Shown piece after piece: positions 1-38,018 of a DNA stretch of 38,018 nucleotides. The notes beneath the pieces were generated by a model, which made no database searches, was not told the origin of the DNA, and worked only from the letters and a program-made list of their open reading frames with translations. Origin of the DNA: Acidobacteriota bacterium (GTDB taxonomy: Bacteria; Acidobacteriota; Terriglobia; Acidiferrales; UBA7541); the NCBI GenBank assembly GCA_003223255.1, contig QHYJ01000056.1:1-38018 (forward strand), read 5' to 3'. A program made the position numbers and the translations under genes. The first letter of the stretch is position 1, and each line of letters starts with the position of its first letter.

Positions 1-281
1 AAGGTTAAAGCTTCGTGTTCGCTTTTTCTTCGTCTACGTTATTTCAACTCCCTTTGTCTGTCAAGCTTTGGCAAAGAACCTAAAAAAGAACCTATCATAA
101 AGAACCTTAAAGAACCTTGCCGGTCTACGGAGCCTTATATCCCCACCCTAAAGGAAGGGGCTTTACGGCCCCTCGGGTAACAACGAAGGGGCAGGTCGGC
201 TCTTTTCTCCTCCTGACCCCTGCCCTCTCCCGACGGGGAGGGGATAAATGCCGGGCGGCGCTACATCTAATTCCTACTTCG
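1..281. other. Non-coding left edge
   Basis: No supported gene. Apart from the AAAGAACCT array, the stretch 130-245 is rich in G/C inverted repeats: GGGCAGG near 190 pairs with CCTGCCC near 222, and a CTCCC/GGGAG pair lies near 228-240. This lies just downstream of the minus-strand ABM gene and could act as its terminator region, but no U-tract is seen. Confidence 0.4.
73..117. repeat. Four direct copies of AAAGAACCT
   Basis: The 9-mer AAAGAACCT occurs at 73-81, 85-93, 99-107 and 109-117, all in the same direction, with start-to-start spacings of 12, 14 and 10 nt. The surrounding DNA (1-120) is AT-rich compared with the rest of the window and holds no convincing gene. The array could be a set of protein binding sites or a remnant of a larger repeat cut by the window edge. 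Function is unknown. Confidence 0.6.
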
Positions 282-671
282 CTAACGCTTCTTTCCTGCG
301 GCTGCCTTTTTGCTCTTCGCCGTGGACGATGCGGAACCCGCCTTCCCCGCCACCCACTGCTCCTCGGTCGGCTTGCCGGCAATCAACTCGTAATCGGTGA
401 ACACCACGTCCCCGCCCACCAGCTCCGGCGAATGCGCGGCCTCAAACTGCCTCACCGCCGCGGATTGGCCGTGGCGCGCCTGCGCCGCCTCGTTTTCAAA
501 GATGAACAGGTGCAGAAACCGCGTTGGATCGTTCTTCTCCTGCCACGCCAGATACATTTTCGTGCCCGGCTCATTTTCTTGCACGTACTTCACAAACACC
601 TCGATCGCCCGCTTGACTTTTTCCACCGCCTCCGGCTTCACCCGGTACCCCCCGGTCTGATAAATGGCCAT
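282..671 (-). CDS. Antibiotic biosynthesis monooxygenase (ABM)-domain protein
   Basis: A 129-residue protein with an ABM/dimeric alpha-beta barrel fold: an N-terminal strand (AIYQTGGYRVKPEAVEKV), a helix, and the core KMYLAWQEKNDPTRFLHLF followed by ENEAAQARHGQSAAVRQFE. The pattern resembles quinol monooxygenase (YgiN-like) proteins, which act on small aromatic substrates or form heme-degrading relatives; the substrate cannot be told. The C-terminal 25 residues form a low-complexity Ala/Lys/Ser tail (SSTAKSKKAAAGKKR). The ATG at 671 is preferred over an upstream one at 761 because GGAG lies just ahead of it and the domain begins right there. The gene stands alone, divergent from the cupin gene. 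Confidence 0.75.
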   Translation of the reverse strand: MAIYQTGGYRVKPEAVEKVKRAIEVFVKYVQENEPGTKMYLAWQEKNDPTRFLHLFIFENEAAQARHGQSAAVRQFEAAHSPELVGGDVVFTDYELIAGKPTEEQWVAGKAGSASSTAKSKKAAAGKKR

Positions 672-1019
672 CACTGCTCTCCTGCTGTTGGAAGTGGCAA
701 ACCGTTCGGTGTGCAAGACTACGCGAATGCCCGGTGTATTCCTTATTAAGAGAATGCGCATTGTCCCGGCCGACTCGAGCGACCCTGTGGATTTGTGGAA
801 AAGGGGCGGCGCTGAACCCTCGAAGCTCGGGACAAGCCAGCCTGACGCTTCGCACGGGGCAGGCTCGCGATTTGTAACTCACGGCATTTTGTAGCGCCGC
901 CAACTTGGCGGCTTCGATGAGTGCCGTCTGCAAATGCTTGTTCCGCTGCTCGACCGGGGCGTGCGCTGGAGAAAAGCGGAGCCTCCAGGTTGCATGCGTG
1001 GAGAGTATAATCGCCCATT
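672..1019. other. Divergent intergenic region without a gene
   Basis: A 348-nt gap between the minus-strand ABM gene and the plus-strand cupin gene. It must hold promoters for both. The only recognisable element is a perfect TATAAT at 1006-1011 ahead of the cupin gene. Open frames crossing this stretch show no family resemblance. Confidence 0.5.
1006..1011 (+). promoter_or_regulatory. TATAAT -10 element close to the cupin start
   Basis: A perfect TATAAT sits 8 nt before the ATG at 1020. No good -35 box is seen 17 nt upstream. Transcription would start at about 1018, giving a leaderless or nearly leaderless mRNA. Confidence 0.4.
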
Positions 1020-1574
1020 ATGACCATGAACCTGACACGAAGAGAGACACTTGCGGGAGCCATTGCGCTGTTGTGCGGAATGGGCGCGGCGGAGGCTCAG
1101 GCACGAGCCGGAATGCCAGGTCATCAAGTTCCGCGCGGCTCCCAATTCGGGGCCGAGCCGGACGCTCATCCCGCGGCAAAGCCGGAATCCCCCGTTGAGT
1201 CGCGGTCTGCGACTGAGCCGGAGGCGCAAGGCGCGGAGCGAGCCGCAGCAGACCTTGTGTTCAAGCACGACTTGCCGAATCTCACCATGGACGATTGGGA
1301 AGTGACGGTCAGTACCGTGGACTATGCGCCGGGAAGAGTGGGCAAGGTGCATCACCATGCGGGGTTCGTGCTGGCGTATGTGCTGGAAGGAAACGTCGTG
1401 ACCAAGATTTCCGGCCAGGAAGAACGAACTTACAAGCCAGGGGAAATGTTCTACGAGCCGCCCGGAAGCACGCACGAAGTGTCACGGAATGCGAGCGAGA
1501 GCCAGCCGGCAAAGCTGCTGGCACTGATCTTCGCGAAAAAGGGCGTGCCGCTGACGATGCCAGGGCCGGCATAA
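1020..1574 (+). CDS. Exported cupin-domain protein
   Basis: A 184-residue protein. Residues 1-27 form a signal peptide with a twin Arg (LTRRETLAGAIALLCGMG, then AEAQA), so export by Tat is possible. Residues 28-80 are a low-complexity Pro/Glu/Ala spacer. The cupin barrel follows: motif 1 is PGRVGKVHHHAGFVLAYVLE, with three His and a later Glu as metal ligands, and motif 2 is KPGEMFYEPPGSTHEVSRNA, with the second-motif His. This is a typical small cupin_2 protein of the periplasm; the substrate is unknown. ATGs at 1020 and 1026 are both possible. A TATAAT lies directly upstream and no Shine-Dalgarno is visible. Confidence 0.8.
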   Translation: MTMNLTRRETLAGAIALLCGMGAAEAQARAGMPGHQVPRGSQFGAEPDAHPAAKPESPVESRSATEPEAQGAERAAADLVFKHDLPNLTMDDWEVTVSTVDYAPGRVGKVHHHAGFVLAYVLEGNVVTKISGQEERTYKPGEMFYEPPGSTHEVSRNASESQPAKLLALIFAKKGVPLTMPGPA

Positions 1575-1603
1575 AGGCGCGGCTTACAGGTCTAACGCGG
1601 GAA

Positions 1604-1686
1604 GAGGGATCTCTCGCTCCGCCTGCCGCAGGCCGGCGAGGAGGAACCTGCTTTTATCTTTGAGAAGATCGAAAGGCAGATCCCTC
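1604..1686. repeat. Inverted repeat between convergent genes, with dispersed repeat core
   Basis: GAGGGATCT (1604-1612) pairs perfectly with AGATCCCTC (1678-1686). The loop contains a second small palindrome, CCTGCCGCAGG (1622-1632). The right arm is part of a repeat (1676-1716) that recurs at 8375-8413: both copies share GCAGATCCCTCGCC and then GCGACCGGG about 30 nt later. Its position between two convergent genes suggests a bidirectional terminator or a mobile palindromic repeat. Confidence 0.5.
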
Positions 1687-1728
1687 GCCTCCGCTCGCCA
1701 AAACCGGGCGACCGGGCGGAGAGGTGAC

Positions 1729-2757
1729 TTAATGTTTCGCTGCCGGGGCGGAGTAGATTTTGGTTTCGGGATGAAATTCGGACCAGGCAAACCAATATTC
1801 CGGCTCCAAAATGAGCGATTCGAGCTGTGAGCCCTTCAACGAGCCGGAAAGGCACTTTCCATAGGCATCCCAACGCGAGCCGGTTTCCTTGTCGGTGAGT
1901 TCGCTAGCGTCCGGGTTGGCGGCGCGGAATTGCAGGGTCTTCCCTTTTGCGCGCGCAATGAAGGCCGTGGTGGTGTCGGACGCCGGCTGATGGACGAGAA
2001 GAACCGGCTGGCCGCCGAGATCGTCGTGGATGACGCGCGCTTCGCGAAGAATGGAGAGGGGAAATGCTTCGCTCGATTCGCCGACGTCGAGGCCGAGAAT
2101 CATGGTGCGCGGCTTGAGGCGGTCGTCCACGCGGAGGACGCCGGGAGGCGCGGAACCTGCGCCAGAGAGCCCGCGGCGGATCATTTCGTTCTTTTCGGGG
2201 ATGCGCTCGGCGTAGCCGGGCAGAGGCTTTAGCACCAAAGTGTCCGGATGCAGGCGGCGCCATTCCTTCCAATCCGTGAGAAGAAAAGGATACAGCTCGA
2301 GGTGCTCGCCTTTGAGCGGCCCGGAAATGGCTTGCAGGCTGGATTGTTGCCAGCGGCTGCCGGTTTCGCGGTCCTGAAAGACCTCGTTGCCGCCGATCAC
2401 GCCGGCGTTGTCCATTTGGAGTTCGCGCCCCTTATTGGCGGCCCTGAACACGAGGGCCGTGTTGCAATAGCTTCACCAGGTGACGGCGATGGGGCCCGAG
2501 GGAGATTGGTCTTCGACGAGGCCGTGCTGCGAAAGAATGGCGGCCGGATAGGCTTTGGCGACGGTACCGGCCATGACGCCGATGACGCGGTCGGGGTCGT
2601 GCAAAAACGTGGCCTCGGAAGCCGAATTAAATTGCGGGGCGTGGACCGCGGTGTACGGCAAGCGCGGCTCGGCTGGCTTTTGCGCGGCGGCGCCTACGCT
2701 CGATGCGAGGGTGGTCGAAGCGATCGCGAGAAGGAACAGGTTTTTCCTGTTGGTCAT
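1729..2757 (-). CDS. Exported DUF3179 protein, candidate selenoprotein (in-frame TGA at 2473-2475)
   Basis: Reading through one TGA gives a 342-residue protein. Residues 1-25 are a Sec signal peptide (NLFLLAIASTTLASSVGAAA). The rest is a DUF3179 protein (function unknown) built of two similar halves: VIGVMAGTVAKAYPAAIL in the first matches ILGLDVGESSEAFPLSIL in the second, and FRAAN and DRETGSRW/DKETGSRW recur in both. Codon 95 is TGA, in the order VTW-TGA-SY-C98-NTALVF. DUF3179 proteins normally read VTYCxxCNTA here, so TGA replaces the first Cys of CxxC. The frame is the same on both sides, with no indel. A hairpin follows at once. The start at 2757 has AGGGA 8 nt upstream. If TGA is not decoded, the gene is a nonsense mutant giving a 94-residue stub. 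Confidence 0.75.
2447..2463 (-). promoter_or_regulatory. Candidate bacterial SECIS hairpin
   Basis: On the coding strand, 9 nt after the TGA, AACACG pairs perfectly with CGTGTT around the 5-nt loop GCCCT. The loop starts 15 nt after the TGA and its first base is G. Bacterial SECIS elements, as I recall, are in-gene hairpins at about this distance with a G at the start of the apical loop. The stem is only 6 bp (three G-C, three A-T), so chance is not excluded. Confidence 0.45.
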
Positions 2758-3011
2758 GAGCAGTCCCTTTTGCTTTGGAAATTGCGACCGCATGCAGACT
2801 CCATTGTGCACTCAGGCAAAGCAAAAGGCTACTTTCGGAAAGTTCCGACGCGATGCAAAGAAATGAAAAGAGCAGACAATTTGGCAGGGCAAGAAGTGGC
2901 TCTGCAACCGAGGGTTGTAACCGAACAGGGCGAGGAGTCGTTTGCTTAAGTAAGAAGGCCAATGTTCGAAATTCGAAAATGGAAAGAGCAGGAGATAGAA
3001 AGGCGTGATGT

Positions 3012-3632
3012 ATGACAAATACGGGGAGTGGAACAGTCAAGACAGACGCTGAGGAGACTCGCGCAGCCGTGCTGCGCCCTTACAATGGCAAAAAAGAGGG
3101 CAACGGGAATTGGGCGACGGCGGGGGCGTCGCTGCTGGTGGGCGCGGCCTTCTTTGCGCTGTGGTTCTGGTTGTTGCCGGGATGGCTGGGGTTTCATGTG
3201 GCCAGCACCGGCGCGGGGCGCTGGCGGTGGATCGCGGCGGTACCGTCGGTGCTGGGCTTTGCGGTAGCGTTGCGGTGCGTGTGGGACTTTGGGCGCACGG
3301 GACATGGCACGCCGGCGCCCATCGCTCCGCCAAAGCGGCTGGTTCTGGTGGGGTTCTACCGCTACGTACGGAATCCCATGTACGTGGCCTTCCTTACGGG
3401 CTGGACAGGGCTGTGGGTCGTGTTCGGACGAGCGAATCTGGCAGCGATTGTGGTGGCGTGCCTGGTGGTGTTGGGAGTGCACCTGTTTGTGCTGGGGTAC
3501 GAGGAGCCGACGCTCGGCCGGATGTTCGGCGCCGAATATGAGGAGTATTGCCGGAATGTGCCGCGCTGGCTGCCAAGGTTGAGGGCGTGGGAGAGTAGTA
3601 GCCTTCCCCGTCCCGCTCGATCAAGACAGTGA
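3012..3632 (+). CDS. Isoprenylcysteine carboxyl methyltransferase (ICMT)-like membrane methyltransferase
   Basis: A 206-residue integral membrane protein. Hydrophobic segments lie at about residues 36-56 (AGASLLVGAAFFALWFWLLP), 70-90 and 122-160. The C-terminal half has the hallmark of the ICMT/PEMT/NnrU family: LVLVGFYRYVRNPMYVAFL, then a membrane segment and EEPTLGRMFGAEYEEYCRNVPRWLPR, where RNPMY, the EE pair and Y..Y..VPRWLP are the cofactor and active-site signature. These enzymes use S-adenosylmethionine to methylate lipids or small molecules in the membrane; the substrate here is unknown. AAAGG precedes the ATG. It is divergent from the DUF3179 gene. Confidence 0.8.
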   Translation: MTNTGSGTVKTDAEETRAAVLRPYNGKKEGNGNWATAGASLLVGAAFFALWFWLLPGWLGFHVASTGAGRWRWIAAVPSVLGFAVALRCVWDFGRTGHGTPAPIAPPKRLVLVGFYRYVRNPMYVAFLTGWTGLWVVFGRANLAAIVVACLVVLGVHLFVLGYEEPTLGRMFGAEYEEYCRNVPRWLPRLRAWESSSLPRPARSRQ

Positions 3633-3946
3633 ATTTTCTCTTTTGCTTCAAGCTGATGTCCAAAGAACCGACGGAGACAAAGGAAACCAAAAAGAAAAAG
3701 GAAGAAGGACAGCTGTACACGCGTACTGAATAATATGGTACGGGGGACCTATTTCCAAAAAGAGGGACAGGAATTCATTCTATTGGCTCCTAACCTTCTC
3801 TCATGCGAAAGCCAGTGGAGAAAGATCCCTCTGGGCGCGAGGCGCATGTCCCCGAGCGCAAAGTCAGCGGGCGCATAGAAAAGCAAGCAACCCGGCCCTC
3901 TACGTTTCGGACGGCCTTCGAACGCATTCAGGAGTTCGCGGGGCAC
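3633..3946. other. Intergenic leader before the histidine kinase
   Basis: The stretch 3633-3800 is AT-rich (for example 3695-3745) and carries no recognisable gene. A reading frame continuous with the kinase opens at 3803, but it lacks a ribosome binding site and its 48 extra residues are polar and featureless, so 3803-3946 is probably untranslated. Confidence 0.4.
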
Positions 3947-6157
3947 ATGAAACTGCGCAGCAAGCTTTTGCTCTCGCTGGTGCTGGTCATCGCCACGATG
4001 ACGGGCGGCACGCTGTTGACGGTGCGCCAATCGATGCAGGCGCAAGCGCAACGGCAAGTCGAAGAAGACGCGCGCAATTCCATCCTCACATTTCAGGTGA
4101 TGGAGCAGCAACGCCGGCTGGTGTTAGGCCGCAAGGCAGAACTGCTGGCCACGCTGGCGTACATGCGCAACGGCGATCCTACGGTCATTCGCGATGTGAG
4201 CCAGGACCCGTGGCAATCGGAGGAATGCGATTTGTTCGCGCTGGTGGACAGCAAAGGCAAAGTCACCGCGTTGCAAAGCCGGATTTCGGACTTTCCGGCC
4301 AATGTGTCGAGTAAGAGCTTCAAGAACCTCGTGCGCGAAGCCGGCAGCCAGGATTGGTGGGTCAACGGGAAGCAAGTCTATCGGGTGGTGGTGAAGCGCT
4401 TCTTTAAGGACCCGCCGATCAATAGCGTGCCGATGGGGGCGGTGATTGTGGGCCGGGAGATCGATCCGGCGCGAGCCAAGGATTTAGGCCGGATTCTGGC
4501 GAGCGAGGTGGTCTTTCAGTCCGGCGCCGACCTTACGGTGAGTTCGTTGGGGGCGGTCGACGAACAACAGCTGGCCGGGCTGATCAAGAGCGGGAGCAAA
4601 CTGGAGCCGCAACTCGGAAAGAGACATTTCTATACGAGTTCGCTCGAGCTGCTGCCGGGAGCGCATCCGAATCTGACTTTTGTTGTGCTGAAGTCGGATG
4701 AAGATGCGCTGGCGTCGGTCGGGCGGCTGAACCATTGGCTCGTCGGCTTGGGATTGATCGTAATCCTGGCGGGCGTGCTGTTGGTTTACGTGATTTCGGA
4801 TACGTTTACGAAGCCGCTCGGTTCGCTGGTGGAAGGCGTGCGGGCGCTGGAAGAAGGAGATTTCAGCTATCCGCTGACCGCCGCAGGCGGAGACGAATTG
4901 GCGTGCGTGACTCGAGCGTTCGAAAGCATGCGCAACACGTTGGAGCGCAATCAAGAGCAACGCGAACAACTCGAGGAACAGCTTCGGCAAGCGCAGAAAA
5001 TGGATGCGCTGGGAAGGCTGGCGGGAGGTGTGGCGCACGACTTCAACAATTTGCTGACGGTAATTAAAGGAAACAGCGACCTGGCGCTGGAACGCATCAA
5101 GCCCACCGACGCGGTGCGCGGAAACTGCGAGCAGATTCGGCGCGTAGCGGACCGCGCGGCGATGTTGACGCGGCAGCTGCTGGCGTTCAGCCGCCGGCAG
5201 ATGCTGCAGCCAAAGGTTTTGGACCTGAACGAATTAATCGCGGAAATGGGCCGCCTCTTGCAGCGGCTGCTGCGCGAGGACATTGAATACAAGGTGCAAC
5301 TCAGCGAACCGCTCGCGCGCGTGCAGGCGGATCCGGGACAAATCGAACAGGTGCTCTTGAACCTGATTGTGAATGCTGCGGACGCCATGCCGAAGGGTGG
5401 AACGCTGACCATCGCGACGGAGGATGTTTGCGTGGATCCCCTGTACGCGCAAGCGCGGCCGCCGCTGGTGCCGGGGGATTACGTGATGCTCGCCGTCAGC
5501 GACACCGGCCACGGCATGGACGCAGGCACCAGGGCACGGATTTTCGAGCCATTTTTTACGACCAAGGAGCCGGGCAAAGGAACGGGCTTGGGGCTGGCGA
5601 CCGTGTATGGCGTCGTGAAGCAGAGTTCGGGCTACATCTTTGTGGAATCCACTCCGGGAGCTGGAGCGCGGTTTGAGATTTACCTGCCCCAAGTGCCGGA
5701 AAAGGCGCAGGAGGCTCCTACCGAAGAGCGCGTGGCCAAGGTGCGCGGCGGGCGCGAGACGGTGCTTCTGGTCGAGGACGAAGGGGACGTGCGGGCGCTG
5801 ATCTGCGAATTCCTGAAAGCCGCAGGTTATCAGGTGTTGACGGCGGCGGATGGCGAGCAAGGCCTCGACATCGGACAAAAATTCCGAGACGAGATCGATA
5901 TTTTGGTGACCGACGTGGTGATGCCGCGCATGCGCGGCCCGGAGCTGGCCAAGCGGTTGAGAGGGATGCAGCCGGACCTGAAAGTGATGTACATGTCCGG
6001 GTACACGGAAGAGTTCGGCGCAAGTGTGCTGGAAGGCGCGTCGTTCCTGCAAAAACCGTTCTCGCGCGATGCTTTGCTGCGACAAATTCATGACGCGTTA
6101 AAAGGGAAACCCGCCGAACAAGCTGAACGCCCCACGTTCTCTCTGCGAATCAATTGA
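3947..6157 (+). CDS. Membrane-bound hybrid sensor histidine kinase with C-terminal receiver
   Basis: A 736-residue protein. TM1 lies at about 5-25; an extracytoplasmic sensor region of about 230 residues follows (Cache-like by pattern: LFALVDSKGKVTALQS, then GAVIVGREIDPARAKDLG); TM2 is at about 263-283 and a HAMP domain at 284-335. After a coiled coil comes HisKA with the H-box GGVAHDFNNLLTVIKGN (His364), then HATPase_c with DPGQIEQVLLNLIVNAADAM (N box), DTGHGMD and GKGTGLGLATVYG (G boxes). A receiver domain (about 605-720) ends the protein, with acidic residues VEDEGD, phospho-acceptor Asp656 in VTDVVMPRMRG, and Lys in FLQKPF. The ligand is unknown. No partner regulator is adjacent. An in-frame ATG at 3803 is possible, but only 3947 has an upstream GGAG. 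Confidence 0.88.
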   Translation: MKLRSKLLLSLVLVIATMTGGTLLTVRQSMQAQAQRQVEEDARNSILTFQVMEQQRRLVLGRKAELLATLAYMRNGDPTVIRDVSQDPWQSEECDLFALVDSKGKVTALQSRISDFPANVSSKSFKNLVREAGSQDWWVNGKQVYRVVVKRFFKDPPINSVPMGAVIVGREIDPARAKDLGRILASEVVFQSGADLTVSSLGAVDEQQLAGLIKSGSKLEPQLGKRHFYTSSLELLPGAHPNLTFVVLKSDEDALASVGRLNHWLVGLGLIVILAGVLLVYVISDTFTKPLGSLVEGVRALEEGDFSYPLTAAGGDELACVTRAFESMRNTLERNQEQREQLEEQLRQAQKMDALGRLAGGVAHDFNNLLTVIKGNSDLALERIKPTDAVRGNCEQIRRVADRAAMLTRQLLAFSRRQMLQPKVLDLNELIAEMGRLLQRLLREDIEYKVQLSEPLARVQADPGQIEQVLLNLIVNAADAMPKGGTLTIATEDVCVDPLYAQARPPLVPGDYVMLAVSDTGHGMDAGTRARIFEPFFTTKEPGKGTGLGLATVYGVVKQSSGYIFVESTPGAGARFEIYLPQVPEKAQEAPTEERVAKVRGGRETVLLVEDEGDVRALICEFLKAAGYQVLTAADGEQGLDIGQKFRDEIDILVTDVVMPRMRGPELAKRLRGMQPDLKVMYMSGYTEEFGASVLEGASFLQKPFSRDALLRQIHDALKGKPAEQAERPTFSLRIN

Positions 6158-6171
6158 GATTAATTGAGATA

Positions 6172-6200
6172 TTGACAGTGAGAAGGGCGGTGGTCATAGT
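6172..6200 (+). promoter_or_regulatory. Sigma70-type promoter, TTGACA-N17-CATAGT
   Basis: A perfect -35 TTGACA (6172-6177) and a 4/6 -10 CATAGT (6195-6200) are separated by 17 nt. The ATG of the following membrane protein is at 6209, only 8 nt after the -10, so the transcript would again be close to leaderless. Confidence 0.5.
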
Positions 6201-6208
6201 CCGGGGCC

Positions 6209-6863
6209 ATGTTCCTGGGGCATTTTGCGCTGGCCATGGCGGCAAAGAAGGTGGCGCCGAAGGCGTCGTTAGGGACCCTGGTGTTGTCCGCGCAGTTCGC
6301 GGATTGCCTTTGGCCGGTGCTGCTTCTCCTGGGTTTCGAACAAGTTCAGATTGTGCCGGGCGTCACGCGGGTCAGCCCGCTGGATTTTGTTTCGTATCCC
6401 ATTTCACATAGCTTGTTAACCGAATTGATGTGGGGTTTGCTGCTGGGCGCGGTTTATTTTTTTCTTACGGCGCGATTTCGAAACGGCGACGGTCGTTGGC
6501 GCACTCTTGCCGGCGCACTGGCTGCTGGATTATTTTGCCCACCGTCCTGATATGCCGCTTTATCCTGGAGGCTTGAAAGTCGGCCTGGGAATGTGGAATT
6601 CCCTTCCCCTGACCCTGTTGGTTGAATATGGGCTATTTCTATTTGGCGTGATTCTGTATGGGAGGGCTACGCGTTCGAAAGACGGATGGAATTACGCGTT
6701 GTGGTCGCTTGTTTTGTTTCTGGGCGTGATGTACGCGGCGTCCCTGTTTGCTCCTCCGCCACCCAGTGTTGGCGTTCTGGCGCTGAGCGCGTCAGCGCTG
6801 TGGCTGACGATTCCGTGGGCCGCCTGGGGCGACCGGGAGCGCGAAGTGGCGCCGCAGCAATAG
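6209..6863 (+). pseudogene. Frameshifted polytopic membrane protein
   Basis: Two frames together make one protein of about 217 residues. The first (from 6209) reads MFLGHFALAMAAKKVAPKAS, an early hydrophobic segment LVLSAQFADCLWPVLLLLG and LDFVSYPISHSLLTELMWG, and runs into nonsense after FRNGD at about 6490. The second frame continues VVGALLPAHWLLDYFAHRPD and has further membrane segments to the stop at 6863. Removing one G at 6491-6492 (GACGGTCGTT to GACGTCGTT) joins them smoothly. The His- and Asp-rich membrane pattern (GHFA, SHS, HW.LD, HRPD) recalls membrane proteins often labelled metal-dependent-hydrolase-like, whose role is unknown. Real decay and a one-base error are both possible. 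Confidence 0.7.
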
Positions 6864-6901
6864 TTTACTTGTCTAGGGTCGCTCGATACTTGGAGGGTTT
6901 C

Positions 6902-8344
6902 GTGAAAAAGATACGGACGTTGGCGGTTTGCGTTTTGGCAGGGGCCGCACCTGTGTGGGCAAACCATTCGCCGGCAACGGATGAGGTGGATGGGAAGGTG
7001 GATGCGTTTGTTCAAGGCGAACTGCAGAAACAGCACATTCCGGGCGTGGAGCTGGGCGTTTACCGCGACGGACAGATGACGAAGGCCAAGGGCTACGGCC
7101 TGGCAAATGTGGAATGGAATGCCGCGGTAACGCCGGACACCATTTTTCAATCGGGGTCGGTGGGGAAACAGTTTACCGCGACGGCAGTGATGATGCTGGT
7201 GGAAGAAGGCAAAGTGGGGCTGGAGGATCCCATCAAGAAATATTTTCCGGATGCGCCGGAAGCGTGGAACGACATCAAGGTACATAACCTGCTGAGCCAT
7301 ACCTCGGGATTAGGCGAATATGAAAGCGGCGCGCGGACGAAACCCGGCGGACCGTTTTATATGCGGCTGGATTACACCGAAGACGAGCTGTACAAGCGAA
7401 TCGCCGATATGCCGATGGATTTCAAGACAGGTGAGGACTGGGCGTACCGGAATACGAATTACGTGCTGCTGGGGATTCTGATTCACAAGGTGACGGGAAA
7501 ATTCTACGGAGATTTTCTGCAGGAGCGGATTTTCAAACCGCTGGGGATGAACCGAACGCGCATTATCAGCGAAGAGGATATTATTCCGAGGCGGGCGGCA
7601 GGCTACCGGCTGGTGAAAGGACAACTCAAAAACCAGGAATGGGTCTCGCCATCGCTGAATTCGACGGCGGATGGCGCGCTGTATTTTACGGTGGAGGATT
7701 TGCAGAAGTGGGATGCGGCGTTGTACACGGAAAAGCTGCTGAAGAAAGCGAGTTTGGACCGGATGTGGACGGTGGAGAAGCTCAACGACGGCAAGCCGAA
7801 CAAAGCGGATTATGGGTTTGGGTGGGGAGTCGGTGAGGTCAATGGGCATCGCATAGTCTCGCACGGCGGGGCGTGGCAAGGGTTTACCTGCTACATCGCC
7901 CGGTACGTCGATGACAAATTCACGGTGGTGGCACTGACGAATCTGGATTCCGGGCATTCGAATCCCGCCAAGATCGTGACCGGCGTAGCAGCGATTTATA
8001 ATCCTGCGCTCAAACCGGTAGAGCAAAAACCGATTGCCGATAAAGAACCGCAAGTCACGCAGATGGTAGGAGAGTTGTTGCGGTCGATTGCCGATGGGAA
8101 GGCGAAACCCGAACAGTTCACCGAGGAGGCGAGAAAACGGCTTTTTCCGGACGAGATGGAGGAATTGGGGCCGGCATTGAAAGAGTATGGGGATTTGAAG
8201 ACGCTGGAATTGATGGAGCGAACCGAAGAAGGAGAGCGGAGGAATTACCGGTATCGCGCGAAGTTTGGGGAGATGACGCTTATGATTTCGATGGGGCTGA
8301 CGAAGGACGACAAGATTGCGAGATTGAATTTTTCGGAAGAGTGA
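6902..8344 (+). CDS. Exported serine hydrolase, class C beta-lactamase family
   Basis: A 480-residue protein starting at GTG 6902, behind a clear GGAGGG; the frame is open further upstream, but that part overlaps the preceding gene. Residues 1-20 form a Sec signal peptide (KKIRTLAVCVLAGAAPVWA). The beta-lactamase/D-Ala-D-Ala carboxypeptidase fold follows, with catalytic Ser86 and Lys89 in GSVGKQFTA, the second motif Tyr182-x-Asn184 (AYRNTNY), and HGG in place of KTG (RIVSHGGAWQGF). The C-terminal 110 residues form an extra domain, similar to those in periplasmic serine hydrolases of soil bacteria. It likely hydrolyses amide or ester bonds of peptides or cell-wall fragments in the periplasm; true beta-lactamase activity is not implied. 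It is convergent with the S9 gene. Confidence 0.87.
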   Translation: MKKIRTLAVCVLAGAAPVWANHSPATDEVDGKVDAFVQGELQKQHIPGVELGVYRDGQMTKAKGYGLANVEWNAAVTPDTIFQSGSVGKQFTATAVMMLVEEGKVGLEDPIKKYFPDAPEAWNDIKVHNLLSHTSGLGEYESGARTKPGGPFYMRLDYTEDELYKRIADMPMDFKTGEDWAYRNTNYVLLGILIHKVTGKFYGDFLQERIFKPLGMNRTRIISEEDIIPRRAAGYRLVKGQLKNQEWVSPSLNSTADGALYFTVEDLQKWDAALYTEKLLKKASLDRMWTVEKLNDGKPNKADYGFGWGVGEVNGHRIVSHGGAWQGFTCYIARYVDDKFTVVALTNLDSGHSNPAKIVTGVAAIYNPALKPVEQKPIADKEPQVTQMVGELLRSIADGKAKPEQFTEEARKRLFPDEMEELGPALKEYGDLKTLELMERTEEGERRNYRYRAKFGEMTLMISMGLTKDDKIARLNFSEE

Positions 8345-8361
8345 GGGTTAGCCCCCACATA

Positions 8362-8413
8362 CGAACGGCGAAAAGCAGATCCCTCGCCGCCGTTCGCAAA
8401 CTACGCGACCGGG
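8362..8413. repeat. Hairpin plus dispersed repeat between convergent genes
   Basis: CGAACGGCG (8362-8370) pairs perfectly with CGCCGTTCG (8388-8396) around a 17-nt loop. The loop and right arm contain GCAGATCCCTCGCC (8375-8388), identical to 1676-1689, and GCGACCGGG follows at 8405-8413, as it does at 1708-1716. It lies between two convergent genes, as the first copy does, and may act as a terminator in both directions. Confidence 0.55.
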
Positions 8414-8450
8414 TTCGGGAAGACCGACTCTCCCATTTGCCTGAGCATTG

Positions 8451-11280
8451 CTAGTTTTTGGCGGAGGCGGCTTTGAGTTTCTTTAGTTCCCTCTCGTGGT
8501 CAAGATAGGTTTCACCCTTGGAGATCCACAGCGGGGTGGGCTCGTCCTTCAAGTAGTGACCAAACCACTGAAAGATGCGGCGCTGGTAGTCGACTTGATT
8601 GGCTTTTTTGCGCAGGCCATGGTCTTCGCCAGCGTATTCGATGAGGACGACATCTTTCCTTGCGCGTCGGGCGATGTTGTAGAGCTCGACGCCTTGGTGG
8701 AAGAAGACGGTGCCATCGCTGTCGCCGACTTCGATGAGCAGGGGCGTGGTCATGCTCGATACGCCGAAAACCGCAGAATTACGGATGTAGGCCTGGAGGT
8801 CTTCGTAGAGAGGAACTTCCATACGCTGTTGGCCGGTTTCGATGTGATCAGTTTCGGCGATACCGGAACTCCAATGATGGTTGCCGTAATTGCTGACGAG
8901 GTCGGTGATGGGCGCGCCTGCGACGGCGGCGGCGAAGAAATTCGTGGTGTGGGTAGCGAGATACGTAGTGTCGAAGCCGCCCCAGGAATGGCCCATGATG
9001 CCGATTTTCTTAGCGTCGATGACGCCCATTTGGATGACGCGCTTCGCGGCAGCCGTAACGCAATCGACGACGGAAACGCCCGGATCGCGCGGCTTGAAAA
9101 GAATGTCCGGCTCGAGAACGAAGTAGCCGTGGCTGTTCATGGCGGTCACGTTGTAATAGTTGCGCTCGGAAGGCGCGCTGTAGCGGTGCAGGCCGTCGGA
9201 AAGCTTTTCGTACATGTAAATGATCATGGGATATTTCTTGGAGGAGTCGTAGCCCGCGGGATAGAAGAGCGCGCCTTGCAGGCGTTCGTTGTGGCTGTTT
9301 TTGTACTCGATGAGCTCTTCGCGGCCCCAGGCGTAATTGCTTTGGAAGGGATTTGTCTTGGTGACCGCTTTCGCACTCTTCAAGTCTGGGCCGGCGATGA
9401 AGGCGTTGGGTGATTCGACGAAAGTTTGCTGAACGTATTCGAAGACGTCGGCGTCTTTGGCCTTCGCGAGCCGATCGAGGCTTTTGTCGAGCAGAACGAG
9501 ATGTTCTTCAGTGAGGGCGCCGGAAGCACCGGGCTGGAGGCGAGCGAAACCGGATTTCTTCGACCTGATGCCAAACAAGCTGAGATAGATGGGCTTGCTG
9601 GTGTCGATCCATGGAACCGTCAGGCGCAACCTGCCAGAGATCGAATTTGTCGTAGAGGATGACCGCGGCGTCATCCTTGGTCCAACCAGCAATGCCGAAG
9701 GGCGGCTTCTGCTTGATGGTCCAGTCGGATTCGCGATCCACAAAGGAAGTTTGGGCGTTTTGGGTGATGTTGACGACGGCGTGTGTGGCGGTGTTGACGG
9801 TCCAATAGTGGTCGTCGTGGAAATAGAGGAGGTAGCGGCCGGCGGGACTTTCTTCGAGGTAGTGGTCGTCGTTGAGGCCATCCTGAATTTTGGTGCGTGC
9901 GCCGGCGGAAACGTCGACGAGAGCGATGTCCGCGGCAGGACGGCCGATGGAGCGTTCCATGGCGTAGGCGGACCAGTCGGCGGAAACGGCAAGAGATTGG
10001 TGCTTGAGAGGAGTGATGCGCTCGTCCAGGTCCTTGCCGAGGGGAACGAGAGAATTTTTGCCGAGGTGCCAGGCAGCGAGCATGTTTTTCTGGCGGTCGT
10101 TCTTGGCGTTGAGTTTTTGTTTGGGCATGACTTCGACGTCGCGCCAGTTCCAAACGTCCACGGCGGGCTGCTCGTCTTCGTCCTTGTTTTTGGCGGCACC
10201 GGTGTCTTTTGCGGAGGCATCGTTGGACTTCGAAGCATCAGCGGTCTTTGTTGCGTCCGCAGCGGGAGTTGCAGGTTTTGCGGGTTCGCCGATTTTGTCC
10301 TCCCATTTGGCGAGGCCGAGGAAAACGATGCCGCCGTCGAGAGCCCACTCCGGCTTGTGAAAAGAAACCGTGCGAGTGGCCGCAGGAAATTTTGCGTCGG
10401 CGGTCGGATCATAGACGGGAGCCGATTCGGAGGATTGGCCGAGATTGGTCCAAGCGAGGGCGACTTGCGTGGGGCCTTCGTGGTGATCGTCGGATTTGGC
10501 GCGGAGGACGGCCAGGTCGGCGCTTTTCTTGCGCCAGGAAAGGCCGGAGTATACGGAGGCGGAGGTGTCGAGAACGCGGACGGCGGCAGTGTGCACGTCG
10601 AAGATTTGGATACCGTTGCCGGTTTTGTCTTCGGCGTTGATGGTCATCGCCAGGAGCGTGCCGGTTTTGGGCACATTCTGCCAAGCGTATTCGGAGACGT
10701 TACCGAAAGAAGCGTCACGGCCGGTAGAAAGCTGGCGAAGAAGCAGCGCGGCGCCGGCGGGAGTGTCGTCCACTTCGGAGGCGTCAGAGGAATCCTTTTT
10801 GTCGGAATCCTTTTTTTCGGGCGGGGTGCGGCGCATGGCGAGCCAGGCACCGTCAGGGCTGAAGGCAAAAGACTCGATGCCGTCGACGGTGGACAGATCG
10901 CCGGTGGTGAGATTCAGGATACCGATTTTCTTGGGGACGGGCTTTTTCTCTTTCTTTAGCTTTTCTTCCTGCGCTTCGGAAATGCCGATGGAATAGGCGA
11001 CCCAGCGAGAGTCGGAGGAGAAGGCGGGTTCGGCGCCGAAGGCGATGGTCTTGGTGGTGCCGTCGGCAATGTTGGTGACGCGCAGTTCGTTGTTGCGATT
11101 CGAGCGAGTGATGGCGTAGGCGAGCCATTTGCCGTCGGGAGAAAGGCCGCCGTATTCGCGGAACGTGGCGAGAGATTCCCACTGGCCGTAATCGGAAGGC
11201 GGGACGGGAGGTTTGGATTGGCCGTAAAGGGAGATTGCGGTTGCAAGAGTTAAGGATGCGGTGATAACCGGGAGTCGCAT
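8451..11280 (-). pseudogene. S9 family peptidase (prolyl oligopeptidase type), frameshifted
   Basis: The N-terminal frame (start 11280, AAAGG upstream, signal peptide RLPVITASLTLATAISLYG) encodes the beta-propeller, with WD40-like blades such as EYGGLSPDGKWLAYAITR and a long Ala/Asp/Lys-rich insert near 10170-10290. It ends in frame at LYDKFDLWQVAPDGS, about 9615. The C-terminal catalytic frame resumes with IDTSKPIYLSLFG and holds the hydrolase: nucleophile GIMGHSWGGFDTTYLA, then GDSDGTVFFHQG (Asp region) and GEDHGLRKKANQ (His). From my memory of the family, some tens of residues should lie between these segments, so this is probably a deletion plus frameshift rather than a one-base slip. It would otherwise be a periplasmic oligopeptidase. 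Confidence 0.75.
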
Positions 11281-11329
11281 GGCTGGCCTTTCTTGGAGAT
11301 TCGAGAGCGCCGCCACGCGGATCGCCGGG

Positions 11330-11566
11330 CTATGCGGGCGGAGCAGGCGGATTGTGAACCGATTTGGAGAGGTAAGCAAGAGCGCCTGCACGCCCTTTGA
11401 AGTGCCTCCCAGGAAAAGTCTCGCGATGGCAGTTGGCTAGGCGAATTGGAGGCATTTCCGGGCCGCGCTTACCGGCGACCAGTTCCGATAAAGGAGTGCG
11501 CGTGGCGCCGAGCGCAGCGGCAGCTTCCGTGATGGTGAGTCCGAGAGGTTCGACTTGACGCGACAA
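11330..11566 (-). pseudogene. Decayed HigA-type antitoxin
   Basis: A short frame whose first half matches the HTH core of HigA addiction-module antidotes: EPLGLTITEAAAALGATRT, then LSELVAGKRGPEMP and IRLA. Intact HigA begins with a G.IL.EEFL segment before this core, which is missing here, and continues GG..E.WL..Q..YDL after IRLA, which is unrecognisable here. The first codon is TTG, without a ribosome binding site. No higB toxin is nearby. It lies 14 nt behind the stop of the alanine racemase gene. Probably a dead remnant of a toxin-antitoxin pair. Confidence 0.5.
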
Positions 11567-11580
11567 ATTGCTAAACGACG

Positions 11581-12792
11581 TTAAACGATGCGACGGGGGA
11601 GCAAGGGATTGAGATGCATGGTGAGGTCGTAGACGGAGGCGCCGCAGGATTCGGAGATGTCTTCAGGGCGAGAGCCGGGCTGGGCGTCGAAGAATATCGC
11701 GACATCGCCGATTTGGACTTTTTCTTCGGGGCCGATCTCGACGATACAGTGACTGGCGGAAACAGAGGCAATGACGGGATAAAGTTCGCCGTTGATGCGA
11801 ACTTTGGCGCCTTTCGGGGCCACGCGGGGCCAGCCGTCGGCGTGGCCGACCGGAATGGTGGCGACCCACACGTCGTCCTTGGCCATGTACGCGCGGTTGT
11901 AGCCGGCGCTGTCCCCTTTGCGCAATTTTTTGGCATAGATGACGCGAGCTTTGAGGCTGATGGCCGGGCGAAGATCGAGGATGTTGGTGTGACGAAATTC
12001 GTTTTCGGAATAGATGCCGTAGATGGCCATGCCGGGACGAACCATGTCGAAGAACGCGTCGGGATGCTGAAAGAGGCTGAAGCTGGAGGCGGCGTGCTTT
12101 TTGCCGAGGGGGATGGCTTCTTTTTCGAATGCGGAGCAGGTTTCGTTGAAGCGCCGGAGCTGCTCTTTGTCGAAGTCGGGATCTTCGGTGAAGGTCATCA
12201 TGGTGCCCTGGATGCGGACGGATTTGCGGGCGGCGAGATCGCGCACGAGCGGGGCGGCTTGGTGATAAGGCACGCCGACACGGCCGATGCCGGTGTCGAT
12301 GCAGATGTGGAGCGAGACGGGCTTTTGCCTTTTGGCGGCGATTTTGTCGAGCGCGGAGCCGGCAGGCGTGTAGACCATAGGCAGGACGTCGCGGGCGACG
12401 GCGTCGGCGAGATTCTGTTCGTCGAAAGGACCGAGAAGAAGGACGGGTTTGCGAATGCCGGCGTCGCGGAGAGAGAAGGCTTCGTGGAGTTTGACGACGG
12501 CAAAGCCAAAAATTTCAGGTTGCGGTTCGAGAAGCTGGGCGATGTTGACGACGCCCATGCCGTAGCCGTTGTTCTTGATGACGGCGAGAATCGGACGCGC
12601 GGAAACGCGGCGGGAGATTTCGGCAACGTTGTGACGAAGATTTTCGCGATGGATTTCGACCCAGGGATCGAAGGAAGAGTCTTGCGAGGAAGCAGCCGCC
12701 GGAGATTGCGCGGTGGCGAACTCCGACGCGGAACTGAGTACCGCCGGCAGGGCAAGACCGGCTTCGAGGAACAGGCGGCGTGAGTGTTTCAT
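11581..12792 (-). CDS. Tat-exported alanine/amino-acid racemase
   Basis: A 403-residue PLP-dependent racemase of the Alr fold. It begins with a textbook Tat signal (HSRRLFLEAGLALPAVLSSA), then a Ser/Ala linker, so it is folded in the cytoplasm and acts in the periplasm. The catalytic Lys73 lies in AVIKNNGYGMG and the second-base Tyr298 in SAGYNRAY. PGMAIYGIY and PVGHADGWPR are family motifs, the latter differing from the usual PIGYADGYPR (Tyr to His and Tyr to Trp). Cytoplasmic Alr lacks a signal, so this resembles periplasmic broad-spectrum racemases that make D-amino acids for cell-wall editing; which amino acids it takes is unknown. The N-terminal ATG is clear. Confidence 0.85.
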   Translation of the reverse strand: MKHSRRLFLEAGLALPAVLSSASEFATAQSPAAASSQDSSFDPWVEIHRENLRHNVAEISRRVSARPILAVIKNNGYGMGVVNIAQLLEPQPEIFGFAVVKLHEAFSLRDAGIRKPVLLLGPFDEQNLADAVARDVLPMVYTPAGSALDKIAAKRQKPVSLHICIDTGIGRVGVPYHQAAPLVRDLAARKSVRIQGTMMTFTEDPDFDKEQLRRFNETCSAFEKEAIPLGKKHAASSFSLFQHPDAFFDMVRPGMAIYGIYSENEFRHTNILDLRPAISLKARVIYAKKLRKGDSAGYNRAYMAKDDVWVATIPVGHADGWPRVAPKGAKVRINGELYPVIASVSASHCIVEIGPEEKVQIGDVAIFFDAQPGSRPEDISESCGASVYDLTMHLNPLLPRRIV

Positions 12793-12832
12793 GATGCTGA
12801 CACTCCTGACCGCACGAGGATACCAAATGTGA

Positions 12833-12904
12833 TCAGTTTTCAGTGGTCAGTTTTCGGCAGGGAGAAAAAGAATCCGGGCTTAGGAGGGCACGATATGCCG
12901 TGCC
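12833..12904. repeat. Small intergenic repeats: TCAGTTTTC pair and a GGCACG hairpin
   Basis: TCAGTTTTC is present at 12833-12841 and again at 12847-12855. Further on, GGCACG (12887-12892) pairs with CGTGCC (12899-12904) around a 6-nt loop, just downstream of the zinc-ribbon gene on the minus strand, where a terminator could lie. I recall similar palindromes from intergenic regions of related bacteria; that recollection is not verified. Confidence 0.4.
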
Positions 12905-12929
12905 GCTACAAAGCCTGTGGTACGGGGCG

Positions 12930-13403
12930 TTATTTCTTGAAGAGGTCTTCGAAGGCCTGGCGGGCGTCGCTCGAGCGCGGCGGCGCAGGAGCGATGGAGC
13001 CGGCGGACTGCGCGTAGGAAGTGGGCGCGGTGTCTTTCTCGACGGTCATGCGAAATTCGTAGAAGGTGCAGGTGTTCTTGGCGTCTTTGGGGGAGATGCG
13101 CGCGCGAATTGGCTGCGTGCACTCGAACTGTGCGCCGGTATCGAAAAAGCGGCACTGCTTGCAGCAGTGGAGTTCGAACTGGCACTTGGGACACTTGCCG
13201 TTAGGATCGAAACCAGGGGCGAGGACAGCGCCGCAATTGGAACAGCGGGCGCGGGTGACGGTCCCGACCATGCGCGGGGTGCGCGGGCCGAACTGGTCGG
13301 CGCCGCGCGGGCCGCCCGCAGGCGGCTTCTTTTCGTGAGAGCGCTCGCGCTTCTCACTTTTTTCGGAATCGCGGTAGCCGCGATGACTATACTTACGATC
13401 CAC
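12930..13403 (-). CDS. Cys-rich zinc-ribbon protein of unknown function
   Basis: A 157-residue soluble protein. Residues 1-50 are basic and polar (SEKSEKRERSHEKKPPAGG), probably disordered. The middle holds paired Cys motifs: RCSNCGAVL and KCPKCQFELHCCKQCRFF, then ECTQPI and TCTFYEF, enough for two zinc sites. The C-terminal 35 residues are Ala/Pro/Ser-rich and end in ARQAFEDLFKK. No catalytic motif is seen. It could bind nucleic acid or a protein partner. It is upstream of, and in the same direction as, the alanine racemase, but 137 nt with repeats separate them, so joint transcription is uncertain. Confidence 0.7.
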   Translation of the reverse strand: MDRKYSHRGYRDSEKSEKRERSHEKKPPAGGPRGADQFGPRTPRMVGTVTRARCSNCGAVLAPGFDPNGKCPKCQFELHCCKQCRFFDTGAQFECTQPIRARISPKDAKNTCTFYEFRMTVEKDTAPTSYAQSAGSIAPAPPRSSDARQAFEDLFKK

Positions 13404-13581
13404 AAACGCCTCCGCCCGCCAGCCCTAAAGGGCTGCAGCGGCTACAACTGAACTTCGGCACAACCGTGCGACAACTTGGCTTGTTTCCATTCGGATTGCT
13501 ACACTCGGCCGGACCGCGCTATGCCTACCTGAATTAGCTTTGCAGAGTGACGTACGTCCGCGAGCAGGAGATGGGACCTCT
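13404..13581. other. Intergenic stretch with a palindrome
   Basis: The perfect palindrome CAGCCCT-AA-AGGGCTG lies at 13420-13435, directly upstream of the zinc-ribbon gene. No gene is supported here. Together with the decayed ABM gene that follows, this makes a 476-nt gap between working genes. Confidence 0.4.
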
Positions 13582-13883
13582 ACCTTTGTAGCGCTCTGGG
13601 AGTTCGAAGTCAAGCCGGGCTGCAAAAAACGGTTCCAGAAAGTCTATAGCCCCGGAGGGGACTGGGCCAACTTGTTCCGGAATGATCCGAACTACCAGCA
13701 GAGCTGATTATGGCACGATCCCGGGCATCCCGCAATCTTTCTGACTTTGGATTTCTGGGCTTCCCGGAGGGCCTACAAAATTTTATGGCCACGCATGCCG
13801 CAGAATACAAAATAGACGCGGCAAGAGAGGAATTGACGCTGAAGGAGAGGAAGATCGGCCACTATGGGCACGCCGATTCTTAG
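13582..13883 (+). pseudogene. Decayed ABM-like (dimeric alpha-beta barrel) gene
   Basis: In one frame 13585 onward reads FVALWEFEVKPGCKKRF, then GDWANLFRNDPNY and, after a TGA at 13705-13707, HDPGHPAIFLTLDFWASRRA. A second frame then continues NFMATHAAEYKIDAAREE and ELTLKERKIGHYG to a stop at 13881. Joined, these give a protein of about 100 residues with an ABM-like layout (strand, long helix, LTLDFW strand, helix). The start codon is missing, there is one nonsense codon at a position where a Cys is not expected, and one frameshift at about 13770-13785. It overlaps the end of hpnE on the other strand by 4 nt. Confidence 0.6.
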
Positions 13884-15334
13884 CGTTTCGCTCGGCGCGG
13901 ATTGCCGAGCCACATTTGGATGAAGCCGTCGGGGGCGAGATCGGGCTGCAGGAAAGTCTTTGGCGTGCCGGAAGTGCGAAGAAGGGCTTCCGCAGCGAGG
14001 TAACCACTGCGGACAGCGCCTTCCATGGTAGCGGGCCAGCCGGTTTGCGTCCAATCGCCCGCCAAGAACAAGCCAGGGATTTTTGTTGTCTGTGCGGGGC
14101 GCCAGCGATCCACACCCGGCTCGGGAGAGAAGGTCGCGGCGGCTTCCTTAATGACGGTAGCTTTGAGCAATTGGGCGTCCCGGGCTTTGGGCAAAGCGTG
14201 GCGAACCTCCGCGAGGCAGAGGTCGATGATTTCTTCGCGGGATTTTTGTAAGAGATCGTAAGAAGCGCTGATGACCAATTGAAGGTATTGCCTGTTTTTT
14301 TCTGAACCTGACGCTTCAGTGAAACCGCCGACGGGACGACCGTAGAGAGCGGTCTTATTGAAAACCCACTGCGTGGTGGTGTCCAGAAGCGTCAGGAACG
14401 GTTCATCCATGACAATGTGGTCGAACCAGAAATGCACACCGGTGATGGGTGAGGTTTTGATTTTGTCGAGATGAGAGAGGGACGGGTCCGCCTGCCTCAA
14501 GCTTTCCGGGAGGAGTTCGGCAAGCGCGGCGTGTGGAATCGCGAAAACGTAAGCGTCGGCGGATTCTTCGCGGCTTTCGTCCAAGCGCACCCCGGCGAGT
14601 TGACCGCTCTCGAGTTTCAAGCCGCGAATCGGAGCACGTAAGACTACTTCCCCGCCCCGTCGCTCGATTTCCGATTTGCAGCCATCGTACAGATGGGAAA
14701 GTGGAACGGCGGGAACTCCCATACGGTACCCGCGGCTATTGAGAAGAAAGGCCTTCCAGAAAACATCGACACCGAAGCGCGCGTCGGTCCGATGGAGTTC
14801 TTCGTCGAGAGCGCTGACGAGGACGACCCGCCAAAAGCGATCGATAGCCCCTTGCGTTTGTCGACGGAGGCGAAGCCATTCGAGCATGGTGATGCCGCCG
14901 GCTACGTGAAGCTCTGGAGGCTGGCCTTGGTGCTGGATGATATGCAGCATGGCCCGGGCAATCGACAATTTGTCGAGAAGTGTGAGAGGAGCAAACGACG
15001 CGAAGGCGCCGGTGAAGTGAAACGGAGCGGGAAGGACACCGGCTTTTATTTCCCCGCGGCGGCCCTGGGGATCGAGGAAGAGGAGGCGGTCAAAGAATTT
15101 GATTTTGCCGGACGCGCTTATGCGGCGGTAAAAATCTTCGAGATTCGCACAACAGCCGAGAGTCACGTGCTGGCAATTGTCGACATGCTCGCCGTCGGGC
15201 AAGACGTAAGAAGTGGCGCGGCCGCCCAGAAACGGACGCTGCTCGAAGAGACGGACGCGCCAGCCCGAATCAGCCAGCGCGACGCCAGCTGCCAGTCCCG
15301 CCAGCCCGCCGCCGATCACGATCACGTTTTTCAA
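13880..15334 (-). CDS. hpnE: HpnE, FAD-dependent hydroxysqualene dehydroxylase
   Basis: A 484-residue flavoprotein of the phytoene-desaturase/amine-oxidase family. The N-terminus has the dinucleotide-binding motif VIVIGGGLAGLAAGVALA, followed by FEQRPFLGGRATSY, the usual FAD signature. The C-terminus has the second FAD motif GLFLAGDWTQTGWPATMEGA. HpnE reduces hydroxysqualene to squalene, the last step of the HpnC/D/E route, probably at the inner membrane. Its start lies 65 nt inside the fused hpnC-hpnD gene in another frame, so the two are likely translated together. It is the last gene of the hopanoid run. The family length (about 420-480) fits. Confidence 0.92.
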   Translation of the reverse strand: MKNVIVIGGGLAGLAAGVALADSGWRVRLFEQRPFLGGRATSYVLPDGEHVDNCQHVTLGCCANLEDFYRRISASGKIKFFDRLLFLDPQGRRGEIKAGVLPAPFHFTGAFASFAPLTLLDKLSIARAMLHIIQHQGQPPELHVAGGITMLEWLRLRRQTQGAIDRFWRVVLVSALDEELHRTDARFGVDVFWKAFLLNSRGYRMGVPAVPLSHLYDGCKSEIERRGGEVVLRAPIRGLKLESGQLAGVRLDESREESADAYVFAIPHAALAELLPESLRQADPSLSHLDKIKTSPITGVHFWFDHIVMDEPFLTLLDTTTQWVFNKTALYGRPVGGFTEASGSEKNRQYLQLVISASYDLLQKSREEIIDLCLAEVRHALPKARDAQLLKATVIKEAAATFSPEPGVDRWRPAQTTKIPGLFLAGDWTQTGWPATMEGAVRSGYLAAEALLRTSGTPKTFLQPDLAPDGFIQMWLGNPRRAKR

Positions 15335-17222
15335 GAATGTTCTCTTCCGCGTGGTGGCCGAAACGGGCCTTGGCCATGAATACCATCTTTTCCGCCTTCG
15401 AGAGACGTATTTTTTTGCCGAAAACGGCGAAATCCAGCGCCTCGATGCGGCCGAGCAGCGCGCTGTAGGTATGGGCGAGGAGCCACAGAGCGCTTCGGCT
15501 GTCTGGCTCGTTCAAGCCGAGCAAGGCCGAGCCTTCCTCATAAAGCTGCCAAGCGCGGTCCGATTCAAAACGAAGCAACTCGCGAATGCCGAGAGTTGCT
15601 TCGCTGCGCGCGAAATCTTCCGGCGAAACGTTGTAACGCGCAAGGTCTTCTTCGGGAAGATAGACGCGGCCGAGTTTGTAGTCTTCGTGGATGTCGCGGA
15701 TGATGTTGGTGAGTTGGAAGGCGAGGCCAAGCTTTTCGGCAAGGTCGAGGGCGCGGGCATCGCTGAAACCGAAGACGTGCGTGCAGGTAAGACCGACGGT
15801 CCCGGCGACGCGGTAGCAGTATTCGCGCAGACGGTCGAACGTGGGATAAAAGCGGACGGTGAGATCCATCTCCGCGCCACTAATGAGATCGTGGAGATAG
15901 CGCGCCGGCATGTTATAACGCCGCATAGTGTCGACGAGAGCGGGAAGAATCTCTTCAGCGCCACCCAGCGTCGCCGCAGGAGAGGCCACGGCGGCATTTC
16001 CATCAAAAACTTGCTCCTGGCCGGTGATGGCTTGATCGAGGGCGGCGCGCCAGCGAGCGAGCCCGCGTTGTTTGGCGGCGAGGTCTTGCTCTTCATCCGA
16101 AACATCGTCGATGAGGCGCATGAAGCCGTAAAGGGCCGCCAACGCGTCGCGCTTGGGTTTCGGCAGCAGGAAAAAGGCGTAATAGAAATTGCTGTGCGCG
16201 GAGCGGGCGATGCGGTGGCAGTGCTCGTAGGATGCGGTAATCGTGGCCACAGACGGTGGCGCAGCATAATGCGGCCGCGCAACCGAAGGGAGTCTAGCCG
16301 CTTTGCTGGGTTGTGAACCATAAGCGACCACGTGCCTAACCAGCGTGCCTGCGAGAAGCCGTGCCTGTTTCAGTTTGCTGATGGCCGGACGTTTGTGCAG
16401 CGTGTCATAGCCGATGGATTCAATGGCGTCGAGAACGGCGAGGCCGCCGCGGCTGAACATTTCGAGGTCGATGCTGAGGCGTTTATCAACCATTTTGGCG
16501 AGAGGCAGGCCTTCGGCGAACAGGGCGCGCGTGCGAGTGATGAGATCCTGCATCAGACCGACGTAGCGGTCGTCAAAGCGACGCTCGACGATGTCGCTTT
16601 CGGTGATGCCGTGAGCCGCAGCGGCGTCGAGCGGAATGTAGATGCGGCCTTTGTCGAGGTCGCGCGAAACGTCCTGCCAGAAATTCGCCAACTGCAAAGC
16701 GGTGCAGGTGGCGTCGGAAAGGCGCTGCCGCGGCTCATCGCGATAGCCGCAAAGATAGAGGACCAGACGGCCAACGGGATTGGCGGAACAGACGCAATAG
16801 CCGAGAACCGCGTTCCAGTCCGGATAACGCTTGGTGGTTTGGTCCTGGCGAAACGCTCTCAGCAAATCAGCGAAAGGATGTTTGGGAATGTCCATGGTAA
16901 ATATGGTTTGGCGCAAGGCGACAAAGACAGGATGCGACGGCTTGCCTTCGTAGCAAGCATCCAGTTCGCGCTCCCACCAATCAAGAAGCTGGAGCGCGCG
17001 CAGGGGATCAGCGACCTCGTCGCCCAAATCGTCCGCCCAGCGGCAATAGGCATAGACGTTGTAGAAATGCTGATGAAGCGCTTTGGGGAGCAGCCAGGAA
17101 ACGACGTTGAAGTTTTCGTAATGATGCGTGGCGAGCCATCGCGTGTATTCCTGTGCGGCGGCCGGAGAGCAGCCCGCTTTGGGCGCGTGGCGCATGATCT
17201 CGAGTTCGCCGGGACCCAGCAT
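15270..17222 (-). CDS. hpnCD: HpnC-HpnD fusion: hydroxysqualene synthase and presqualene diphosphate synthase
   Basis: A 650-residue protein with two complete trans-isoprenyl diphosphate synthase domains. Domain 1 (about 20-300, HpnC-like) has YAYCRWADDLGDE (Asp64, Asp65, Asp68) and LANFWQDVSRDLDKGRIYIP. Domain 2 (about 325-620, HpnD-like) has GFMRLIDDVSDEE and NIIRDIHEDYKLGRVYLP. All Asp-rich metal-binding motifs are intact in both. HpnD joins two farnesyl diphosphates into presqualene diphosphate and HpnC turns that into hydroxysqualene. They are usually separate genes of about 280-300 residues each. The last 20 residues are basic and overlap hpnE. ATGs at 17222 and 17195 both fit; neither has a strong ribosome binding site. 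Confidence 0.9.
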   Translation of the reverse strand: MLGPGELEIMRHAPKAGCSPAAAQEYTRWLATHHYENFNVVSWLLPKALHQHFYNVYAYCRWADDLGDEVADPLRALQLLDWWERELDACYEGKPSHPVFVALRQTIFTMDIPKHPFADLLRAFRQDQTTKRYPDWNAVLGYCVCSANPVGRLVLYLCGYRDEPRQRLSDATCTALQLANFWQDVSRDLDKGRIYIPLDAAAAHGITESDIVERRFDDRYVGLMQDLITRTRALFAEGLPLAKMVDKRLSIDLEMFSRGGLAVLDAIESIGYDTLHKRPAISKLKQARLLAGTLVRHVVAYGSQPSKAARLPSVARPHYAAPPSVATITASYEHCHRIARSAHSNFYYAFFLLPKPKRDALAALYGFMRLIDDVSDEEQDLAAKQRGLARWRAALDQAITGQEQVFDGNAAVASPAATLGGAEEILPALVDTMRRYNMPARYLHDLISGAEMDLTVRFYPTFDRLREYCYRVAGTVGLTCTHVFGFSDARALDLAEKLGLAFQLTNIIRDIHEDYKLGRVYLPEEDLARYNVSPEDFARSEATLGIRELLRFESDRAWQLYEEGSALLGLNEPDSRSALWLLAHTYSALLGRIEALDFAVFGKKIRLSKAEKMVFMAKARFGHHAEENILEKRDRDRRRAGGTGSWRRAG

Positions 17223-17226
17223 TAGA

Positions 17227-17252
17227 AGGGAGATTCCTCGCTTCGCCTCCCT
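17227..17252. repeat. Inverted repeat upstream of hpnCD, diverged member of the ATCCCTCGC family
   Basis: AGGGAG (17227-17232) pairs with CTCCCT (17247-17252). The loop ATTCCTCGCTTCGC resembles the ATCCCTCGCC core at 1676 and 8375. It lies in the 78-nt gap between the second dehydrogenase and hpnCD, the widest gap but one within the hopanoid run. Confidence 0.4.
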
Positions 17253-17300
17253 GCGCAGGCAGGCTCGGAATGACGGGCGGGTGCTTTGCGAACGCGCAAG

Positions 17301-18413
17301 CTATGGCCGGACGGCAAGCTTGATTTCGCCGCGGCGCGATTTCATGCGCTCGAAGGCTTGCGGCAAGTCCGCCAGACGAATTTCTTCGGTGACAAAGTCT
17401 TGGGCAGAAATGTCTCCGCGGCGAATGGCTTCCAGGGCCTCGCGGAAAAAGCGCGGCGTGTGATGGAACGTGGAGATGAGCTTTATTTCCGAATAGTGAA
17501 TGGATGCCGGCTCGATTTCAACGTGCGTGCCCGACGGGAGGCCACTGAAGAAATTCACGACGCCGCCACGTCGCACCATGGCCAGCGCCATCCTCCAGGT
17601 GGCAGGATTGCCCGCCGCTTCGACAACGGAATCCGGGCCGCGCCGGTCTTCCGTGAGAGCTTTTACGGCGGCGACGACATCCTCCACTTCGTTGACGTTG
17701 ATCGTAGAGATCGCACCGAGGCGCCTGGCTACATCGAGAGGCGCAGTGCGGCGCGCCAGAGCGATGACGCGAGCTCCGCGGCGAGAAAGCATGCGGACGA
17801 ATTTCAATCCGATAGGGCCACAGCCGATTACCGCGACGGTGTCGCCGGTTCTCACTTCCATTTCGTGAATGCCACGCAGCACGCAGGCAAGCGGCTCGGC
17901 GAGCGCAGCGCTCTGGTCATCGACAGAGTGGGGAACCTCGAGCATGTTCTCCACGGCGATGCGGCCGGGGATGCGCATATACTCCGCGTACGCGCCGTTG
18001 TTGAAGAGCAAATCGTCGCAGAGATTTTCCTGACCCCGCCGGCAATGGTAGCAACGAAGGCACGGGGCGGAGTTCGCGGCCACCACGCGCATGCCGATGC
18101 GCCAGCGGGGGTCGACGCGCTTGCCCACCGCGACGATGTCGCCCACCAACTCGTGGCCAAAGACCGCCGGCGGTTGAATCATCAGGGCGTGATAGCCGCG
18201 CTTCCAAACCTTGAGGTCCGTGCCATCGGTGAGAGCGAGGCGTACGCGCAGAAGCACTTCGTCGGCAGCCATTGAGGGCACGTCGATCATTTCAATGCGA
18301 AGATCCTCGCTGCCATACAGAACCGCGGCGGTCATTTTGGATGGAACCGCGACGTGAGTGACAGCAGCTTTCAATTCTTCGCCTGTTTCCGCTTTCCTGG
18401 TAGTAATCCTCAT
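17301..18413 (-). CDS. Zinc-type alcohol dehydrogenase (MDR), second of a tandem pair
   Basis: A 370-residue medium-chain dehydrogenase. The GroES-like domain has FGHELVGDIVAVGKRV and the four structural-zinc Cys in APCLRCYHCRRGQENLC. The Rossmann motif is VAVIGCGPIGLKFVRML. The first catalytic zinc ligand, normally Cys in CGTD, is Asp here (LTDGTDLKVWKRGYHALM), so the active-site metal may be bound differently or absent. About 25 extra N-terminal residues precede TAAVLYG; a later start is possible but the ATG at 18413 overlaps the upstream stop as ATGA. Its place inside the hopanoid run suggests oxidation or reduction of a hopanoid side chain, but the substrate is unknown. Confidence 0.82.
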   Translation of the reverse strand: MRITTRKAETGEELKAAVTHVAVPSKMTAAVLYGSEDLRIEMIDVPSMAADEVLLRVRLALTDGTDLKVWKRGYHALMIQPPAVFGHELVGDIVAVGKRVDPRWRIGMRVVAANSAPCLRCYHCRRGQENLCDDLLFNNGAYAEYMRIPGRIAVENMLEVPHSVDDQSAALAEPLACVLRGIHEMEVRTGDTVAVIGCGPIGLKFVRMLSRRGARVIALARRTAPLDVARRLGAISTINVNEVEDVVAAVKALTEDRRGPDSVVEAAGNPATWRMALAMVRRGGVVNFFSGLPSGTHVEIEPASIHYSEIKLISTFHHTPRFFREALEAIRRGDISAQDFVTEEIRLADLPQAFERMKSRRGEIKLAVRP

Positions 18414-19516
18414 GCGTGCGTGATCAAAACCTTGAGCGATTCTGCCGTGGGCTTGGCTGCTAGCTCCAAGGCTTCTTGAATTTTATCCAGGGGAAAACGG
18501 TGCGTCACAATGTCCATGACCGGAAGTCTCTTGTGGAGCACCAGTTCTGCCGCTGCTTCTTGGATGTCCGCGGCGGCGCTATAGCTGCCTAAAATTTCTT
18601 TTTCGTCAATCCCGACAGCGGCTGCGGGGAATTCGATCTTGGTTACCGGATCGTTCGCGGCAAACAACAGGACCCGTCCCCCAGGCCTCGCGGCGGCGAG
18701 CGCTTCCACAACCGCCGCGGGATGCGCCACCGCCACCAGCACGGCATCAGCCCCCCGGCCCTCCGTGCGAACCTTTATCTCCTCCACCAGCTTACCACCA
18801 CTGGGGTCAAACGACTCAATCGCCCCTAAAGTAAGGCTCTTGGCCCGGCGCACGGCCATAGGGTCACTGGTATAGAGCCGAGGGCCGGCAAGCTTCGCGA
18901 CCAGGAGGAGTTGCAGGCCGATGGGACCGCAGCCGATAACCAAGACCGTTTCGTTGGCGGCGACGCGGGCCTTTTGCACCGCTTTCAAAATGGTGTTGAT
19001 GGGCTCGATGAAGGTGGCTTCCTCGAAGGTGACATTGTCCGGAAGAGCCACAATGCCGCGGTCGGCGACCCAGGGCATGGCTTTGACGTATTCGGCGAAA
19101 CCACCGCCGTTCGGAGTGAAGCCAGCGGTCAGGCCGGTGGTTTTGTATTGCTTGCACTGCGAGAAGAGGCGGCGCTCACAATAAAAGCATTTTCCGCAAG
19201 GGACGTGATGAAAGCTCATGACGCGGTCGCCGGGCTTCCATTTGTTGACGCCGCGGCCCACGGCGAGGACGGTACCGCCGAGCTCGTGGCCCAGGATTTG
19301 CGGTGGCTCGACGTAGCGGTGGAAAATTTTCTTGATGTCCGTGCCGCAGACGCCACAGGCCGCAACTTTGATAAGCACTTCGCCGTCAGAGACCTCGGGG
19401 ACAGGAACTTCTTCAACGCGGACGATGCCTTTTTCGCGGAAGACGCCGGCGCGCATGGTTTTGGGGATGGGACCGAGGACCCGCGCTCTATCGAGAGTTG
19501 CACCCGTGCGGCTCAT
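18410..19516 (-). CDS. Zinc-type alcohol dehydrogenase (MDR), first of a tandem pair
   Basis: A 368-residue medium-chain dehydrogenase with complete motifs: catalytic zinc ligands in AACGVCGTDIKKIF and LGHELGGTVLAVG, structural-zinc Cys in VPCGKCFYCERRLFSQC, and NAD(P) motif VLVIGCGPIGLQLLLVA. It overlaps both neighbours by 4 nt: ATGA with hpnG upstream and ATGA with the second dehydrogenase downstream, so hpnG and both dehydrogenases form one coupled unit. The two dehydrogenases are clearly different in sequence and not a recent duplicate. Family members oxidise polyols and alcohols; a role in hopanoid side-chain chemistry is inferred only from location. Confidence 0.85.
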   Translation of the reverse strand: MSRTGATLDRARVLGPIPKTMRAGVFREKGIVRVEEVPVPEVSDGEVLIKVAACGVCGTDIKKIFHRYVEPPQILGHELGGTVLAVGRGVNKWKPGDRVMSFHHVPCGKCFYCERRLFSQCKQYKTTGLTAGFTPNGGGFAEYVKAMPWVADRGIVALPDNVTFEEATFIEPINTILKAVQKARVAANETVLVIGCGPIGLQLLLVAKLAGPRLYTSDPMAVRRAKSLTLGAIESFDPSGGKLVEEIKVRTEGRGADAVLVAVAHPAAVVEALAAARPGGRVLLFAANDPVTKIEFPAAAVGIDEKEILGSYSAAADIQEAAAELVLHKRLPVMDIVTHRFPLDKIQEALELAAKPTAESLKVLITHA

Positions 19517-20319
19517 CCGGTGGCCATCCCGCCATAGGCCGCAGCGGCAACTCGCCCGCCGTACTCGGGGAGGGAAAGCAAAAACTCGTCAAGAAAATCG
19601 GCCAAGGAGTGCGTGGCCCGCCAGCTCTGCCAGCCAAAACGGATAAGGCCAGGCAAACCGAGGGGATGGTGAACGAGCTCGCCGATTAACTGCCGTTTTT
19701 TTACCGCACCATTGCGCTCCAGGATTCTATTGAAATCCAGCGGAAGCTCATGCGTTCGATGGTCACTGATGGCGCGCACGGCAATCGCAGGAATTTGAGT
19801 CCCTGTCGCGGATTGCAGGACGTAATAACTCTCCATTTCAACGCAGTCGCCAAACGTAGACAAAGTCGCTTTCGCCGATGTTTCACCGACAATGTGGGTT
19901 TCCGTGATCATGGTACTGACAACTCTGGCTCCACAGGCCTCGGCAAGTTTCAAAAGACGTTTATGACTGAATACCTTTTCGTCTTTCCGACTCAGGATAA
20001 CTCGAGTGGCTGCTACGATCTCCCCAAGACGCAACTCTTCATTTAAGCCACCTGCCAGACCCGTGGAAATGCAAAAATCCGGCTTTTTCTTGAGCAAATC
20101 ACGCAGAGCTTTCGTCGCGATGTTTGTAAACAAGTCCTCCCATCCGATTCCTGTCAACAATACGTCGACGTTATTCCCATAAACGTTCCCTTCAAACCGT
20201 TCGTAGAACGGCCGGTTCATTGGGGGGTCAGGAATGCTGATTGCGTCGCGGATGAAAGCATGACGTCTCCGCCAGGGGGCGAATTCGGCGTCGACGGCAA
20301 AGGTGACAAGGATTCTCAT
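19513..20319 (-). CDS. hpnG: HpnG, nucleosidase/phosphorylase of hopanoid side-chain synthesis
   Basis: A 268-residue protein of the purine-nucleoside/MTA-SAH phosphorylase superfamily: ILVTFAVDAEFAPWRRRH at the N-terminus, DVLLTGIGWEDLFTNIATKA (glycine-rich phosphate or ribose strand), CISTGLAGGLNEELRLGEIV, and CVEMESYYVL, the Met-Glu pair that contacts ribose. HpnG removes adenine from adenosylhopane. The frame is open further upstream to 20550, but that part is shadow coding inside hpnA; ATG 20319 starts exactly at the domain. No Shine-Dalgarno is seen, but a hairpin lies just upstream. It follows hpnA after 82 nt. Confidence 0.85.
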   Translation of the reverse strand: MRILVTFAVDAEFAPWRRRHAFIRDAISIPDPPMNRPFYERFEGNVYGNNVDVLLTGIGWEDLFTNIATKALRDLLKKKPDFCISTGLAGGLNEELRLGEIVAATRVILSRKDEKVFSHKRLLKLAEACGARVVSTMITETHIVGETSAKATLSTFGDCVEMESYYVLQSATGTQIPAIAVRAISDHRTHELPLDFNRILERNGAVKKRQLIGELVHHPLGLPGLIRFGWQSWRATHSLADFLDEFLLSLPEYGGRVAAAAYGGMATG

Positions 20320-20334
20320 GGACACAGGCCAGCA

Positions 20335-20351
20335 CCGGTCTGGAAGACCGG
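20335..20351 (-). promoter_or_regulatory. Hairpin in front of hpnG
   Basis: CCGGTCT (20335-20341) pairs perfectly with AGACCGG (20345-20351) around 3 nt. It ends 15 nt before the hpnG start, in the only sizeable gap between hpnA and the coupled hpnG-dehydrogenase unit. No U-tract follows, so this is not a clear terminator; it could tune translation or protect a processed mRNA end. Confidence 0.35.
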
Positions 20352-20401
20352 CCAGTACAAAATTGCCAGGACCCACCTTAAGTGCGAACCGCGAATCAGG
20401 C

Positions 20402-21424
20402 CTAGGCGGCGCGGGCGCGCGCCATTTTGCGCGCACGGCTTTCCGCGATGTAACCATTGGCCTCGTACCAGCGCACCGCGCGTTCGAGCGCCGCAGACAC
20501 CGGGCCCGCCTTGAAACCCAATTCGCGCTGTGCGCGGGAGCAATCCACAAACATCATGTGGCGCGCGATCTTCACACCCTCGACCGGTATACCTGGCTCG
20601 CGGCCAATCAGGCGCGAGACGACAGTATTAGCATAAGCCACGCCCAACGCGAGCCCGTGAGGAATTTTCAGCTTGGGTGCGGTCAGCCCGCTGATCTTCG
20701 CAAGCATGTCCAGCATCGCCTTGAGCGTGAGATTCTCACCGCCGAGGAGATAGCGCTCCCCGACTTTGCCTCTCTCCGACGCAAGCACGTGGCCCGCGGC
20801 ACATTCTTCGACGCCAACAAAATTCAGGCCGGTTTCGACGTAGCCGGGCATTTTGCCGTTTAGAAAATCCAGAATGATTTTACCAGTGGGCGTGGGCTTC
20901 CAGTCCCACGGGCCGACCGGCGTCGTTGGCATGACCACAATGACGGGCAAGCCAGCTTTCGCGGCCCTGAGCGTTTCCTGCTCAGCCATCCATTTGGAAC
21001 GCTTATAGTGACCGACCATTTCTTCGAGACGGGCCTCGGTGAATTCGTTGGGAAGTTTCGTGCGGTCGACAGCGATGGTGGCCACGGTGCTGGTGTAGAT
21101 GAATTGCTCGACGCCGGCACGCATGGCGGCGTCGAGAAGATTTTTTGTTCCGCCCACGTTGGAATCGTAAATGTCCTGCCTGCGCTTGGCCCACAAGCGG
21201 TAATCCGCGGCCACATGGAAGACGCGCTTGGCGCCCGCGATCGCGCGCGCGACTGCGGCGGGATCGCGCAAGTCGCCGGTAACGTATTCGAGCGAGAGAT
21301 CACCGATGGCGCGATTCGTGCTTGAAGGGCGCATCATCACGCGCACATCTTCGCCACGCGCCACCAATTGCCGCGCGACGTGGCTGCCGAGAAAGCCGGA
21401 AGCGCCGGTAACCAGTGTGGTCAT
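20402..21424 (-). CDS. hpnA: HpnA, hopanoid-associated NAD-dependent sugar epimerase/dehydratase
   Basis: A 340-residue short-chain dehydrogenase/epimerase. It has the NAD-binding TLVTGASGFLGSHVARQL, VTGDLRD, FHVAADYRLW, STVATI and the catalytic Tyr-x3-Lys in GHYKRSKWMAE. PTTPVGPWDWKPTPTGKII is a stretch typical of the HpnA group. HpnA is widespread in hopanoid loci; its exact step in side-chain modification is not settled to my knowledge. Its ATG overlaps the stop of the radical-SAM-like gene (ATGA). The C-terminus is basic (ESRARKMARARAA). Confidence 0.9.
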   Translation of the reverse strand: MTTLVTGASGFLGSHVARQLVARGEDVRVMMRPSSTNRAIGDLSLEYVTGDLRDPAAVARAIAGAKRVFHVAADYRLWAKRRQDIYDSNVGGTKNLLDAAMRAGVEQFIYTSTVATIAVDRTKLPNEFTEARLEEMVGHYKRSKWMAEQETLRAAKAGLPVIVVMPTTPVGPWDWKPTPTGKIILDFLNGKMPGYVETGLNFVGVEECAAGHVLASERGKVGERYLLGGENLTLKAMLDMLAKISGLTAPKLKIPHGLALGVAYANTVVSRLIGREPGIPVEGVKIARHMMFVDCSRAQRELGFKAGPVSAALERAVRWYEANGYIAESRARKMARARAA

Positions 21425-22122
21425 GTGACGCCCACACCTTCCGCCGCAGAAGAGGTCGCCACATGCAATTCCCTGCCCTGGGCTTGGGCCAGAATCGCTT
21501 CTTCGACATGCTCGGAAAACTGACGCCAGAAACTACTCGGAATCATGCGGCGGGCTTCGGCAGCTTTGCGGACGGCGGCTTCGGCGCCGGATGCCGCGGT
21601 AATCAGCCAGCCGTCCACATCTTTTTCCTTAATGAATTTCCGAAGTGTCCCAAGCTGCACGAGGTCCGCATCTTCGTGAACCAGTGAACGGATCACGGTG
21701 AAAAAGCCGGAGAGGCGTGCGGCGCGCAGCCCTTCGACCGCAAGAGAGGACATCGTCGCTTGCCGCGAGTCGAGAAGAACGGTCAGAAATACTTGCGGCA
21801 GAGGCTGAAATTCGTGGATGCGGCGGCAGAGGAGAGTGCCGTCCGTTTCGAGAAAAACATAGTGGCCGTGACCAATCGCGCGCGCAAAATGGCCGATGCC
21901 CGGATGAACCAAGGGCTCGCTCCCACCAATCCAAATCACGGGGGCGGGATCGGCAATAAGCCCTCGCATTCTTTCGCGGGAAACCGGCGCATGGGAGCCA
22001 GGATGGAGAACTTCCTCCGGGTCCACGCCATGCAGGAGAAAACGCGGCGGCGCAGAGCTGAAAATCTGTGCGATGCGGACTTTTGCCATTTTTGTGGTAA
22101 GCCGCGCTGGTAAGCGCATCAT
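21421..22122 (-). CDS. Radical-SAM-like protein lacking the [4Fe-4S] Cys motif
   Basis: A protein of 233 residues (222 if it starts at the ATG at 22089). The segment VIWIGGSEPLVHPGIGHFAR and then YVFLETDGTLL match the GGEPLLHP and TNGtLL strands of radical SAM enzymes, and QVFLTVLLDS matches the strand after these. Yet the CxxxCxxC loop that should lie about 40 residues earlier is replaced by FLLHGVDPEEVLHPGSHAPV, without any Cys; the whole protein has one Cys. It therefore cannot bind the usual cluster. It starts 6 nt after shc and overlaps hpnA by 4 nt, the sort of place where hpnH could be expected. It may be a binding or scaffold protein. Low homology is possible and the call rests on motif reading. 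Confidence 0.6.
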   Translation of the reverse strand: MMRLPARLTTKMAKVRIAQIFSSAPPRFLLHGVDPEEVLHPGSHAPVSRERMRGLIADPAPVIWIGGSEPLVHPGIGHFARAIGHGHYVFLETDGTLLCRRIHEFQPLPQVFLTVLLDSRQATMSSLAVEGLRAARLSGFFTVIRSLVHEDADLVQLGTLRKFIKEKDVDGWLITAASGAEAAVRKAAEARRMIPSSFWRQFSEHVEEAILAQAQGRELHVATSSAAEGVGVT

Positions 22123-22128
22123 CGTTGG

Positions 22129-24144
22129 TTAAATCCCGCTGCGCTGCCGGAACCCGCTGGGCTGAAATTTCACCGAGGCGTAATCTCGTGCTTTGCGCAA
22201 TTGATTGGAATAGCGCGCGAGCGCATAGACCGGAAACGAATTCCGGTAAAGATGATATTTCAGGTAAAAGACGCCCGGGAAACCGGTGCCGGTGAATTCG
22301 GGCTCGCTCCAGGAGCCATCTGGCTGCTGGCGATGGACCAGGTAAGCGACTGCTTTCTTGACCGCAGAGTCTTCTGTCCCTGCGCTTGCCAGCAGGCCAA
22401 TAAGGCCCCACGCAGTTTGCGAAGCCGTACCGGCACCTTGCCCCTTGGCATCAGGCAGATCGTAGCTAAGGAGTGACTCGCCAAAGCTGCCGTCCACTTT
22501 CTGGACGCTGCGGAGCCAGTTGACGGCTCGCTGACAGAACTCGCGCGTGGCGAGGGAAACGGTTTCGAGAGCGCGCAGAACGCCGCTTGTTCCATAAATG
22601 TAATTGACTCCCCAGCGACCAAACCAGGGACCGTCCTTGCACTGATCCTTCAACAGGAACTTCACCGCGCGCTGAATGACGGGATGATCCGAAGGCCAGC
22701 CGAAGCGGCCAAGACACTCGACGACGCGGGCCGTCACGTCCGCGGTCGAAGGATCGATCATGGCGTTGTGATCGGCAAAGGGAATGTTGCAGAGGAACTT
22801 GCGGTCGTTGTCGCGGTCGAAAGCGCCCCAACCGCCATCGCGATTCTGCATGCTCAGGAGCCACTGCATGCCGCGGCGCATCGCGGCCTCCATGCGCGGC
22901 AGATCAGGAAATTTCACACGCTGGAGCCCCATCAGCACGAAGGCGGTGTCGTCGACGTCGGGATAAAAGTCGTTGCGAAATTCGAAGGCCCAACCGCCCG
23001 GTTCGGCGTCCTTGTTCTTGACTTGCCAATCGCCCGGGCCGAGCACCTGTTTCGAGAGCAGCCATTCCGCGGCTTTGACCAGCGCCGGATGGTCCGGAGG
23101 CAGACCCGCTTCTTCGAGCGCGACCATGGCGATGCAGGTGTCCCACACCGGCGAAACGCACGGCTGCATGCGAATGGTGTCGTGCTCCTCGATTTCAAAG
23201 CGCGAAAATTCCCTGATCTCGCGCAAGGTAAGCGGATCGTCCGGCCCATGACCGAAAGCCATCAACGCGAAAATCGAGTTCATCATCGCGGGGTAGATAG
23301 CGGCGAGTCCCTCGGTGCGCTCGAGGTGATTCAGCATCCAGGACTTGGCTTCGCGAATGGCGCGCTGACGAAATGGTTTCCAGGGCGACTTTTCGTACAG
23401 CTTCAAGCCACGGTCTACAGCGAGGAAGAAGTTTTTCCAGGAAAGGAGTTGGCCGCTCCAATCCAGCGCGGCCGTCTTGCGTTCGGGATCCTTGAACAGC
23501 TCATCGACATGCGCGCGCGCCGGCAACTTCCAGTCGGGGCGCAACGCGGACAGAATCGCCATGGGGATCACGATGCCCCTCGTCCACGAAGACATTTCGT
23601 AAATGTTCAGAAGGAACCAGTTGGGAACGAGCATCAACTCGACGGGAATCGATGGCACAAGGTCCCAACTCACCGCGCCGACGAGCGCCAGGTAAAAGCG
23701 GACGTAGGAATTGGAATGCTCGAGGCCGCCCAGGCGATGCACCATTTCCCGCGCGCGCACCAGGTTCGGCGCATACGGCGAGTCGCCTGCGAGTTTCAAC
23801 GCGAAGTATGCCTTGCACGTGGCATTCAGCTCCGAAGGCCCGCCAGGATAGATGCTCCAGCCGCCATCGGGCAGCTGTTTCTTGCGGACGGAGTTGGCCA
23901 GCTTGGCCACGCGCTCCGGATCAGCCTTGCCGATAACCTGCAGGTAATAGATGTAATCCGATTCGAGAGTGGAATCGGCTTCGAGTTCGCCTTGCCAGTA
24001 GCCCTGCTCGGCTTGAAGAGAAAGCAGGTGATTGGCGCCGCGTTCTATGGCCTTCTCGAGGCGCTCCGCCCAATCCCGCTCTTGCCATGGGACCGGCGCA
24101 GGCGCCGTGGCGGCTTGCGCTCCAACGCGTGCAAATGAGGCCAT
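22129..24144 (-). CDS. shc: Squalene-hopene cyclase
   Basis: A 671-residue class II triterpene cyclase that folds squalene into hopene/hopanol at the membrane. The acidic motif that starts the reaction is present as PDVDDTAF (Asp396-Val-Asp398-Asp399). QW repeats are seen as EQGYWQGELEADST, NRDGGWGAFDRDN, GPWFGRWGVNYIYG and DGSWSEPEFTGTGFPG, and the C-terminus has FYLKYHLYRNSFPVYALARY. Length fits the family. ATG 24144 is chosen because GGGGGAG lies 6 nt upstream; starts at 24222 and 24210 would add residues unlike other cyclases. It heads the tight hopanoid cluster, after a 234-nt leader. Confidence 0.95.
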   Translation of the reverse strand: MASFARVGAQAATAPAPVPWQERDWAERLEKAIERGANHLLSLQAEQGYWQGELEADSTLESDYIYYLQVIGKADPERVAKLANSVRKKQLPDGGWSIYPGGPSELNATCKAYFALKLAGDSPYAPNLVRAREMVHRLGGLEHSNSYVRFYLALVGAVSWDLVPSIPVELMLVPNWFLLNIYEMSSWTRGIVIPMAILSALRPDWKLPARAHVDELFKDPERKTAALDWSGQLLSWKNFFLAVDRGLKLYEKSPWKPFRQRAIREAKSWMLNHLERTEGLAAIYPAMMNSIFALMAFGHGPDDPLTLREIREFSRFEIEEHDTIRMQPCVSPVWDTCIAMVALEEAGLPPDHPALVKAAEWLLSKQVLGPGDWQVKNKDAEPGGWAFEFRNDFYPDVDDTAFVLMGLQRVKFPDLPRMEAAMRRGMQWLLSMQNRDGGWGAFDRDNDRKFLCNIPFADHNAMIDPSTADVTARVVECLGRFGWPSDHPVIQRAVKFLLKDQCKDGPWFGRWGVNYIYGTSGVLRALETVSLATREFCQRAVNWLRSVQKVDGSFGESLLSYDLPDAKGQGAGTASQTAWGLIGLLASAGTEDSAVKKAVAYLVHRQQPDGSWSEPEFTGTGFPGVFYLKYHLYRNSFPVYALARYSNQLRKARDYASVKFQPSGFRQRSGI

Positions 24145-24378
24145 GCGGCGCTCCCCCAGAGCATCATGCAAAACTTGACAGGTCGAGCGGGCCGGCGTAG
24201 CCCGCCGCATCAACTTCCCCACCTAGCTTTCGTCGTCTAACTGCAGTGGTCCCTATGACTTGCACCGGAACCCGAGCAGCAAGTAGTACCAGTTCCAGTA
24301 ACATCGGTACTTCCGATTATCCCTGCCTTGACGCTGGGGGTCAACGACTAAGATGCTGTGATAGCAGACCAGAAGTCG
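24145..24378 (-). promoter_or_regulatory. Leader/promoter region of shc
   Basis: A 234-nt gap in an otherwise tight minus-strand run, so a promoter for the hopanoid genes probably lies here. A hairpin GCGGGC/GCCCGC (24187-24205, 7-nt loop) lies in the leader, and a weaker TTGAC/GTCAA pair at 24328-24344. No clear -35/-10 pair could be picked out. Confidence 0.35.
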
Positions 24379-25068
24379 TCAAATTGCAACTGTTCCCGGC
24401 GATTCCAGGGCCCGTTGAACCAGCACTCGCAAGGGCTGCGGAAGCGGCTCGCCCTCCCGCTGCGAGACCGATGGTTTTTCGCGGAGCAACCGCGCTGGAA
24501 GCCGCGTCCATGGCGGCGACGCGGGAAATGCCCCGGGGGAAGCGCGAAGAATGAGGGCATCGGCACGATCGAGACCAGCGCGGGCGGAATCCTTGAAATC
24601 TTCCTTCGTCGGATCGAGCACCGCGAAATAAAGGCTCGGTTTCAGAAACTGCAGCAAGGAATTGCTCTCCAAAATAAGCGTCGGCAGATCGCCGTAGGAA
24701 ACCGCTCGCGCTTCCTGGACCGCAGCTCGCAGCAAAGGAAGCCCTTCGGCGAGGAAACCTTGCTTGGTGCGAAGCCAGAAGGAGCGTCGAGCCCCCGCGG
24801 CCAAAAAACGCGCGCTGTCCGTGCCGGTATCGGCGTGCATTTCCCAGTCGAGCGCGCAGACATGTTCGCTTGGCGCGCAGTCGCAATTCTCCCCATTTTG
24901 TGCGCAGACGCCGTGTCCATATTGCGTGATTTTGCCGGCAATCCAGTTGGCCTGAGGGAACGCGGCGATCACCTCGCAAACCAGCTGTGTTTTGCCGATG
25001 CTGCGCGTGTGACCGCCGACGACAATGACGCGCCAGCGGGGAGTGCCGTCTTTTTCATTTAACGCCAA
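24379..25068 (-). CDS. P-loop NTPase, MobB-like, with a Cys cluster
   Basis: A 229-residue protein. It opens with a Walker A motif in [20 protein letters not shown] ([10 protein letters not shown]), in the layout of MobB/molybdopterin-guanine dinucleotide proteins and related small NTPases. [21 protein letters not shown] holds four Cys in 15 residues and could bind a metal or Fe-S cluster. A later strand is ADALILR. There is no ATG in frame ahead of the P-loop; TTG at 25068, with GAGG 6 nt upstream, is the likely start, overlapping lpxD by 14 nt. It is thus coupled to lpxD. Its function is unknown: a molybdenum cofactor role has no support from neighbours. Confidence 0.65.
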
Positions 25069-26074
25069 GTTTGGCCTCAAGAATTTTGATGCGCGCAGCC
25101 AATTCCGGGAGACGGGCGTAGGAAGCGTACTGCTCTTTGAACTTTTCAAGCGAACGTGCCGGGGTTCCCCAAACGGTCTGCCCTCCGCGAATGGTTTTCC
25201 CGCCAAGCACTCCCGATTGTCCTCCAATCATCGCGCCGTCTTCCAGTTCGCAGCGCTCGCCAAATCCGGCTTGGCCGCCAATGACGACGTTCTGGCCGAC
25301 AGTGCACGAGCCGGAGAAACCGACTTGTGCCGCCATGACCGTATGCGCCCCGATCTGGCAGTTGTGCCCAATCTGAATCAGGTTGTCGAGTTTTACGCCC
25401 TCGGCGATGCGCGTGTCATCGAGCGAACCACGGTCAATCGTAGTGTTCGCGCCGATCTCGACGTCATCGCCAATCTCCACAATGCCAACCTGCGGAAACT
25501 TCCAGTGCTTCCCTTCTCCAAAGGCGTAACCGAATCCGTCCGCGCCAATCACCGCGCCGGAATGAATTTCCACGCGATGGCCGATGCGCACCTGGTGATA
25601 GAGGGTCACGCGGGGGTGAATGCGGCAAAGCTCGCCAATCCAGCAGCCCGCTCCAATCACGCAGTGCGCGCCAATTTGCGTTTCCGCGCCGATGTGCACA
25701 TCTTCTCCAATCACGGCGTAGGGCCCGATGCTTGCGCTTTCCTCCACCCTCGCGAGCGGCGCGACAACGGCCGTGGGATGAATCCCAGTGGCAATCGGTG
25801 CGCGGTCCAGAAGCAGCGCGGCGGCTTTGGCAAACGCCAGCTTGGGATGCGGATTACGCAGCACGGTTTTGCCGGGCAGCCGCAGGCCCTCGGCGGCAAT
25901 CACGCAAAGCGCGGCAGAGGCGGCCGCGCGGTCTGCGTGCTTGGCGGAATCGACGTAGATTAACTCGCGCGACGCGGCACGCCCAGGGGCGGCCACGCCA
26001 GTGATTTCCAGAGCGCCATCCCCTTCGAGCGTAGCACCGAGGGCGTCGGCAAGTTCTCTTGCTGTTCGTTTCAT
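25055..26074 (-). CDS. lpxD: LpxD, UDP-3-O-acylglucosamine N-acyltransferase
   Basis: A 339-residue lipid A biosynthesis enzyme that adds the second 3-hydroxyacyl chain to UDP-3-O-acylglucosamine. The N-terminal uridine-binding domain is seen at residues 1-100 ([12 protein letters not shown], then [15 protein letters not shown]). A left-handed beta-helix of hexapeptide repeats follows ([20 protein letters not shown] and on), with the catalytic His region in [20 protein letters not shown] and GADGFGYAF. The C-terminal helix is [12 protein letters not shown]-like. Length matches the family. GAGG 6 nt upstream of ATG 26074; it starts 8 nt after the acyltransferase gene. Confidence 0.93.
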
Positions 26075-26082
26075 GTTCAGCC

Positions 26083-26975
26083 TCACGAAAAATCGTAAAC
26101 CGGCGGTTCGCCGCTTGGCCGCGTGTTCCACCGGCCGTGCACCCAAACCCACTGGTCCGGATATTTGCGAATAATATCTTCGAGCACTTTCGCAAACTTC
26201 CGTGTGTTTTCGAGGATATCGCTTTCGGCGTCTCCGGTTCGAATCAGCTCCACCGGAGGCTCGAAACGCAGCCGGTATTTGCCAAGCTGCTCGTCCCAAA
26301 CGGCATAGCCGGGCACAACGGCGGCATCGGTATGTAACGCGAGACGCGCGATCCCTGTGGTGCTGCTGGCCGCTTTTCCAAAAAAGTCGACGAAGACGGC
26401 TTCCGACGGCATGGTGTTCTGGTCCGCGAGAATGCCAATGGTTCCACCTTCTTTCAAAACCTTCAAGGTGACGCGCGCGGACTCGTTTTTGAAGATCGGC
26501 TGGTTGCCCGAAAGGCGGCGATACCCATTGACCAGCACATCGATCCGGCGGTTCTCGATGGGGCGCGCCATGTAGTGCAGCGGGAAACCGTACAGCGCAT
26601 GGGCAAAGGAAGAGAGCTCCCACGCGCCGATATGCCCGGTTAGATAAAGCACACCCGTCCCGCGGCGCTGGCCTGGCCATCGAGAACCACGATCTGCTCA
26701 ATGTTTTGCTTCGTGTATTTCGGAAAGTGCGCGAACTCCGCCGCCATCCAACCGAGATTGCGGAGCATTCGCCGAATGACAGATTTTCGTCGGGCGTCAC
26801 TCCAATCCGGAAAGGCGATGCACAAGTTGATTTCTGCAGTTTTCTGCAATTTCGGCAAACAACCGTAGAGAAATGGTGTCAAAGCGGCGGCCAAGCGGCG
26901 GGCCATGGATCTGGGCATCAGGCCCAGTCCCTTAATGGCCAGCCAGACCGCGGCGTATTCCAGCCGCTCCTTCAT
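26083..26975 (-). pseudogene. LpxL/HtrB-type lipid A acyltransferase, frameshifted
   Basis: Two frames make one protein of about 297 residues. The first (ATG 26975) reads KERLEYAAVWLAIKGLGLMP and [20 protein letters not shown], then leaves frame after LDGQASAAG. The second continues [20 protein letters not shown] with the family HxxxxE motif (His and Glu in HIGAWE), [15 protein letters not shown] and [16 protein letters not shown], all typical of lauroyl/myristoyl acyltransferases. One extra G in the GGG run at about 26658 restores ASAAGTGVLYL. The gene sits directly ahead of lpxD. Either a one-base sequencing error or a recent loss. Confidence 0.75.
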
Positions 26976-27060
26976 CGTGGAACCCCATGGAACGAAAAGG
27001 TCATTGCGCGACAGTATGCAAGAGGTCCGGGAGTGGAACAAAGTCTTTCAATGTTAGTGT

Positions 27061-27066
27061 TAGACT
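27061..27066 (+). promoter_or_regulatory. TAGACT -10-like element before the GT39 gene
   Basis: TAGACT lies 9 nt before the GTG start at 27076, the same geometry as at 1006, 6195 and 29863. No -35 box is clear. Weak on its own. Confidence 0.25.
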
Positions 27067-27075
27067 CAACCTTCC

Positions 27076-28785
27076 GTGACGAAACCAAGGACGCCACCGC
27101 CCGAGAATGCCAGCATCACCCGAGGCGCCTTCCTAGCGTGGAGCATGCTCCTCTGCGCCACGCTTTACATTTGCTACTTCAGCCATCTCGGCGTGCTTGG
27201 ATTCATCGGGCCGGACGAGCCGCGCTATGCCTGGATTGCACGCGACATGATGGAGAGCCACGACTGGGTCACGCCTCGGCTTTATGGAAAACCGTGGTTC
27301 GAGAAGCCACCGCTTTTTTACTGGGGTGCGGGACTCTGTTTCAAATGGTTCGGAGTGCGCGAAGCTGCCGCACGATTGCCCAGCGCCGTTTCTGCGCTGC
27401 TGGCCACGCTCGTGCTGGCCTGGCTGGCATGGAACCTATATGGCGGAGAAACGGCGCGCTGGCTCTTGCTTTTGCTGCCCGCAACCGTGGGCATGATCGG
27501 CTTTTCGCATGCGGCCGCGACCGACATGCCTTTCAGCGCGATGTTCACCATCGCCATGGTCTGGGCGGCGGTGCTCCTCGGCCTGACGCGCGATAAGAAC
27601 ACACCCATCCTTCCACGCACGCCTTGGCTCGCGTTAATTTTGTTTGGTTCCTTCCTTGGACTGGCGGTGCTAGCCAAAGGCCCGGCGGCGATTGTTCTCT
27701 GCGGCGGTGCCGTGTTTTTCTGGGCGCTGCTCACCAAACGTCGGCAGGACGCGCTTCGGCTCCTTCATCCCGTGGCGATTGCCGCTTTTTGCGCGACGGC
27801 GCTGCCCTGGTATGTGCTCTGCGCCCGCCGCAATGCTGATTTCTTGCGTGTCTTCCTCATCGAACACAATTTCAAGCGCTACCTCACCCCCGAATTTCAG
27901 CACATCCAGCCCTTCTGGTTTTACGTGCCCGTACTTCTGGCGGCGCTGCTTCCCTGGCTGGCGCTCTTTCTCTGGACCATAGTTCACGGAGCAGTTGAAT
28001 TTCTGCGTACGCGCCATGCGAACGAATCGACTTGGTTTTTCACCTGCTGGGCCGCGTTTTGTCTTCTGTTCTTTTCTTTTTCGCGGTCCAAACTTCCCGG
28101 ATATATCCTTCCCGCGCTTCCCGCTATTGGCTTGCTACTAGCCCATTCACTCACGGCGATGACGAAAATTCCGCGTTCCCTGCTTCGCGTTGCCTTATTG
28201 CTGTTCTCGCTTTCGCTCATCCTTCCGGTCGCCTTCATTGAACTCCTGGCACCGCGCGTTTCCCCGGGAAACCCACGGTTTGTGACCGGCGTATGCATCA
28301 TCGTGGCCTTGCTGGGAGCGGCGAATTTTCTCTTGGCCCTGTTTGGCAGGCCCCTGCGCAAAAAGGGGCTTCCTCTCCGCGCCGCCGCTTGTGTTCTGCC
28401 GATCCTTGCAGCCACGATGCTCGCCTATTACATTGCGCCGTCGTGCTTCAAGTTCGATCCTTCCGGCAAGACCATCGCCCGACAATTGCAACTGCAGAAC
28501 ATTCCGCTGGGCGAATTGGCCGTGGGCGGGATGAGCCGGGGCCAACACTACAGCCTGAATTTCTGCTTGCACCAGGAGATAAAAGACTGGAGCCAGGAGA
28601 ATCTGCGCAAAGAATACGTGCTCACGGACATGCCCCGCTGCAGGAACTTAACTCCGGTTCCCTTCGCGTGTGAACCAATACCCTTCAACGAACAGACTAC
28701 GGGAGTGTATCTCTATCGGATCCTCATGCCCGGCTCACTTGAGGGACTTGGCAGCGGTGGGGGACAGGTGCAAAAGAAAGAATGA
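27076..28785 (+). CDS. ArnT-like glycosyltransferase (GT39/PMT family)
   Basis: A 569-residue membrane glycosyltransferase that uses a polyprenyl-phosphate sugar. The first periplasmic loop has FIGPDEPRYAWIARDM (catalytic Asp-Glu) and GKPWFEKPPLFYWGAGL, both hallmarks of ArnT and related enzymes. About 11-12 membrane segments follow, for example WLALILFGSFLGLAVLAKGP and AAFCATALPWYVLCARRN, and SKLPGYILPALPAIGLLLAH, then a soluble C-terminal domain. It likely sugars lipid A or another envelope lipid; the acceptor is unknown. The start is GTG without a good ribosome binding site. It is divergent from the lpxL-like gene and overlaps the next, convergent gene by 51 nt. Confidence 0.85.
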   Translation: MTKPRTPPPENASITRGAFLAWSMLLCATLYICYFSHLGVLGFIGPDEPRYAWIARDMMESHDWVTPRLYGKPWFEKPPLFYWGAGLCFKWFGVREAAARLPSAVSALLATLVLAWLAWNLYGGETARWLLLLLPATVGMIGFSHAAATDMPFSAMFTIAMVWAAVLLGLTRDKNTPILPRTPWLALILFGSFLGLAVLAKGPAAIVLCGGAVFFWALLTKRRQDALRLLHPVAIAAFCATALPWYVLCARRNADFLRVFLIEHNFKRYLTPEFQHIQPFWFYVPVLLAALLPWLALFLWTIVHGAVEFLRTRHANESTWFFTCWAAFCLLFFSFSRSKLPGYILPALPAIGLLLAHSLTAMTKIPRSLLRVALLLFSLSLILPVAFIELLAPRVSPGNPRFVTGVCIIVALLGAANFLLALFGRPLRKKGLPLRAAACVLPILAATMLAYYIAPSCFKFDPSGKTIARQLQLQNIPLGELAVGGMSRGQHYSLNFCLHQEIKDWSQENLRKEYVLTDMPRCRNLTPVPFACEPIPFNEQTTGVYLYRILMPGSLEGLGSGGGQVQKKE

Positions 28786-29676
28786 CACCACACGGTTCTC
28801 GTAATCGCGCTTTTCCTGATCGCTCAAGCCCACAAAATTGCCATGCGCGATGATGGCCTCCTCACGAGGCTCAGGAGCTTCGAGGAACATCTGGCGGGTG
28901 ATCGCGGCCATGTCCGGATCATCCTGCGCCTGAACAAACAGCATGGGGACACCGCAGAGCGCCAGAAGCTTGCTGGAGAGCGGCGGATCGCGCCGGTGGG
29001 CGTTGTTGAGGTAACCGAAACTAAGCTGCGTGAAACGAACCATAAAAGGAAATGGGCCCAGGCCGTTCCGCTCAACTCCGACCCTCACCATCTGCTCTGG
29101 GTCGTCATACACGGAATCCAAAATGAGTGCGCGAATGCGTTTGTCGCCCTCCGCTTCGCGCAACGCGGCATAGGCGCCGAGGTTATAGCCCCACAATCCG
29201 AAGCGAGTAGGATCCAGATCGTCGCGGGCAGCGAGAGTGTTGACGGCTTTATTCAACTCCTCAGCTTCGCGATAACCCAATGTGCTCATTCCCGCGTTGG
29301 CGCCATGCGCGGCAAAGTCAAAAACGAATACATTGTACTGGTGGTCTTGCAATGCAGAGACCAGCGTCAACAACTCGCCGCGGCTGGACTCGTAACCATG
29401 GCATAGGACGATGGTCGGCCCGCGTCGCACGCCAGGGAAGAACCATCCTTCCCGCTTGCCGAGCTCCGGCACTTGGAAATCCATCACTTCAGGATGCCCG
29501 GGAAAGCTGGCCATGCTGATTTCGGGCGCGCTGCGCTGGGGCTTGACGATGCGATAGACAAGAAATCCGGCAATCGCCGACGTCGTCAGCACAGCAAATA
29601 ACGCCAGCGCCAGTAAGAGTGTCAGTATTCTTGTGTACCACCGCGATGGATACCGCAGTTCCGAGAAGATTTGCAT
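28735..29676 (-). CDS. Membrane-anchored alpha/beta hydrolase-like protein with Asn in place of the catalytic Ser
   Basis: A 313-residue protein. One N-terminal membrane anchor (about 16-42, ILTLLLALALFAVLTTSAIA) is followed by a periplasmic alpha/beta hydrolase domain: GPTIVLCHGYESSRGE (oxyanion strand), VFVFDFAAHGANAG, the nucleophile elbow GLWGYNLGAYAAL, VQAQDDPDM (acid) and IIAHGNFVGLS (His). The elbow should read GxSxG, but codon 165 is AAC (Asn), one base from AGC (Ser). Other parts are intact. It may be inactive, bind a ligand, or reflect one substitution. It overlaps the convergent glycosyltransferase gene at its 3' end. Confidence 0.8.
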   Translation of the reverse strand: MQIFSELRYPSRWYTRILTLLLALALFAVLTTSAIAGFLVYRIVKPQRSAPEISMASFPGHPEVMDFQVPELGKREGWFFPGVRRGPTIVLCHGYESSRGELLTLVSALQDHQYNVFVFDFAAHGANAGMSTLGYREAEELNKAVNTLAARDDLDPTRFGLWGYNLGAYAALREAEGDKRIRALILDSVYDDPEQMVRVGVERNGLGPFPFMVRFTQLSFGYLNNAHRRDPPLSSKLLALCGVPMLFVQAQDDPDMAAITRQMFLEAPEPREEAIIAHGNFVGLSDQEKRDYENRVVSFFLLHLSPTAAKSLK

Positions 29677-29862
29677 GCGTCGCCTGAGCCGCTCGCGTGC
29701 GCGGCGCCTCTCGCTTTTCGTTCCTCTAGCTCCTTGTTAAAAAAGTCGCCGCAAACCAGCCTAGCACATACGTCGTTGCACACTTTGAAAAGCCGCCCGC
29801 GGTGTGTCGGATTCGTATCACGCCCTCGAACGGTCTTTCCAGACGGGCTTGCGCGAATCGGC

Positions 29863-29868
29863 TATGAT
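29863..29868 (+). promoter_or_regulatory. TATGAT -10 element before the GNAT gene
   Basis: TATGAT matches the -10 consensus at 5 of 6 positions and ends 9 nt before ATG 29878. No good -35 box is seen. It fits the near-leaderless arrangement of other genes in the window. Confidence 0.35.
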
Positions 29869-29877
29869 AGAGGCATC

Positions 29878-30840
29878 ATGGCGGGGGCGCACCAAATCCG
29901 CGTGCCCATGAACATTGTCGACTTGCGGCAAACCACCGTGCGTCAAATTGAGCCGCTTCTCGAGGAAGAGGCGCGTCACTGGCGCGATGAACTGCATTGG
30001 GATTACCGCGGGGCGCTGGAGCTGATCAAGCGCTTCATGGAAGCGCGCGCGCTGGCAGGCTGCGTAGCGTTCGAGACCGGCACGGCAGCGGGCTACTCGT
30101 TTTACGTTCTTGAAGAGCAAAAAGGGCTCATCGGCGGCCTTTACGTTTCTTCCAAATTTGCGCAAGAAGCTTTGGGACGAAGGCTGCTCGAAGAAATGCT
30201 CTTCTCGATGCGGGCGATTCCGCATCTTTTGCGCATCGAAGCGCAGCTCATGCCCTTCAGCGGCCCGGTCGACGCGCCGCTGTCCGACCATGGCTTCCGG
30301 CTTTACACCCGCCAATTTATGCTTCTGGATTTGCACCGAATGGGGGAATCGAAAGCCGGCGCTTCGGGCGGCCTGAGGCTCGCTCGTTGGAACGACCGCT
30401 ACTTTGAACCTTGCGCCAAGCTGATTTACCTGGCTTACGCCAACCACGTGGACGGTGAAATCAACGATCAGTACCACAGCCGAACCGGCGCACTGAAGTT
30501 TCTGAAGAACATTATCCTGCTCCCGGGATGCGGCCAGTTTGTTCCGGGCACGTCATTTGTTCTCCACGAGCCCGGCAGCGATGACTTGGTGGCCGCCGTC
30601 CTGACCAGCGAAGTTTCTTCGGGCGTGGGTCACACCACGCAGGTCTGCGTCTTGCCCGGCTTTCAGGGACATGGCATCGGCCGCATGCTCATGCAGACTT
30701 CTGGGGAGGCGTTGCGCTCGATGAAGTTTCGCGAGTTGACGCTCACCGTCACCTCCGACAATCGCACCGCGGTGCAACTCTACGAGAAGCTCGGCTTCCA
30801 GACCATCAAGTCGTTTACCGCGGGCGTCTGGCCGCGGTGA
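29878..30840 (+). CDS. GNAT family N-acetyltransferase, two-domain
   Basis: A 320-residue protein with two GNAT-like halves. The N-terminal half is degenerate (GTAAGYSFYVLEEQKGLIGG, then SSKFAQEALGRRLLEEML). The C-terminal half has the acetyl-CoA pyrophosphate loop in VCVLPGFQGHGIGRMLMQ, then LTVTSDNRTAVQLYEKLGF, the usual end of the fold. It likely moves an acetyl group to an amine of unknown identity in the cytoplasm. The frame is open upstream to 29671, but ATG 29878 (or ATG 29908) lies where the domain begins. It is divergent from the hydrolase gene. Confidence 0.8.
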   Translation: MAGAHQIRVPMNIVDLRQTTVRQIEPLLEEEARHWRDELHWDYRGALELIKRFMEARALAGCVAFETGTAAGYSFYVLEEQKGLIGGLYVSSKFAQEALGRRLLEEMLFSMRAIPHLLRIEAQLMPFSGPVDAPLSDHGFRLYTRQFMLLDLHRMGESKAGASGGLRLARWNDRYFEPCAKLIYLAYANHVDGEINDQYHSRTGALKFLKNIILLPGCGQFVPGTSFVLHEPGSDDLVAAVLTSEVSSGVGHTTQVCVLPGFQGHGIGRMLMQTSGEALRSMKFRELTLTVTSDNRTAVQLYEKLGFQTIKSFTAGVWPR

Positions 30841-30843
30841 CGC

Positions 30844-31008
30844 TCAATCCGTTTCTATTTCGAATTCGACGCCACACTCGATATCGCTGGCGGGGTCGCA
30901 AAAATTTACGAGATGGAAGGGCTCAATCAGAAAGCCTTCGCGTGAACTCGCAGACATCACGGCGGACACGGGCACCACGAACAGAACCATCACGGCCTTC
31001 TTTTTCAT
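30844..31008 (-). CDS. Small exported peptide with two Cys
   Basis: A 54-residue frame. It begins with a signal peptide: MKKK, then a hydrophobic stretch AVMVLFVVPVSAVMSA. The mature part (about 33 residues) reads FLIEPFHLVNF and CDPASDIECGVEFEIETD: two Cys seven residues apart and an acidic tail. AGAGG lies 5 nt before ATG 31008. It follows the M19 gene by 45 nt on the same strand and ends 3 nt from the convergent GNAT gene. I do not recognise a family. The Cys pair could form a disulfide. Its shortness means chance coding is possible, but start, ribosome binding site and signal peptide agree. Confidence 0.5.
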   Translation of the reverse strand: MKKKAVMVLFVVPVSAVMSASSREGFLIEPFHLVNFCDPASDIECGVEFEIETD

Positions 31009-31053
31009 GGGAACCTCTCACCGAGAGAAGGAACTACTCTTTGCCGAACGATT

Positions 31054-32196
31054 TCAGACCGTCCAGATCTCCTTCAGCACGCGGCGGAAATTGCCGCCCA
31101 AGATAGCTTCGATGTTGGCGTCGCTGTACTTGCGGCGGATTAAGGCCTCGGCAAGGTCGAAGGGCCGCTTGGCAAAAGTGTAGCCGTCGATGTCGTTCTT
31201 CTCGCGGAATCCGTAACTGCTCTTGTATCCCGAGCGCAACTGCGTGGTCTCTTCGGGAGACAGCGCATCGTATCCCAGCAGATCCGTATCGCTTCCCACG
31301 CCGACGTGCTCGACACCCACGAGTTTCGCAACATAATCGTAGTGCTCCAGCATGGCATCCATCCCCGTCGGCTCTTTGGGGCTTACGAACATGCGCACTT
31401 CCGTGATGCCCATGACGCCGCCCCTGGCGGCCATGGCTTTGATAGCCTCATCGGTCTTGCAGCGCGGGTGATTGGGATTCAGCGCGCGGCAATTCGAATG
31501 GGTGATGAGCACCGGCTTTTTCGAAAGCTCAAAAGCGTCCAGCGTAGTTTTGTCACCACAATGGGAAACATCCACCGCCATCCCGACCTTGTTCATGCGC
31601 TCGACAATGCTTACGCCAAAATCTGAAAGTCCCTCGTCGCGCCGCTCTGTGGAGCCATTGCCGATCAGCGTGCGCGCGTTGTAGGTGAGCTGCGAGACGC
31701 GCTGGCCCACCCCGTAGAAATAATCGACATCGTCCGCTTTGCGAAAATGTTCGGAGTTTTGAATTCCGAGGATGAGGCCCACTTTTCCTGAACCTTTAAT
31801 GCCTTCAAGGCGTGCCGGAGTATCCGCGCGTTCGAACCAGGCATCGTGCCGCGCCAAAAAGCTGTTGTAGCCGGACAGGAACTGCAGCGTTTCAAGATAC
31901 GCATCGGTGCCGCCGGTACCGATCGCGATATGGAAAACGTTAATGCCCGAGTTTTTGTACGGGGCGTAGTCCGCCGCCTTGAAGTTCTCGGGGTTGCCAA
32001 GCATCAACCGGGTCTTGCTGGGACTGATCCACAACGGAGCAAGCATGTCGATGACCGTCGAACGCTCGACCAGCTCAATCGCGCGTGTCGAATACTGGGG
32101 TCCGCCGGCAAACAGCAGATAGCGCCCGCGATTGATCATCGCCGCACCAAAAACAGCGCTGCCTGCTCCCGACTTCAGAAAATTTCTGCGATTCAT
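31054..32196 (-). CDS. Tat-exported M19 (membrane dipeptidase)-like protein, divergent metal site
   Basis: A 380-residue protein with a perfect Tat signal (NRRNFLKSGAGSAVFGAAM). The TIM-barrel of renal-dipeptidase family M19 is clear: SQLTYNARTLIGNG, GMAVDVSHCGDKTTLDAFEL, KPVLITHSNCRALNPNHPR, GVEHVGVGSDTDL and GGNFRRVLKEI. The two later zinc His (SH, THSN), the Arg (HPR) and the late Asp are present. The early HxD is missing (VIDMLAPLW, where VDGHND is expected), and the bridging Glu region reads LGIQNSEHF. It is either a mono-metal or a non-catalytic subfamily. ATG 32196 is chosen for the Tat signal and a GAGG upstream. It lies upstream of the small exported peptide. Confidence 0.82.
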   Translation of the reverse strand: MNRRNFLKSGAGSAVFGAAMINRGRYLLFAGGPQYSTRAIELVERSTVIDMLAPLWISPSKTRLMLGNPENFKAADYAPYKNSGINVFHIAIGTGGTDAYLETLQFLSGYNSFLARHDAWFERADTPARLEGIKGSGKVGLILGIQNSEHFRKADDVDYFYGVGQRVSQLTYNARTLIGNGSTERRDEGLSDFGVSIVERMNKVGMAVDVSHCGDKTTLDAFELSKKPVLITHSNCRALNPNHPRCKTDEAIKAMAARGGVMGITEVRMFVSPKEPTGMDAMLEHYDYVAKLVGVEHVGVGSDTDLLGYDALSPEETTQLRSGYKSSYGFREKNDIDGYTFAKRPFDLAEALIRRKYSDANIEAILGGNFRRVLKEIWTV

Positions 32197-32257
32197 CTCC
32201 GTCCTCGCCTCCACACAGCACTCCCCGCGACACGGACCGAACCATCTCGGCACGCGG

Positions 32258-32725
32258 TTACTTTTTGACGGCGTGCTCTTTCAACAGATTCTTTAGCTCG
32301 CTCATGAATTCCTGCACGTCCTTGAAGTCCAGGTACACCGAAGCGAAGCGCACGTAGGCGACCTTGTCCAGCTTTTTCAGGCAGTTCATAATCATTTCGC
32401 CGATTTCCGTGGTAGTCAGTTCGCGCTCGGTGGACTCGTGCACCACGCCTTCCACTTCGTCCACGATGCTTTCCAGTTTCGGCGTGGCCACGGGCCGCTT
32501 TTCGCAGGCCTTCAAAAGCCCCTGCAGGATCTTTTGCCTTTCGAAGCGTTCCCGACGCCCGTCCTTCTTAATGACCATGTAGGGAATCTCATCGATGCGC
32601 TCATAGGTAGTAAAGCGCCGGCTGCACTTCAAGCACTCGCGGCGGCGGCGGATGGTGTCTCCGCCGCGGCCTTCCCGCGAATCGATTACTTTGTCGTCCA
32701 CATGCGCGCAAAAAGGGCACTTCAC
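32258..32725 (-). CDS. nrdR: NrdR, transcriptional repressor of ribonucleotide reductase genes
   Basis: A 155-residue protein of standard NrdR length. The N-terminal zinc ribbon has Cys3, Cys6, Cys31 and Cys34 (KCPFCAHVDDKVIDSRE, then CLKCSRRFTTYER). The ATP-cone follows (VIKKDGRRERFERQKILQGL, and VAYVRFASVYLDFKDVQEFM). NrdR binds ATP/dATP and NrdR boxes to switch off nrd genes. It is in line with the M19 gene downstream (61-nt gap) and the flippase-like gene upstream. No NrdR box or nrd gene was found here. Confidence 0.95.
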   Translation of the reverse strand: MKCPFCAHVDDKVIDSREGRGGDTIRRRRECLKCSRRFTTYERIDEIPYMVIKKDGRRERFERQKILQGLLKACEKRPVATPKLESIVDEVEGVVHESTERELTTTEIGEMIMNCLKKLDKVAYVRFASVYLDFKDVQEFMSELKNLLKEHAVKK

Positions 32726-32755
32726 AGGGCCGGATTCTCCTTGCTAGCCAGGTGC

Positions 32756-33817
32756 TTAGCCCGCCGTCTCTTTCTCGTGTTCGGCCAACCCGCGCAATTC
32801 GCCCAGGGACATACCTTCCTGAATCAGGAGTGGCACACCTGCAAGACAGCAGGCCGCAAAACCAATCAGCCAGAGCACGATTGCCGCGGCGGTTGCCGGC
32901 TCTGTTTCTACCGCAAATATCTTCGTATACACAAGCACCGAAGCGAGCTGCGCCCCGCCTCCGACCGCGGGCAACTGCACCACGGATCCCACCAGCGAAA
33001 ACGCCATGACCAGCATGACATCGCCCAAGCTGAGCGTGCCAAGTGTTCCACCAAAACTTCGCGTTGCCCAGAAATATACCAGCAGAACCAGGAACCAGTG
33101 CACCGCGGAATAGAAGATAGCCAACAGCAGATCGCCCAGGTTACGGATGGCTTGCACACCACGCACGAAGCCAAGCAATTTTCCCGCAAGGGATCGGCGC
33201 CACCCGGGCGCTTCGCGCCAGCCCTGAAGCCGACGTTCCAATACCGCTGTCCCGTGGAGCCGTAAGTACACGAGAAACAGCGCCGCTGCGCTCACTCCCG
33301 CGAATAACAGGGTGCCGGCGGTTCTGGCCGCCGTTGACAGAGCCGCGCCCGTTTCTTCGTTGCCCGCGTGCGCATTAAAAAGAACTAATGCCAACGCCGA
33401 AATCACCGCAGTGCTCGCAAAATCGAACAATCGCTCGAGCGCGTAAATGCCAAACATGTCCGCGTAAGGAAGTTTTTCCTTTCGAGACAGCAACACAGGC
33501 CGAACCGGTTCGCCGGCTCGCCCCAGCATGAAAGTCGCGGCAAACCCCGCGAGCGTCATCTTGTAAATAACCCAAAAGCGCGAAGTACCGAGATTGCCCT
33601 GAAACAATTGCCAGCGCAGCGCCCGAATCGCATAGCAGCCGTAAATCACCACTACCGGGAGCAACAACAGATAGAGATTTGCGCCTGCAACCGCGCGCAG
33701 CAGTTTTTGTCCGCTGAAATTCGCTTTGTGGATGAAGCCGGTAGACTGGTATACAACAAATCCGCCCAAAACCAGGCCAGCCAGAATGATAAGAAATTTC
33801 CTCGACGATGTTTGCAT
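32756..33817 (-). CDS. UPF0104/LPG synthase-like membrane protein (AglD/MprF flippase domain family)
   Basis: A 353-residue protein with about eight membrane segments (for example FLIILAGLVLGGFVVYQ, NLYLLLLPVVVIYGCYAIRA and LLLAIFYSAVHWFLVLLVYF). The family signature is seen in LAGFAATFMLGRAGEPVRPV (GRxGEpvRP) and MAFSLVGSVVQLPAVGGGAQ. This family includes the membrane half of MprF and other putative lipid flippases. No lysyl transfer domain is present, so it probably moves or handles a lipid; the substrate is unknown. It is in the same strand run as the FAD oxidoreductase and nrdR. Confidence 0.8.
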   Translation of the reverse strand: MQTSSRKFLIILAGLVLGGFVVYQSTGFIHKANFSGQKLLRAVAGANLYLLLLPVVVIYGCYAIRALRWQLFQGNLGTSRFWVIYKMTLAGFAATFMLGRAGEPVRPVLLSRKEKLPYADMFGIYALERLFDFASTAVISALALVLFNAHAGNEETGAALSTAARTAGTLLFAGVSAAALFLVYLRLHGTAVLERRLQGWREAPGWRRSLAGKLLGFVRGVQAIRNLGDLLLAIFYSAVHWFLVLLVYFWATRSFGGTLGTLSLGDVMLVMAFSLVGSVVQLPAVGGGAQLASVLVYTKIFAVETEPATAAAIVLWLIGFAACCLAGVPLLIQEGMSLGELRGLAEHEKETAG

Positions 33818-33893
33818 GCGCTGGCCAGACTATCGGGAGCTACCCAGCGCGTCAAGTTGGGGAAAACGAGCATCGGCTGAACCGGCAATTTGT

Positions 33894-35230
33894 TCAGCGC
33901 CTCACAAGGTGATTCGTCACCCGCTCGGCCGCTTCTTCTCCCGTGCGCAAAGCACCTTCGCTCGAAAGCCCGTCCAGGTAGTCGCCGCAGAGGTCGAAGA
34001 GTTCCCGCCAACCCTCGAGTTGCTTCCGCAGAGCGGTCATCTCGCGCAGCCTTCCGGGAGGAAACTGCGCGATCCCGATGTTCCACCGCACCAGATGAAC
34101 AAAAAGCACCTTGCCGCGGCACTCCGGAAAGGTTCGCTCCACGATTTGGCTCGCTTGCCGTTTCAACGAGTCGTCATCCGCTTCCAGCCGGCAATTCCCG
34201 GGCGTATTCCACAGGAAAACGCCCGCCAGCCCGGTTCCGCTCGGGCAGCGGTTGGGCGCCGCAAATGTTCCATTTCGATTTCTGCCCCAGGAACTACATC
34301 CGGGGTGAATGCATATCCCGCGTAGGGAGTCTTAGGTGGATTGGAAAGTGCTACCGCCGCATTGGCAATCTTCGAGTATTGCGTGCGAGAAAGAAGTTCG
34401 CACATTTCTACCGGCAAGCTCGGGCAAAGACCGGGAACCAGATGGCCGGGAACGGCGAAGATCGCTGCCCGGCTGCGAAAGTTCTGCCGCCTCCCTTCCA
34501 CTTCTGCCTGCGCCTCAACTCCGGCTCCACTCCGTTCTACGCGCAGCACGCGCGCCCCCGTAACTACTGGTAATTGGGCGGCAGCCGCCTCCGGAATTCG
34601 GTCCACGCCGTCTGTCAGATTCCACTGGCCGCGCACCAGGAGGTTCCAAATCACCTGCATTAGGATGACGCGCGAGGACTTCTCCGCAGCTCCGCCCATC
34701 GGCCCATTCAGCCCGGGCCAGAAAATGCGATCGAACAGCTCTTCGCCGCCAATCCCCTGAAAATATTCCTGGCAATTCTCTCCATCCAACGCGCCACTCA
34801 GAAAACTATTGCCGTGAGACAGCGCGCGGAAATTGCGAAACAAATCCATACCGAATCGCAATCCGGCCGAGCGTGCCCGCCACGAGATGCCCCGATCGAG
34901 CAACAGATCCTCGAACCGCCCGCCGCGGTAGCCGCGACAGCCGGCCGCGTCCTGGATGCCTACGCTGAAGCTTCCCGGACAGGTCAGTGACGACAGGTCT
35001 AGGCGCTTCACCAGCGCACGCATGCTCCGGAATCCATTTCCGAAAAGCGTCACGCCCCGGTCAATCACAAACCCATTGGCGCGATCGGTGGTCATACGCC
35101 CGCCAACGCGCGAGTCCGCTTCCAGCACCAGTGGTTCGAGCCCGCGGTCTTTCAACCGAATCGCCGCGCCCAGTCCCGCGATTCCCCCGCCGATGACCAC
35201 GACGTCCGCGTCCCCGCTGTGCTTGTCCAT
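33894..35230 (-). pseudogene. FAD-dependent protoporphyrinogen-oxidase-like oxidoreductase, frameshifted
   Basis: Start ATG 35230. The FAD motif VVVIGGGIAGLGAAIRLKD and EADSRVGGRMTTD identify an amine-oxidase/protoporphyrinogen-oxidase type flavoprotein. The frame runs to EIEMEHLRRPTAA and then meets a stop at 34163. A second frame carries APNRCPSGTGLAGVFLWNTP, then IVERTFPECRGKVLFVHLVR and the C-terminal FAD motif FDLCGDYLDGLSSEGALRTG. One extra T in the TTT run at 34263-34265 gives EMEHFAAPNRCP and a continuous protein of about 446 residues. A homopolymer error is therefore likely. It follows the methyltransferase gene by 11 nt. Confidence 0.78.
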
Positions 35231-35241
35231 GGCGGCTTCCG

Positions 35242-36072
35242 TTAGCGCCGCGTGCCCGCAAACAAATCCACTGCCTGCGTGCTGCGTGCATATTTCACAT
35301 GGTCAAGACGCTCGCGCAAAAACTTATCCCAATCCTGCCGCTTCGTTACGTGATGAATCACCGGCCCAAAAATCACGTAATTGTGCGCGTCCCAGCCATG
35401 CTCGAAGAGCAAAACCTTTCCTTTCGGCTTCAGGATTCTAGTAGCCTCGCCGAACAGTTTCTCGCGAGCGCCGCCTGTCGGAAGCTCGTGCGTGCCAAAG
35501 CCAAAGCACACCGCGTCGCACGACGCGTCCGGCAGCGGAACGCTGAAATAATCGGCCTCAAAAGTCTGAATCCGCGGATCGGACTGCGGCGGCACTTCCA
35601 AATCGCGAACGTCCGCAACCGCCTCCTCGGGAGACTCGCCTTCCGCATTCCAGCAATCCACCGATTTGATCTGGGCTTCGGGCAACACGTCGGAAAGCAA
35701 AAAGGCATGGCGGTACGTACCGATATGCAAATCCGCGACGGTCACTTTCCCTTGCACCTCCCCCAGAGCGACCAGTTTGCGCACATACTTCACTCCCGGA
35801 TGCCCATACATCCGGTATAAGCCAACCAACGAATACGCCAGCAGCAACAGCCCAATCTCGGCAAGCGCGACCGCTCCCCAGAACGCCATCGGGATGCGAA
35901 ACAACACTCCCACCGCTCCGAGAGGAATTCCCACTGCGAGAAAAACTTTCGTGATTTTCCAATAGTCGCGGCGGCTGACATACACGGCGCGTCCCCAGTA
36001 CCACCACGCGGATGGCCGCTTGTCCGCCGCCGACGCCGGGTACCAGTGCGTAACTGCTTGTGTGCTCGTCAT
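35242..36072 (-). CDS. Membrane-anchored SAM-dependent methyltransferase-like protein
   Basis: A 276-residue protein. Two membrane segments lie near the N-terminus (about 40-60 VFLAVGIPLGAVGVLFRIP and 62-83 AFWGAVALAEIGLLLLAYSL). The C-terminal half is class I methyltransferase-like: IQTFEADYFSVPLPDASCDAV (motifs II-III), then GEATRILKPKGKVLLFEHGW (the ArilKPGG strand). Motif I should have GxGxG but reads VTVADLHIGTYRHAFLLSDV, so cofactor binding is unusual. ATG 36072 has AAGGAGG just upstream, the best ribosome binding site in the window. The FAD oxidoreductase follows 11 nt later; a membrane lipid or quinone-like substrate is conceivable but not shown. Confidence 0.75.
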   Translation of the reverse strand: MTSTQAVTHWYPASAADKRPSAWWYWGRAVYVSRRDYWKITKVFLAVGIPLGAVGVLFRIPMAFWGAVALAEIGLLLLAYSLVGLYRMYGHPGVKYVRKLVALGEVQGKVTVADLHIGTYRHAFLLSDVLPEAQIKSVDCWNAEGESPEEAVADVRDLEVPPQSDPRIQTFEADYFSVPLPDASCDAVCFGFGTHELPTGGAREKLFGEATRILKPKGKVLLFEHGWDAHNYVIFGPVIHHVTKRQDWDKFLRERLDHVKYARSTQAVDLFAGTRR

Positions 36073-36095
36073 CGTTCCTCCTTGGCTTCCGTACT

Positions 36096-36221
36096 TCAAT
36101 GCAGCACGCACGCCAGCCGGTCGCGCAATCCCTCTCTGCCAACAAGCTCTTCGCGCACTTTGGCCGCGTGCCATCGCTGAACCTGATCGTAATAGGCGGA
36201 AACAATCGCTTCCCTTGCTGG
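36096..36221 (-). pseudogene. TetR-like regulator remnant
   Basis: One frame reads EAIVSAYYDQVQRWHAAKVR, then EELVGREGLRDRLACVLH before a TGA. Just upstream, in a frame one base off, lies FPSK. Together FPSKEAIV..YYD looks like the end of the TetR helix-turn-helix domain and the start of its ligand domain. The DNA-binding helices and the rest of the ligand domain are missing. It sits 23 nt ahead of the methyltransferase start, as a local regulator might. The call rests on short motifs only. Confidence 0.35.
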
Positions 36222-36786
36222 GAAAGCATTAGCAGGCCGCCCCGGTCGCAACCCCAGCCGCACGTGCCATGGTCTTTTAGCCGACGGACTTTTCTAGGCG
36301 CCTGGTGCGGAGGAGTTGAACATGTTCAAATGGCCTGGAGCTGTTTCGCGAACAGGGTTTTAAGTGAGCACGATGCGCGAGCGACATGAGGTCCAGAGAA
36401 AAATGAACACGTTCCGATATCTTAAATAAGGCTTTTCATATCAACAGATTATAGGATCACTGCCCCGGCTCGCGGCACTTCGGGTGGGAGCTTCGCTCGA
36501 GAGCCAAGGCCAAGCGTGTTCTCGGGGCTTTGGCGGACAGGCGAGGTGCTTGCTGCCCTTTGTGAGCTTTTCCGAACTGCCCGGATTTTCTTGTTTCGCC
36601 AACAACTCCTGAGTAAGATGCCACCAATGACGGTTGAAAGCCTGGCCCAGATTCAAAGGGAACATTTCGCTAGCAGTTTTCGTTCCATAGTTGGCAGGCC
36701 GAGTTGGACTGCCAGCGGTTTTTTGAGAGAGAAGCCGGCTCGCAGACACGCCTTGCACCGTAATCGGTTTAGAGGCTGATGATACG
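36222..36786. other. Divergent intergenic region before the sigma factor
   Basis: No supported gene. An AT-rich patch lies at about 36395-36450. A 13-codon frame (36322-36363) has GGAGGAG 6 nt ahead of its ATG, but nothing else supports it. The ECF promoter probably lies in 36600-36780; no clear box was picked out. Confidence 0.4.
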
Positions 36787-37356
36787 TTGGAGCAGGATGC
36801 CCAACTTGTCCAGCAATGCCTGCAGGGCGACGGGTCGGCCTGGGAGGAACTTGTGCGTCGCCACACGCGCCGCATTTTTAACATCTGCTACCGGTTCACC
36901 GGCAACCGCACGGAAGCGGAAGACCTGACGCAGGATGTGTTCCTCCGGGTGTACCGGACTTTAGCCAGTTATCGGTCGGCCCATGGCGGATTCGCCACAT
37001 GGGTGACCAGTGTGACGCGCAATTTGCTGATTGACCATTACCGTAGAACCAAGAGGGATCGCGTTACCGATTCGCTGGACGACGCCATGCCGGTGGTGGA
37101 AAACAAGGAATCTGTGGGACGCCGCCCCGACGAGCAAGCGCTTCTAGGCGAGTTGAGCGGGCAGGTCCAAAGCGCGCTGACGCGGCTATCGCCGGAATTG
37201 CGCGAGGCGGTCATCTTGCGCGACCTGCAGCAATTGGAGTACCTGGAGATTCATCGAGTGTTGGCCGTGCCGGAAGGAACGGTGAAGTCACGCATTAACC
37301 GCGGGCGCATCGAATTGGCGAGGATTCTGCAGCAGATGGGAGTGCGCCCGGCATGA
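36787..37356 (+). CDS. ECF-type RNA polymerase sigma factor
   Basis: A 189-residue sigma-70 family ECF factor. Region 2 is EELVRRHTRRIFNICYRFTG, then AEDLTQDVFLRVYRTLASY and HGGFATWVTSVTRNLLIDHY. A linker with acidic residues follows (DDAMPVVENKESVG), and region 4 is LTRLSPELREAVILRDLQQL and VLAVPEGTVKSRINRGRIEL. It directs RNA polymerase to envelope-stress or similar promoters; the target genes are unknown. The start is TTG 36787 because no ATG/GTG is in frame before region 2; GAGG lies 11 nt upstream. Its stop overlaps the anti-sigma start (ATGA), as in most sigma/anti-sigma pairs. Confidence 0.9.
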   Translation: MEQDAQLVQQCLQGDGSAWEELVRRHTRRIFNICYRFTGNRTEAEDLTQDVFLRVYRTLASYRSAHGGFATWVTSVTRNLLIDHYRRTKRDRVTDSLDDAMPVVENKESVGRRPDEQALLGELSGQVQSALTRLSPELREAVILRDLQQLEYLEIHRVLAVPEGTVKSRINRGRIELARILQQMGVRPA

Positions 37357-38018
37357 GGCACGTTTTGCATAGCATCGGCGTTTTGAGCGACTACCTCGAC
37401 GGGTTGTTGGACGCTGACGAGCGGAGCGCTTTCAATCAGCACGTGAACACCTGCGCGTCGTGCGCCCCCCTGGTAGCAAGCGTGGCGCACACGCTCGGCG
37501 GGCTGTATGCATTGGAACAGGTCGATCCGCCACTGCAACTGGAAACGGCCATCCTGAGAGCCACGCTGGGCGCAGTGCCTAGCAAGCGGGACTTCTGGGC
37601 CTGGCTGCGCAACTTGCAATCGCCCCGCTTTGTTTACAGCGCCGTCTCCGTTGCTGCCACGATCGTGCTGCTTTTGACCGCTACGGGCTTTAACTGGCGC
37701 AAGCCGAAGCTTGCGGACCTCGCTCCCGCAACGATCTACCGGAAAGCGGGCAGCCACGTGCATGTGTTCTACGCACGCAGTGCGAAGTTTGTCAGCGATT
37801 TGCGCGTGGTTTACGAAATTCAGTCGCGCATAAACCAAACCGAGCAAAACCCCGTTCTGCGCGACGAAACGATTCCCCAGACCTCTCCCAAGAAGGAGCC
37901 GGGCAGCACGGACAATACCAATCCGTCTTCCCCGAAGCAGCAGAACCGTGCGAATGAGATTGGCAGAAATCTCCGCGTGCTGGCCTGCAAATTCCCGATT
38001 CTGAGTGGCGCGCTGGTG
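37353..38018 (+). CDS. Anti-sigma factor with zinc-finger (zf-HC2), partial
   Basis: At least 222 residues; the frame is still open at the window end. The N-terminus has the anti-sigma zinc motif: LSDYLDGLLDADERSAFNQH, then HVNTCASCAPLV (His-x3-Cys-x2-Cys). One membrane helix (about 95-113, VYSAVSVAATIVLLLTATG) puts the rest in the periplasm, with a Pro/Lys/Asn-rich stretch (ETIPQTSPKKEPGSTDNTN). It starts in ATGA overlap with the sigma factor, so they are translated together. It should hold the sigma factor at the membrane until a signal releases it. Confidence 0.85.
   Translation, partial: MRHVLHSIGVLSDYLDGLLDADERSAFNQHVNTCASCAPLVASVAHTLGGLYALEQVDPPLQLETAILRATLGAVPSKRDFWAWLRNLQSPRFVYSAVSVAATIVLLLTATGFNWRKPKLADLAPATIYRKAGSHVHVFYARSAKFVSDLRVVYEIQSRINQTEQNPVLRDETIPQTSPKKEPGSTDNTNPSSPKQQNRANEIGRNLRVLACKFPILSGALV

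Follow-up and report, generated by a model that had tools for sequence, protein, structure and literature searches.

An acidobacterial DUF3179 gene with an in-frame TGA as a probable new member of a known selenoprotein family

Introduction

Two reviews (PMC9312934, example MBW1804167.1; PMC13188914, example MDJ0986319.1) include the domain family DUF3179 (pfam11376) among the selenoprotein families and give its motif as UxxC/T; the former of them cites for it a work from 2007 that, judged by its title, deals with a symbiotic deltaproteobacterium. The string 'Acidobacteri' does not occur in the main texts of PMC9312934 and PMC13188914, and our literature search found no published mention of selenocysteine (Sec)-containing DUF3179 proteins in Acidobacteriota. 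Here we analyse such a gene in a stretch of 38,018 nucleotides from an Acidobacteriota bacterium (contig QHYJ01000056.1, GCA_003223255.1), which is referred to as the window. The preliminary description of this DNA, made from the sequence alone, was not aware of DUF3179 as a selenoprotein family; given the entries in the two papers, the window gene has to be regarded as a new, strongly supported example of a known one. Like the DUF3179 selenoproteins as reviewed there, it belongs to the same Pfam family and has its Sec at motif position 1; it differs in coming from Acidobacteriota, where the Sec form is the commoner one among the pieces we fetched and where UxxA motifs also occur. DUF3179 proteins of the Cys type (CPLC or CTLC) share the family and the alignment column, and three of them are orthologues within the close clade of the window gene, but they have TGC or TGT in place of the TGA and no conserved hairpin. 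What our analysis adds to the known family is the occurrence of Sec-DUF3179 in many Acidobacteriota, the UxxA variant, an apparently repeated exchange of Sec and Cys, a predicted Rieske-like tandem fold and a conserved cupin neighbour.

Results

The DUF3179 gene and its in-frame TGA

The DUF3179 gene (Table 1) contains a sole internal TGA in the setting VTW-TGA-SYC-NTALVF. With the TGA read through, the product matches Pfam DUF3179 with an E-value of 8.2e-64 and 216.3 bits against a cut-off of 27, and the matches of each flank alone (7.7e-11 before and 2.4e-41 after the TGA) bear out the earlier view that both sides share one frame and belong to DUF3179. None of the NCBIfam models matched the protein at E-values up to 1. 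We conclude that the gene most likely encodes a DUF3179 (PF11376) selenoprotein, with a probability of about 0.96 for Sec insertion at codon 95 on the sequence evidence, and that the protein would be exported from the cytoplasm via its putative signal peptide. The seemingly broken gene would thus be intact, and the standard ORF list, which splits it into 2473..2811 and 1729..2451, truncates the protein.

Table 1. Coordinates of the features discussed, as positions in the window
Feature	Position	Strand	Remarks
DUF3179 gene with in-frame TGA	1729..2757	minus	ATG at 2757, TAA end at 1729; 342 aa with TGA read as Sec
TGA codon 95 of 342	2473..2475	minus	read as Sec; position 1 of U-x-x-C
Signal-peptide-like N-terminus	2683..2757	minus	about residues 1-25; by eye from the translation
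Shine-Dalgarno-like AAAGGGA	2764..2770	minus	upstream of the ATG; by eye
N-terminal repeat	2215..2652	minus	residues 36-181, with U-x-x-C; Rieske-like fold in the model
C-terminal repeat	1753..2145	minus	residues 205-335, without CxxC; Rieske-like fold in the model
Putative SECIS hairpin	2439..2459	minus	in the coding sequence; CGGCCCT / loop CGTGTTC / AGGGCCG; best supported
Earlier-drawn overlapping hairpin	2447..2463	minus	+10..+15 with +21..+26; weaker covariation
Small cupin (Cupin_2)	1020..1574	plus	signal-like N-terminus by eye; convergent neighbour of the DUF3179 gene

Homologues in 151 genomes, comprising the source genome and 150 relatives, were surveyed. DUF3179 was present in 45 of these with 68 matches, and loci were fetched for 61, the seven omitted ones being short or weak pieces. 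At the column of codon 95, 40 pieces have TGA and 19 have Cys, in agreement with the previous placement of the TGA at the Cys position of the family; of the two remaining pieces, one with Ser is a distant protein (L082) and one with Glu is a C-terminal fragment (L078). The alignment of homologues that the preliminary description had proposed accordingly yielded many members with TGA in this column and a conserved frame downstream. In a tree of 59 DUF3179 sequences, five changes between Sec and Cys are needed, at least four of them forced by well-supported branches, with a warning by the program of long branches; this suggests, as far as sequences can tell, that the exchange has occurred repeatedly.

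Some members stand apart. Four loci (L080, L081, L083, L084) form a distant group with the motif FUPACNTG or FUVVCNTG and a hairpin sequence of their own. Genome G131 has two sister genes, L039 (1693-1737) and L064 (804-848), one with Cys and one with Sec, and the Cys-type sister retains the hairpin letters CGGGCGTAGTTTACGACCCG, which are suggestive of a fossil SECIS left over from a recent change from Sec to Cys. A separate scan of titled genome records provided 34 loci, of which 31 stand in records that name an Acidobacteriota group and three do not (L104, titled Polyangium sp.; L116 and L118, titled bacterium); this set and the 61 pieces overlap in several genes and are not additive. The DUF3179 protein of L104 is of the Sec type and has 61% identity to acidobacterial ones, which may be due to gene transfer or to wrong binning.

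Sec machinery in the source genome and its relatives

The source genome (6.66 Mb, 428 contigs, 97% complete) was searched for selA, selB, selC and selD, as the preliminary description had suggested, and tRNA-Sec, SelA, SelB and SelD are all present. The tRNA-Sec scored 64.9 bits with RF01852 and was assigned type SeC with the anticodon tca by ARAGORN; selB was found with 359.9 bits, over its cut-off, selA with 566 bits and selD with 350 bits, the last with one in-frame TGA of its own in VKAAGUAAK. RF01852 matches below 57 bits, a cut of our own choice, were counted as other tRNAs, and the next-best seven matches in this genome (38.6-46 bits) are Ser, Leu, Trp and Cys tRNAs according to ARAGORN.

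Across the survey, selA was counted as present at E-values up to 1e-60, which gave 127 of the 151 genomes; in 125 the match exceeds the curated cut-off. It was detected in all 32 genomes with a TGA-type DUF3179 compared to 95 of the 119 others (Fisher p 0.0019), and not one TGA copy was found among the 24 genomes that lack a clear selA. Seven of these 24 carry a tRNA-Sec, so that what is missing from these assemblies need not be truly absent, and some of the selA absences may be assembly gaps. As a marker for co-occurrence, tRNA-Sec is not significant (26/32 versus 89/119, p 0.31), since six of the 32 genomes with a TGA copy lack a match of at least 57 bits, also with laxer filters. Among these six is genome G041 (98% complete), which has selA and two TGA-type DUF3179 genes, one of them a weak match, and no clear tRNA-Sec by RF01852. 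On one contig each of two other genomes (G010:C2 and G032:C465), two tRNA-Sec matches above 60 bits are located near each other.

A putative SECIS hairpin within the coding sequence

The best supported hairpin pairs +14..+20 with +28..+34 and has 7 bp, a 7-nt loop with G in second position and a spacing of 20 nt. This is within the limits of bSECIS elements (loop of 3-9 nt, stem of 4-16 bp, G in loop positions 1-2, spacing of 16-37 nt, MFE of -7.5 kcal/mol or lower), and an MFE of -15.3 was obtained for 48 nt counted from the TGA. A hairpin downstream of the TGA had been proposed before and can indeed be drawn; it overlaps the present one, but its loop is 15 nt from the UGA and thereby just outside 16-37, and folding and covariation favour the shifted hairpin at 2459-2439. 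Taken by itself, the window gene shows no significant structure (fold z -0.84; synonymous resampling P 0.13); the support for a SECIS element comes from its relatives.

The alignment of the 40 TGA-type genes, with 38 rows that are distinct, was scored for covariation against 500 shuffles, in which relatedness is not kept. For the main hairpin, 77.8% of the cells are paired compared to 62.2% upon shuffling, 40 cells are changed on both sides compared to 17.4, and the covariation is 0.418 compared to 0.181 (0/500 shuffles in each case) and at most 0.209 when the hairpin is slid. Pairs with double changes, 5 of 7, are no more frequent than in the shuffles (4.5; 291/500). The same columns in the Cys genes are 42.0% paired versus 40.9% when shuffled. 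The earlier-drawn hairpin was rejected as the main SECIS, as it scores below the shifted one in addition to its short distance from the UGA. It still exceeds its shuffles in paired cells (78.5 versus 70.8%), double-change cells (14 versus 4.6) and covariation (0.224 versus 0.133; 0/500 each), although not in pair types (7 versus 7.1), and both overlapping hairpins may have a role.

Within the close clade, 29 Sec orthologues including the window gene, the codons of this segment are nearly frozen at their synonymous positions. On average, the majority codon takes a share of 0.94 at the seven scored codons +5 to +11 and of 0.58 at the 94 scored columns outside +1 to +14, where no column attains 0.95. 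Arg at codon +10 is AGG in 29 of 29 close Sec orthologues versus 24 of the 481 Arg codons at other places in the same genes, and the Cys orthologues (L108, L112, L113) have CGG or CGC at this codon, where, with pairs judged by eye, the stem cannot form. Compensatory stems are found in the clade as CAGCCCT/AGGGCTG (L102, L104) and CGGGCCT/AGGCCCG (L115). More widely, 33 of the 40 Sec genes have a hairpin with a stem of 6 bp or more that follows the loop and spacing rules, and none of the 19 Cys genes does. A single consensus SECIS for all Sec-DUF3179 genes was discarded, as RNAalifold returned no consensus structure over the 40 Sec rows; judged by its letters and most of the single folds, a TYU-TLC group (L053, L066, L069, L071, L072, L076) seems to use a different hairpin.

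Two repeats with a predicted Rieske-like fold

The two halves of the protein match each other by blastp with an E-value of 2e-15 and 30% identity, and by hhalign with 99.7% probability between their profiles, which confirms the earlier observation that the C-terminal half is an internal repeat lacking the CxxC. AlphaFold modeled the whole protein with a pLDDT of 87.6 and the N-terminal repeat alone with 93.8; the models are confident except for residues 1-30 (pLDDT <50 in the whole model). In the whole model, Sec95 closes the strand 88-95 and is followed by a strand at 100-105, by which the U-S-Y-C of the first repeat is predicted to sit on the turn of a beta-hairpin.

Foldseek returned no match with an E-value below 0.001 for either model; ranks 1-6 for the whole model and 1-20 for the N-terminal repeat are Rieske-type chains, with unrelated chains mixed in beyond. 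In VIA-align, the best 50 rows for each model are of Rieske type by their titles, including NirD-type subunits, which we take to be such, with Z of 6.4 to 10.2, where values of 7-8 can be background and the program only re-ranks the Foldseek list. The whole model reaches a top Z of 10.2 (97 aligned, 3.3 A) and the N-terminal repeat one of 8.6 (91 aligned, 2.7 A). Homology to Rieske proteins at the level of sequence profiles was not supported: hhalign of DUF3179 against 23 acidobacterial Rieske domains (from 25 fetched loci) stayed below 1% probability, and the sequence search for a relative with a solved structure gave none at an E-value below 0.7. The protein sequence is also devoid of the Rieske ligand motifs CxH and CxxH. 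As the ligands are absent and profile support is missing, we refer to the fold as Rieske-like and do not class the protein as a Rieske protein. The models thus predict two diverged repeats, each with a Rieske-like beta fold without the ligands of a Rieske cluster. Rieske iron-sulfur domains are the best structural matches of both models, and they differ from DUF3179 by its tandem repeat, the missing CxH/CxxH and a Sec that resides in another motif.

Discussion

Decoding of the in-frame TGA

In the mechanism that we propose, SelB and Sec-tRNA would decode the UGA at codon 95 as selenocysteine, directed by the putative stem-loop which begins within the coding sequence 13 nt past the UGA. Two other explanations of the TGA have to be considered. 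It might be a nonsense mutation or a sequencing error in a decaying Cys-type gene, as the two pieces in the mechanical ORF list would suggest at a glance. A gene in decay would, however, hardly share its TGA column with 40 of 61 pieces, and the part behind the TGA is still DUF3179-like; each of the 39 Sec rows listed (39/39) has one TGA within the DUF3179 domain and no further stop, and the codons that form the hairpin are frozen. The preliminary description had already argued against a chance nonsense mutation, and the TGA common to the relatives and the conserved downstream frame concur with it; we regard such an origin as extremely improbable. Only slightly less improbable is that the UGA is read as an ordinary residue such as Trp or Cys, be it through an altered genetic code or through leaky readthrough. 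The frame is open whichever residue the TGA is read as, which would suit this explanation. But TGA is the ordinary stop of three neighbouring Pfam-matched genes (PEMT, histidine-kinase and beta-lactamase-family), and therefore the code is not reassigned. Moreover, the column alternates with Cys save for the two off-type pieces, all TGA copies detected lie in genomes with selA, and the genes have conserved a hairpin of the SECIS type. Of the findings by which the preliminary description would have been refuted, neither an absence of Sec machinery nor a lack of homologues with TGA in this column was encountered. Sec insertion at codon 95 thus remains by far the preferred reading.

Redox or metal binding

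Sec is mostly used at redox-active positions. Of the 61 pieces, 59 have Sec or Cys at motif position 1; at position 4, the 40 Sec copies have Cys (32), Ala (5) or Thr (3). Due to the UxxA and UxxT forms, a selenenylsulfide is not a feature of the family as a whole, and the constant Sec next to an optional second thiol points to a nucleophilic selenol. Most likely, the selenol of the Sec would attack a substrate with a thiol, disulfide or peroxide group in a redox reaction, which the second Cys of the motif, where present, would resolve. We therefore infer that the DUF3179 protein probably has a Sec-based redox role outside the cytoplasm. With Sec inserted all the same, its Sec/Cys knuckle might instead bind a metal together with other conserved residues, the protein being structural or a metal carrier, which would rival the redox role only and not the Sec insertion. 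Such an explanation gains from the similarity of the fold to Rieske iron-sulfur domains and from the fact that beta-hairpin turns of the CPLC type are common metal knuckles. The lack of any CxH or CxxH motif argues against it, as do the usual place of Sec at redox-active positions and the pattern within the motif, in which position 4 is other than Cys in 8 of 40 Sec and 1 of 19 Cys copies at a nearly invariant position 1. We consider metal binding unlikely, and a redox role of the Sec the better reading.

The Sec form outnumbers the Cys form among the fetched pieces (40 versus 19), by which DUF3179 is well suited for asking why exported proteins of these bacteria use selenium. The pairs of Sec and Cys forms, the UxxA forms and the link to a cupin render its function testable.

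The neighbouring cupin

The small cupin gene that converges with the DUF3179 gene was followed in the 34 titled loci (L085-L118) by direct tblastn, as clustering of ORFs was cluttered by antisense frames. A cupin match lies beside DUF3179 in 27 loci in three gene arrangements: convergent downstream in 15 (60-78% identity), downstream in the same direction in nine (37-47% identity), one of which adjoins a DUF3179 fragment, and upstream in the same direction in three loci with the Cys form (34-39% identity). The less similar matches may be other cupins. No cupin was found by tblastn at L094, L104, L105, L114, L115, L116 and L118, where L105 ends 459 bases past the gene. As the arrangement varies and the closeness is nevertheless kept, a functional link between DUF3179 and the cupin is suggested. 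As a tentative and rather doubtful extension, it might be speculated that in Acidobacteriota DUF3179 is an exported, Sec-dependent redox enzyme with a duplicated Rieske-like fold devoid of the Fe-S cluster, which acts together with the small exported cupin on a common substrate. If true, this would represent a new type of enzyme on an old electron-transfer fold, with a selenol at the turn.

Elsewhere in the window (8451-11391, minus strand), what appears, judged by eye from the translations, to be a single S9-type peptidase is divided between two overlapping frames, 8451..10412 and 9508..11391, which suggests a frameshift or an assembly error.
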